Below, one piece after another: positions 1 to 45,869 of a DNA stretch of 45,869 bases (position 1 is the stretch's first letter; every line of letters begins with the position of its first letter). This DNA comes from Agrococcus sp. (GTDB taxonomy: Bacteria; Actinomycetota; Actinomycetes; Actinomycetales; Microbacteriaceae): the NCBI GenBank assembly GCA_031178105.1, contig JAPSJX010000007.1:1-45869 (forward strand), in the 5' to 3' direction. The notes under the pieces were generated by a model, which saw only the letters and a list, made by a program, of their open reading frames with translations, had not been told where the DNA came from and made no database searches. Both the position numbers and the translations under genes were made by a program.

Positions 1-5
1 GGGGC

Positions 6-122
6 CTCTTCGTGTGCCGCAGTTCGCGGACTTCTGTTGCGGGGACAGGATTTGAACCTGCGACCTCCGGGTTATGAGCCCGGCGAGCTACCGAGCTGCT
101 CCACCCCGCGGCACAAGAAGAG
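6..122. repeat. imperfect inverted repeat flanking the tRNA
   Basis: Bases 6-20 and 108-122 are inverted copies with one mismatch in 15. In the minus-strand precursor the leader just before the tRNA and the trailer starting 20 nt after it can pair over 11 of 12 positions, so the mature tRNA would sit on an extended leader-trailer helix. Whether it helps processing or ends transcription cannot be decided from sequence. Bases 1-36 hold nothing else that I recognise. Confidence 0.5.
37..110 (-). tRNA. initiator tRNA-fMet (CAT)
   Basis: Read on the minus strand this folds as a 74-nt cloverleaf: acceptor CGCGGGG pairs with CCCCGC leaving a C1-A72 mismatch, anticodon loop CTCATAA on a stem with three consecutive G-C pairs (CCGGG/CCCGG), and T-loop GGTTCAAATCC. 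The C1-A72 mismatch and the G-C-rich anticodon stem are the hallmarks of the bacterial initiator tRNA, so it is called fMet and not elongator Met. The 3' CCA is not encoded: the bases after the discriminator A are CAG. It lies 56 bp downstream of the UPF0182 gene on the same strand. Confidence 0.95.
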
Positions 123-166
123 ACGTTACCAGGGACTTGGCAGCAGGGCAAATCGGCCCGGGGCGA

Positions 167-3100
167 CTACGGCGCGGTCGTCTCCTCCGGCGCGGTCGTC
201 TCCTCCGGCGCGGTCGTCTCCTCCGGCGCGGTGGCCTCGTCCGGCGCCGGCGTCTCGGCCGGAGCCTCCTCGGACGCCGCGCCGTCGATCTGCGCCGAGA
301 GCTGGATGGCCTGCGCCAGCGCCGCCGTCAGCCGCTCGTCCGCCTCGGCGGCCGCGACGAGGTCGTTCTCCGCGTAGGCGGCCTGGCGCTCCTGGAGCGC
401 CGCGCCGGCCTGCTGGATCGCCGCGTCGAGCTGCGTCTGCAGATCGGTCTCGGGGGCCGGCTGCTCGCCCTCCTCACCGGGCAGGGGGTCGACGTCCGCG
501 TCACCCGCCTCGGCGCCGGAGTCGCCGCCGAAGAGCGAGTCGAGCGCCTGGTCGAGGGTGTCCTCGAACGCGATGTCGTCGCCGAACGCGACCAGGATCT
601 TGCGGAGCACCGGGAACGAGGTCGCACCCGTCGACTGCAGGTACACGGGCTGCACGTACAGCAGGCCGCCGCCGATCGGCAGGGTGAGCAGGTTGCCGTT
701 CAGCACCTCCGTCGAGCCCTGCTGCAGGATGTTGAGCACCTGCGACACCTCGTTGTCGGTGTCGAAGTTGTTCTGCACCTGGCCGGGGCCGGGGATCGAC
801 CCCTCCTTCGGCAGCATCTGCAGCGTGAGCTTGCCGTACTCCTCGCTCACCTGCCCGGCCGTGCCGCCGGCATCCGCGTTCACCGAAAGGTAGCCGTAGA
901 GCACCTCGCGGCCGTCGCGCGGGATGAAGGTGGAGTACAGCGTGAACGCCGGGTCCCGCCCGTCCACCGACATCGTGAGGTAGTACGGCGGCTGCGGCGG
1001 CGCCGGGACCTGGGCGTTCGACCACGTCGGGTCGGCGGGGGTCGCCCACTGGTCGTCGCCCGAGAAGAAGGTCGCGGGGTTCGTCACGTGGTAGTCGCCG
1101 AGCACGTTGCGCTGCAGCTTGAACATGTCGGCCGGGTAGCGCACGTGGCTCATGAGCTCGCCCGACATGGCGCTCATCGGCTCCACCGTGCCCGGGTAGA
1201 TCTGCATCCACGCCTGCAGGATCGGGTCCTCCGGATCCCACGCGTAGAGCGTGACCGAGCCGTCGTACGCGTCGACCACGGCCTTCACGGAGTTGCGCAT
1301 GTAGTTCACGATGTCGCCGGACGTGAGGGCGGGGTTCGCGTTCGTCACGTCGGCGATCGTCTGCGCGATCGACCGGTGCGAGGAGTACGGGTACATCGAC
1401 GTCGTCGTCATGCCGTCGACGATCCAGACGAGCTTCTCGTCGACCACGGCCGGGTACGGGTCGCTGTCGAGCGTCAGGTACGGCGCGACCGCTGCGACAC
1501 GGTCGCGCGGGTCGCGGTCGTAGAGGATCTGCGAGTCGGCGGTGACCGCGTCGGAGAGGATGATCTGCTCCGACTGGAACTTCATCGCGTAGACGAGCCG
1601 GTTGACGATCGAGTCGAGCTTGGGGCCGCCGTCGCCCGAGAAGGTGGTGTTCGCGTTGCCGCTGCCCTCCTCGGTCGAGCGCGGGTAGTCGAGCTCCAGC
1701 GGCGCGGAGCCCTCGGCGCCGCCGACGATCGAGTAGTCGGGCGTCGACTCGCCGAAGTAGACGCGCGGCTGGTAGTCGCCGAGCGCCCCCGTGGTGGGGA
1801 TGCCCTGCTGCAGGAAGACCGGCTGGCCCTCGGGTCCGCGCTGGTTGCCGTAGGCGGCGACGACGCCGTAGCCGTGCGTGTAGACGATGTGGCGGTTGTA
1901 CCAGCTGTCGTCGTCGAGGCCCGAGAGGTCGAGCTCGCGCACCGCGATCACGGTGTCCTGCGTCTGCCCCTCGATCTCGTAGCGGTCGACGTCGAGCTGC
2001 TCGGCGAAGCCGTAGTACTGGCGGTACTCCTGCAGGTTCGCGAACGCGTCGGTGACGAGCGCAGGGTCGATGATGCGGATGTTCGCGGCCGTCTCCGCGT
2101 CCTCGCGCAGCGCGCCCGGCTCGGCGTCGGTGCGCGCGTCCGACTCGGTCTCGACCATCTCGTCGACACCCCACGCCGCGCGGGTCGCGTCGATGTTGCG
2201 CTGGATGAAGGGCTCCTCGAGCGTCCTGGCGCTCGGGTCGACCTGGAACCGCTGCACGATCGCGGGGTAGGCGACGCCGACGACGAGCGACGCGGCGATG
2301 AGCAGCGCCGTGCCGACGATCGCGACGCGCCAGCGCCCGATCACCGCGGTGATGATGAAGAAGATCGCGACGAGGCCGGCGATGCCCGCGAGGATCTGCG
2401 CGCCGGGGATGGTCGCGTTCACCTCGGTGTAGCCGGCGCCGGTCGCGAGGAATCCCTGCGAGGTCATGGCGAGCGCGGCGTACTGGCCCAGCCAGATCGA
2501 GACGCCGAGGGCGAGCATGTAGAGCGCCACGATGACGGCGAGCTGGATGCGCGCGGAGCGCGAGATGCGGAACTCGCGGCCCGTCGCGCGGATGGCGCCG
2601 TAGAGATAGGCGGTCGCGAGCGTGGCGACGCCGCTGATGAACAGCACCGTCAGCGCGAAGCCGACGATCTGCTGGTAGAACGGCAGCTCGAAGACGTAGA
2701 AGCTGTGGTCGAAGCCGAACTGCGGGTCGGTCTCGCCGAACGGCGTGCGGTGCAGCCACAGCTGCGCCGACTCCCACTGCGAGGCGGACGCGATGCCCGC
2801 GAAGAGCCCCAGCACGATGGGCGCGGCCCACATGCCGACCTGGCGCAGCGGCTCGACGAGCTCCTGGTAGCGGTCGAGCTGCGAGTTGAGCTGCGCGTAG
2901 ACGGGGCGCGAGCGGAACGCGATCTGCACGCTGAGCGCGAGCGGCACCGCCATGCCGAGGAAGCCGATCAAGAACATCACGGCCATCGAGAGCCAGCGCG
3001 TCTGCAGCACCTGCACGAAGCCGAGCTGGTCGAACCACAGCACATCGGCGTAGAAGCCGGAGAAGAGCACGAACGCGCCGATGATGGCGGCGACGATCAG

Positions 3101-3175
3101 GATCGTGATCAGCAGCGGCGAGGGGCGCTGCCTCCTGATCGGCGCTGCGGTGGGTCGTTCGGCGTTGGATGACAC
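167..3175 (-). CDS. UPF0182 family membrane protein
   Basis: Large integral membrane protein of the UPF0182/COG1615 family (about 1000 aa, as usual for the family; M. tuberculosis homologue Rv3193c). The N-terminal third holds about seven hydrophobic helices, starting with PLLITILIVAAIIGAF; the rest is a large, probably extracytoplasmic domain. The tail is acidic and helical, then ends in an Ala-Pro-Glu-Thr segment with TAPEET repeats. Molecular function is unknown. I chose the GTG at 3175 (VSSNAERP) because GGAG lies 9 nt upstream; an in-frame TTG at 3190 is possible. It follows the YlbL-type protease gene by about 70 bp on the same strand, the order seen in mycobacteria, which suggests a joint envelope role (inference). 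Confidence 0.9.
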   Translation of the reverse strand: MSSNAERPTAAPIRRQRPSPLLITILIVAAIIGAFVLFSGFYADVLWFDQLGFVQVLQTRWLSMAVMFLIGFLGMAVPLALSVQIAFRSRPVYAQLNSQLDRYQELVEPLRQVGMWAAPIVLGLFAGIASASQWESAQLWLHRTPFGETDPQFGFDHSFYVFELPFYQQIVGFALTVLFISGVATLATAYLYGAIRATGREFRISRSARIQLAVIVALYMLALGVSIWLGQYAALAMTSQGFLATGAGYTEVNATIPGAQILAGIAGLVAIFFIITAVIGRWRVAIVGTALLIAASLVVGVAYPAIVQRFQVDPSARTLEEPFIQRNIDATRAAWGVDEMVETESDARTDAEPGALREDAETAANIRIIDPALVTDAFANLQEYRQYYGFAEQLDVDRYEIEGQTQDTVIAVRELDLSGLDDDSWYNRHIVYTHGYGVVAAYGNQRGPEGQPVFLQQGIPTTGALGDYQPRVYFGESTPDYSIVGGAEGSAPLELDYPRSTEEGSGNANTTFSGDGGPKLDSIVNRLVYAMKFQSEQIILSDAVTADSQILYDRDPRDRVAAVAPYLTLDSDPYPAVVDEKLVWIVDGMTTTSMYPYSSHRSIAQTIADVTNANPALTSGDIVNYMRNSVKAVVDAYDGSVTLYAWDPEDPILQAWMQIYPGTVEPMSAMSGELMSHVRYPADMFKLQRNVLGDYHVTNPATFFSGDDQWATPADPTWSNAQVPAPPQPPYYLTMSVDGRDPAFTLYSTFIPRDGREVLYGYLSVNADAGGTAGQVSEEYGKLTLQMLPKEGSIPGPGQVQNNFDTDNEVSQVLNILQQGSTEVLNGNLLTLPIGGGLLYVQPVYLQSTGATSFPVLRKILVAFGDDIAFEDTLDQALDSLFGGDSGAEAGDADVDPLPGEEGEQPAPETDLQTQLDAAIQQAGAALQERQAAYAENDLVAAAEADERLTAALAQAIQLSAQIDGAASEEAPAETPAPDEATAPEETTAPEETTAPEETTAP
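171..242. repeat. 18-bp tandem repeat, 3 exact copies plus 1 decayed
   Basis: GGCGCGGTCGTCTCCTCC occurs at 171-188, 189-206 and 207-224, with a diverged copy at 225-242. On the minus strand it encodes the TAPEET hexapeptide at the extreme C terminus of the UPF0182 protein. The period is a multiple of three, so changes in copy number keep the frame. Confidence 0.95.
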
Positions 3176-3193
3176 GTCGTTCAGCTCCAAGGT

Positions 3194-3230
3194 GCGGGGC
3201 GGGCGGTGCCGCTCATCGTATCCGCCCCGC
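3194..3230 (-). promoter_or_regulatory. -10 box inside a 9-bp inverted repeat upstream of UPF0182 gene
   Basis: GCGGGGCGG at 3194-3202 pairs with CCGCCCCGC at 3222-3230. The 19-nt loop holds a minus-strand TACGAT (3220-3215) that fits an actinobacterial -10 box, placing the transcript start about 30 nt before the GTG. The hairpin could also end transcripts of the upstream protease gene. Confidence 0.4.
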
Positions 3231-3247
3231 CTATGAGGAACCGGCGG

Positions 3248-4381
3248 CTACGAGCGCGGCGCCTCGCACGTCGGCAGGCCTGCCGTGTCGGCGCTCATCG
3301 CGACCGCCTCGACCGCCGCCACCGCGTCGTCGAGCGTGTCGACCGCGAACACCGTGAGCCCGTCCGGCACGTGCCCGGCGACCTCGCCGCAGTTCTCGAC
3401 CGGCGCGAGGAAGTGCGTCGCACCGGCGTCGACGGCGCCGTGCATCTTCTGCACGATCCCGCCGATCGGGCCGACGTCGCCGAGCGCCGCGATGGTGCCG
3501 GTGCCGGCCCAGCGCGTGCCGGCGGTCATCGCCCCCGGTGTGAGCTCGTCGACGACCCCGAGCGCGAACATCATGCCGGCGCTCGGACCCCCGACGTTCG
3601 GGAGCTGGATGTCGACGTCGAACGGGAACACGAACTCGTTCGAGGGATAGATGCCGACGATCTTCTGGCCGTCCTCGACGGCCGGCGTGACCTCGACGCT
3701 CAGCACCTCGTCGCCGCGCTGGATCTCGAGCGTCGTCGGCCCGTCGACGGCCGCGATCGACGCCCGGATCGAGAACACGTCGTAGACGGCCTCGCCGTTT
3801 ACGCGCAGGATCCGGTCGCCCTCCTCGAGCAGGCCCTCCGCGGGCGAGCCGGGGATGACGCCGGCGATGCGCACGTCGCTCTCGACCTCGAAGTCCTCGT
3901 GCAGGAGCGCCGCCGCGACGGCGGCGGACTGCGAGTTCTGCATCTCGATGCGGCCGGCCTCGTTGGACTGCTCGACCGAGAGGTCGGGCGGGAAGGCGGC
4001 GGCCATCGGGATGATCGAGTCGGACGGGTCGAGGTAGGCCTCCGCGACGTCGATCCAGGTGAGCGGCCGCTGGGGGTTGCCGAGCAGCGACACCGTGAGC
4101 AGCCGCAGCTCGCCCTCCGTCGGGTACGTCTCGGCGCCGTCGATCGTGATGAGCGGGCCCGCGTCCGTCGCGCCGAGCGTGTCGAAGGTCGGTCCGGGCG
4201 CCTCCACGACGTACGGCGAGGGCAGCAGCGCGAGCGCGAGTGACGCCACCGCCGCGATGCCGAGGCCCACCCATCCGGCCCGGCGCACGCGACGGGGCCG
4301 CACGTCCGGGAACCGGTGCTGCACCGGCTGTTCGCGGACGGCGGAGGACGGGATGGGCGGATTCCCCGCGGATTGCGACAT
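3248..4381 (-). CDS. YlbL-type membrane-anchored PDZ/Lon-domain serine protease
   Basis: A single N-terminal helix (about residues 37-53, GLGIAAVASLALALL) anchors a 377-aa protein with an extracytoplasmic PDZ domain (about 165-235, GVIPGSPAEGLLEEGDRILRVNG in fragments) and a Lon-type S16 domain. The Lon catalytic dyad is visible as S267 in GGPSAGMMFALG and K312 in VQKMHGA, 45 residues apart as in Lon proteases. Length and domain order match Bacillus YlbL and mycobacterial Rv3194c. It probably cleaves a membrane or secreted substrate. The ATG lies 20 bp from the start of the divergent DUF2342 gene, so the two share one promoter region. Confidence 0.9.
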   Translation of the reverse strand: MSQSAGNPPIPSSAVREQPVQHRFPDVRPRRVRRAGWVGLGIAAVASLALALLPSPYVVEAPGPTFDTLGATDAGPLITIDGAETYPTEGELRLLTVSLLGNPQRPLTWIDVAEAYLDPSDSIIPMAAAFPPDLSVEQSNEAGRIEMQNSQSAAVAAALLHEDFEVESDVRIAGVIPGSPAEGLLEEGDRILRVNGEAVYDVFSIRASIAAVDGPTTLEIQRGDEVLSVEVTPAVEDGQKIVGIYPSNEFVFPFDVDIQLPNVGGPSAGMMFALGVVDELTPGAMTAGTRWAGTGTIAALGDVGPIGGIVQKMHGAVDAGATHFLAPVENCGEVAGHVPDGLTVFAVDTLDDAVAAVEAVAMSADTAGLPTCEAPRS

Positions 4382-4389
4382 GCTGCGGC

Positions 4390-4396
4390 TAGCGTA
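4390..4396. promoter_or_regulatory. bidirectional -10 element between ylbL-type and DUF2342 genes
   Basis: TAGCGTA reads TAGCGT on plus (4390-4395) and TACGCT on minus (4396-4391). The plus box is followed by 6 nt and the ATG at 4402; the minus box is followed by 9 nt and the ATG at 4381. With only 20 bp between start codons, both genes must be leaderless or nearly so, and the same bases must serve both promoters. Confidence 0.6.
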
Positions 4397-4401
4397 GTCG
4401 C

Positions 4402-5763
4402 ATGCCTGAGGACTCCGACGATCGACGCCCTGAGGACGACCTGCGGGAGATGCTGCAGCAGTTCCTCTCGGGCGAAGGGCCGATCGATCCAGCTCGTCTG
4501 GCGGGCGCGGCGGGGATGCCGTCGGACCCCGCGCAGCTGCAGGCGCTGATGGCCCAGCTGCAGGCGGCGCTCGCGCGCACCGAGGACGGCATCGACTGGG
4601 ATGCGTCCCGTCGCCAGGCCGCCGCGGTGGTGCAGCGCGACCCCGGCTCCGTCTCGAGCGCCGAGCGCGACGCCGTCCGCCAGGCCGCGGAGCTCGCAGC
4701 GCTCTGGCTGAGCGAGACCACCGACATCGGCGCCGCCGCGACGGAGCTGCAGCTGCTGTCGCGCCAGCAGTGGGTCGACGCGACGATCCCCGTGTGGCAG
4801 GAGATGAGCGAGCCGGTCGCGAACAGCATCTCCGACGCGCTCACGGCAGCGATGCAGGAGCACGCGCCCGAGGAGGCGCAGGAGATGCTCGCGGGCGCCG
4901 AGCGGATCCTCCGCAACGTCGGCGGCACGATGTTCGCGATGCAGCTCGGCAACGTGGTCGGCCAGCTCGCGGGCGAGACCGTCGCGGGCGGCGACTTCGG
5001 CTTCCCGCTGCTCGAGGGAACCGGGGCGCTACTGCCGGTGAACCTGCGCGCCGTCGCGGAGGGGCTCGAGATCCCCGAGGACCAGGTGCGCATCTGGATG
5101 GCGGCCCGCGAGCTCGCGCACGCCCGCCTCTTCCACCACGCGCGGTGGCTGCGGCTGCACGTGCTGTCGTCGGTGCGCGAGTACGCGGAGGGCATCCGCA
5201 TCGACGTCGAGCGGCTCGAGGAGCTCGCGGAGTCGTTCGACCCGACGAACCCGGACGAGCTGCGCGAGGCGCTCAAGAGCGGCGCGCTCATCCCGCCGAA
5301 GACGCCGGAGCAGGTCGAGACGCTCGCGCGGCTCGAGACGACGATCGCGCTCATCGAGGGCTGGGTCGACGCCGTCACCGAGTCGGCGACCGCGCGGCTG
5401 CCCAAGCGCGAGTCGATCGCCGAGATGGTGCGCCGGCGCCGAGCGACCGGCGGCCCGGCCGAGAAGGCGTTCGGCACGCTCGTCGGCCTCGAGATCCGCC
5501 CTCGGAGGCTGCGCGAGGCCGCGGCGTTCTGGCGCGCCGTGACCGACGCCGTGGGCGCCGACGTGCGCGACTCGCTGTGGGACCAGCCCGATCTGATGCC
5601 CGGGGGCGACGACATCGACGACCCGTCGCGCGTGATCGCGCGACTGCAGGGCGTCGGCGAGCTCGACGAGATGGATCTCGCGCTGCAGGAGCTGCTGGAC
5701 GACGCGGAGCGCCGCGACGACGACGCGGCCGAGCCCGATGGGGACTCGCCCCAGCGCGACTGA
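4402..5763 (+). CDS. DUF2342 family putative zinc-dependent metalloprotease
   Basis: A 453-aa soluble, mostly alpha-helical protein of the DUF2342 family (M. tuberculosis Rv3195), annotated in databases as a zinc-dependent metalloprotease or F420-biosynthesis-associated protein. The family signature is visible at residues 234-250 as AARELAHARLFHHARWL, where the Glu and His residues are the likely metal site; there is no classical HExxH. No signal peptide is seen. It is divergent from the YlbL-type protease gene, the same arrangement as in mycobacteria, which points to linked functions. Substrate unknown. The ATG at 4402 lies 6 nt after a -10 box, so the mRNA is probably leaderless. Confidence 0.85.
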   Translation: MPEDSDDRRPEDDLREMLQQFLSGEGPIDPARLAGAAGMPSDPAQLQALMAQLQAALARTEDGIDWDASRRQAAAVVQRDPGSVSSAERDAVRQAAELAALWLSETTDIGAAATELQLLSRQQWVDATIPVWQEMSEPVANSISDALTAAMQEHAPEEAQEMLAGAERILRNVGGTMFAMQLGNVVGQLAGETVAGGDFGFPLLEGTGALLPVNLRAVAEGLEIPEDQVRIWMAARELAHARLFHHARWLRLHVLSSVREYAEGIRIDVERLEELAESFDPTNPDELREALKSGALIPPKTPEQVETLARLETTIALIEGWVDAVTESATARLPKRESIAEMVRRRRATGGPAEKAFGTLVGLEIRPRRLREAAAFWRAVTDAVGADVRDSLWDQPDLMPGGDDIDDPSRVIARLQGVGELDEMDLALQELLDDAERRDDDAAEPDGDSPQRD

Positions 5764-5821
5764 GCCGCGAGGCTGTGGAGAGCCGGCGACGCCCGCGGGC
5801 GGGCTGGCGCACCATGCCGCC

Positions 5822-6526
5822 ATGCTGCGACTCGACCCGCACCTCGCCGTCTTCCGCACCGCGCCCGACCGCATCGCCATCGGCGCGCAGCAGCCGATCG
5901 CCGAGCTGGACGCCGACGAGCCGACGCTCCTCGGCATCGCCGCGCTGACCCGCGGAGTCGTGCGCCGCGAGCTCGAGCACCTGCTGGGCGACGAGCCGGC
6001 GGCGGCGCTGCTGCGAGCGGTGGGCCCGGCGCTCGCGCCCGCGCCTCCCGCGCTCGCCGTCCGCGTGCGCGGGCGCATCCCGCTCGCCGATGCGCTCCAT
6101 CGCGCCGCGCGGCAAGCGGGTCACCCGGCCCGCGACGACGGCCTCCTCCTGCCGGTGGCCGCGTGGCGGCTGCCCGACGCGGAGTTCGAGCGGCTCGCGG
6201 CCTGCCCGCTGGCGCAGCTGCCGGTCGTCGTCGGCGACGTCTGGGTGCAGGTCGGCCCGTTCGTGCCCGAGGGCGGCTGCGCGCGCTGTGCGCAGCCGGA
6301 CACCACGCCGCTGCTCCCCGGCCACCTCACGCCGGTGCCGAGCCCCATCGCCGCAGCGCAGGCGGTCGTGACGGTGCTCGGCGCGCTCCGCCGGGCGAGC
6401 GAGGGGGCGCTGCCCGCGGGCTGGGCCGTGCGCATCCGGCAGCGCGATGCCGCGGTCAGCGCGCTGCGACGCTCGAGGGCGCGGTGCCCCCACCGATCTC
6501 TGCCAGGAACCGCGATGGCTGCCTGA
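5822..6526 (+). CDS. orphan TOMM cyclodehydratase-like / leader-peptide-binding-like protein
   Basis: A 234-aa protein. The start (MLRLDPHLAVFRTAPDRIAI) resembles the 'DPxLPVLWRxPxxVQIG' opening of ThiF-like cyclodehydratase partners from azole-modified peptide (TOMM) pathways, and residues 144-156 (VGPFVPEGGCARC) resemble the region after their E1-like fold, with a CxxC at 153-156 followed by an Ala-rich helix. The usual second Cys pair near the C terminus is reduced to one Cys (C222 in RCPHRS). No Rossmann GxGxxG or ATP site is visible. Such orphan genes occur beside uvrD2 in other actinobacteria (from memory; Rv3196-like). No precursor peptide or YcaO enzyme is nearby. Its 3' end overlaps uvrD2 by 71 bp, tail to tail. 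Confidence 0.6.
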   Translation: MLRLDPHLAVFRTAPDRIAIGAQQPIAELDADEPTLLGIAALTRGVVRRELEHLLGDEPAAALLRAVGPALAPAPPALAVRVRGRIPLADALHRAARQAGHPARDDGLLLPVAAWRLPDAEFERLAACPLAQLPVVVGDVWVQVGPFVPEGGCARCAQPDTTPLLPGHLTPVPSPIAAAQAVVTVLGALRRASEGALPAGWAVRIRQRDAAVSALRRSRARCPHRSLPGTAMAA

Positions 6527-8162
6527 CCGCGTGGCCCGAGTGGCGCGCCCAGGTGAGCGAGAGCGACCGCTGGGCGCGCGTGATCGCGACGTAGAGCAGG
6601 CGGCGCTCCTCGTCGATCTCGGCGAGCGTCGTCGCATGCGACACGGGCAGCAGGCCCTCCGCGAGCCCGATCACGTGCACGTGCTGCCACTCGAGGCCCT
6701 TGGCCGCGTGGATCGTCGCGATCGTGACGGCGGCGAGCGTCGGCTCGTGCTCGGTCGCGGCGCGGCGCTCGAGGTCCCGCGCGAAGCCGGGCAGGTCCGT
6801 GCCGCCCGCCTCCTCCGCGAGGGTGACGAGCGCGTGCAGCGCATCCCACTGCGCGCGCTCCTGGCCGTGCGTCGCGGGCGGCTCGGCTCGATAGCCGAGG
6901 CCCATGACGATGTCGGCGACCGCCTGGAACACCGGCCGGCCGTCGGCCGGGGCGCTCCGCAGCATGAGCACGGCGCGCTTCACGACCGGGATCTCGAAGA
7001 ACCGGGTCGAGCCCCGCACCGTCGACGACAGGCCGACGCCGGCGAGCGCCTGCTCGAGCAGCCCCGCCTGGGCGTGGAAGCGGGTGAGCACCGCGATGTC
7101 GCCCGGGTCGGCGCCGGCGTCGACCTGGGCGCGGCACGCGGCGGCGACGGCCGCCGCCTCGGCGGAGTCGTTGCCGTGGACCGTCGCGGCCGGCTCGCGC
7201 CCCTGCTCGCCCGAGGCGGCCTGGAGCGTGAGCGCGTCCCTGCCCCGCATGAGCCGGTTCGCGCATCCCACGATCGCGGCCGTCGACCGGTACGAGCGCT
7301 CGAGCCGCACGACCTCGGCGTCGGGGTGGTCGTGCACGAAGCGGCTGAGGCTGGCGGGGTCCGCGCCCGCGAACGAGTAGATGGTCTGGCTCGGGTCGCC
7401 GACGACGCACACGTCGCGACGGTCGCCGAGCCACGCGGCGAGGAGCCGCTGCTGCATGGGCGAGACGTCCTGGTACTCGTCGACCGTGAAGTGCCGGTAG
7501 CGGGAGCGCACCTCGTCGGCGATGACGGGCTCGCGCTCGATCATGCCGGTGGTCGCGAGCAGCACGTCCTCGAAGTCGATCTGCCGCCGCTCGTCCTTCA
7601 CCCGCTCGTACGCCATGTGCAGGTCGATCATCGCCTCCGGCACGATGCCGGTCGGCATGGGTCGGATGCGCGCCTGCAGCCCGTAGTCCTCCATCGTCAT
7701 CGCCTGCGACTTGCGCCACTCGATCTCGCCCGCCGCGTCGCGCAGCTGCGCCGTCGGCAGCCGGAGGCGCAGCTGCGCCGCGGCGTCCGCGAGCAGCGAC
7801 GCCTTCTGCGGCAGCAGCTTGGGCATGGACGAGCCGGTGACGCGCGGCCAGAAGTGCGACAGCTGCGCGAGCGCGGCAGCGTGGAACGTGCGCGCCTGCA
7901 CGCGGCCCGCGCCGAGGCGCGCGAGGCGGGTGCGCATCTCCCCCGCGGCCCGGCTCGTGAAGGTGAGCGCGAGCGACGCGTGCTCGGCCTGCTCGCCGGT
8001 CGCCACGCCGTAGGCGATGCGGTGCGTGATCGCGCGCGTCTTGCCGGTGCCGGCGCCCGCGAGGATCGCGACGGGGCCGCCGAGCGTCGTCGCCGCCTGC
8101 CGCTGCTGCTCGTCGAGGCCGGCCAGGATGCGGTCCGCGTCCGTCAGCACGCGGTCGGTCAC
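6456..8162 (-). CDS. uvrD2: UvrD2-type SF1 DNA helicase, short form
   Basis: A 568-aa superfamily 1A helicase that unwinds DNA 3' to 5' using ATP. Seen: Walker A AGAGTGKT at residues 35-42, TFTSRAAGEM (Ia), VDEYQDVSPMQQ (II), GDPSQTIYSFAGA (III), LERSYRS (IV), TIHAAKGLEWQHV (V) and VAITRAQ (VI), all intact. The protein ends about 40 residues after motif VI, so the zinc tetracysteine and HRDC domains of mycobacterial UvrD2 (Rv3198c, about 700 aa) are absent. I place the start at the GTG that forms a GTGA overlap with the nudC stop; in-frame sequence further upstream lies inside nudC and is Arg-rich noise. It is translationally coupled to nudC. Confidence 0.88.
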   Translation of the reverse strand: MTDRVLTDADRILAGLDEQQRQAATTLGGPVAILAGAGTGKTRAITHRIAYGVATGEQAEHASLALTFTSRAAGEMRTRLARLGAGRVQARTFHAAALAQLSHFWPRVTGSSMPKLLPQKASLLADAAAQLRLRLPTAQLRDAAGEIEWRKSQAMTMEDYGLQARIRPMPTGIVPEAMIDLHMAYERVKDERRQIDFEDVLLATTGMIEREPVIADEVRSRYRHFTVDEYQDVSPMQQRLLAAWLGDRRDVCVVGDPSQTIYSFAGADPASLSRFVHDHPDAEVVRLERSYRSTAAIVGCANRLMRGRDALTLQAASGEQGREPAATVHGNDSAEAAAVAAACRAQVDAGADPGDIAVLTRFHAQAGLLEQALAGVGLSSTVRGSTRFFEIPVVKRAVLMLRSAPADGRPVFQAVADIVMGLGYRAEPPATHGQERAQWDALHALVTLAEEAGGTDLPGFARDLERRAATEHEPTLAAVTIATIHAAKGLEWQHVHVIGLAEGLLPVSHATTLAEIDEERRLLYVAITRAQRSLSLTWARHSGHAVRQPSRFLAEIGGGTAPSSVAAR

Positions 8163-9064
8163 GCGGGCTCGCCGCGGGCGAGCCACGCGTCGAGGATCCA
8201 GGACGCGATCGACGTGCGCCCTGGCAGCTGCACGGCGCCCGCCCGCAGCTCGTCCCGCGTGAACCACCGGACGTCGAGGATCTCGACGCCGTCCGGACGG
8301 ATGGTGTCGGGGTCGTCGGCGATGCACTCGAAGCCGAGCATGAGGCTGCGCGGGAAGGGCCACGGCTGCGAGCCGAGGTAGTGCGGCTCCACGACCCGCA
8401 GCCCCGTCTCCTCGAGCACCTCGCGGACGACCGCCGCCTCGAGCGACTCGCCCGGGTCGACGAAGCCGGCGATGAGCGAGTAGCGGCCCTCGGGCCACGC
8501 GGCGTTGTGGCCGAGCAGGATGCGCTCGTCTGCCCGGTCGTGGATCGCGACGATCACGGCGGGATCGGTGCGCGGGAAGTGAGCGCCGCCGCTCGCGTCG
8601 CGGCGCACCCAGCCGGACTCCTCGAAGGCGGCGGGGCTGCCGTCGACCGGGCTGTGATGGCTCTCGCGCTGCCACACGCCGAGCGCCACCGCCTGCACGA
8701 GCGCGCCGGCGTCGGCGTCGTCGAGGTCGGCGCCCACCTCGCGGAGCGACCGCCACTCGGCGCCCGGCACGTCGAAGGGCTCGGCGACGAGCATCGAGAG
8801 GATGACGCCGCCCCGGGACCCGTCGCCGGCGACGGCGCGGCCGAGCCAGCTGAGCGGCACGAGCGGCTCGACGGCGCCGGCCTGCTCCGCGAGGGCATCC
8901 GGCGCGAGCCGCACGAGGGCACCGTCGCGCACCGGGGCGCGGTCGCCGGCGATGGCGATGATGCGGGTGGAGGGCACCTCGAGGGCCCGGGCGACCGCAT
9001 CCGGCGCGAGCCGGGACGCGTGGTCGCGGTCGAGCGCCGATCTGGCGAGCGGGGGAACCTGCAC
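8159..9064 (-). CDS. nudC: NudC-like NADH pyrophosphatase lacking zinc ribbon cysteines
   Basis: A 301-aa Nudix hydrolase that would cut NAD(H) and related dinucleotides, and possibly remove NAD caps from RNA. The Nudix box GX5EX7REVXEETGL spans about residues 200-222 and the NADH-pyrophosphatase signature SQPWPFP is at 232-238, so the subfamily is clear. The four zinc-ribbon cysteines expected before the HFPRTDPAV segment are replaced: the region reads HHSPVDGSP (136-144) and RRDASGG (154-160) and has no Cys. The start is the GTG at 9064, 4 nt after GGAGG; an upstream ATG at 9124 would add an unconserved Arg/Gly tail and overlap the divergent gene's start codon. Downstream it overlaps uvrD2 by 4 bp. 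Confidence 0.88.
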   Translation of the reverse strand: MQVPPLARSALDRDHASRLAPDAVARALEVPSTRIIAIAGDRAPVRDGALVRLAPDALAEQAGAVEPLVPLSWLGRAVAGDGSRGGVILSMLVAEPFDVPGAEWRSLREVGADLDDADAGALVQAVALGVWQRESHHSPVDGSPAAFEESGWVRRDASGGAHFPRTDPAVIVAIHDRADERILLGHNAAWPEGRYSLIAGFVDPGESLEAAVVREVLEETGLRVVEPHYLGSQPWPFPRSLMLGFECIADDPDTIRPDGVEILDVRWFTRDELRAGAVQLPGRTSIASWILDAWLARGEPA

Positions 9065-9109
9065 GTCACCTCCGTCGCGTGGCGCGGCCCCCGACGGTCG
9101 AGGGCGGCC

Positions 9110-9115
9110 TAGCCT
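9110..9115 (+). promoter_or_regulatory. -10 box, leaderless promoter of phosphotransferase-like gene
   Basis: TAGCCT, then 7 nt, then the ATG at 9123. The overlapping minus-strand hexamer TAGGCC (9111-9106) may serve nudC, sharing the central TA. Confidence 0.6.
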
Positions 9116-9122
9116 GGCATCC

Positions 9123-10175
9123 ATGAGCACGAACCCCTTCACTCTAGCCGCGCTGGCCACCACCGCCGTCGATGGCCTCACGGTGGTCGGGGCGACGGAG
9201 GACGGCTCCGACGAGCACCGCTCGGTCGTCGCAGCGCGCCTCGCCGGTGGCGAGACGGTGCAGACCGTGCTCCCCCGCTCCGTCGCCGCCCTCGGCACGG
9301 CACGAGCGCACGCCGCCGCGCTCGCGGCGCTGACGCTCGCGACCCGCTCGCGGCTGCCGTTCGAGGTGCCGTCGGTGCTCGGCACCGCGGAGGCGGGCCG
9401 CTCGACGCTCTTCGTGCTCACCCGGCTCGGCGGCGCGACGATGCGGCTTCAGGACATCTCCCCCGCCCGCCCGGGGCTCGCGGCGAGCGTCGGCCAGGCG
9501 ATCGCGGCGATCCACGAGCTGCCCACGTCGGTGGCCGCCGACGCCGGTCTGCCGCACGAGACGGCGCAGGCGCTGCGGCAGCGGCTGCTCGACACCTTCG
9601 ACCGCGCCGCGGCGACGGGGTCGGTGCCCGCGGCGCTGCTCGAGCGCTGGGAGGGCGCGCTCTCCGACGACCGGCTGTGGCAGTTCAAGCCGGCCCTCGT
9701 GCACGGCGACCTGCAGGCCCCCGCGTTCCGGGTCGAGGGCGCGCACGTCGTCGGCATGGACGGCTGGCACGCGCTCGCCGTCGGTGACCCTGCCCGCGAC
9801 CTCGCGTTCCTGCTCGGCTCGAGCGAGTTCGGCAGCGTCGACGAGGCGTTCGAGTCGCACGCCGCGGCCCGGGGCATCGGCGATCGGCAGCTCCGCCAGC
9901 GCGCCATGCTGCACGCCGAGCTCGACGTCGCCCGCTGGCTGCTCCACGGCGTCGACGCGGGCGACGAGGCGGTCGTGGCCGACGCCTCCGCGATGCTCGC
10001 ATCGCTGGTCCAGCGCGTCGATCGCGGAGCGGGGGCCGCGATCGCGGCGCAGCAGCCCGAGACCATGGACCTCACGGGCGTGCAGCAGTACCTGGGCGAG
10101 ACCGGACCGGTCGCCGGCGACGGCTCGCGCGATGGCGGGGACGGCCGAGGAGGCGTCGGCTCAGGCGACCGCTGA
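9123..10175 (+). CDS. aminoglycoside/macrolide phosphotransferase-like protein with altered catalytic loop
   Basis: A 350-aa protein with the APH/choline-kinase fold. The Brenner-type loop is HGDLQAPAF at 194-202 and the metal-binding region reads GMDGWHALAVGDPARDLA at 211-228. His, Asp and the later Asp (D213) are kept, but the Asn expected about five residues after the catalytic Asp in HGDxxxxN is missing. The last 25 or so residues are Gly/Asp-rich and disordered. Phosphotransferase-like genes at this place are common in Microbacteriaceae (recall). The substrate is unknown; resistance is not implied. The ATG is 7 nt after a -10 box; the 3' end overlaps adnB by 15 bp, tail to tail. Confidence 0.75.
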   Translation: MSTNPFTLAALATTAVDGLTVVGATEDGSDEHRSVVAARLAGGETVQTVLPRSVAALGTARAHAAALAALTLATRSRLPFEVPSVLGTAEAGRSTLFVLTRLGGATMRLQDISPARPGLAASVGQAIAAIHELPTSVAADAGLPHETAQALRQRLLDTFDRAAATGSVPAALLERWEGALSDDRLWQFKPALVHGDLQAPAFRVEGAHVVGMDGWHALAVGDPARDLAFLLGSSEFGSVDEAFESHAAARGIGDRQLRQRAMLHAELDVARWLLHGVDAGDEAVVADASAMLASLVQRVDRGAGAAIAAQQPETMDLTGVQQYLGETGPVAGDGSRDGGDGRGGVGSGDR

Positions 10176-13100
10176 CGCCGCCGCGACCGCCTGCTGCGCC
10201 CGCAGCCAGCGGCCCTCGAGCTCAGCGAGCGACTCGATGCGCGTCGGCCGCACGATGCGGTCGTGCTCGACGAAGTAGAGCTCCGCGTCGACGAGGTCGG
10301 GGTCGAGCCCCGCGTGCGCCGCGTACGCGGCCCGGTAGAGCGCGAGCTGCAGCTGCCGTGCCTCGAGGTCGGCATCCCCCGAGGGCAGCCGACCGGTCTT
10401 CCAGTCGACGACCGTCGCCCGCTCGCCATCGCGGTAGACCGCGTCGATCTTGCACACCACGGTCGTGCCGGCGAGCGGCAGGTGGATCTCGAGCTCGGTC
10501 TCGGCGGGCTCCCGGTCGCCGTAGGGCGAGGCGAGGAAGGTGCGCTTGAGCCGCTCGAGCCGGTCGGCGTCGATGCCCACGAGCTCCTCGTCGAGCGCCT
10601 CGTCGTCGACGGCGTCGCCGAGCCCGATCGCGCTGCCGCGCCGCTCGACCCAGCCGTGGAAGAGGGTGCCGAGCCTCGTCGCCGCGAACGGCTCCTGCGG
10701 CATGGGGCGCGCGAGCTGGCGCGCGACGGCCACCGGGTCGGCAGCCCAGTCCTTGAAGCCGGATGCCGCGATGCGGGTCGGGAGCGCCAGCCCGCCGCCC
10801 TCGCGCGCCTCGAGCAGGAGGGCGATCGCGTCGTCCCACGGGGTCGCCGCGCTCGGGTCGGCGGCGTCGACGAGCGCGGCACCGCGCTCGACCGCGCCGC
10901 GGCGAGAGCCGAGCGGGTCGGCCGGCCAGGCCGTCGTCGGCGCGGTGCCCGCGCGCGGGTTCGGCGCGCCGCGCTCGGGCTGCTCGAGCAGCGGCGCGCC
11001 GACCGACTCGGCGGCGAGGGCGAGCAGCTTCGTCGGCTTCGCGGAGCTGGTGCCGCTGCCGTACCAGAGCGCTCCGGAGAGCCAGAGCGCGTGCCGGGCG
11101 CGGGTGACCGCGACGTACGAGAGGCGGTCGCGCTCGGACTCGTCGTGCGCCTTGAGCGCTGCTGCGAAGTCGGCGCGCGCCTCGAGGTAGTCGTGCGCGG
11201 TCGGCTGGTCGTGGTCGAGCGTCGGCAGCATCGTCGCGTCGCCGCGGAGCGGGTAGGGCAGCCGTGCGCGCTCGAGCCACCCCTTGGAGCTCGGGTCGGC
11301 CTGCGCCGCGGCGAGCCGGGGCAGCGCGACGAGGTCCCATTCGAGCCCCTTGGCCGCATGCATCGTCATGACCTGCACCGTGCCCGGCTGCGCCTCGGGC
11401 TGCGGCGCGTCCGGGCCCCGGCCGGCCTCGACGGCCTCGAGGTAGACGAGCAGCGACTCGAGTCCGCCCTGCTCGTCGGCGGTGGCGAAGGCGTGCACCT
11501 CCCGTGCGAACGCGTCGAGCGCCGCGGCGGTCCGGCCCGAGTGGGCGTCGACCTCGATGTCGAGCCGCAGGGCGCGCTCGATGAGGCGCACGTAGTCGAC
11601 GAGCGGCATGCCGGCGCTGCGCCGCAGCGACCGCAGCAGCACGGCGGCGTCGCGCATCCGACGCACGCCCTCCGGCGTCGCGCCGTCGAGCCCATCGGCC
11701 TCGACGAGCGCGTCGAGCGCGTCGACGATCGACGACGACGCCTCGGGCACGACGGCGCCGCGGTCGCTGCTGCGCTGCGCGTCGCTGAGGCCCGCGGCGG
11801 CCATCCGGTGGGCGGATCGCTGCAGGGCCATCAGGTCGGCGACGCCCACGCGCCACCGGCTGCCGGCCAGCAGGCGGATGAGGGCCGAGCCCTCCTCGGG
11901 CCGCCCCAGCACCCGGAGCGCCGCGACGAGGTCGACGACGGCGGGCTCCTCGAGCAGGCCGCCGCCGCCGGTGCGCGAGACCCGCACGCCGAGCGCGCGC
12001 AGGGCGTTCGAGAGGTCGATGCCGTGCCCGTGCGTGCGCACGAGCAGCGCCGCCGTGCGACCCTCGCGGGTGAGCCCGTGCGCCTCGAACCAGCCGGCGA
12101 GCGCGCGCGCCTCATCGTCGACCGTCTCGAAGTGGCGCACGTCGACGACGCCGTCGCCGGCGTCGTCCCGCGCGCGCAGCGGCAGCACCGGCACCTCGGG
12201 GCGCCCGGGCAGCTCGGTCGCTACGGCGCCCGCGACGCCGAGGATCGCGCGATCGTTGCGCCAGCTCGTCGAGAGCGCCGCCTTGCCCGTCGGCCCGAAG
12301 TGGTGCTCGAAGAGCGCGAGGGTGCCGGCGCTCGCCCCGCGGAAGCCGTAGATCGCCTGGTTGGGGTCGCCGACCGCCATGACGGCCTGCTCGCGGAAGA
12401 TCGCGCCGAGCAGCCGCAGCTGCAGCACCGAGGTGTCCTGGAACTCGTCGAGCAGCACGAACCGGTGACGGTCGCGCAGCTCGGCGACGGCGCCGGGGTG
12501 GGCGGCGAGCGCGTCCATCGCGAAGCGGACCTGGTCGCTGAACTGCACGACGCCGAGGCGGCGCTTCTGCTCGTCGAAGGCGTCGACGAGGTCGGCGAGC
12601 GCGCCGAGGCCGCCGACGTTCGCCGCGTCGCGCGCGAGGTCGCGCTGCGCTGCCTGGCTGAGCGCGCGCTTCGCGTCCGCGCGCGGCGGGAGCGAGGTGA
12701 GCGTCGCGAAGCGGTCGGCGAGCCCCGAGCGACGCAGCGCGTCGGTCGTGACGTGGTGGTCGCCGAGCTCGCCCGCGAGCTGCACGACGGCCTGGGCGAC
12801 GATCGCCGCGGAGCCCACCTCGGCGAGGCGCAGGTCGTCCGAGGCACGCGCGACGCGCAGCGCGAGGATGAACGCGGCGGGGTCGGTCAGCACATCGGAC
12901 TCCGGGTCCCGGCCGATGAGGAGTCCCCACTCCTTGAAGAGGCTGCTCGCGAAGGAGTTGTAGGTCTGGACGACCGGCCGGCTCGTCGCGACGAGCGCCG
13001 GCTCGACGAGGCCGGCCCGGCCGAGCAGCTCGAGCTGCGCGTCGAGCCTCTCCTGCAGCTCGCGCGCCGCCTTGCGGGTGAAGGTGAGGCCGAGCACCTG

Positions 13101-13304
13101 GTCGGGCAGCGCGCGGTCGTTCGCGACGAGCCACAGCACGCGCTGCGCCATCGTGTGCGTCTTGCCGCTGCCGGCGCCCGCGACGACGAGCGTCGGCGAC
13201 TCCGACGCGGCGATCACGGCGCGCTGCTCGTCGGTCGGCGGCTGCACCCGCCTGCCGAGCACCGCGGCGAGCGCTTCGGCGATGTCGTCGGGGCTGTGCG
13301 TCAC
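10161..13304 (-). CDS. adnB: AdnB-like helicase-nuclease subunit
   Basis: A 1047-aa UvrD-like motor with a C-terminal RecB-type nuclease, the lead motor of the AdnAB double-strand-break resection complex (Rv3201c homologue). Seen: Walker A AGAGSGKTH at 42-50, TFTRKAARELQ (Ia), LLDEFQDTSVLQ (II), GDPNQAIYGFRGA (III), STSWRND (IV), TMHAAKGLEWDLV (V), VAVTRARHALWLS (VI), and nuclease motifs GTLFHGWVE, KIDAVYRDG and VVDWKTGRL near residues 910-972 with a downstream Q..LY. Motor and nuclease sites are both complete. The start is the GTG in a GTGA overlap with the adnA stop, giving tight 1:1 coupling; longer reading upstream lies inside adnA. Confidence 0.92.
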   Translation of the reverse strand: MTHSPDDIAEALAAVLGRRVQPPTDEQRAVIAASESPTLVVAGAGSGKTHTMAQRVLWLVANDRALPDQVLGLTFTRKAARELQERLDAQLELLGRAGLVEPALVATSRPVVQTYNSFASSLFKEWGLLIGRDPESDVLTDPAAFILALRVARASDDLRLAEVGSAAIVAQAVVQLAGELGDHHVTTDALRRSGLADRFATLTSLPPRADAKRALSQAAQRDLARDAANVGGLGALADLVDAFDEQKRRLGVVQFSDQVRFAMDALAAHPGAVAELRDRHRFVLLDEFQDTSVLQLRLLGAIFREQAVMAVGDPNQAIYGFRGASAGTLALFEHHFGPTGKAALSTSWRNDRAILGVAGAVATELPGRPEVPVLPLRARDDAGDGVVDVRHFETVDDEARALAGWFEAHGLTREGRTAALLVRTHGHGIDLSNALRALGVRVSRTGGGGLLEEPAVVDLVAALRVLGRPEEGSALIRLLAGSRWRVGVADLMALQRSAHRMAAAGLSDAQRSSDRGAVVPEASSSIVDALDALVEADGLDGATPEGVRRMRDAAVLLRSLRRSAGMPLVDYVRLIERALRLDIEVDAHSGRTAAALDAFAREVHAFATADEQGGLESLLVYLEAVEAGRGPDAPQPEAQPGTVQVMTMHAAKGLEWDLVALPRLAAAQADPSSKGWLERARLPYPLRGDATMLPTLDHDQPTAHDYLEARADFAAALKAHDESERDRLSYVAVTRARHALWLSGALWYGSGTSSAKPTKLLALAAESVGAPLLEQPERGAPNPRAGTAPTTAWPADPLGSRRGAVERGAALVDAADPSAATPWDDAIALLLEAREGGGLALPTRIAASGFKDWAADPVAVARQLARPMPQEPFAATRLGTLFHGWVERRGSAIGLGDAVDDEALDEELVGIDADRLERLKRTFLASPYGDREPAETELEIHLPLAGTTVVCKIDAVYRDGERATVVDWKTGRLPSGDADLEARQLQLALYRAAYAAHAGLDPDLVDAELYFVEHDRIVRPTRIESLAELEGRWLRAQQAVAAASAVA

Positions 13305-16300
13305 TCGGTGACCTCCGGCAGGACGTGGATGGCGCACTGGCCGAACGAGAAGGGCGCGCAGCAGTGCTCGCTCGGCGAGGCCAGGAAGCGGGCGCCGCCC
13401 ATCGTGCCGACCGCGTGCTCGAGGTGCTCGACGAAGGCGTCGCGCACCGCCTCGAAGCTGTCGGCGGCGACGACCTTGTCCTTGACCTGGAGCCGCGGCA
13501 TCACGAGCCGCGCCTCCGTCGGCGCGCTCGCGGGCACGCCCTCGATGCCGCCGAGCGAGATGGCGAGCTGGTAGGCGCGCAGCTGGAGGTTGCCGAGCTC
13601 CGGATGGACGCCCGGGCGATGCTTGCCCGTCTTGAGGTCGACGACGCGCACCGTGCCGTCGCTGCCGTGCTCCAGCCAGTCGATGGAGCCGTGGAGCGCT
13701 GCGCCGCCGGCCAGCTCGACCGAGAAGCGGGCCTCGTGCTCGCCGGGCACCACCCTCCAGCCCTCGCCGCGGAGGCGCTGGAAGTAGTCGGCGATGTGGG
13801 CCACGAGCTGCGGCACGTCCGCGCTCTGCTGCGCCGCCTCCCACGTGGACGGGTGCGCGAGCTCGCCGAAGCGGTCACCGATGTAGCGCTCGAGCGCGGC
13901 GGCGTCGCTCGCGTCGGCGTGCTCCACCGCCTCGTGGACGATGGTGCCGAAGCCGGCGGCGCGGTTCGACGTGGAGCCGGCGAGCCGCTGGATCACCCAG
14001 TCGACCTCGCAGTCCTGCAGCTTCTGGAGCGCCGAGGGCGAGACGGCGACCGGGTCGTCGTCGTCGAGCCGGCGCTCGGTGGTGATGGGCGCGAGGCCCC
14101 ACCACTCGTCGGTCGCCGCGCCGGGCACGCCGGCGTCGGCGAGGCGACGCAGCGCGGCCGCTGCGCTCGGGTCGCCGAGGTCGACGACGCGCTTGCGCAG
14201 GTGCGCGACGAGCGAGCGCAGCGAGTGCCAGCGGTCCGCACCCCTCGGGGCCACGGGCACGCCGGCGGTGAACGGCGAGGGCTGCTCCTGCTCGCTGGAG
14301 ACGGCGGTGAGGACGACCCGGGAGCGCGCCGCCTGCACGGCCTTCGCGAAGGTGCGCAGCTCGTCGTGCAGCACCGCGGTGCGGTCGTCGTCGGTCGCCG
14401 CGCCGTCGAGCCGGTTGGCGCCGAGCAGCGACCCGCGGGGACGGAGGTTGGGCCACACGCCCTCCTGGAGCCCCGCGACGATCACCGTGTCCAGCTCCCG
14501 CCCCACGAGCTGGCCCGGCGTGCCGATCGCGACGCGGTCGCCGTCGGCGCGCGCCGCGAGCGAGTCGTCGTCGATGCTGGAGGCGAGCCAGGCGTCGACG
14601 AACCCGCCGGTGTCGACGTCCGGGCGGCGCTCGATGAGGCGCGCGACCTGGTCGAAGAGGGCGACGACGGCGTCGAGCCGGCGGTTCGCGAGCGCGCGCT
14701 CGACGCCCGAGCCCCCGAGCGCCGTCCTGCGCCACGCCTCTGCCACGCCCGCGGCCGACCAGACGGCCCAGAGCACGCGGTCGGCCGAGGCCGGGTCGTC
14801 GGCGCGGATGAGCGCGCGCGCGTCGGCGAGCATGCGGGCGAGCCGGCGCGCCGCGGGCGCCGCGAGCCGCGCGCGCTCGAGCCCCTCGAGCAGCGACGGC
14901 TCGTCGATCGCCTCGCGCACGAGCTCGGCACCGGGCACGTGCACCTCGCCGCCCGCCGCGATGACGCGGTGCCGCAGCGCGCGCTTGAGCCGCCGGACCG
15001 CGAGCGCGTCGAGCCCGAGCAGGTCGCCGCGCAGCAGCCGCTCGGCGAGCTCGGCCGTGAGCGGGATGCGGTCCGCTGCGACCGCGAGCACGCTGACGAG
15101 CGCGTCGACGACCGAGGCCTCGCGGAGCCGCGTCGGGCCGCCCGTCGCGACCGGCACGTCGAGCGCGGACAGCAGCGAGGAGAGCTCGCCGGCGATGCGC
15201 CCGGTGCGGGCCACGACGGCGATCGCGCCGTGCGGGACGCCCTCGGCGCGCCGCTCGTGGATGGCGCGCGCGATCCGCCGTGCCTGGTCGTCGACCGAGT
15301 CGGCGATGAGCAGCTCGACGCGGTCCGCGCCGCCGCCCGCCGCGGCGCGCCGGTGCAGCCCCGCGCCCGCGGTGCCGATGCCCTCCGCGAGCGACGCGGC
15401 GAGCTCGCGCACGCGCGGCCCGTGCCGGTGGTCGGTGCCCAGCACGAGCCGGTGCCCCGGCTCGTGCGCGAAGCCCAGCCGCGCGGGGAGCGCCGCGAGC
15501 AGCGACGCGTCGGCGCCGCGGAAGCCGCCCGTCGCGGTGTCCGGGTCGCCCAGCGCGATGACGGCCGCGCCGCGCTCGCGGAGCGCCTCGAGCACGACGA
15601 CGGCGCCCTCGGTGAGCTCCTGCGCGTCGTCGACGACGACGAGCGAGGGCAGCGCGAGGCGCTCGCTCCCGCGCACGGCGCGCGCGGCGCGGCGCAGGAG
15701 CGAGGCCGCGGTGACGGCCTCGGCTCCGCGGCGCTCGAGCCGCTGGAGCCGCTCGAACTCGTCGAGGAAGTCGGCCGCGGCGGCCCACTCCGGCACCGCG
15801 CGCTCGGCGGCGACGCTGCGCAGGTCGTCGGAGCTCCAGCCGCGCTCGGCCACGGCGGCGAGCAGCTCCCGCAGCTCTGCTCGGAAGCCGGGAAGCTCGC
15901 GGACCTCGGCGTGCAGGTGCTCCGGCCACGCCGGCCCCCGCTGCCCGCCGCCCGCCTCGTCGTCCGCGTGGCCGGCCAGCATCGCGGCGATGATGCGGTC
16001 CTGCTCGGCGCCCGAGAGGAGCTGCGGCGCGGGGCGGTCGCCGGCGAGCGCCTCGGCCGCGAGCACGGCGTGCGCGAACGACGGCATGGAGCGGGCGAGC
16101 GGCCCCGGCGTGACGACGCCCGTGCGCGCGGCGAGGCGATCGCGCAGCACCGTCGCCGCCTGCCGGGACCCGGCGACGACGAGCAGCGAGGCCGGCTCGA
16201 GCCCGTGCGCGAGCCGGTCGGCGACGAGCTCGACGAGGGTGGTCGTCTTGCCCGAGCCGGCGACGCCGAGCACGATCGCGGACGCGCCGGCCGGGAGCGC

Positions 16301-16390
16301 GAGCACGGCGCGCTGCGTCGCGTCGAGCTCGACGTCCTCCGTGGCGGGGGCCGTCGCGGTCGGGGCGCTGAGCTGGGCGGATGCGGGCAC
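13301..16390 (-). CDS. adnA: AdnA-like helicase-nuclease subunit
   Basis: The 1029-aa partner of AdnB (Rv3202c homologue). Walker A GVAGSGKTT is at 42-50 and the DExx box is VVVDDAQEL. Later motor motifs are eroded: motif III reads GDPDTATGGFRGA without the usual Gln, and the motif VI region reads AVQAARSRVVLTA where active motors have VTRAR. The RecB-type nuclease is intact (GTIVHEAVEHAD, GSIDWLEHG, VVDLKTGKH, NLQLRAYQL). Possible Fe-S cysteines occur in KLQDCEVDW and HCCAPFSFGQC. This agrees with work on the mycobacterial enzyme, where AdnB drives translocation and AdnA is the weaker motor. GTG start, 6 nt after a -10 TAGCGT. Confidence 0.9.
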   Translation of the reverse strand: MPASAQLSAPTATAPATEDVELDATQRAVLALPAGASAIVLGVAGSGKTTTLVELVADRLAHGLEPASLLVVAGSRQAATVLRDRLAARTGVVTPGPLARSMPSFAHAVLAAEALAGDRPAPQLLSGAEQDRIIAAMLAGHADDEAGGGQRGPAWPEHLHAEVRELPGFRAELRELLAAVAERGWSSDDLRSVAAERAVPEWAAAADFLDEFERLQRLERRGAEAVTAASLLRRAARAVRGSERLALPSLVVVDDAQELTEGAVVVLEALRERGAAVIALGDPDTATGGFRGADASLLAALPARLGFAHEPGHRLVLGTDHRHGPRVRELAASLAEGIGTAGAGLHRRAAAGGGADRVELLIADSVDDQARRIARAIHERRAEGVPHGAIAVVARTGRIAGELSSLLSALDVPVATGGPTRLREASVVDALVSVLAVAADRIPLTAELAERLLRGDLLGLDALAVRRLKRALRHRVIAAGGEVHVPGAELVREAIDEPSLLEGLERARLAAPAARRLARMLADARALIRADDPASADRVLWAVWSAAGVAEAWRRTALGGSGVERALANRRLDAVVALFDQVARLIERRPDVDTGGFVDAWLASSIDDDSLAARADGDRVAIGTPGQLVGRELDTVIVAGLQEGVWPNLRPRGSLLGANRLDGAATDDDRTAVLHDELRTFAKAVQAARSRVVLTAVSSEQEQPSPFTAGVPVAPRGADRWHSLRSLVAHLRKRVVDLGDPSAAAALRRLADAGVPGAATDEWWGLAPITTERRLDDDDPVAVSPSALQKLQDCEVDWVIQRLAGSTSNRAAGFGTIVHEAVEHADASDAAALERYIGDRFGELAHPSTWEAAQQSADVPQLVAHIADYFQRLRGEGWRVVPGEHEARFSVELAGGAALHGSIDWLEHGSDGTVRVVDLKTGKHRPGVHPELGNLQLRAYQLAISLGGIEGVPASAPTEARLVMPRLQVKDKVVAADSFEAVRDAFVEHLEHAVGTMGGARFLASPSEHCCAPFSFGQCAIHVLPEVTE

Positions 16391-16396
16391 GGGGCC

Positions 16397-16402
16397 ACGC
16401 TA
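16397..16402 (-). promoter_or_regulatory. -10 box, leaderless promoter of adnAB
   Basis: Minus-strand TAGCGT (16402-16397), then 6 nt (GGCCCC), then the adnA GTG at 16390. No ribosome binding site fits in between. Confidence 0.65.
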
Positions 16403-16490
16403 ACGGCGGCCGCCGACACGGCCGGGAGCCGCTCCGCGGCGGCCCGCTTCGCCCTCGGCGGACGCGGCCGGTCGCCCGGTCGGCATCGCC

Positions 16491-16496
16491 TATCCT
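16491..16496 (+). promoter_or_regulatory. -10 box, leaderless promoter of DUF3107 gene
   Basis: TATCCT, then 7 nt, then ATG at 16504. Confidence 0.65.
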
Positions 16497-16503
16497 CAGA
16501 ACC

Positions 16504-16722
16504 ATGGACATCCGCATCGGCATCAAGGACTCGGCTCGCGAGATCGCATTCGACTCGGCGCAGACGGCGCAGGAGATCGAGTCGGCGGTCGTCGCCGCCC
16601 TCGGCGCCGGTCACCTCACCCTCGACGACGCGAAGGGCCGCCGGTACCTCGTGCCGAGCGCGCAGATCGCCTACGTCGAGATCGGCAGCGAGACGACGCG
16701 CAAGATCGGCTTCGTGGCCTGA
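16504..16722 (+). CDS. DUF3107 family small protein
   Basis: A 72-aa protein (MDIRIGIKDSAREIAFDS...) of the actinobacterial DUF3107 family, homologous to M. tuberculosis Rv3208A (TB9.4). Predicted as a small alpha/beta protein with no membrane segment. The motif DAKGRRYLVPSAQIAYVEIG is the conserved core. Function is unknown; Val/Ile-rich strands around a central acidic helix suggest a binding fold. It sits between adnAB and the DEAD-box gene as in mycobacteria. Its TGA overlaps the next ATG by one base (TGATG), so the two are co-translated. Confidence 0.9.
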   Translation: MDIRIGIKDSAREIAFDSAQTAQEIESAVVAALGAGHLTLDDAKGRRYLVPSAQIAYVEIGSETTRKIGFVA

Positions 16723-17024
16723 TGCCCATCCTCGTCCTCGTGCCGATGGTCATCGGCGCGGCGATCGGCCTCGCCGCCCGGTACCTGCTGCCCGGCCGGC
16801 AGTGGGTGGGGCTGTTCCTCAACCCCACGGCCTCCGCGGCCGCCGCCGGCATCGTCTGGACGATCCTCTCCCTCGTCGGCATGGCGCCCGACAACGGCTG
16901 GCTCTGGATCGCGAGCCTCGCGGCGGCGCTCGTCGTCGCGCTCGTGCTGCCGCGCGTGCTGCCCCCGCGCCGTGCGAGGGCCGACGCCGCCTACCTCGCG
17001 GAGCTGACGCGCTCGAGGGCCTGA
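16722..17024 (+). CDS. small two- to three-helix membrane protein
   Basis: A 100-aa hydrophobic protein: helices at about 2-20 (ILVLVPMVIGAAIGLAARYL), 36-52 and 58-80, then an Arg/Ala-rich cytoplasmic tail (RVLPPRRARADAAYLAELTRSRA in part). No family is recognised with confidence; similar small proteins follow DUF3107 in Microbacteriaceae (recall). It is translationally coupled to DUF3107 through a TGATG overlap. Its stop codon lies within one arm of an inverted repeat shared with the convergent ferritin-like gene. Confidence 0.75.
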   Translation: MPILVLVPMVIGAAIGLAARYLLPGRQWVGLFLNPTASAAAAGIVWTILSLVGMAPDNGWLWIASLAAALVVALVLPRVLPPRRARADAAYLAELTRSRA

Positions 17025-17054
17025 CGGGTCGTCGGCCCTTCCGGCCGTCAGGCC
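17018..17054. terminator. bidirectional terminator-like stem holding both stop codons
   Basis: GGCCTGACGG at 17018-17027 and CCGTCAGGCC at 17045-17054 are perfect 10-bp inverted copies around a 17-nt loop that itself has a GGCC-CTTCC-GGCC hairpin. Each arm holds the TGA of one convergent gene (17022-17024 plus, 17050-17048 minus). No T-run follows. Confidence 0.6.
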
Positions 17055-17773
17055 GTCAGGCCCAGCTCGTCCATGCGGCGGGTGTGCGAGGCGACGATGT
17101 CGTTGAACGCCGGCTCGAGCCGCGGCTGGCTCGGCACCGCGCGACCCGAGTCGTCGGGGCCGTTCACGGCCAGGTACATCTGCAGCAGCGCATCCCCGAC
17201 GAGGCGGCGCCCCCAGACGGCCAGCCGGTCGGACAGCCGCGGCGTCGCCACGATCGCGCGCTGCAGCAGGTCGACGAGGTGGGCGTGCGCGGTCTCGCTG
17301 CGCAGGGCGCGCAGCATCGCGTCTCGGTCGTCGCCCGGCAGGCCGGGAGCGATCGCGACGAAGAAGTCGACGAGCAGGCCGCTCACGACGTGGAGCGCGA
17401 GCACCTGCTCGTACCAGTCCGCGCCGTCGATCGCGGCGGCGAACGAGCGGGTGGTCTCGGCGAAGGGGCGCATCGCCTCACCGGCGTCCACGTGCTCGCT
17501 CTCGAGGATCTGCGCGAAGGCGCCGGCGCGGGCGGCGTGGATGCGCACGACCTCGGCGAGCGCGACCCGCGACTCGAGCGAGGGTGCCTCGGCGAGCACG
17601 CGGCCCGCCTTCGCGACGAGCTCGAGCTCGAGGCCGAGCGCCTGGCCGACGAAGGGCGCGAGCGCGGGGCGCACGTCCGACAGCAGCACGCGGTCGCCCA
17701 CGACCGGGACGCGATGCTGACGGAGCAGCTGGCGCGTGACGTCGCGCGGCGTCCGGTCGAACCACTTCACCAC
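17048..17773 (-). CDS. ferritin-like fold protein (MiaE-like / Rv3210c family)
   Basis: A 241-aa all-helical protein starting VVKWFDRTPRDVTRQL. It belongs to the actinobacterial ferritin-like group located between a DUF3107 gene and a DEAD-box helicase gene (Rv3210c family), sometimes labelled tRNA hydroxylase-like. Glu and His residues spaced along the helices (ALGLELELVAK, ADWYEQVLALHVVSG, RSETAHAHLVDLL) could bind a di-iron centre, but I cannot confirm a complete ExxH set. Role unknown. The GTG at 17773 was chosen because a minus-strand TAGACT lies 7 nt upstream; a second GTG follows immediately. Confidence 0.75.
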   Translation of the reverse strand: MVKWFDRTPRDVTRQLLRQHRVPVVGDRVLLSDVRPALAPFVGQALGLELELVAKAGRVLAEAPSLESRVALAEVVRIHAARAGAFAQILESEHVDAGEAMRPFAETTRSFAAAIDGADWYEQVLALHVVSGLLVDFFVAIAPGLPGDDRDAMLRALRSETAHAHLVDLLQRAIVATPRLSDRLAVWGRRLVGDALLQMYLAVNGPDDSGRAVPSQPRLEPAFNDIVASHTRRMDELGLTA

Positions 17774-17780
17774 GCTGAGG

Positions 17781-17786
17781 AGTCTA
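17781..17786 (-). promoter_or_regulatory. -10 box, leaderless promoter of ferritin-like gene
   Basis: Minus-strand TAGACT (17786-17781), 7 nt (CCTCAGC), then GTG at 17773. Confidence 0.6.
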
Positions 17787-17821
17787 GGGGCGCAGAACGC
17801 CCGGTCCCCGCATGCCGCGGG

Positions 17822-17827
17822 TAGGCT
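17822..17827 (+). promoter_or_regulatory. -10 box of DEAD-box helicase gene
   Basis: TAGGCT, about 34 nt before the TTG start. This gene has a leader with an AGGTGG ribosome site (17847-17852), unlike most neighbours. Confidence 0.5.
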
Positions 17828-17861
17828 GGGCGGAGCAGACCCGAACAGGTGGAACACTCCT

Positions 17862-19400
17862 TTGACTTTCCAAGACCTCAACATCGATGCCGACATGGTC
17901 AAGGCGCTCGCCGACCGCGGCATCCTCGAGCCCTTCCCGATCCAGACGCAGACGATCCCGCTCGCGCTCTCCGGCCAGGACATCATCGGCCAGGCGAAGA
18001 CCGGCACCGGCAAGACCTTCGCGTTCGGCCTGCCGCTCGCGCAGCGGCTCGGCGCCGAGCCCGCGGCCGGCGTGCAGGCGCTCATCGTCGTGCCCACGCG
18101 CGAGCTCGCCGTGCAGGTGACCGAGGACATGGAGATCATCACCTCCAACCGTCCGACCACCATCGTGTCGATCTACGGCGGCAAGGCCTACGAGGGCCAG
18201 ATCGAGCAGCTCAAGGCCGGCGCGCAGATCGTCGTCGGCACGCCCGGGCGCCTCCTCGACCTCTCGCAGCAGCGCATCCTCGACCTCTCGAACGTCCAGG
18301 AGATCGTCCTCGACGAGGCCGACAAGATGCTCGACCTCGGCTTCCTGCCCGACGTCGAGAAGATCTTCTCGAAGGTCCCCGCGGTGCGGCACACGATGCT
18401 CTTCTCGGCGACCATGCCGGGCCCGGTCGTCGCCCTCGCACGGCGCTTCATGTCACGACCGCTGCACATCCGCGCGACCGACGTCGACGACACCATCGCG
18501 CAGGCCAACATCGAGCACGTCGTCTACCGGGCGCACGCGCTCGACAAGGACGAGGTGATCGCGCGCATCCTCCAGGCCGAGGGCCGCGGCAAGACCGTCG
18601 TCTTCACGCGCACGAAGCGCGCTGCCGCGCGCATCACCGAGGAGCTCATCGACCGCGGCTTCCAAGCCGCGGCCGTGCACGGCGACATGAGCCAGGAGGC
18701 GCGCGAGCGCGCCATGGCCTCCTTCAAGGCCGGCAAGAAGGACGTGCTCATCGCGACCGACGTCGCCGCCCGCGGCATCGACGTCGACGACGTGACCCAC
18801 GTCATCAACCACACCATCCCTGAGGATGAGATGGCGTACCTGCACCGCGTGGGCCGCACCGGCCGCGCCGGCCGCACCGGCATCGCCGTGACGTTCGTCG
18901 ACTGGGAGGACCTGCACAAGTGGTCGGTCATCGACCGCGCCCTGGAGTTCGGTCGCCCGGAGCCGGTCGAGACGTACTCGTCGAGCCCGCACCTCTACAC
19001 CGACCTGAAGATCCCCGCGGGCGTGAAGGGCCGCCTGCACGCGACGCCGCCCAACAAGGAGGCCAAGCGCGAGGGCGTCGCTCCCGGCGGTCGCCCCGAC
19101 CGCGGTCGCGGCGGCGAGCGCGGTGACGGCCCGCGCGGCCGCGGCGGCGAGCGCGGTGACGACCAGCGCAGCGGCGAGGGCGAGCGCAGCGAGGGCGGCC
19201 GGCGCCGCAGCCGCGGCGGACGCGGTCGCGGGGCCGAGGTCGCAGCGCCCTCGCCGACGACGGACGGGCCGGTCGCCGAGGGGCGCGGCACGCACGACGG
19301 CGGCGGCAACGAGCACCACGACGGCAACGCGGCGCCCGTGCGCCGACGTCGCCGCCGCAGCCGCCCGGGCGCGTCGACGCCCCCGCCCGTCCAGGGCTAG
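17862..19400 (+). CDS. DEAD-box RNA helicase with RGG-rich tail
   Basis: A 512-aa ATP-dependent RNA helicase (RhlE/CshA-like, Rv3211 homologue). Motifs in order: Q motif FQDLNIDADMV...PIQTQTIPL, AKTGTGKT (45-52), PTRELA, TPGRLLDLS, VLDEADKMLDLGF, FSATMP, VFTRTKRAA, ATDVAARGIDVDDV and HRVGRTGRAG. The last 130 or so residues are Arg/Gly-rich with repeated RGGERGD, a likely RNA-binding disordered tail. The start is the TTG at 17862 (LTFQDLN), because homologues begin MTFxDLNI and AGGTGG lies 9 nt upstream; no ATG fits. It probably acts in rRNA maturation or mRNA decay, perhaps in the cold (inference). Confidence 0.93.
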   Translation: MTFQDLNIDADMVKALADRGILEPFPIQTQTIPLALSGQDIIGQAKTGTGKTFAFGLPLAQRLGAEPAAGVQALIVVPTRELAVQVTEDMEIITSNRPTTIVSIYGGKAYEGQIEQLKAGAQIVVGTPGRLLDLSQQRILDLSNVQEIVLDEADKMLDLGFLPDVEKIFSKVPAVRHTMLFSATMPGPVVALARRFMSRPLHIRATDVDDTIAQANIEHVVYRAHALDKDEVIARILQAEGRGKTVVFTRTKRAAARITEELIDRGFQAAAVHGDMSQEARERAMASFKAGKKDVLIATDVAARGIDVDDVTHVINHTIPEDEMAYLHRVGRTGRAGRTGIAVTFVDWEDLHKWSVIDRALEFGRPEPVETYSSSPHLYTDLKIPAGVKGRLHATPPNKEAKREGVAPGGRPDRGRGGERGDGPRGRGGERGDDQRSGEGERSEGGRRRSRGGRGRGAEVAAPSPTTDGPVAEGRGTHDGGGNEHHDGNAAPVRRRRRRSRPGASTPPPVQG

Positions 19401-19414
19401 CAGCAGCAGCGTCC

Positions 19415-19444
19415 GACGGCCGCTCCCATCCCGGGGCGGCCGTC
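19415..19444 (+). terminator. hairpin after DEAD-box gene
   Basis: GACGGCCGC (19415-19423) pairs with GCGGCCGTC (19436-19444) over a 12-nt loop, 15 bp after the helicase stop. No T-tract, as is common in actinobacteria. Confidence 0.55.
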
Positions 19445-19460
19445 CGTCGTCTCCGGGCAG

Positions 19461-19509
19461 TGGTCACGATCGGCGGCTCCGGGCGCGGATGGGCCGCCGA
19501 TCGTGACCA
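19461..19509. repeat. 16-bp perfect inverted repeat between convergent genes
   Basis: TGGTCACGATCGGCGG (19461-19476) and its exact reverse complement (19494-19509) flank a 17-nt loop. It ends 3 bp before the stop codon of the PHP gene, so it can end transcription from both sides. Part of its sequence resembles the 31-bp repeats near 45450. Confidence 0.7.
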
Positions 19510-19512
19510 GTG

Positions 19513-20388
19513 TCAGCGGGCCGGGGGGACGACGGGGGCGAAGCCCGTGGCCCGGCGGACGATCTCGGCGAGCACGGCCGGATCGGTCGTGTGCTCGCCG
19601 AGCACGTTCGGCTTCCCGAGGCCGTGGTAGTCGCTCGAGCCGGTCACGAGCAGGCCGAGGCGCTCGGCGTCCGCGAGCAGCAGCTGCCGCGAGCGCTCGT
19701 CGTTGTCGCGGTGCCAGATCTCGACACCGGCGAGGCCCGCGTCGACGAGCTCGCCGAGCACGCCCATCCGCATGACGGGCCTCCCCCGGGCGGCCGGATG
19801 CGCGAGCACCGCGACGCCGCCCGCGTCGGTGATGATGCTGATGGCGTCGACCGGGTGCGGCGCGTGGTGCGGCTGGTAGTAGCCGCCCTGCCAGTGGAGG
19901 ATGCCCTCGAACGCCGCCGACCGGTCGGGCACGATGCCGAGCGTCACGAGCGCGTCGGCGATGTGCGGCCGCCCGATCGTCGCGCCCGGCGCGGAGTGCT
20001 CCTCGACGTGCCGCCAGGTGAGCGGGTAGTCCCGACCGATCGCCCGCACCATGCGCTCCGCGCGCTCGACGCGCTCCAGCCGGATGCGCTCGCGCTCCCC
20101 CACGAAGGCGGCCGAGGCGGGGTCGAGCAGGTAGCCGAGCACGTGCACGCTCGCCGGACCGATCTGCGAGGAGAACTCGACGCCCGGGATGAGGGCGACG
20201 CCCGTCTCGATCGCGGCGTCGGCGGCCTCCTGCCAGCCCGCGACCGTGTCGTGATCGGTGAGGGCGACGACGCCGAGCCCCGCGGCCGCGGCGGCGCGGA
20301 CGACGTCACCCGGGGCATCCGTGCCGTCCGACTCACGGGAGTGCGCGTGCAGGTCGATCGGGCCCCTGCGCACCCAGTCGTCGTCCAT
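19513..20388 (-). CDS. PHP-domain metal-dependent phosphoesterase
   Basis: A 291-aa soluble PHP hydrolase of the TrpH/RNase AM group, expected to act on nucleoside 3',5'-bisphosphates or 5' ends of short RNAs with three metal ions. Seen: HAH at residues 14-16 followed by SDGTD, the LTDHDTVAG segment, PGVEFSS, GRPHIADAL, AVLAHPAA and the C-terminal SSDYHG, which together form the full metal-ligand set. No signal peptide. Alone on its strand between convergent and divergent neighbours, so monocistronic. ATG is 6 nt after a -10 TAGGCT. Confidence 0.9.
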   Translation of the reverse strand: MDDDWVRRGPIDLHAHSRESDGTDAPGDVVRAAAAAGLGVVALTDHDTVAGWQEAADAAIETGVALIPGVEFSSQIGPASVHVLGYLLDPASAAFVGERERIRLERVERAERMVRAIGRDYPLTWRHVEEHSAPGATIGRPHIADALVTLGIVPDRSAAFEGILHWQGGYYQPHHAPHPVDAISIITDAGGVAVLAHPAARGRPVMRMGVLGELVDAGLAGVEIWHRDNDERSRQLLLADAERLGLLVTGSSDYHGLGKPNVLGEHTTDPAVLAEIVRRATGFAPVVPPAR

Positions 20389-20394
20389 CCCGTC

Positions 20395-20400
20395 AGCCTA
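20395..20400 (-). promoter_or_regulatory. -10 box, leaderless promoter of PHP gene
   Basis: Minus-strand TAGGCT (20400-20395), 6 nt (GACGGG), ATG at 20388. Confidence 0.65.
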
Positions 20401-20452
20401 TTCCGGCCCGTCCGGAGCACGCGCCGCACAGGCCGCGCATCGACCGGTGGCC

Positions 20453-20458
20453 TACGCT
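20453..20458 (+). promoter_or_regulatory. -10 box, leaderless promoter of EEP gene
   Basis: TACGCT, 6 nt (CCCGAT), then GTG at 20465. This spacing supports the GTG start. Confidence 0.6.
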
Positions 20459-20464
20459 CCCGAT

Positions 20465-21472
20465 GTGCTCGCGATCCTCGGCTGGCTGCTCGCCATCGTC
20501 ATCGCGGCGTGCCTGCTGGTCGCCGCGTGGCCGCAGGGGCTCGGGCTCGAGCAGGCGCCGGTCGTCGCGCAGGTCGTGTCGATGCGGATCGGCGTGGTCG
20601 GCATCGCGCTCGCGCTCGCGCTCGTGTTCCTGTGCTTCGTCGGCTGGCGGCGGGTGCGGCCGTTCGTGCTCGGCGTGGTGTCGCTCCTGCTCGTCTTCGC
20701 CCTCGTCTCCGGCGGGATCCACGCCTCGCGGGGCGTCGACGCCACGCAGTCCATCGACGGCGACGGCGACGACCTCGTCGTGCTCACCTGGAACACCCTC
20801 GGGGACGAGCCCGGGGTCGAGGAGATCGCGCGCGTCATCGACGAGACGGGCGCGGATGTCGTGATGCTGCCCGAGACGACGCTGCCGCTCGGCGTCGGGG
20901 TGGCGGAGCTCCTGCGCGAGCGCGGCAACCCGTTCTGGGTCCACACGAGCTGGTACGACCCGAGCTACGGCGCCCTCAACACGACGCTCCTGATCTCCGC
21001 CGCGCTCGGGACGTACACGACCGACCCGACGGTCGGCGGCACGCGCACCCTGCCCACCGTCGTCGCGCGGCCCGACGACGGCGAGGGCCCCGTGCTCGTG
21101 TCGACGCATCCGGTCGCGCCGGTGCCGCAGCAGATGCGCAACTGGCGGGCCGACCTGGAGTTCGTGTCCGGCCTGTGCGACGGCTCGTCGTCGGTCGTGA
21201 TGGCGGGCGACTTCAACTCGACGCTCGACCACTGGGCGTCCCTCGGCGTCGACGGCGGTGATCTCGGCACGTGCCGCGACGCGGCGAGCGCGGCCGGCGC
21301 CGGCGCCGTGGGCAGCTGGCCGACGTGGGCACCGCCGTGGCTGGGCGCCCAGATCGACCACGTGGTCGCGACGCCCGACTGGGAGCCGGTCGCCGCGCGC
21401 GTGCTGACCGGGCTCGACGACGTCGGCACCGATCACCGGCCGGTGATCGTGCAGCTGCGCCGGACCGGTTAG
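20465..21472 (+). CDS. membrane-anchored endonuclease/exonuclease/phosphatase family protein
   Basis: A 335-aa protein with three N-terminal membrane helices (about residues 2-20, 40-60 and 70-90), then an EEP (DNase I-like) domain outside the membrane. Catalytic landmarks: WNTLGDEPG (Asn), MLPETTLPLG (Glu), AGDFNSTLDHW, IDHVVATPDW and the final GTDHRPVIVQL. Such proteins hydrolyse phosphodiesters of nucleic acids, lipids or sugars; the substrate here is unknown. The start is the GTG at 20465, which opens directly into the first helix. The TAG stop overlaps the TAA of the convergent esterase by two bases. Confidence 0.85.
   Translation: MLAILGWLLAIVIAACLLVAAWPQGLGLEQAPVVAQVVSMRIGVVGIALALALVFLCFVGWRRVRPFVLGVVSLLLVFALVSGGIHASRGVDATQSIDGDGDDLVVLTWNTLGDEPGVEEIARVIDETGADVVMLPETTLPLGVGVAELLRERGNPFWVHTSWYDPSYGALNTTLLISAALGTYTTDPTVGGTRTLPTVVARPDDGEGPVLVSTHPVAPVPQQMRNWRADLEFVSGLCDGSSSVVMAGDFNSTLDHWASLGVDGGDLGTCRDAASAAGAGAVGSWPTWAPPWLGAQIDHVVATPDWEPVAARVLTGLDDVGTDHRPVIVQLRRTG
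21430..21449. repeat. 20-bp perfect palindrome at the 3' end of the EEP gene
   Basis: CGATCACCGG followed by its exact reverse complement with no loop, 20 bp before the overlapping stop codons of two convergent genes. It encodes the catalytic DHRPV segment, so part of the symmetry may be a coding accident. Confidence 0.8.
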
Positions 21473-22296
21473 CGCGCGCCGTCGCCCGAGACGCCCCCGT
21501 GCGCCTCGCCGCCGCGCTCGTCCCGCACCGCCTGGCGCAGCTCGGCCTCCGGCGCGGGGCGCGCGCCGGTCGTCAGCGCACGGATGGCGTCGAGCACGGC
21601 CTCGGCGGCCTCGCGGGTCGCGAGCGGGCGGAAGTGGCCGCTCGCGCGCAGCCGCACGCCCTGCATCCCCTCGGGCACCTCGTTGCCCGGGATGTGCGGG
21701 TCGATGCGCGGCAGGATCACGCGGATGCGCGCATCCGCGACCCGCTCGGCGGCGAGCGCCCGCAGCACCTCGCTCGACGCGTCGAGCTCCCTCACCCACG
21801 TGCCCGGGATGAAGCGCGCCCGGGCGGAGCCCGCGAACGGGGTCGCGAGCGCGACGAGCCCGTCGGGCTGCGGCTTCTCGGGCTCGAGGGCGCGGTCGAC
21901 GAGCACGCGCTTCCCGATCAGCCCGCCCTTCGAGTGGCCGACGAGCACGATCCGCGCCTGCGGATGCCGGGCGGCGACGCGGTCGACGACCTCGCGCACG
22001 ATCGACGCCGACTCCAGCACCGGCGCGAGGTTGCGGTCGAGCTCCGGAACGAAGTGCACCGCGTGCCCGGCGTGCACGAGGTGCTTCGCGAGCGGCTCCA
22101 TGAAGTGCCACCGCTCGACGACGCCCGGCACGAGCACGACGTGCACGCGCGCATCCGGAGGGCCGGTGAGCGACGGCGGCCGGCGATCGAACCACGATCG
22201 CACGTGCTGCATCGCGGCGAAGCGGTAGTCCCCGGCCCAGACGAGGGCCTCGCCCGGCATGAGCCGGGCGCTCGGCTTCGGCCGACCGGCGTTCAT
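21469..22296 (-). CDS. alpha/beta hydrolase (lipase/esterase-like)
   Basis: A 275-aa hydrolase of the triacylglycerol lipase/PGAP1-like type. Seen: strand VHVVLVPGVVERWHF with the oxyanion region, the nucleophile elbow GHSKGG (about residue 120), LATPFAGSA after it, and ASGHFRPLA carrying the likely catalytic His. No clear signal peptide, so cytoplasmic. It follows a second alpha/beta hydrolase gene with an ATGA overlap and is therefore the downstream gene of a two-gene operon. The last 25 residues are charged and disordered. Substrate unknown. Confidence 0.8.
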   Translation of the reverse strand: MNAGRPKPSARLMPGEALVWAGDYRFAAMQHVRSWFDRRPPSLTGPPDARVHVVLVPGVVERWHFMEPLAKHLVHAGHAVHFVPELDRNLAPVLESASIVREVVDRVAARHPQARIVLVGHSKGGLIGKRVLVDRALEPEKPQPDGLVALATPFAGSARARFIPGTWVRELDASSEVLRALAAERVADARIRVILPRIDPHIPGNEVPEGMQGVRLRASGHFRPLATREAAEAVLDAIRALTTGARPAPEAELRQAVRDERGGEAHGGVSGDGAR

Positions 22297-23087
22297 GCCG
22301 CGAACTCCATCACCATGCGGGCGACCGGCTCGGCACCGGTCACCATGGCCTCGTGCCCCTTGCCGCGGGCGATGCGCAGCTCGGCCCGCGGGAGCAGGTC
22401 GCAGACCTCCGCCGCCCAGTCGGCGGGCACGACGCGGTCCTCCTCGCCACGGATGACGAGGGTCGGCTGATGCACGCGCGGCAGCACGTCCCGGAGGTCG
22501 TGCGCGAGCATCGAGCGGAGCTTGCGCAGGTACCAGCGCAGCCCGGTCTGAGCGTACATCCGCGCGCCGACGAGCGCGACGATGGGCGGATCGTTCGCGA
22601 GGTCCTGCACCAGCCGCCACCCCTGCTGCCAGCCGCGCCGCTCGCGCGGGTTGACGGTGGGCGCGATGAGCACGACGCGGTCGACGACGTCGGGGTGGCG
22701 CGCGGCCAGCTCGGCGACGACCTGCGTGCCCATCGAGTGGCCGAGCGCGACCACCGGCTCGCCCACGATGCCCCGGAGGGCGTCCGCGACGAAGTCCGCG
22801 AGCTCGGGCATGGGCAGGCTCTCGGCCGGCTCGGGCGACGAGCCGAAGCCCGGGAGGTCGAGGGCGACGACGTCGAGCTCGGCCGAGAGCGCCTCGCGCA
22901 GGAGCCCGAAGTACTGCTGTCCCATGCCGATGCCGTGCACGAGCAGCACGACCGGTGCACCCGCGCGCCGCCAGCGGCGCAGGAGCAGCACGTGATCACC
23001 CTCGACGTGGGACGCGACGGCGCCGTCGGCCGCGGCGCCTGCGACCTCGCGCCACTCGGCGAGACCTGCGGGGGTGGGCAGCTGCAT
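22293..23087 (-). CDS. alpha/beta hydrolase
   Basis: A 264-aa alpha/beta hydrolase of the BioH/MhpC type. Seen: LLVHGIGMGQQYFG (oxyanion hole), DLPGFGSSPEP, nucleophile elbow GHSMGTQ (about residue 116), VIRGEEDRVVP (catalytic Asp) and GKGHEAM (catalytic His). A cap-like insertion follows the nucleophile strand. It probably hydrolyses a small ester or C-C bond; substrate unknown. First gene of a pair with the esterase. ATG is 6 nt after a -10 TAGGCT. Confidence 0.85.
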   Translation of the reverse strand: MQLPTPAGLAEWREVAGAAADGAVASHVEGDHVLLLRRWRRAGAPVVLLVHGIGMGQQYFGLLREALSAELDVVALDLPGFGSSPEPAESLPMPELADFVADALRGIVGEPVVALGHSMGTQVVAELAARHPDVVDRVVLIAPTVNPRERRGWQQGWRLVQDLANDPPIVALVGARMYAQTGLRWYLRKLRSMLAHDLRDVLPRVHQPTLVIRGEEDRVVPADWAAEVCDLLPRAELRIARGKGHEAMVTGAEPVARMVMEFAA

Positions 23088-23093
23088 CCCCCG

Positions 23094-23099
23094 AGCCTA
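23094..23099 (-). promoter_or_regulatory. -10 box, leaderless promoter of hydrolase pair
   Basis: Minus-strand TAGGCT (23099-23094), 6 nt (CGGGGG), ATG at 23087. Confidence 0.65.
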
Positions 23100-23127
23100 C
23101 GTCGCGGCGCCTGCGAGCATCCTCGGC

Positions 23128-24396
23128 TCACGCTGTCGCATCGGGCAGCTCGCGGAGCGCCCAGAACGGGCCGACGACCACGAACAGCGCGGAGAGCACC
23201 TGTCCGGCGGCGCCGATCCACATGGTCGGCACGACGCCGAGCCAGGTGCCGAGGCCGCCCGCGGCGAGCGCCGCGAGCGGCATGACGCCCCAGACGCAGA
23301 AGCGGATGGAGGCGTTCATGCGCCCGAGCAGCCGCGAGGGCGTGATGCGCTGCCGGAACGTGACCTGCGTGATGTTGTAGAGCAGCACGGTGAAGCTGGC
23401 CACGAAGCCCTGCGCGACGAGCAGCGGGAACGCCACCGCCGGCATCGCGGCCGCGAGCGGCAGGAAGCACGCGACGACGCTGAACGCGATCGCGCTCACC
23501 GGGATCGCGCGTGCCTCGCCGATCCACCGCACGATGTGCGGCGTCGCGACGGCGCCCGCGAGGCCCCCGACGGCACCGAGCGAGAAGATCACGCCCATCG
23601 CGGCCGGGCTGAACCCGAGCTCGCGCAGCAGGAAGATCGGCAGCAGCGTGAACGACAGGGTGCTCGAGAAGTTGGAGACGCCGGTCGTCGTGACGATGCG
23701 CCGCAGCAGCGGGTTGCCGAAGACCCACCGGAGCCCCTCGCCGATCTCCTGCAGGATCGGCGCACGGTCGTCGGCGGCGCGCGGCTGCTCGTGGTCGCGC
23801 GTGAGCAGCAGCGCCACGAAGGATGCGAGGTAGGTGCCCACCGTGGCGAGGATCGCGAACGGCGCGGAGACGAGCGCGATGAGCCAGGCGCCGAGCGCGG
23901 GGCCGCCGATGTTCGCGAGCTCGTAGGTGGCCTGCAGCTTGCCGTTCGCCTCCGCGATCTGCGACGGCCGCACGAGCGACGGGATGATGCTCTGGTACGA
24001 GACGTCGAAGAAGACGGTGGCGACGCCGACCAGGAGCGCGACGGCGAAGAGGTGCCACATCTCGAGCAGCCCGGCCCACCACAGGAGCGGCACGGCGGCG
24101 AGGGCGACCGCGCGCACCGCATCCGCCCAGATCATCACGCGGCGCTTGCGCATGCGGTCGATCCAGGCGCCGGCGGGCAGGCCCACCACGAGGAACGCGG
24201 CGACGCCGGCGGCGTTCAGGAACCCCACCTCGAGCTCGCTCGCCCCGAGCAGCAGCACCGCGAGCACGGGGATGGCGAGCTCGGTGACCTGCGAGCCGAG
24301 CTGCGCGAGCGACTGGCCGCTCCAGAGGGTGAGGAAGTTGCCGTCGCGCCAGAGCGAGCGTGCGGCACGCTCGTCGACGGCTTCCGATCGAGACAT
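23128..24396 (-). CDS. MFS transporter, drug-efflux-like
   Basis: A 422-aa major facilitator protein with about 12 helices, similar to the enterobactin exporter/macrolide-efflux (EntS/MefA) group. The loop 2-3 signature is GLPAGAWIDRMRKRRVMIWAD (in part), and the opening LWRDGNFLTLWSGQSLAQLGSQ is typical of the group. It would export a small toxic compound by proton antiport. It is divergent from an HTH regulator with a palindrome in between, so substrate-induced derepression is likely (inference). The ATG at 24396 is 7 nt after a -10 CACACT with a perfect -35 TTGACA at 17 bp. Confidence 0.85.
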   Translation of the reverse strand: MSRSEAVDERAARSLWRDGNFLTLWSGQSLAQLGSQVTELAIPVLAVLLLGASELEVGFLNAAGVAAFLVVGLPAGAWIDRMRKRRVMIWADAVRAVALAAVPLLWWAGLLEMWHLFAVALLVGVATVFFDVSYQSIIPSLVRPSQIAEANGKLQATYELANIGGPALGAWLIALVSAPFAILATVGTYLASFVALLLTRDHEQPRAADDRAPILQEIGEGLRWVFGNPLLRRIVTTTGVSNFSSTLSFTLLPIFLLRELGFSPAAMGVIFSLGAVGGLAGAVATPHIVRWIGEARAIPVSAIAFSVVACFLPLAAAMPAVAFPLLVAQGFVASFTVLLYNITQVTFRQRITPSRLLGRMNASIRFCVWGVMPLAALAAGGLGTWLGVVPTMWIGAAGQVLSALFVVVGPFWALRELPDATA

Positions 24397-24403
24397 GTCG
24401 ATC

Positions 24404-24447
24404 AGTGTGCGCGCTCGATTGAGGGTTGTCAATCGCTCGCGTAGGGT
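24404..24447. promoter_or_regulatory. divergent promoters with likely repressor operator (MFS / HTH)
   Basis: CGATTGA (24416-24422) and TCAATCG (24429-24435) form a 7-bp inverted repeat with a 6-bp spacer. The minus-strand promoter TTGACA (24432-24427) N17 CACACT (24409-24404) has its -35 inside the palindrome. The plus-strand -10 TAGGGT (24442-24447), 6 nt before the HTH ATG, lies just beside it. A bound HTH protein would block both. Confidence 0.6.
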
Positions 24448-24453
24448 GGCGGC

Positions 24454-25011
24454 ATGGGCGACGACCGGACCGAGCTGCGGGACGAGGATCCGGACGCGCG
24501 GGCGCAGGCGATGGCGCGCGCGCTCAGCTCGCCGCTGCGGCTGCGGGTGCTCCGCCTCTGCGCGTTCGAGTCGCGCACGAACAAGGAGCTCGCCGAGCTG
24601 CTCGGCGTGAACCCGGGCACGATGCTCCATCACGTGCGCACGCTCGTGCAGACCGGCTTCCTCGCTGCGGAGGCGGAGCGCGCCGGCGCGGGCGGTGCCC
24701 GGGAGGTGCCCTACCGCGCGACCGGGCTGTCGTGGCGCACGTCGGTGCCGGAGGGCTCCCCCGTGCTCGTGGAGACCTTCCTGCAGCAGATCGAGGGCCT
24801 GGCGCCCGACCAGCTCGACGCCACATGGATGGGCCTCAAGCTCGACGACGCGCACCGCGAGGAGTTCGAGCGCCGCCTCTTCGAGCTGCTCGACGAGTTC
24901 AAGGAGCGCGGGCCCGACCCCGACGGCACGACGCTCGGCTTCTTCGCCGCGCTCTACGCCGACCGCAACCCGCCGTCCGCCAGGGACCCGGGCGCCGCCG
25001 CGGTGGGATGA
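24454..25011 (+). CDS. ArsR-like winged helix-turn-helix regulator
   Basis: A 185-aa regulator with an ArsR-type winged helix at about residues 18-90: RALSSPLRLRVLRLCAFESR, then the recognition helix NKELAELLGVNPGTMLHHVRTL and a wing. The C-terminal half (LVETFLQQIEGL...REEFERRLFELLDEF) is helical and may bind a ligand or dimerise. It probably represses the divergent MFS gene and itself through the palindrome at 24416-24435. Leaderless ATG. It may also be co-transcribed with the aminopeptidase gene that begins 8 bp after its stop. Confidence 0.85.
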   Translation: MGDDRTELRDEDPDARAQAMARALSSPLRLRVLRLCAFESRTNKELAELLGVNPGTMLHHVRTLVQTGFLAAEAERAGAGGAREVPYRATGLSWRTSVPEGSPVLVETFLQQIEGLAPDQLDATWMGLKLDDAHREEFERRLFELLDEFKERGPDPDGTTLGFFAALYADRNPPSARDPGAAAVG

Positions 25012-25019
25012 TGGCGAGC

Positions 25020-26504
25020 ATGAGCGACTCGACGGCGCAGGGCACGACCGCGCAGGGCACGACGGCGCAGGGCACGACGAACCGATCGACGACGCCGACG
25101 TCGTCGGCCTTCACCGAGCACATCCAGTCCGGCTGGGCCGAGCGCGAGGCGACGACGCCCGCGCCCCGTGCCGCCGCGGCGCCAGCGGCCGAGCGCCGCG
25201 CGCGACTCTCCGCGATGCACCCGGGCGTCCGGCTCGTCGTCCCCGCCGGCTCGCTCAAGGTGCGCTCGAACGACACCGACTACCCGTTCCGCGCGCACGC
25301 CGACTTCACCTACCTCACGGGCTGGGGATCGGATGCCGAGCCCGACTCGGTGCTCGTGCTCGAGCCCGTGCGCGCCGACGACGGCGGCGGCCACGAGGCG
25401 ACGCTCTACTTCCGCGGGCCGGCCGGCCGCGGCACGACCGAGTTCTACGCCAATCCCGCGATCGGCGAGTTCTGGGTCGGTCCACGGCCGTCGCTCGCGC
25501 ATGTCGCCGCCGACCTCGGTGTCGCGACCGCCGACCTCGCCGACCTCGACGCGGCGCTCGCCGCCGACGGCCCGGCCCTCGTGGTGAGCGGCGCGGACCC
25601 GCTCGTCGAGGCGCGCGTGCAGGGCGCGAACCCCGATGGCGACGTCCTCGCCCGCGACCTGAGCGAGCTGCGACTCGTGAAGGACGCGTGGGAGATCGCC
25701 GAGGTGCAGGCCGCGGTCGATGCGACCGCTCGCGGCTTCGACGACGTCATCGCCGACCTGGCCGCGGCCACGCGCCACGAGCGCGGGGAGCGCGTCGTCG
25801 AGGGAGCCTTCCATCGCCGCGCCCGGCTGGACGGCAACGCCGTCGGCTACGACACGATCGCCGCCTCCGGGCACCATGCCTGCTACCTGCACTGGACGCG
25901 CAACGACGGCCAGGTGCGCGAGGGCGACCTGATCCTGCTCGACGCCGGTGTGGAGGTGGACAGCCTCTACACCGCCGACATCACCCGCACGCTGCCCATC
26001 TCCGGCTCGTTCACGGAGGTGCAGCGGCGCGTGTACGACGCCGTCGTCGAGGCGGCCGACGCGGCCTTCGCGGTCGTGCGCCCCGGCATCGTCTTCAAGG
26101 AGGTGCACGCCGCCGCGATGGAGGTCATCGCGCGGCGCACCGCCGAGTGGGGGCTGCTGCCCATCACGGCCGAGCAGTCGCTCGAGCCGGACCAGCAGCT
26201 GCACCGCCGCTGGATGGTGCACGGCACGAGCCACCACCTCGGCCTCGACGTGCACGACTGCGCGGCCGCGCGGCGCGACTTCTACCACGACGGGGTCGTC
26301 CGGGAGGGGATGGTCTTCACGATCGAGCCGGGCCTGTACTTCCAGGCCGACGACCTCACCGTCCCCGAGGAGCTGCGCGGCATCGGCATCCGGATCGAGG
26401 ACGACATCGTCGTCACCGCCGACGGCGCGCGCAACCTCTCGAGCGCGATCCCCCGCACCGCCGACCAGGTGGAGGCGTGGATGCGCGAGGTGCGCGCGCG
26501 CTGA
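25020..26504 (+). CDS. pepP: Xaa-Pro aminopeptidase (aminopeptidase P)
   Basis: A 494-aa cytoplasmic M24 metallopeptidase that removes the N-terminal residue before proline. It has an N-terminal creatinase-like domain (YPFRAHADFTYLTGW) and the C-terminal pita-bread fold with the dimetal ligands visible: LDAGVEVDSLYTADITR (two Asp), HGTSHHLGLDVHD (His), FTIEPGLYF (Glu) and GIRIEDDIVV (Glu). The N terminus carries three TAQGT repeats and a Thr/Ser-rich stretch absent from most homologues. The start is taken at the ATG of MSDSTAQG (25020); ATGs at 25008 and 25011 overlap the previous stop and are possible. Confidence 0.9.
   Translation: MSDSTAQGTTAQGTTAQGTTNRSTTPTSSAFTEHIQSGWAEREATTPAPRAAAAPAAERRARLSAMHPGVRLVVPAGSLKVRSNDTDYPFRAHADFTYLTGWGSDAEPDSVLVLEPVRADDGGGHEATLYFRGPAGRGTTEFYANPAIGEFWVGPRPSLAHVAADLGVATADLADLDAALAADGPALVVSGADPLVEARVQGANPDGDVLARDLSELRLVKDAWEIAEVQAAVDATARGFDDVIADLAAATRHERGERVVEGAFHRRARLDGNAVGYDTIAASGHHACYLHWTRNDGQVREGDLILLDAGVEVDSLYTADITRTLPISGSFTEVQRRVYDAVVEAADAAFAVVRPGIVFKEVHAAAMEVIARRTAEWGLLPITAEQSLEPDQQLHRRWMVHGTSHHLGLDVHDCAAARRDFYHDGVVREGMVFTIEPGLYFQADDLTVPEELRGIGIRIEDDIVVTADGARNLSSAIPRTADQVEAWMREVRAR
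25032..25076. repeat. 15-bp tandem repeat, 3 copies
   Basis: Units at 25032-25046, 25047-25061 and 25062-25076 differ at one base. They encode TAQGT three times near the start of the aminopeptidase; the frame is kept if the copy number changes. Confidence 0.9.
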
Positions 26505-26516
26505 CGCGGGCGGTGC

Positions 26517-27173
26517 TCAGCCCGCGACGAGCGTGATCGCGATCACGAGCATGACGGCCGCGATGCCGCCGTCGAGGATGCGCCACGCGCGCTCGGTGCG
26601 CAGCAGCGGCGCGAGGAAGCGGGCGCCGTAGCCGAAGCCGACGAACCACAGCGTGCTCGCGGCGATGCCGCCGGCGAGGAACCACCACCGGGCGTCCCCG
26701 TGGGTGGCGGCGACCGAGCCGAGCACGACGGTCGTCTCGACGAGCGCGTGCGGGTTGAGCCAGGTGACGGCGAGGATCGTCGCGAGCGTCGCGAGCCGAC
26801 CGCTGCGGGTGCGCGTGGCGACCGCGCCGGCTCCGGCGACCGGCTGCGCGTCCGCGTCGGGTGCGGCCTCGAGCGACCCGCCTCCCCGCCACGCGCGCCG
26901 GGCGCTCAGCACGGCGAAGCCGACGATGAACGCGGCCCCCGCCCAGCGGGCGACCGTCTCGAGCCACGGGTGGCTCGTCACGAGCGTCGCGACGCCGGCG
27001 ACGCCGATCGCCTGCAGGATCGCGTCGCTCACGACGCACACGGCCACGACGAGCCCGACGTGCTCTCGCCGGAGCCCCTGCCGCAGCACGATCGCGTTCT
27101 GCGCGCCGATCGACAGGATCAGGCCCAGGCAGAGCCCGAACCCCGACAGCAGCGCGACGATCCCCTGGTCCAT
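26517..27173 (-). CDS. lysE: LysE/ArgO-type amino acid exporter
   Basis: A 218-aa membrane protein with about six helices, a typical LysE length. The family start GLCLGLILSIGAQNAIVLRQGLRR is clear, as is TWLNPHALVETTVVLGS after the central loop, which is Arg/Gly/Ala-rich. It exports lysine and/or arginine. It is divergent from a LysG/ArgP-type gene with 85 bp in between, the classical arrangement in Corynebacterium. ATG is 6 nt after a -10 TAGCGT, so the mRNA is probably leaderless. Confidence 0.9.
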   Translation of the reverse strand: MDQGIVALLSGFGLCLGLILSIGAQNAIVLRQGLRREHVGLVVAVCVVSDAILQAIGVAGVATLVTSHPWLETVARWAGAAFIVGFAVLSARRAWRGGGSLEAAPDADAQPVAGAGAVATRTRSGRLATLATILAVTWLNPHALVETTVVLGSVAATHGDARWWFLAGGIAASTLWFVGFGYGARFLAPLLRTERAWRILDGGIAAVMLVIAITLVAG

Positions 27174-27179
27174 GCTCCG

Positions 27180-27252
27180 ACGCTACGGCCTCGCGACAGA
27201 TGCAGTCCAGCGCATGATCCTGCGGCATCGTAAGCAGCGCTTCATCTAGGCT
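27180..27252. promoter_or_regulatory. divergent lysE-lysG promoter region
   Basis: Minus-strand TAGCGT (27185-27180) with 6 nt to the lysE ATG; plus-strand TAGGCT (27247-27252) with 6 nt to the lysG ATG. The stretch between holds GATGCAG (27199 area) and CTGCGGCATC with loose dyad symmetry, a possible LysG site; I cannot define it further. Confidence 0.55.
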
Positions 27253-27258
27253 GGGAGC

Positions 27259-28140
27259 ATGGACCTGCCGCTCGACCAGCTCCGCACGCTCGCCGCCGTC
27301 GTCGACGCGGGCACGCTCGAGCGGGCGGCGGTGCAGCTCGGCGTGACGCCGAGCGCGGTGAGCCAGCGCATCCGCGCCGTCGAGCAGCGCGTCGGGCGGG
27401 TGGTGCTGCAGCGCACGAAGCCGGTGCGCGCGACGGAGGCGGGCGAGGCACTCGTGCGGCTCGCCCGTCAGCTGGCGCTCCTCGAGCACGACGCGCGGAT
27501 CGCGCTCGGCGACGACTCCCCCGCGCAGCGCGTGCCGCTCGCCGTCAACGCCGACTCGCTCATCACCTGGTTCCTGCCGGCGCTGACCGCGGTGACCGCC
27601 GAGCGGGACGTGACCTTCGACATCCATCGGGAGGACCAGGAGCGCACGGCGCAGCTGCTCGAGGCGGGCACCGTGATGGGCGCCGTCACCTCGCAGCGCG
27701 CGCCGGTCGCCGGCTGCGTCGCGTCGCCGCTCGGGCGGATGCGCTACGTGCCGATCGCCGCACGCGCGTTCGCGGCGCGGTGGTTCCCGGACGGGCTCTC
27801 GCGAGCGGCGCTCGAGGCCGCGCCGATCGTCGACTTCGACCGCCACGACACCCTGCAGTCCCGCTTCGCGCACCGGCACGGCGCACGGGCGGATGCGCCG
27901 CGGCACGTGATCTCCGCGTCCGCGGAGTTCGCGGAGGCGGTGCGGATGGGGCTCGGCTGGGGCATGCTGCTGCCCGGCCAGTTCGAGGCCGGGCTCGCCG
28001 ACGCGTCGCTCGTGCAGCTCGCCGACGACGGCGTCGAGGTGCCGCTGTGGTGGCAGCGCTGGAACCTGTCGTCGCCGCTGCTCGACCTCGTGACGGACGC
28101 CGTGCAGGCGGCAGCGCGCTCATCGCGCGCGCTCGCCTGA
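27259..28140 (+). CDS. lysG: LysG/ArgP-type LysR family activator
   Basis: A 293-aa LysR-type regulator: N-terminal winged HTH (LDQLRTLAAVVDAGTLERAA, VTPSAVSQRIRAVEQRVGRVV) and a periplasmic-binding-like effector domain from about residue 90. ArgP/LysG-specific features are the absence of a long linker, VNADSLITWFLPAL and FDRHDTLQSRF. It senses lysine, arginine or histidine and activates the divergent lysE gene. Leaderless ATG. Confidence 0.88.
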   Translation: MDLPLDQLRTLAAVVDAGTLERAAVQLGVTPSAVSQRIRAVEQRVGRVVLQRTKPVRATEAGEALVRLARQLALLEHDARIALGDDSPAQRVPLAVNADSLITWFLPALTAVTAERDVTFDIHREDQERTAQLLEAGTVMGAVTSQRAPVAGCVASPLGRMRYVPIAARAFAARWFPDGLSRAALEAAPIVDFDRHDTLQSRFAHRHGARADAPRHVISASAEFAEAVRMGLGWGMLLPGQFEAGLADASLVQLADDGVEVPLWWQRWNLSSPLLDLVTDAVQAAARSSRALA

Positions 28141-28143
28141 TCG

Positions 28144-28194
28144 TCGGCCGAGCGGGCCGGTCAGCCGAGCGGGCGCGTCAGCCGAGCGGCGGCG
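28144..28194. repeat. 17-bp tandem repeat, 3 imperfect copies
   Basis: Units at 28144-28160, 28161-28177 and 28178-28194 share TC(A/G)GCCGAGCGG. They fill the gap between the convergent lysG and stress-protein genes, and the last copy starts with the stop codon of the latter. The period is not a multiple of three. Confidence 0.75.
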
Positions 28195-28714
28195 CGGGCG
28201 GCTGCTGCTGCGCGTCCTGCGGCTCGGCCGGTGCGGCCACGGCGCCACCGGTGCGCTGGCCGATGATGTGCATCGCCTTGCCGGCGGTCTCCTGCGGGGC
28301 GATCACGTCGTAGCGGGCGGCGAGCACCTGCTGGACCGACGCGAAGTCGCGCTTGCGCCGGATCATGGCGTGCGAGGTGACCCCGAGCAGGATGCCGAAC
28401 GCGAGGCCCAGCAGCGGGAAGAGCAGCAGCGAGGCCATCGCCTCCGGCACGAGGAGCAGGTAGACGAGGCCGATGAAGGCGCCGAACCCGAGCCCGCGCA
28501 TCGCGCCCTGCAGCGCGACCTTGCCCCACGTCAGCCTGCCGACGATGCGCTCCACGAGCTTGAGGTCGTTGCCGATGATCGCGAGGCCCTTGACCTCGGC
28601 CTCGGCGCCCGAGACCTTCGCGACCGCGGCCTGCGCCTGGTCGTAGGTCTCGTAGGAGGCCACCACGACCCCGCGCGGCAGATGCTGGTCGCCGGTCGCG
28701 GATCGCTGGAACAT
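28178..28714 (-). CDS. general stress protein 17M-like membrane-associated protein
   Basis: A 178-aa protein with an N-terminal YflT/GsiB-type alpha/beta domain (GVVVASYETYDQAQAAVAKV, KGLAIIGNDLKLVERIVGRL) and two glycine-rich helices in the middle (about residues 75-115) that look like a hairpin membrane insertion. The C terminus is Gln/Pro-rich. Proteins of this type are stress-induced in other Gram-positives; molecular role unknown. The start is the ATG at 28714, 5 nt after GGAGAGG; the in-frame GTG two codons upstream is too close to that site. Confidence 0.75.
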   Translation of the reverse strand: MFQRSATGDQHLPRGVVVASYETYDQAQAAVAKVSGAEAEVKGLAIIGNDLKLVERIVGRLTWGKVALQGAMRGLGFGAFIGLVYLLLVPEAMASLLLFPLLGLAFGILLGVTSHAMIRRKRDFASVQQVLAARYDVIAPQETAGKAMHIIGQRTGGAVAAPAEPQDAQQQPPAPPLG

Positions 28715-28802
28715 GCTCACCTCTCCAGTGTCCCACGCGCATCCGATCGAGTCGGGGGGCTTTCGCTCTCGGCGTCACACGTCGGCCGATGGTGCTGCGC
28801 GG

Positions 28803-28808
28803 TACGTT
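28803..28808 (+). promoter_or_regulatory. -10 box, leaderless promoter of MgtE_N/CBS gene
   Basis: TACGTT, 7 nt (GGACGCC), ATG at 28816. It would drive the MgtE_N/CBS, DUF1003 and mrp genes. Confidence 0.6.
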
Positions 28809-28815
28809 GGACGCC

Positions 28816-30045
28816 ATGAGCGCTCCCACCGTCTTCGTCGCGCGCCTCGCCGGCGCAGGCGTGTTCGATCCCGCGGGAGAGCGGATCGGCAAGGTGCGCG
28901 ACGTCGTCACCGTGCCGCGCGCGGCGGCCTCCCCGCGGGTCGTCGGGCTCGTCGTGGAGGACCGCGGCCGCACGCGCGTGTTCCTGTCGATCGGCCGCGT
29001 GCTGTCCATCGGCGGCGGGCAGCTCATCGCCTCCGCGATCAGCGATCGGCGCTTCCGGCAGCGGGGTGGAGAGCGACTGCTGCTCGCCGACGTCCTCGGC
29101 CGCACCGTCACCCTGCGCGACGGCTCGACCGCCGTGCTCGAGGACCTCTCGATCGCCGAGCGGGGCCCGGGCGAGTGGGAGGTCGACGAGCTCTTCCTGC
29201 GGAAGCCCAAGGTCGGCCCGTTCGGCAAGGGACCGACGACGCTCGCCCGCTGGGGCGACGTGCAGCACGCGCCCGACGCCGAGCACGACACCGATCACCT
29301 GCTCGCCTCGCTCGAGGAGCTGCCGGCCGCCGACGCGGCGTCCGCGATGCTCGACCTGCCCGAGCAGCGCATGATGGAGGTCGCCGAGGACCTCTCCGAC
29401 GACCGGCTCGCCGACATCCTCGAGGAGATGAACGAGGATCGGCAGGTCCAGATCCTCAACGGCCTCGAGGACATCCGCGCCGCCGACGTGCTCGACCAGA
29501 TGGAGCCGGACGACGCGGCGGACCTCGTCGCGCACATGACGACCGAGCGCGCCGAGACGCTGCTCGAGCTCATGGACCCGGATGAGGCCGAGGACGTGCG
29601 CATGCTGCTCGCGTTCGGCGCCGACACCGCCGGCGGCCTCATGACGACCGAGCCGATCATCCTCGCCTCGGACGGGACCGTCGCCGAGGCGCTCGCCCTC
29701 ATGCGCCGCCACGAGGTGGCCCCGGCCCTCGCCGCGGCGATCTGCGTGACGCTGCCGCCGTACGAGGCGCCGACCGGGCGCTACCTCGGCATGGTGCACT
29801 TCCAGCGGCTGCTGCGCTACCCGCCGAACGAGCGCGTGGGCACGCTGCTCGACGACCAGATCGAGCCGGTGCTGACGAGCGACACGGCCGCCGAGGTCAC
29901 CCGCCAGATGGCCGCCTACAACCTCGTCTCGGTGCCGGTCGTCGACACCGCCGGGCGGCTCGTCGGCGTCGTCACGATCGACGACGTGCTCGACCACCTG
30001 CTGCCGGCGGACTGGCGCGCGCAGGAGGAGCCGCAGCGTGGCTGA
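28816..30045 (+). CDS. PRC-barrel / MgtE_N / CBS protein without a channel domain
   Basis: A 409-aa soluble protein. Order: N-terminal PRC-barrel-like part (about 5-150, FDPAGERIGKVRDVV), a MgtE N-terminal helical domain (about 165-265, many acidic LSDDRLADILEEM-type repeats) and a CBS pair (about 270-400, MTTEPIILASDGTVAEAL and SVPVVDTAGRLVGVVTIDDVL). In MgtE these last two parts sense Mg2+, but the transmembrane channel domain is absent here. M. tuberculosis Rv1232c is similar. It overlaps the DUF1003 membrane protein gene by 8 bp, suggesting the two form one complex (inference). Confidence 0.88.
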   Translation: MSAPTVFVARLAGAGVFDPAGERIGKVRDVVTVPRAAASPRVVGLVVEDRGRTRVFLSIGRVLSIGGGQLIASAISDRRFRQRGGERLLLADVLGRTVTLRDGSTAVLEDLSIAERGPGEWEVDELFLRKPKVGPFGKGPTTLARWGDVQHAPDAEHDTDHLLASLEELPAADAASAMLDLPEQRMMEVAEDLSDDRLADILEEMNEDRQVQILNGLEDIRAADVLDQMEPDDAADLVAHMTTERAETLLELMDPDEAEDVRMLLAFGADTAGGLMTTEPIILASDGTVAEALALMRRHEVAPALAAAICVTLPPYEAPTGRYLGMVHFQRLLRYPPNERVGTLLDDQIEPVLTSDTAAEVTRQMAAYNLVSVPVVDTAGRLVGVVTIDDVLDHLLPADWRAQEEPQRG

Positions 30046-30535
30046 GCGCGAGGAGCAGTTCTCGCGACCGAAGGCTCGGCGCCGCTTCGCGATGCCGAGG
30101 CCGCAGTCGAAGGACCGCTTCGGCCGCTTCACCGAGTCGTTCGCGCGCGGCATGGGCACGCCCGCGTTCCTCATCGGGATGACCATCTTCGTCACGTTCT
30201 GGCTCGGCTACAACTCGCTCGCGGCACCCGCGGCGCAGTTCGACCCGCAGGACCAGGGGTTCCCGCTGCTCACGCTCGTGCTGAGCCTGCAGGCGTCCTA
30301 TGCCGCACCGCTGCTGCTGCTCGCGCAGAACCGCCAGGACGACCGCGACCGCGTGCAGATCGAGCAGGACCGGCTCCGCGCCGAGCGCAACCTGAACGAC
30401 ACCGAGTACCTCGCGCGCGAGGTCGTCGCGCTCCGCATGGCCATGCGCGACATGGCGACGCGCGAGTTCATCCGTGCGGAGCTCAAGGCGTTCGTCGACG
30501 ACCTCGACGAGCGCCGCGACCGCGACCCGCAGTGA
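30038..30535 (+). CDS. DUF1003 membrane protein
   Basis: A 165-aa protein with two membrane helices (about residues 42-60, FLIGMTIFVTFWLGYN, and 78-96, LTLVLSLQASYAAPLLLLA) followed by the conserved NRQDDRDR motif and a C-terminal coiled coil to the end. This is the DUF1003 signature. It starts with a GTG inside the last codons of the MgtE_N/CBS gene. Function unknown; the coupling suggests it is the membrane partner of that sensor. Confidence 0.88.
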   Translation: MAEREEQFSRPKARRRFAMPRPQSKDRFGRFTESFARGMGTPAFLIGMTIFVTFWLGYNSLAAPAAQFDPQDQGFPLLTLVLSLQASYAAPLLLLAQNRQDDRDRVQIEQDRLRAERNLNDTEYLAREVVALRMAMRDMATREFIRAELKAFVDDLDERRDRDPQ

Positions 30536-30556
30536 CCGCGCAGTGACCGACCCCCG

Positions 30557-31639
30557 ATGATCGACCCCCGCCTCGGGCGCGCGCTCGGCACCGTCGTCGA
30601 CCCGGAGATCCGCCGGCCGCTCGTCGAGCTCGACATGATCCCGACCGCGACGCTCGAGGACGGCGTCGCGAGCATCCGGCTCGAGCTGACGGTCGCGGCG
30701 TGCCCGGCGGCTGACCGCATCGAGGCGGATGTGCGGCAGGCCGCCGCGTCGGTGCCCGGCGTCGAGGCCGTCGCCGTCGAGGTCGCCGTGATGGATCCGG
30801 CCCGCCGGCAGGCGCTCGTCGAGCGGCTGCGGGGGTCGCGGCCCGCGCAGTTCGGGCCGGGCACGCTGACGCGCATCATCGCGGTCGCGAGCGGCAAGGG
30901 CGGCGTCGGCAAGTCGACGGTCACCGCCAACCTCGCCGTGGCGCTCGCCGCGCGCGGGCTCGCGGTCGGCGTCATCGACGCGGACGTGCACGGGTACTCG
31001 ATCCCGGCGCTGCTCGGCTGCGATGCGAAGCCGACGCGGGTCGGCGACATGATGATGCCGCCGGAGGCGCACGGCGTGCGGCTGGTGTCGATCGGGATGT
31101 TCGTCGACGGCAACCGCTCGGTCTCGTGGCGCGGGCCGATGCTGCACCGCACGCTGCAGCAGTTCCTCGCCGACGTGTGGTGGGGCGACCTGGACGTGCT
31201 GCTCATCGACATGCCGCCCGGCACCGGCGACGTGGCGATCTCGCTCGGGCAGCTGCTGCCGCACGCGCAGGTGCTGGTCGTGACGACGCCGCAGCGCGCG
31301 GCGGCCGATGTCGCGGAGCGCGCGGCGGAGGTCGCGCGCCAGACCGGTCAGCAGGTGCTCGGCGTGGTCGAGAACATGGCGGGGCTCGCGCAGCCCGACG
31401 GCTCGATCCTCGAGCTCTTCGGCGCGGGGGGCGGCGACGAGGCGGCGCGGCGGCTCGAGGTGCCGCTGCTCGCGCGCATCCCGCTCTCGGTCGCGCTGCG
31501 CGAGGGCGGCGACGCGGGGTCGCCGGTCGTGGCGGCCTCTCCGACCGATCCGGCCGCGGCCGCGGTCATCGCCCTCGCCGGAGCGCTCCGCGGCACCCGC
31601 CCGATCGCGGGCCGGGGCCTCCCCCTCTCCCCCGCCTGA
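30557..31639 (+). CDS. mrp: Mrp/NBP35-type P-loop ATPase (Fe-S carrier)
   Basis: A 360-aa protein: N-terminal MIP18/DUF59 domain (GTVVDPEIRRPLVELDMI), then a deviant Walker A SGKGGVGKST at 112-121, IDADVHGYS, LIDMPPGTGDVAISLGQ and VVTTPQ. It belongs to the family that carries Fe-S clusters to apoproteins. The CxxC that binds the cluster in many homologues is not present: the segment reads VVENMAGLAQPDGSILELFG, as in several actinobacterial Mrps (recall). It follows the DUF1003 gene by 21 bp and is probably in the same operon. Convergent with tatB, 9 bp apart. Confidence 0.9.
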   Translation: MIDPRLGRALGTVVDPEIRRPLVELDMIPTATLEDGVASIRLELTVAACPAADRIEADVRQAAASVPGVEAVAVEVAVMDPARRQALVERLRGSRPAQFGPGTLTRIIAVASGKGGVGKSTVTANLAVALAARGLAVGVIDADVHGYSIPALLGCDAKPTRVGDMMMPPEAHGVRLVSIGMFVDGNRSVSWRGPMLHRTLQQFLADVWWGDLDVLLIDMPPGTGDVAISLGQLLPHAQVLVVTTPQRAAADVAERAAEVARQTGQQVLGVVENMAGLAQPDGSILELFGAGGGDEAARRLEVPLLARIPLSVALREGGDAGSPVVAASPTDPAAAAVIALAGALRGTRPIAGRGLPLSPA

Positions 31640-31648
31640 GCAGGTGGG

Positions 31649-32020
31649 CTACGTGGCCTCGTCGTCGAAGCGCATGGGGCCGCTCGCGCGGCGCGGGACC
31701 CCCGAGACCGTCGCCACCGACGACGCGGCCGCAGCCGTGGCGAAGTCCGGCCGCGGCGGCGGGTCGTCGCGCAGCGCATCCATCACGATCCGCCGGGGGT
31801 CGTACTGCCGCGGGTCGAGCCGGCGCCAGTCGACCTCGTCGAACTCGGGACCCATCTCCTCGCGCATCCGCTCCTTGGCGCCGCCGGCCAGATCGCGGAG
31901 GCCGCGCACGAGGGCACCGAGCCGCTCGGCGAGCGCAGGCAGCCGCTCGGGGCCGATGAGGAGGGCCGCGAGCACTGCGATGATCAGCAGCTTGTCGAGG
32001 GTGATGCCTGCGAGGGACAC
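31649..32020 (-). CDS. tatB: Sec-independent translocase protein TatB
   Basis: A 123-aa TatB: one N-terminal helix (about residues 3-21, LAGITLDKLLIIAVLAALL), the conserved GPERLP hinge, an amphipathic helix (LAERLGALVRGLRDLAGGAKERMREEMG) and a charged disordered tail. TatB with TatC binds twin-arginine signal peptides. The GTG start at 32020 is 6 nt after a -10 TACCCT. tatA and tatC are not in the window, as is usual in actinobacteria. Confidence 0.9.
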   Translation of the reverse strand: MSLAGITLDKLLIIAVLAALLIGPERLPALAERLGALVRGLRDLAGGAKERMREEMGPEFDEVDWRRLDPRQYDPRRIVMDALRDDPPPRPDFATAAAASSVATVSGVPRRASGPMRFDDEAT

Positions 32021-32026
32021 GCTCCC

Positions 32027-32032
32027 AGGGTA
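32027..32032 (-). promoter_or_regulatory. -10 box, leaderless promoter of tatB
   Basis: Minus-strand TACCCT (32032-32027), 6 nt (GGGAGC), GTG at 32020. The divergent methyltransferase has TAGTGT at 32084-32089 and a 15-nt leader with GGAGGA. Confidence 0.6.
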
Positions 32033-32104
32033 GTCGAGGCCGACTCGGCGGCGAGCCTGGGAGGGGCGGCCGCCCCGCACGACTAGTGTCGAGGCGGAGG
32101 AACC

Positions 32105-32755
32105 GTGCAGACATCATCGCTCATCGCCAAGTACCTCGACGACCTCGCGAGCGAGGACGAGGTGCTCACCGCCGCGCGCGACGCCTCCGTCGAGCTCGGC
32201 ATCACGCCCATCGCTCCCGCCGTCGGCGCGCAGCTCGCCGCGGTGGCCGCGGCGACGCAGGCCGCCGCCATCCTCGAGGTCGGCACCGGCGCCGGCGTCA
32301 GCGGGCTCTGGCTGCTGCGCGGCGCGCCCACGGCGACGCTCACGTCGATCGACACCGAGCTCGACCACCAGCAGCATGCCCGCGCGGCGTTCGCGAAGGC
32401 CGGCATCCCCGTCACCCGCGCGCGGCTCATCACCGGCAAGGCCCGCGACGTGCTGCCGCGCATGAACGAGTCGAGCTACGACATCGTGCTCATCGACGCC
32501 GACCAGGCCGGGATGCTCGAGTACGTCGAGCACGCCCTCGCCCTCGTGCGCGTCGGCGGCTCGGTGCTCGTCGCCCACGCCCTGCTCGGCGGCAAGGTCG
32601 CCGACCCGGCGCAGCGCGACGACGCCGCCGCGGACGTGCGCGCGCTGCTCAAGGAGCTCGCGACGAGCGACGCGGTGCAGGCCGCGGTCTCGCCCGTCGG
32701 CGACGGGCTGCTGCAGATCGTCCGCAAGCCCGAGCCTGCCGCGCCGCAGCGCTAG
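32105..32755 (+). CDS. class I SAM-dependent O-methyltransferase
   Basis: A 216-aa methyltransferase of the cation-dependent catechol/caffeoyl-CoA type (Rv1220c homologue). SAM motif I is LEVGTGAGVSGLWLL, the acidic loop SIDTELDHQQHARAAF, and the metal/active-site strand IVLIDADQAG. The Asp and Asn usual later in metal-dependent members are less clear (VLVAHALLGGKVAD), so metal use is uncertain. Substrate unknown. GTG start with GGAGGA 3-8 nt upstream. Divergent from tatB, the same pairing as near sigE-tatB in mycobacteria (recall). Confidence 0.85.
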   Translation: MQTSSLIAKYLDDLASEDEVLTAARDASVELGITPIAPAVGAQLAAVAAATQAAAILEVGTGAGVSGLWLLRGAPTATLTSIDTELDHQQHARAAFAKAGIPVTRARLITGKARDVLPRMNESSYDIVLIDADQAGMLEYVEHALALVRVGGSVLVAHALLGGKVADPAQRDDAAADVRALLKELATSDAVQAAVSPVGDGLLQIVRKPEPAAPQR

Positions 32756-32771
32756 GTCCGAGACGCGCGAA

Positions 32772-32821
32772 CGGGGCCGTCCGTCGTGGATCGACCCCGC
32801 TCAGCTCGGCCAGAGCGGCCG
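32772..32821. terminator. weak hairpins between convergent genes
   Basis: CGGGG (32772-32776) with CCCCG (32795-32799), and CGGCC (32807-32811) with GGCCG (32817-32821) around a 5-nt loop. Short stems; position between two convergent stop codons is the main support. Confidence 0.3.
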
Positions 32822-32828
32822 GCAGCGA

Positions 32829-33002
32829 TCAAGCGGTGACGACGACCTCGCCCAGCGCCTTGTGGAGGGCTGCAGCTTCCGCGTCGTTGACGGAGACCAC
32901 GAGGCGTCCGCCGCCCTCGAGAGGGACGCGGACGACGATGACCCGACCCTCCTTGACGGCCTCGAGCGGTCCATCTCCGGTGCGTGGTTTCATGGCGGCC
33001 AT
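32829..33002 (-). CDS. DUF3117 family small protein
   Basis: A 57-aa protein, MAAMKPRTGDGPLEAVKEGR followed by a beta-rich core (IVVRVPLEGGGRLVVSVND) and a short helix, ending VVVTA. This is the highly conserved actinobacterial DUF3117 (M. tuberculosis Rv1211). Function unknown; its size and near invariance suggest binding to a large core complex. The longer reading frame around it is noise. ATG at 33002 with AAAGGGGTG about 6 nt upstream. Confidence 0.9.
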   Translation of the reverse strand: MAAMKPRTGDGPLEAVKEGRVIVVRVPLEGGGRLVVSVNDAEAAALHKALGEVVVTA

Positions 33003-33067
33003 GGAGGCACCCCTTTCGTTCGCGGCTACTGGGGACATTGTCTCATGTTCTGTCGACGTGTCGCTCG

Positions 33068-34273
33068 CTACGGCACCGTCCAGTCGGCGCCGTTCACGTG
33101 CCAGCAGAACCAGATCCACACCGGCTGCAGCACGATGCACGCGCCGAGCAGCATCGCCCTCGCCCAGGCGGGTCGCAGCGCCGCCAGCATCGCCGCCGCC
33201 GGGAAGATCGGCATGAGCAGCCGCCAGGTCGACGACTGCGGGAACCACACCGCCGCCAGGTAGAGCAGGTACGCGATCGTCCAGAGCCGCGGCTCGAGCG
33301 CCACGCCCCGCCGCCACGGTCCCGCGAGCAGCGCGACCGCCGCTGCGACGATGCCCACGAGCCACAGCGGCCACCACGCGCCGAACCACCACTCGAGGCC
33401 GATGGGCCAGGGCGTCAGCGGCACGAGCTCCTGCCTGCCGATGTACGCCGAGCGCCAGCTCAGCTCGGTCTCGACGTAGGCGGTGGTGCTGCCGGTCACG
33501 ACGGTGCAGGCGATCAGCCAGCCGAAGCCCCAGAGCGCGCTCCACATCCCGAGGCCCGCGAGCATCCGCCGTTCCGCCACCGGGAACGACGCGCGATCGC
33601 CCCGGAGGCGGATGAGGAACCACAGGCCGAGCGCGAGCGCGAACGCGAGGCCCCCGGGCCGGGTGAGCGACAGCACCGGCAGCAGGACCCACAGCCACGG
33701 CCATGCGCGCAGGCGCCAGGCGAGCAGCGCACCGGCGACGAGCAGGAGGAAGAGCGACTCGGCGTAGCCGAGCTGGAGGACGGGCGCGGTCGGCGACAGC
33801 AGCACGATCGCCAGCGCGAAGCGCTCCCGCCCCGGCGCGATGTCGGCGAACAGCCGGTAGGCGACGAGCGCGAAGGCGAGCGATGCGACCACGGACAGCA
33901 GCACCGCGGCGGCCTCCCACGGGAGCCCGACCAGGGTGAGGAGCCGCGCCACCATGGGGAAGACCGGCATGAACGCCCACGCGTTCTCGCCGACGTGCCC
34001 GTCGTCGGTGATCGGCAGCTCCGACGGGTAGCCCTGCACCGACACGATGAAGTACCAGTGGGCGTCCCACATCGTCGAGTAGTCGAGCAGGTCGGGGCCC
34101 GCGGGCGTCCACGAGCTGGCCTCCTGCCGCCCGGCGAAGGCGGCGAGGAACGCGGTGCTGACGAGCCGCGAGACGAGCCACAGCGCAGCGGGCCAGAGCC
34201 ACCAGCGCTCCGCGCCCGCCTCGCGGAGCGCGGCGAGCGTCGAGCGGCGCTCGGTCAGGCCGGGGACAGCCAC
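33068..34273 (-). CDS. PIG-V-like polyprenyl-dependent mannosyltransferase (GT-C fold)
   Basis: A 401-aa integral membrane protein with about nine to ten helices. The first external loop carries DYSTMWDAHWYFIVSVQGYP, which holds the acidic Asp and WDxxWY pattern of GT-C glycosyltransferases, and a second AWAFMPVFPMVARL segment is typical of the PIG-V (GT76-like) group. It probably adds a mannose from a lipid-linked donor to a cell-envelope glycan; acceptor unknown. The start overlaps the dapE stop by 19 bp, so it is co-transcribed with dapE. GTG start, least certain end of the model. Confidence 0.75.
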   Translation of the reverse strand: MAVPGLTERRSTLAALREAGAERWWLWPAALWLVSRLVSTAFLAAFAGRQEASSWTPAGPDLLDYSTMWDAHWYFIVSVQGYPSELPITDDGHVGENAWAFMPVFPMVARLLTLVGLPWEAAAVLLSVVASLAFALVAYRLFADIAPGRERFALAIVLLSPTAPVLQLGYAESLFLLLVAGALLAWRLRAWPWLWVLLPVLSLTRPGGLAFALALGLWFLIRLRGDRASFPVAERRMLAGLGMWSALWGFGWLIACTVVTGSTTAYVETELSWRSAYIGRQELVPLTPWPIGLEWWFGAWWPLWLVGIVAAAVALLAGPWRRGVALEPRLWTIAYLLYLAAVWFPQSSTWRLLMPIFPAAAMLAALRPAWARAMLLGACIVLQPVWIWFCWHVNGADWTVP

Positions 34274-35337
34274 GCGCGGAGGCTGTCCTCGGTCGCGACG
34301 ATCTGCGCGACAGGCACCGACTCGTCGTCCGCGTGCGCCTTCGAGGGGTCACCGGGGCCGAAGTTGACGGCAGGGATGCCGAGGCCCCAGAACCGCGAGA
34401 CGTCCGTCCATCCGTACTTCGGCTGCGGCGTCACGCCGACCGCCGCGATGAACTCCTGCGCGAGCGGCGCGTCGAGCCCGGGCCGGGCGCCCGGCGCCGC
34501 GTCGACGATGCGCACGTCGAAGCCCTCGAACAGCTCGACGACGTGGGCGGTCGCCTCGTCCAGCGTGCGCGAGGGCGCGAAGCGGTAGTTGACCTGCACG
34601 ACGCACTCGTCGGGGATCACGTTCGTCGCGACGCCCCCGGAGATCGTCACGGCGTTGAGGCCCTCGCGGTAGACGAGCCCCTCCACCTCGATCTGCCGCG
34701 GACGATACGACTGCAGCACCTGCAGCACCTCTGCCGCGTCGTGGATGGCGTTGTGCCCCACCCACGCGCGCGCTGAGTGCGCGCGCACGCCGCGCGTGCG
34801 GATCTCGGCACGCAGCGTGCCGTTGCAGCCGCCCTCGATGTGCCCGTTGGAGGGCTCGCCGAGGATCGCGAAGTCGCCCTGCATGAGCTCGGGGCGCGCC
34901 TCGGCGAGCAGTCGCAGGCCGTTCTGCTCCTCGCCGACCTCCTCGTGGTCGTACCAGATCCAGGTCAGGTCGACCACGGGCTCCGAGAGCTCGGCGGCGA
35001 GCTTGAGCTGCACGGCCACGCCCGCCTTCATGTCGACGGTGCCGCGACCCCAGATGTGCGGCTCGCCGTCGACCTCGATGTCGCGGGTGGGCAGGTTGTC
35101 GTTGATCGGCACGGTGTCGATGTGGCCGGCGATGACGACGCGACGCTCGCGGCCGAGCTCCGTGCGGGCGACGACGGTGTCGCCGACGCGCGTGACCGCC
35201 AGGTGCGGCACGGCGCGCATCGCTGCCTCGATCGCGTCGGCGAGCGGTCCCTCGCGGTCCGAGACGGAGTCGATGTCGCAGAGCGCGCGGGTGAGCGCAG
35301 CGCTCGTCGCCGTCAGGTCGAGCGTCGGGGCAGCCAT
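34255..35337 (-). CDS. dapE: succinyl-diaminopimelate desuccinylase
   Basis: A 360-aa M20 metallopeptidase that removes succinate from N-succinyl-LL-diaminopimelate in lysine and peptidoglycan synthesis. Metal ligands: GHIDTVP, GRGTVDMKAG, YDHEEVGEEQNG (catalytic Glu and ligand), GEPSNG and the C-terminal FGPGDPSKAHADDE. Substrate motifs GWTDVSRFW and GHNAIHDAAEVL match actinobacterial DapE. ATG at 35337, 7 nt after a -10 TAGGCT shared in part with dapD. Transcribed away from dapD and followed by the mannosyltransferase gene. Confidence 0.93.
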   Translation of the reverse strand: MAAPTLDLTATSAALTRALCDIDSVSDREGPLADAIEAAMRAVPHLAVTRVGDTVVARTELGRERRVVIAGHIDTVPINDNLPTRDIEVDGEPHIWGRGTVDMKAGVAVQLKLAAELSEPVVDLTWIWYDHEEVGEEQNGLRLLAEARPELMQGDFAILGEPSNGHIEGGCNGTLRAEIRTRGVRAHSARAWVGHNAIHDAAEVLQVLQSYRPRQIEVEGLVYREGLNAVTISGGVATNVIPDECVVQVNYRFAPSRTLDEATAHVVELFEGFDVRIVDAAPGARPGLDAPLAQEFIAAVGVTPQPKYGWTDVSRFWGLGIPAVNFGPGDPSKAHADDESVPVAQIVATEDSLRAWLSPA

Positions 35338-35344
35338 GCGCCCA

Positions 35345-35354
35345 AGCCTAGACT
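35345..35354. promoter_or_regulatory. bidirectional dapE-dapD promoter with overlapping -10 boxes
   Basis: AGCCTAGACT reads TAGACT on plus (35349-35354), 6 nt before the dapD ATG, and TAGGCT on minus (35350-35345), 7 nt before the dapE ATG. The two hexamers share the central TA. Only 23 bp separate the start codons, so both mRNAs are leaderless and open the same DNA. Confidence 0.75.
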
Positions 35355-35360
35355 TGGAGC

Positions 35361-36281
35361 ATGGCTCGCCCCGCACACGGACATGCGCTCGTCACCGTCT
35401 TCGAGGGCCGGGTGCTCGACGCGTGGTTCCCCTCCCCCGCGCTCGGCTCGCCGAGCGGCGACGAGGCGTTGATGGGCGGCGGCAGTTTGGGCGACCAGGC
35501 CGGCCCGGTGCCCGCTCGCGGCGTCGTGCTCGAGCACCGACACGTCGAGATCGACCTGGATGCGGCTCCTGCGTCGACCGAGGACGCGTACCTGCGCCTC
35601 CACCTGCTCAGCCACCGCCTGGTGCAGCCGAACACGATCAACCTGGACGGGATCTTCGCCGCCCTCCCGATCGTCGCGTGGACGAACGCCGGGGCCGTCG
35701 ACCCCGAGTGGGCTGCCGCCAACCGCGTGGCGCTGCAGCGCGCGGGCATCCAGGTGCAGCTCGTCGACCGGTTCCCGCGCATGACCGACTTCGTCGTCCC
35801 GGATGGCGTCCGCATCGGCGACGCGTCGCGCATCCGGCTGGGCGCCCACCTCGCGCCCGGCACCGTCGTGATGCACGAGGGCTTCGTGAACTTCAACGCC
35901 GGCACGCTCGGCACCTCGATGGTCGAGGGCCGCATCTCGCAGGGCGTCGTGGTCGGCGACGGCAGCGACATCGGCGGCGGCGCCTCGATCATGGGCACGC
36001 TCTCGGGCGGGGGCAAGGAGCGGGTGCAGCTGGGCTCGCGCGTGCTGCTCGGCGCGAACGCCGGCGTCGGCATCTCGATCGGCGACGACTCGGTCGTCGA
36101 GGCGGGCCTCTACGTCACCGCCGGCACGAAGGTGACGCTCGTGCCGTCCGGTGAGACGGTGAAGGCCGTCGAGCTCTCGGGGGCTCCCGGGCTGCTGTTC
36201 CGCCGCAACTCGGTCTCGGGCGCGGTCGAGGTCGTCGCGCGCGACGGCAGCGGCGTCGAGCTGAACGCCCTCCTCCACTAG
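35361..36281 (+). CDS. dapD: tetrahydrodipicolinate N-succinyltransferase
   Basis: A 306-aa left-handed beta-helix acyltransferase that transfers succinate from succinyl-CoA to tetrahydrodipicolinate. The hexapeptide-repeat core covers about residues 150-255 ([50 protein letters not shown]). The long actinobacterial N-terminal domain with [21 protein letters not shown] is present, as in M. tuberculosis DapD (Rv1201c). Divergent from dapE through one shared promoter. Leaderless ATG. Confidence 0.93.
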
Positions 36282-36293
36282 GCGGATCCGCGG

Positions 36294-36309
36294 TCCGCCG
36301 AAGGGCGGA
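36294..36309 (+). terminator. short hairpin after dapD
   Basis: TCCGCC-GAAG-GGCGGA, a 6-bp stem with a GNRA-like tetraloop, 12 bp after the dapD stop; GCGGATCCGC lies just before it. Confidence 0.45.
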
Positions 36310-36331
36310 GGCGGCCGCTCACGCGCGCTGG

Positions 36332-36337
36332 CAGGCT
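36332..36337 (+). promoter_or_regulatory. possible -10 box of ABC transporter operon
   Basis: CAGGCT, 6 nt (GGAGGC), ATG at 36344. The first base departs from T, but spacing matches the other leaderless genes; GGAGG may instead act as a ribosome site. Confidence 0.4.
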
Positions 36338-36343
36338 GGAGGC

Positions 36344-37141
36344 ATGATCCCGGAGCCCCCGCCGACACCCCCGCACGCGCCGCCCGCGCTAGAGCTCGTG
36401 CAGCTCGCGAAGCGGTTCGGCCAGAAGATCGCGGTCGACGGGCTCAGCCTCACCGTGCCGCAGGGCTCGATGTTCGGCCTCGTCGGCCCGAACGGCGCCG
36501 GCAAGACGACGACGCTCTCGATGGCGACCGGGCTGCTGCGGCCCGACCACGGCGCGGCCGTCGTGCTCGGTCACGACGTGTGGCGCGATCCGGCTGCCGC
36601 GAAGGCGCGGATGGGCGTGCTGCCCGACGGGGTGCACCTCTTCGACCGGCTGACCGGGGCCGAGCTGCTGCGCTACAACGGCCTGCTGCGGTCGATGCCG
36701 GAGGCCGACGTGACGGCGCGCGCCGCCGACCTGCTGGCCGCGCTCGACCTGGCCGGCACCGCCGGCACCGCGGTCGCCGACTACTCGGCCGGGATGCGCA
36801 AGAAGATCGCGCTCGCGTGCGCGCTCATCCACGCCCCCCGGCTGCTGCTCCTCGACGAGCCGTTCGAGGCCGTGGATCCCGTCTCCGGCGAGGCGATCCG
36901 GGCGATCCTGCGCGACTTCGTCGCCTCCGGCGGCACCGTCGTGCTCTCCAGCCACGTGATGGAGCTCGTCGAGTCGCTGTGCGACCGGGTCGCGGTGGTG
37001 GCCGACGGGCGGCTGGTGGCGACCGGCAGCCTCGACGAGGTGCGCGCGGGCTCGACGCTCCAGCACCGCTTCGTCGAGCTCGTCGGTCGGCAGGCGGGCG
37101 AGCCGGAGGGGCTGCCGTGGCTGCGCACCTCCTCGCGCTGA
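36344..37141 (+). CDS. ABC transporter ATP-binding protein
   Basis: A 265-aa nucleotide-binding subunit of the ABC-2/CcmA-like group. Walker A GPNGAGKTTT (about residues 47-56), a variant signature DYSAGMRKKIALACAL in place of LSGGQ, Walker B LLLLDEPFEAVDPVSG, and the H-loop VVLSSHVMELVE. The first 15 residues are Pro-rich. It powers the permease encoded next, whose GTG start lies 25 bp inside this gene. Substrate unknown; DYSAGM is usual for exporters of this group. Confidence 0.9.
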   Translation: MIPEPPPTPPHAPPALELVQLAKRFGQKIAVDGLSLTVPQGSMFGLVGPNGAGKTTTLSMATGLLRPDHGAAVVLGHDVWRDPAAAKARMGVLPDGVHLFDRLTGAELLRYNGLLRSMPEADVTARAADLLAALDLAGTAGTAVADYSAGMRKKIALACALIHAPRLLLLDEPFEAVDPVSGEAIRAILRDFVASGGTVVLSSHVMELVESLCDRVAVVADGRLVATGSLDEVRAGSTLQHRFVELVGRQAGEPEGLPWLRTSSR

Positions 37142-38718
37142 GGTTCCGGCTGCTGGTCGGCAGCCTGCGGCAGAGCCCCTGGGCGATCGTCGCGCTCGTC
37201 GTGACCGTGCTCGGGGCGATCTCGCTGCTCGGCTCGACGCTCGCGGGGGCGGTCGCGGTTCGTGCGCTGCTGCCCGAGCTGGGGCCCGCCGCGGCCGTCG
37301 TCGGCGGGGCGGTGCTCGTGCTGGCGCTCACCGCCGTCACGGTGCTCATCGGCACGAGCGATCCGCTCGCCGCCGAGCGCTTCAGCCTGCTGCCCCTCCG
37401 CGTGCGGGCGCTCCGGCGCGGACTGCTCGTCGCCTCGGTGCTGGATCCGTGGGTGGTGGTGGGCGTGCTCGGCACCACCATCGGGATGGTCGTCTGGTCG
37501 ACCTCCGGGCTCGCGCTCGCGACGGCGGTCGCGGTGCTGCCGATCGCCGTCGCCACTGCCGTGCTCGTGCCTCGCGCGATCGCCGACCTGCTCGCGCGGC
37601 AGCTGGCGAGCAAGGGCGCCCGCGACGCGATGGCGATCGTGCTGGTCGTCGCGGTCCTGGGCCTCACCGTGGGCGTGCAGCTGCTCGCGAGCGGCGTCCG
37701 GGCGATCACCGACGTCGCGCGCGTGCTCGAGACGGCGGCGGGTGTGCTCGCCTGGACGCCCATCGGCGCGGCCTTCGACCTGCCGCGGGCGATCGCCGCG
37801 GGGGCATGGCCCGAAGCCGCCGCGAAGCTCGCGATCGCGCTCGCCACCGTCGGTCTCGCGTGGTGGGGCTGGGGACGGCTGCTCGGCGAGCGGCTCACGC
37901 ACCCGATCGTGCTGCGCGGCGGCGGGCGGGTGCGCGAGGGCCGTCTGCTCGACCGCCTGCTCCCCGCGACGCCGGCAGGCGCGATCGCCGCGCGCAGCAT
38001 CCGCTATCGCCGGCGCGACGTCCGCCACCTCATGAACGTCATCGCAGCGCTCCTGGTGCCCGCGGTCGTCGGAGGGATGCAGCTCGTCGGGATCGTCGAC
38101 GTCGACGTCGACGGCACGCGGCTGCCCCTCGACGGTCTCGCGCTGCTGCCGGTGCTCATGGCCTTCGTCGCCGCGGCGATCGTGCAGATCGACCTCGCCT
38201 ACGACAGCAGCGCGTTCGCGTGGCACCTGCTCACCGGCGTGCGCGGCGCGGACGACCGCGCCGGCAGGTTGCTCGGCATCGCGGTCGTCTACGTGCCGAC
38301 GCTCCTGCTGACCGCGGTGCTCGCGACCTGGGCGAGCGGGCGCTGGGACCTGCTGCCCGCCAGCGTCGGCTGCGGGCTCGGCACTTTCCTGCTGCTCGCG
38401 GGCGTCATGCTGTGGCTGGGCGTGCTGCTGCCCGGCGAGGCGCCGGCGCCCGGCTCCAACCCGCTCGGGAGGGGCTCCTCCGGCGGCATCCAGTCCCTCG
38501 CCGGCATCGCGCTGTCGCTGCCGATGCTCGGCACGGTCGGCGCGCCCTGCATCGGGCTCGCGATCGCCGCGATCTGGATCCCCTGGCTCGGCTGGCTGAG
38601 CCTCGCGGTCGGCCTCGCCGTGGCGGCCCTCTCGGCGTGGTTCGGCATCCGCGTCGGCGGCGCCGCGCTCGACCGGCGGGGCCCCGAGGTGCTCGCGCAC
38701 GTGTCGAAGGCGGCCTAG
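37117..38718 (+). CDS. ABC transporter permease
   Basis: A 533-aa membrane protein with about 12-14 helices, the membrane partner of the preceding ATPase. It opens VAAHLLALRFRLLVGSLRQSP, then alternates long hydrophobic segments with short loops; a soluble-looking region follows residue 265 (LGERLTHPIVLRGGGRVREG). It resembles large ABC-2 permeases found in actinobacteria with unknown substrate. The GTG at 37117 was chosen because GGAGGGG lies 5 nt upstream, within the ATPase gene; frame further upstream is Arg-rich noise. Confidence 0.82.
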   Translation: MAAHLLALRFRLLVGSLRQSPWAIVALVVTVLGAISLLGSTLAGAVAVRALLPELGPAAAVVGGAVLVLALTAVTVLIGTSDPLAAERFSLLPLRVRALRRGLLVASVLDPWVVVGVLGTTIGMVVWSTSGLALATAVAVLPIAVATAVLVPRAIADLLARQLASKGARDAMAIVLVVAVLGLTVGVQLLASGVRAITDVARVLETAAGVLAWTPIGAAFDLPRAIAAGAWPEAAAKLAIALATVGLAWWGWGRLLGERLTHPIVLRGGGRVREGRLLDRLLPATPAGAIAARSIRYRRRDVRHLMNVIAALLVPAVVGGMQLVGIVDVDVDGTRLPLDGLALLPVLMAFVAAAIVQIDLAYDSSAFAWHLLTGVRGADDRAGRLLGIAVVYVPTLLLTAVLATWASGRWDLLPASVGCGLGTFLLLAGVMLWLGVLLPGEAPAPGSNPLGRGSSGGIQSLAGIALSLPMLGTVGAPCIGLAIAAIWIPWLGWLSLAVGLAVAALSAWFGIRVGGAALDRRGPEVLAHVSKAA

Positions 38719-38729
38719 CGGTCACGCAC

Positions 38730-38784
38730 GGAGGCGGAATCGGCCTCCCGCGCACGAGCGGAGGCGCGATCGTCCTCCGCTCGT
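38730..38784. terminator. double hairpin between convergent ABC permease and purine permease genes
   Basis: GGAGGC (38730-38735) pairs with GCCTCC (38743-38748), then ACGAGCGGAGG (38754-38764) pairs perfectly with CCTCCGCTCGT (38774-38784) over a 9-nt loop. The block repeats the CGGAGG motif on both strands. The rest of the 112-bp gap shows nothing else. Confidence 0.6.
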
Positions 38785-38830
38785 GAGATCTCCTCCGTCC
38801 GTGCACCGGGCGAAGGCCGCCCGTGCCGGC

Positions 38831-40282
38831 TCAGCCGATGAGGTCCTGCAGCGGACCGCGCACGAAGAACACGACGAAGAGCGCCGCGACGATCCAGAGC
38901 AGCGGCGAGATCTGCTTCGCGCGCCCGGAGACGGCGTTGACGATCACCCAGGCGATGAAGCCCACGCCGATGCCGTTCGCGATGTTGTAGGTCAGCGGCA
39001 TCACGACGATCGTGAGGAACGCGGGCAGCGCCACCCGGAAGTCGGTGAAGTCGATGTCGGCGATCTGCGCCATCATCATCGCGCCGACCACCACGAGCGT
39101 CGCCGCGGCGACCTCGAGCGGCACGATCTGCGTGAGCGGCGTCAGGAACATCGCAGCCAGGAAGAGCACGCCCGTCACGACCGAGGCGAGCCCCGTGCGC
39201 GCGCCCTCGCCGACTCCGGCGGCGGAGTCGACGAAGACGGTGTTCGACGACGCGCTGGCGCCGCCGCCGGCGACGGCACCGAAGCCCTCGACGACCAGCG
39301 CGCGCTTGAGGCCCGGGAACTGGCCGTCGGGCGTCGACAGCCCCGCCTGGCGCGCGAGGCCCGTCATCGTGCCCATCGCGTCGAAGAAGTTCATGAACAC
39401 GAGCGTGAAGATGAACATCGTCGTCGCGAGCACGCCGATGCGCTCGAACGAGCCGAACGACACCTGGCCGATGAGCGAGAGGTCGGGCAGCGCCACGACG
39501 CTCGTCGGGAGCGCGGGCGCGTTGAGGTTCCACGCGTCGGGGTTCGCGCCGAGCGACGGGCCGACCTTGAAGATCGCCTCGAGGATGATCGCGACGATCG
39601 TGGTCCCGACGATGCCGATGAGCAGCGCTCCCTTGACGCGCAGGGCGAGCAGGATGCCCATGAGGACGACGCCGATGATGAAGACGGCGGTCGGCAGCGA
39701 CGTGATCGAGCCGCCGTCGCCGAGCTGCACGGGCGGGGCCGCGATGCCGGTCGTGCGCACGAAGCCCGAGTCGACGAAGCCGATGAACGCGATGAAGAGG
39801 CCGATGCCGACGGCGATCGCGCTCTTGAGCGCCGCGGGCACGGCGTCGAAGATCATGCGGCGCAGGCCCGTCGCGGCGAGCACGACGATGATGACGCCGT
39901 TGATGAGCACGAGCCCCATCGCCTCCGGCCACGTGAGCTCGCCGACGAGGCCGAACGCGAGGAACGAGTTGATGCCGAGGCCCGCGGCGAGCCCGAACGG
40001 CACGTTGGCGATGAGCCCCATCGCGAGCGTCATGAGGCCACCGACCAGCGCCGTGACGGCCGCGACCTGGCCGTTCGGAAGCCATCCGCCCTCGACGTCG
40101 GTCGCGGCCTGGTCGGCCGAGAAGCCGCCGATGATGAGCGGGTTCAGCACGATGATGTACGCCATCGCGAAGAACGTGACGAGGCCGCCGCGCACCTCCT
40201 GCGAGACGCTCGAGCCGCGCTCGCTGATCTTGAAGAACCGGTCGAGGGCGCCCGTGGGCTGCGCCTGCGTGGTGCTGGTCAT
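38831..40282 (-). CDS. NCS2 family purine permease (AzgA-like)
   Basis: A 483-aa permease with about 14 helices, of the AzgA/GhxP group that imports hypoxanthine, guanine or adenine with protons. The start LDRFFKISERGSSVSQEVRGGLVTFFAMAYIIVLNP is the AzgA signature, as are GLGINSFLAF and the ESNTVFVDSAAGVGEGARTG-like segment (here ASSNTVFVDSAAGVG). Base specificity cannot be read. ATG with CTGGAG about 7 nt upstream. It follows gltA by 58 bp on the same strand; no purine riboswitch fold is seen in that gap. Confidence 0.9.
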   Translation of the reverse strand: MTSTTQAQPTGALDRFFKISERGSSVSQEVRGGLVTFFAMAYIIVLNPLIIGGFSADQAATDVEGGWLPNGQVAAVTALVGGLMTLAMGLIANVPFGLAAGLGINSFLAFGLVGELTWPEAMGLVLINGVIIVVLAATGLRRMIFDAVPAALKSAIAVGIGLFIAFIGFVDSGFVRTTGIAAPPVQLGDGGSITSLPTAVFIIGVVLMGILLALRVKGALLIGIVGTTIVAIILEAIFKVGPSLGANPDAWNLNAPALPTSVVALPDLSLIGQVSFGSFERIGVLATTMFIFTLVFMNFFDAMGTMTGLARQAGLSTPDGQFPGLKRALVVEGFGAVAGGGASASSNTVFVDSAAGVGEGARTGLASVVTGVLFLAAMFLTPLTQIVPLEVAAATLVVVGAMMMAQIADIDFTDFRVALPAFLTIVVMPLTYNIANGIGVGFIAWVIVNAVSGRAKQISPLLWIVAALFVVFFVRGPLQDLIG

Positions 40283-40340
40283 GGATGCTCCAGGTCGATG
40301 GCCGCGCAGGCGGCGGTGGGTCGGGTGGGTTCGGGCCGGC

Positions 40341-41657
<1,317 letters not shown>

Positions 41658-41663
41658 CAGGAC

Positions 41664-41669
41664 ACCCTA
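41664..41669 (-). promoter_or_regulatory. -10 box, leaderless promoter of gltA
   Basis: Minus-strand TAGGGT (41669-41664), 6 nt (GTCCTG), GTG at 41657. Confidence 0.65.
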
Positions 41670-41707
41670 TCGACCACCGGGCGGCGGCCATGCCACGGCT
41701 GCGCGGC

Positions 41708-42784
41708 TCAGCCGCGCAGGCGCGCCGCGGCGGCCGCGATGTCGTCGTCGGACGCGGTGATCGCGACCCGCACGTGCGTCGGGTCGCCGTAGAACGTGCC
41801 GGGCGCGACGAGGATGCCGAGCTCGGCGAGCCGGTCGACCTGCGCGAGCGCATCCGTGCCGTCGGTCGCCCAGAGGTACAGCCCCGCGTCGGACGAGACC
41901 GCGAAGCCCCGCTCGCGGAGCGCCGGGAGCAGCAGCGCGCGGCGGGCGCGGTAGCGCTCCCGCTGGGCGTCGACGTGCACCAGGTCGCCGAGGGCGACGG
42001 CGAGCGCGTGCTGCACGGGGCTCGGCGCCATGAGGCCCAGGTGCTTGCGCACGGCGAGCACGCGCTGCACGACCGCGGCGTCACCGGCCACGAACGCCGC
42101 GCGGTAGCCGGCGAGGTTCGACTGCTTGCTGAGCGAGTACACGGCGAGCAGCCCGCCGATGTCCCCATCGGTCACGCGCGGGTCGAGGATCGACGGCGCC
42201 GCCTCGACCTCCCACGGCAGCAGGGCGTAGCACTCGTCGCTCGCGACCACGATCCCCCGCTCTCGCGCCGCGTGCACGACGCGGCGCAGCACCTCCACGC
42301 CCAGCACGTCGCCCGTCGGGTTCGACGGGGAGTTGAGCCAGACGAGCCGCGTCGCAGCCGGCCAGTCGTCGGGATCGTCGGCCCGCACCGGGGTGGCGCC
42401 CGCCATGCGCGCGCCGATGTCGTAGGTCGGGTAGGCGACCGCGGGGTGCACCACCGCGTCGCCCGTGCCGAGGCCGAGCTGCTGCGGCAGGCCGGCGACG
42501 AGCTCTTTCGAGCCGACGGTGACGAGCACGTTCGCATCGTCGAGGCCCGGCACGCCGCGCACCCGCCGGAACCAGTCCACGATCGCCCGCCGGGCCTCCG
42601 GGGTGCCCCAGTTCGTCGGGTAGCCGTGCGCGTCGGTCGCCTCGCGGAGCGCCTGCTGCAGCAGGGGGGGCGTCGGGTCGACCGGCGAGCCGACGCTGAG
42701 GTCGACGAGGCCGCCGGGATGCTCGGACGCGCGGGCCTTGGCCCCGGCGAGGGTGTCCCAGGGGAACTCGGGCAGCTGGACCAC
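41708..42784 (-). CDS. dapC: succinyldiaminopimelate transaminase
   Basis: A 358-aa class I PLP aminotransferase of the actinobacterial DapC type. Seen: LSVGSPVDPTPP, GYPTNWGTPEARRAIVDWF, NSPSNPTGDVL, ASDECYALLPWE, the PLP-lysine segment YSLSKQSNLAGYR and the C-terminal RVAITASDDD. It converts succinyl-amino-ketopimelate with glutamate in the DAP pathway, between DapD and DapE. GTG start 11 bp after the ferredoxin stop, without a clear ribosome site, so translation is probably coupled. Confidence 0.88.
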   Translation of the reverse strand: MVQLPEFPWDTLAGAKARASEHPGGLVDLSVGSPVDPTPPLLQQALREATDAHGYPTNWGTPEARRAIVDWFRRVRGVPGLDDANVLVTVGSKELVAGLPQQLGLGTGDAVVHPAVAYPTYDIGARMAGATPVRADDPDDWPAATRLVWLNSPSNPTGDVLGVEVLRRVVHAARERGIVVASDECYALLPWEVEAAPSILDPRVTDGDIGGLLAVYSLSKQSNLAGYRAAFVAGDAAVVQRVLAVRKHLGLMAPSPVQHALAVALGDLVHVDAQRERYRARRALLLPALRERGFAVSSDAGLYLWATDGTDALAQVDRLAELGILVAPGTFYGDPTHVRVAITASDDDIAAAAARLRG

Positions 42785-42795
42785 GCGGCGCGGGG

Positions 42796-43125
42796 CTACG
42801 GAGCCGGCTGCGCCTGCGGGGGCAGCGCCGCGACGATCGGGTGGTCGAAGGACAGCACGCCCACCTTCGCCGCGCCGCCGGGCGAGCCGATCTCGTCGAA
42901 GAAGTGCACGTTGGCCTCGTAGTACTCGGCCCACTCCTCCGGCGTGTCGTCCTCGTAGAAGATGGCCTCCACGGGGCAGACGGGCTCGCACGCACCGCAG
43001 TCGACGCACTCGTCGGGGTGGATGTAGAGCATCCGCTCGCCCTCGTAGATGCAGTCCACCGGGCACTCGTCGACGCACGCGCGGTCCTTGACGTCCACAC
43101 ACGGGAGCGCGATCACATACGTCAC
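42796..43125 (-). CDS. fdxA: 7Fe ferredoxin
   Basis: A 109-aa FdxA/FdxC-type ferredoxin. Cysteines C9, C17, C21, C25 and C40, C43, C46, C50 give the 3Fe-4S plus 4Fe-4S pattern (ACVDECPVDCIY, ECVDCGACEPVCPVE). The C-terminal half has the usual acidic EWAEYYEANVHFFDEIG segment and ends Pro/Ala-rich. It carries electrons for unknown partners. GTG start overlaps the stop of the MshB-like gene (GTGA), with GGAAGGGGA upstream. The fdx-dapC pair is conserved in actinobacteria. Confidence 0.95.
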   Translation of the reverse strand: MTYVIALPCVDVKDRACVDECPVDCIYEGERMLYIHPDECVDCGACEPVCPVEAIFYEDDTPEEWAEYYEANVHFFDEIGSPGGAAKVGVLSFDHPIVAALPPQAQPAP

Positions 43126-44213
43126 TTCCGGTCCCCTTCCGTCGCGGTCGTCGAAGCCATCCTAATCCGCCGCATCGCCTCGGCGTCCGGCCACGCCAGC
43201 GCGGCGAAGGATGCGAGGGCCGGCACGACGGTCCAGAGCCACCCCGGGAGGTTCGAGGGCACGATCGCGCGCTCGGTGCCGAACGCGCCGCGGCCGAGCG
43301 GGTCGATCGCCACGAGCGCGACGACGCCGAGCACGCCGAGCACGGCCGCGAGGGTGAGCGACCGCGAGCCGGAGGCGGCGCGCACGCCCACGATGAGCCC
43401 GACCGCGGCGAGCAGCGACAGCGCGATGCCCCACGGCTGCTGCTGGTGCGAGAAGGTGCCGACCGTGCCCACGATGGCGCCGGCGAGCAGCGTGCCGACG
43501 CGCAGGCTCCACCGGATGCGGCGGCGCGGGCGCGTCTCGATGAGCGTGTAGTGCTCGACCTCGTCGAGCGGGCGCCGCTGGCCGCCGACGTGCAGCACGT
43601 CGTCGCCCTCGACGACGAGCTGGGAGCGGTGCGCGCCGAGCGCGGCGACGACGCGGTCGCGGACCGGGGCGAGCGGGAAGGCGACGTCGCCGGCGCGCTT
43701 CGAGCGCACGTAGAGCGGCAGGTCGTAGCGGCGAGCCGCGATGACGGATGCGCGGTGCGCGGCGATGTGGTCCGGGTGGCCGTAGCCGCCGTCGGCGTCG
43801 TACGTGACGATCGACGTCGGATCCACCTCCTCGATCACGGCGCTGAGCGCATCCGCGAGCTCGTCGGGGTCGGCCTTGCTCATGGACGTCGGCGGCGAGT
43901 CGGGGGCCGCGACCGCGACGCCGGACGCGTGCCATGCCATCCCGGAGTCGTCCCAGCCGTGGATGCGGCGGCCGCGGGCGCCGAGGGCGCGCAGCGCGCC
44001 CTCGAGCTCGGCGCGGCGCACCTCGCCCACGCCGACCTCCTCGACGTCGCCGTGCCGCTCCTCGCGCACCTCGCCGCGCTCGCCGAGCGTGAACGTGACG
44101 ACGACGGGGTCGCCGCCGCCTGCGGCGACGGTCGCGATAGCGGCGCCGGTCGAGAGCGTCTCATCGTCGGGGTGCGCGTGCACGAAGAGCACGCGCTCGA
44201 GGCGGGGGTCCAT
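43122..44213 (-). CDS. mshB: MshB-like PIG-L deacetylase fused to a membrane domain
   Basis: A 363-aa protein. Residues 1-225 form a LmbE/PIG-L zinc deacetylase: HAHPDDETLSTG (zinc ligands and catalytic Asp), TLGERGEVR, and GGYGHPDHIAAHRAS (third ligand). In mycothiol synthesis MshB deacetylates GlcNAc-inositol. Residues 240-350 hold about four membrane helices (GTLLAGAIVGTVGTF, GIALSLLAAVGLIVGV, LTLAAVLGVLGVVALV, WLWTVVPALASFAALAW), like the separate protein next to mshB in M. tuberculosis (Rv1171). First gene of the mshB-like/fdxA/dapC operon. An ATG three codons upstream (44222) is an alternative start. Another PIG-L substrate is possible. Confidence 0.78.
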   Translation of the reverse strand: MDPRLERVLFVHAHPDDETLSTGAAIATVAAGGGDPVVVTFTLGERGEVREERHGDVEEVGVGEVRRAELEGALRALGARGRRIHGWDDSGMAWHASGVAVAAPDSPPTSMSKADPDELADALSAVIEEVDPTSIVTYDADGGYGHPDHIAAHRASVIAARRYDLPLYVRSKRAGDVAFPLAPVRDRVVAALGAHRSQLVVEGDDVLHVGGQRRPLDEVEHYTLIETRPRRRIRWSLRVGTLLAGAIVGTVGTFSHQQQPWGIALSLLAAVGLIVGVRAASGSRSLTLAAVLGVLGVVALVAIDPLGRGAFGTERAIVPSNLPGWLWTVVPALASFAALAWPDAEAMRRIRMASTTATEGDRK

Positions 44214-44415
44214 TCCGTCCATCCAACCATGGTCACTCCCGCCATCGAGTGGTCGCATGCGGCTGCCGCTCGCGCCGCGCAGCGACCACGAGCGACCAAT
44301 CGAACGCCTCTCGCGGCCGCTGAAGCCGTCGCAGATCGGGGTGCCGTGGTCGCGCTGTCCACACGCGGGTCGATGCGCTCCGCGCGCCGAGCGCGATCGC
44401 GGGCATGGTCGGCCG
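44214..44415. other. divergent intergenic region
   Basis: About 200 bp between the MshB-like gene and the DUF559 gene. I see loose dyads (GGTCACTC near 44231 with GAGTGGTC near 44247) and a 17-bp sequence at 44282-44298 that recurs with two changes at 45418-45434. No clear -10 box could be assigned to either gene. Confidence 0.4.
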
Positions 44416-45333
44416 ATGCAGCAGCGACGCGCCCGCCGAGCCTTCACCACGCGACAGGGAGAGGCTCAAGGACTCAGCCGAGCGATGATGCGCGGCGACG
44501 CCTTCCGCAGGCCCGCTCGCGGCTCCCGCGTCGTCGGCCCGGCACCGCGCACCGCGCAGGAGCGTCGCGACGAGCTCATGGCCGCGATCGAGGTGCTCGC
44601 CCGGTCCGATCAGTTCTTCTCGCACAGCACGGCCGCACTCGTGCACGGGATGCCGCTGCCTCGACGGCTCGAGCTCGGCCCGGTGCACATCGCGTCACCG
44701 TCGTTCACCACGCGCATGCGCCGGCCAGGCACGGTCGGCCACCGCATCAAGTCGCGCGTCGTCGAGGTCCGCGGCCTTCGCGCGGAGGCGCCGGAGGACG
44801 CGTTCGTGCACCTCGCGACACTGCTCACCGTGGACGAGCTCGTCGCGGTCGGCGACTGGATCGTGAACCCGAGGCGCCCGGGTCGCATCTCCCGCGACGC
44901 CCTCATCGATGCCACCCGTCGGTACCGCGGCGCCCGCGGCATGGCGACGGTCGACCGCGCGCTCGCCCTGGTGCGGGAAGGGTCGGAGTCACCGAGGGAG
45001 ACGTTCCTCCGCCTGGGCATGACCGGGATCGGCCTGCCGGAGCCGACCCTGCAGCTGGAGCTGCGCGAGCCCGACGGCACCGTCTGGGCGCGCCTCGACC
45101 TCAGCTACCCCTCGCTCAAGCTCGCGGTCGAGTACGACGGCGAGCAGCACCGGCTCGACGACGCGCAGTACGCCCGAGACGCGGCACGGATGCGCCGGCT
45201 GCGGCAAGAGGGCTGGTACGTCATCCGTGTCACCAGCGCGGATCTGCGAGACGGCGGACGTGCGGTGCTCGCGCACATCCGAGCGGTGCACACGCAGCTG
45301 CTCGCGGAGCGCATCGCCCAAAGCGCCAGGTAG
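44416..45333 (+). CDS. AbiEi-like / DUF559 endonuclease-fold protein
   Basis: A 305-aa protein. The N terminus (RRAFTTRQGEAQGLSRAMMR...FRRPARGSRV) resembles the AbiEi-type winged-helix start common in actinobacterial DUF559 proteins, the middle (ARSDQFFSHSTAALVHGMPLPRR) is the typical linker domain, and the C terminus has the Vsr/PD-(D/E)XK-like core WARLDLSYPSLKLAVEYDGEQHR followed by ARDAARMRRLRQEGWYVIRVTS in parts. These families are widespread and uncharacterised. No AbiEii-like toxin or other partner lies next to it. Start taken at the ATG at 44416, which gives the full AbiEi-like start. Confidence 0.75.
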   Translation: MQQRRARRAFTTRQGEAQGLSRAMMRGDAFRRPARGSRVVGPAPRTAQERRDELMAAIEVLARSDQFFSHSTAALVHGMPLPRRLELGPVHIASPSFTTRMRRPGTVGHRIKSRVVEVRGLRAEAPEDAFVHLATLLTVDELVAVGDWIVNPRRPGRISRDALIDATRRYRGARGMATVDRALALVREGSESPRETFLRLGMTGIGLPEPTLQLELREPDGTVWARLDLSYPSLKLAVEYDGEQHRLDDAQYARDAARMRRLRQEGWYVIRVTSADLRDGGRAVLAHIRAVHTQLLAERIAQSAR

Positions 45334-45449
45334 CACCGCGCGCCCTCACGGGCCCCGGGCGACCGCGGCGCCGCCGCGCGGCGATCGGTCGCCTGCGGTC
45401 GCTGCGCCGCCTCGACGGCGACCACGCTCGACCACCCGCGAGCCTGCGC

Positions 45450-45526
45450 GGCCGGGAGTGGCCAATCGGGGGCTTGGGCGGGCCGGGAGTGGCCAATCGG
45501 AGATCTGGGCGGGCGAGGCCGATCGG
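45450..45526. repeat. 31-bp intergenic repeats, 2 good copies plus 1 decayed
   Basis: GGCCGGGAGTGGCCAATCGG occurs at 45450-45469 and 45481-45500, and a degenerate copy at about 45507-45526. The 31-bp period with different short spacers is not a CRISPR (units too few and spacers of 11 bp). The rest of the gap 45334-45602 holds the hairpin at 45534-45570 and no gene. Confidence 0.8.
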
Positions 45527-45533
45527 AGCGGGG

Positions 45534-45570
45534 ACGGGGCGGCAGCGACCGGTCGGTGCTGCCGCCCCGT
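45534..45570. terminator. 13-bp perfect hairpin between DUF559 gene and typA
   Basis: ACGGGGCGGCAGC (45534-45546) and GCTGCCGCCCCGT (45558-45570) pair perfectly over an 11-nt loop with an ACCGGT core. It lies 32 bp after the typA stop on the minus strand and is a likely bidirectional terminator. Confidence 0.75.
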
Positions 45571-45602
45571 GCGCGGGCGGGCGGCGCTGGTGGCGCCGGC
45601 GG

Positions 45603-45869
45603 TCAGCCCTGCTTCTTCAGGCGGCTCGCCTCGCGCGCCCGCGTGGTCGCGTCGAGGTTGACCTTGCGGATGCGCACGGCGTGCGGCGTGACCTCGACGC
45701 ACTCGTCGTCGCGCGCCCACTCGAGGCACTCCTCGAGCGAGAGCAGCTTCGGGGGCGTCAGGCGCTCGAGCTCCTCACCGGTCGACGACCGGATGTTGTT
45801 GAGCTTCTTCTCCTTGGTGATGTTGACGTCCATGTCGTCGGCGCGCGCGTTCTCGCCCACGACCATGCC
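45603..45869 (-). CDS. typA: TypA/BipA ribosome-associated GTPase, C-terminal fragment
   Basis: The last 88 codons of typA; the gene runs off the right edge. The visible part is the conserved C-terminal domain: GMVVGENARADDMDVNITK, EKKLNNIRSST, LERLTPPKLLSLEECLEW and DDECVEVTPHAVRIRKVNLD, ending in a Lys/Arg-rich tail. TypA is an EF-G-like GTPase that acts in ribosome assembly and stress adaptation. The ATG near 45866 is internal, not the start. typA also lies close to mshB in M. tuberculosis (Rv1165, Rv1170). Confidence 0.95.
   Translation of the reverse strand, partial: GMVVGENARADDMDVNITKEKKLNNIRSSTGEELERLTPPKLLSLEECLEWARDDECVEVTPHAVRIRKVNLDATTRAREASRLKKQG

Follow-up and report, generated by a model that had tools for sequence, protein, structure and literature searches.

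The 23-bp spacer that separates the divergent genes dapE and dapD in Agrococcus sp. very probably carries a bidirectional promoter of the 23-bp class, with two transcription start sites, as predicted from motif spacing, that coincide with the start codons of the two genes. The spacer lies in a window of 45,869 nucleotides (contig JAPSJX010000007.1), the whole stretch of DNA that was analyzed. Comparison with relatives established, at the level of sequence, the geometry of the site, its conservation, its leaderless signature, and the recurrence of exactly two modes of overlap. The best reading is that of a putative double-leaderless bidirectional promoter, which serves a pair of genes of the same pathway here but is not restricted to such pairs.

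The dapE-dapD spacer and its leaderless signature

dapE and dapD belong to the lysine and cell-wall pathway. The DapE protein exceeded the cutoff of family TIGR01900 (507.4 bits) and also matched PF01546 and PF07687; DapD scored 440.4 bits against TIGR03535, about 1 bit short of the cutoff of 441.5, and matched PF14602 and PF14789. The start codons (CAT at 35335-35337 for dapE, ATG at 35361-35363 for dapD) are divergent with 23 bp between them, and the remaining features are listed in Table 1. The coordinates, hexamers, gap, distances of 7 and 6 nt, and TA overlap given by the original prediction were all reproduced in the sequence. Because C 35343 and G 35356 flank the core symmetrically, each -10 hexamer is followed by NG.

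Table 1. Features of the dapE-dapD region, with positions in the window.
Feature	Position	Strand	Details
dapE, succinyl-diaminopimelate desuccinylase	34255..35337	minus	360 aa, ATG at 35337; inner ATG of ORF 34255-35376
Predicted dapE transcription start	35337	minus	A of ATG; predicted from TANNNT spacing across relatives
Intergenic spacer GCGCCCAAGCCTAGACTTGGAGC	35338..35360	none	23 bp; site of both -10 boxes of the putative bidirectional promoter
14-bp near-palindrome CNAGCCTAGRCTNG	35343..35356	none	ten-base core flanked symmetrically by invariant C (35343) and G (35356)
-10 hexamer of dapE, TAGGCT	35345..35350 (plus-strand AGCCTA)	minus	7 nt from ATG
TA common to both hexamers	35349..35350	none	positions -12/-11 of each, mutually paired
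-10 hexamer of dapD, TAGACT	35349..35354	plus	6 nt from ATG
Predicted dapD transcription start	35361	plus	A of ATG; predicted from TANNNT spacing across relatives
dapD, tetrahydrodipicolinate N-succinyltransferase	35361..36281	plus	306-aa ORF, ATG at 35361

The pattern ANNNTANNNTN6ATG matched once in the window, compared with a mean of 0.03 in shuffled sequence, and the simpler TANNNTN6ATG matched seven times, compared with 0.53 in shuffles. A consensus scan of positions 34900-35800 detected no TTGACA-like hexamer paired with a TATAAT-like hexamer 16-18 nt downstream, and no -35 element on either the dapE or the dapD side. An inverted repeat (35327-35342/35356-35371) was also considered as an element and set aside, being inconstant in relatives; it extends into both genes because DapE and DapD both begin with MA.

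Leaderless genes of Actinobacteria are described in the main text of PMC3160421 as carrying TANNNT about 12 bp ahead of the start codon. This signal was searched in 170 dapD loci, comprising 30 from 140 matching relatives (149 searched), the best 80 named, and 60 further stretches. The 157 loci used, with the duplicates L031 and L032 counted among them, have dapE divergent within 400 bp; in the 13 omitted, dapE was absent from the available DNA or not divergent within that distance. Among candidate in-frame ATG starts, TANNNT occurred at 6-7 nt 135 times for dapD and 113 times for dapE; no other spacing between 0 and 29 nt reached more than 4 occurrences for either gene. GTG candidates gave a less clean picture, with 16 occurrences at 6-7 nt for dapD (at most 3 at other spacings) and 41 for dapE (at most 9). 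With both codons combined, the signal was present at 6-7 nt 154 times for dapE and 151 times for dapD, and both genes had a leaderless box in 154 of the 157 loci when 5-8 nt was allowed. This sharp peak marks dapE and dapD as putatively leaderless, as originally proposed, in a test that uses the same TANNNT motif by which the leaderless class is defined.

In the proposed mechanism, the same 10 bp would be bound in either orientation by RNA polymerase carrying the primary sigma factor. The shared TA would serve both -10 elements as their positions -12 and -11, and each element would end 6-7 nt ahead of its +1. With +1 falling on the first letter of the start codon, both mRNAs would be leaderless and could do without a ribosome-binding site. 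The site would hold a single polymerase at a time, at a cost that is probably small at ordinary firing rates. The start sites, the activity in both directions, and the exclusion between polymerases are what we infer for dapE-dapD.

Conservation and evolution of the proposed promoter

Within the genus, 24 Agrococcus genomes were compared (the source genome and G001-G023). All of them have dapE and dapD divergent with an interlocked promoter, with start-codon gaps of 17-24 bp, which agrees with the predicted single symmetric site with interlocked -10 boxes. The shared TA is present in 21 of the 24, where the ten-base core AGCCTAGRCT is invariant in nine of its ten columns. Also invariant in these 21 loci are a C and a G that lie two bases from the core on its left and right, respectively, and the base preceding the dapD ATG, with pairwise identities of 0.30-0.90 in the remaining spacer columns tested. 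In one of the loci (L003) the dapE start is GTG instead of ATG, at an unchanged position. The expected conservation of the shared TA held in most of the genus; the three remaining loci (L020, L023, and L024) overlap in the alternative symmetric way, TANNNTA, with their boxes merged as TAGCCTA in a spacer of 17-18 bp. The dapE box of these three is still TAGGCT, and the dapD box, TAGCCT, crosses it.

In 154 dapE-dapD loci, the -12 positions of the two boxes were offset by -1 (shared TA) in 25, including two duplicates (L031 and L032), by -6 (TANNNTA) in 16, and by at least +5 in 113; no other offset below +5 was found in these loci. The gap between start codons follows the mode of overlap, being 22-25 bp with a shared TA and 17-19 bp with TANNNTA. 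The 113 loci with separate promoters retain the same divergent gene pair. TANNNTA occurs in the three Agrococcus loci and 13 others. Beyond Agrococcus, the shared TA is represented by one clear case (L160) and a doubtful one (L077, with 8 nt and GTG), which meets the rule for the 23-bp class yet remains doubtful. Offsets -1 and -6 need four fixed A/T positions, not six, because only these let the boxes share bases. The restriction to two values may come from how easily such overlaps arise and not from selection.

For a FastTree tree, the DapE and DapD sequences of each locus were joined, giving 155 rows after removal of the two duplicates, and the three loci without both signals were scored as not interlocked. 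The 24 Agrococcus loci form one clade (support 100), within which the 21 with a shared TA (79) and the three with TANNNTA (100) are also clades. Nine changes are needed on this tree for interlocked versus not interlocked, seven for the 18-bp form, and three for the 23-bp form. When rooted on outgroup rows that we chose from other families, the tree has separate promoters at the root, with eight gains of interlocking, one of them the doubtful L077, and one loss. Promoter fusion at dapE-dapD thus appears, from these reconstructions, to have happened repeatedly.

One contig in the tree, L064, is labelled Stenotrophomonas maltophilia and sits among Microbacterium rows; it is probably a contaminant or a mislabelled record.

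Relation to known promoters and other gene pairs

That divergent transcription can start from symmetric -10 elements is an established idea, as the original prediction had noted and as PMC12825309 confirms: bidirectional promoters with a common -10 symmetry have divergent starts separated mostly by 18 bp and frequently also by 10 or 23 bp, and in the 23-bp class the spacing varies slightly when the distance from -10 to +1 is not 7 bp. The two overlap modes at dapE-dapD match the 23-bp and 18-bp classes described in PMC12825309 and PMC10268837. The dapE-dapD promoter resembles the 23-bp class in its overlapping -10 elements on opposite strands, and its predicted start spacing, 24 bp because 7 nt and 6 nt separate the boxes from the starts, fits the tolerance described; assignment of the shared-TA overlap to this class is drawn from that spacing. 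It differs in that both transcripts are predicted to be leaderless mRNAs of metabolic genes and in that no -35 element was found. Because both transcripts are predicted to be leaderless, the start codons also fix the geometry of the site. The 18-bp class (TANNNTA) occurs at dapE-dapD in relatives, not in this window.

With the leaderless genes of Actinobacteria the site has in common the motif, the distance, and the phylum; the words "divergent" and "bidirectional" are absent from the main text of PMC3160421. An ordinary divergent leaderless pair has separate promoters, the state of dapE-dapD in most relatives and at the inferred root, whereas here both are fused into one site. No bidirectional promoter with both transcripts leaderless was present among the literature matches listed (open-licence PMC), which is weak evidence of absence. 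The dapE-dapD promoter is thus a well-supported candidate, from its sequence features, for a compact, conserved variant of the known bidirectional type, new in being double-leaderless.

A pattern search was extended to 199 genomes of the family Microbacteriaceae, with site counts not corrected for shared descent. The 18-bp pattern (ATG/ATG, 6/6) gave 66 sites versus 21 for its reversed form, its sole control. The 23-bp pattern (7/6) gave 181 sites, versus 26 when reversed and 22 with the core moved 3 bp off centre. The strong excess over these controls shrank when a half-pattern null, in which one leaderless promoter is kept and the far start codon moved, gave 79. Roughly half of the family-wide 23-bp matches look real and the rest resemble chance. 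At the far -7 position, a subset of 100 genomes had A in 117 sites versus 286 without it (29% A), an excess with p from 5e-13 to 1e-5 if the chance of A is 0.15-0.20, the 15-20% being our own estimate for such GC-rich DNA, and with a marginal p of 0.04 at 0.25. The interlocked double-leaderless architecture therefore appears above controls across the family, the excess being marginal if A reaches 25% at the tested site.

dapE-dapD itself accounts for at least four of the 181 23-bp sites and at least one of the 66 18-bp sites (in G031). The loci inspected were picked for recurring cores or returned by the pattern searches. Ten returned 23-bp loci (L181-L190) comprised four dapE-dapD, four real-looking pairs, and two that looked spurious; six of ten returned 18-bp loci (L171-L180) had open frames above 50 aa on both sides. 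Recurrent partners include proC with a cation transporter of the cation diffusion facilitator type (L181, L191, L193, L194, and L196), whose interlocked core is ATCCTAGGAT or a close variant in several genera, and a HAD hydrolase opposite NAD(P)H-hydrate dehydratase (L186 and L205, which are one site, and L198, L201, L203, and L204). A dapB gene is paired with an acetyltransferase gene (L195), and menB with menC, a divergent pair of the same pathway in the 18-bp interlocked leaderless form (L177 and L178, around base 1500). Protein families were tested for L191, L198, L177, and L195, where NAD(P)H-hydrate dehydratase scored under its family cutoff, and gene names at the other loci are our reading.

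A survey of 81 sequences (1.53 Mb) yielded 26 other double-leaderless divergent pairs, of which three had a shared TA and two an offset of -4; either further kinds of overlap exist or some of the pairs picked by the rule are false. The TANNNTA overlap was found in none of the 26, a sample too small to stand alone.

The window contains a further divergent pair at 27171-27261, formed by genes for a LysE-type exporter (minus strand, ATG at 27173, TAGCGT 6 nt before it) and a LysR-type regulator (plus strand, ATG at 27259, TAGGCT 6 nt before it). Leaderless signals are present on both sides, with separate promoters and 85 bp between the start codons.

Regulatory coupling and alternative readings

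The view that the arrangement serves to join two genes of one pathway is not supported, given the 113 of 154 loci with separate promoters and the other pairs that the architecture joins without an evident link between their pathways. Nor is the originally proposed forcing of mutually exclusive or balanced initiation of DapD and DapE favored by PMC12825309, where the basal firing of five tested E. coli bidirectional promoters was too low for competition between directions; competition can emerge on activation. Forced exclusivity is plausible for occupancy of the site and unsafe as a claim about output. We consider it rather probable that the promoter is compact without regulatory meaning: two leaderless promoters would have drifted together, leaving the outputs of DapD and DapE effectively independent, and the common bases would be simply the cheapest overlap, with only four A/T positions fixed, down from six. 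The predominance of separate promoters in relatives, the eight gains on the rooted tree, the joining of proC with a cation transporter, and the E. coli measurements all point in this direction. Set against such drift is the retention of interlocking in 24/24 Agrococcus genomes, even through a change of overlap mode, with one loss only on the tree; shared descent may suffice to explain it. A selected regulatory device, in which initiation would be reciprocal because polymerase has a single site and DapD and DapE would be kept in balance, is in keeping with that conservation, with the overlap of the two sites and with the 18-bp form of the same-pathway menB/menC pair, but it seems unlikely given the separate promoters of most relatives with the same gene pair and the lack of competition at basal activity in E. 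coli.

Two further readings concern the site itself. The palindrome CNAGCCTAGRCTNG, an almost perfect dyad whose symmetric flanks do not vary among 21 loci, could be the operator of a dimeric regulator instead of two -10 boxes; this is very unlikely, since the dyad of the three sister species, CTAGCCTAG, is centred differently and stands at the exact leaderless -10 spacing, the same geometry recurs with different letters at other gene pairs, and TANNNT at 6-7 nt already accounts for the core. The starts might also have been misread, one or both genes being transcribed with leaders from promoters inside the neighboring gene: the starts of dapE and dapD are predicted from sequence, and a longer dapE ORF is possible from the GTG at 35376. 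Such an error is hardly to be expected when TANNNT precedes the starts of both genes in 154/157 loci, with its peak confined to 6-7 nt.

A broader conjecture is that double-leaderless bidirectional promoters form a selected class in Microbacteriaceae, with the start codons and start sites of two genes and both their -10 elements confined to about 23-31 bp, 18-bp and 23-bp modes that interchange by small deletions, and enzyme outputs (DapD/DapE, MenB/MenC) tied through polymerase exclusion; we regard it as improbable. At leaderless genes the start codon itself shows where transcription begins, so that the bidirectional promoters of such pairs can be detected and traced in evolution by sequence analysis only. 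Separate, 23-bp, and 18-bp variants of one gene pair occur naturally at the dapE-dapD spacer and are suited to the question whether polymerase competition has consequences for the cell.

Conservation in the coding region was also considered as a regulatory sign and discarded: third-base conservation at dapD codons 2-6 was 0.82, only mildly raised over the window median of 0.69, and the first window of dapD ranked 36 of 303 in the genus. The first dapD codons (35361-35390) tend to end in A or T in the genus (GCA in 18/21, GGA in 19/21, and CAT in 16/21) in otherwise GC-rich DNA, which perhaps reflects low structure at a leaderless 5' end.
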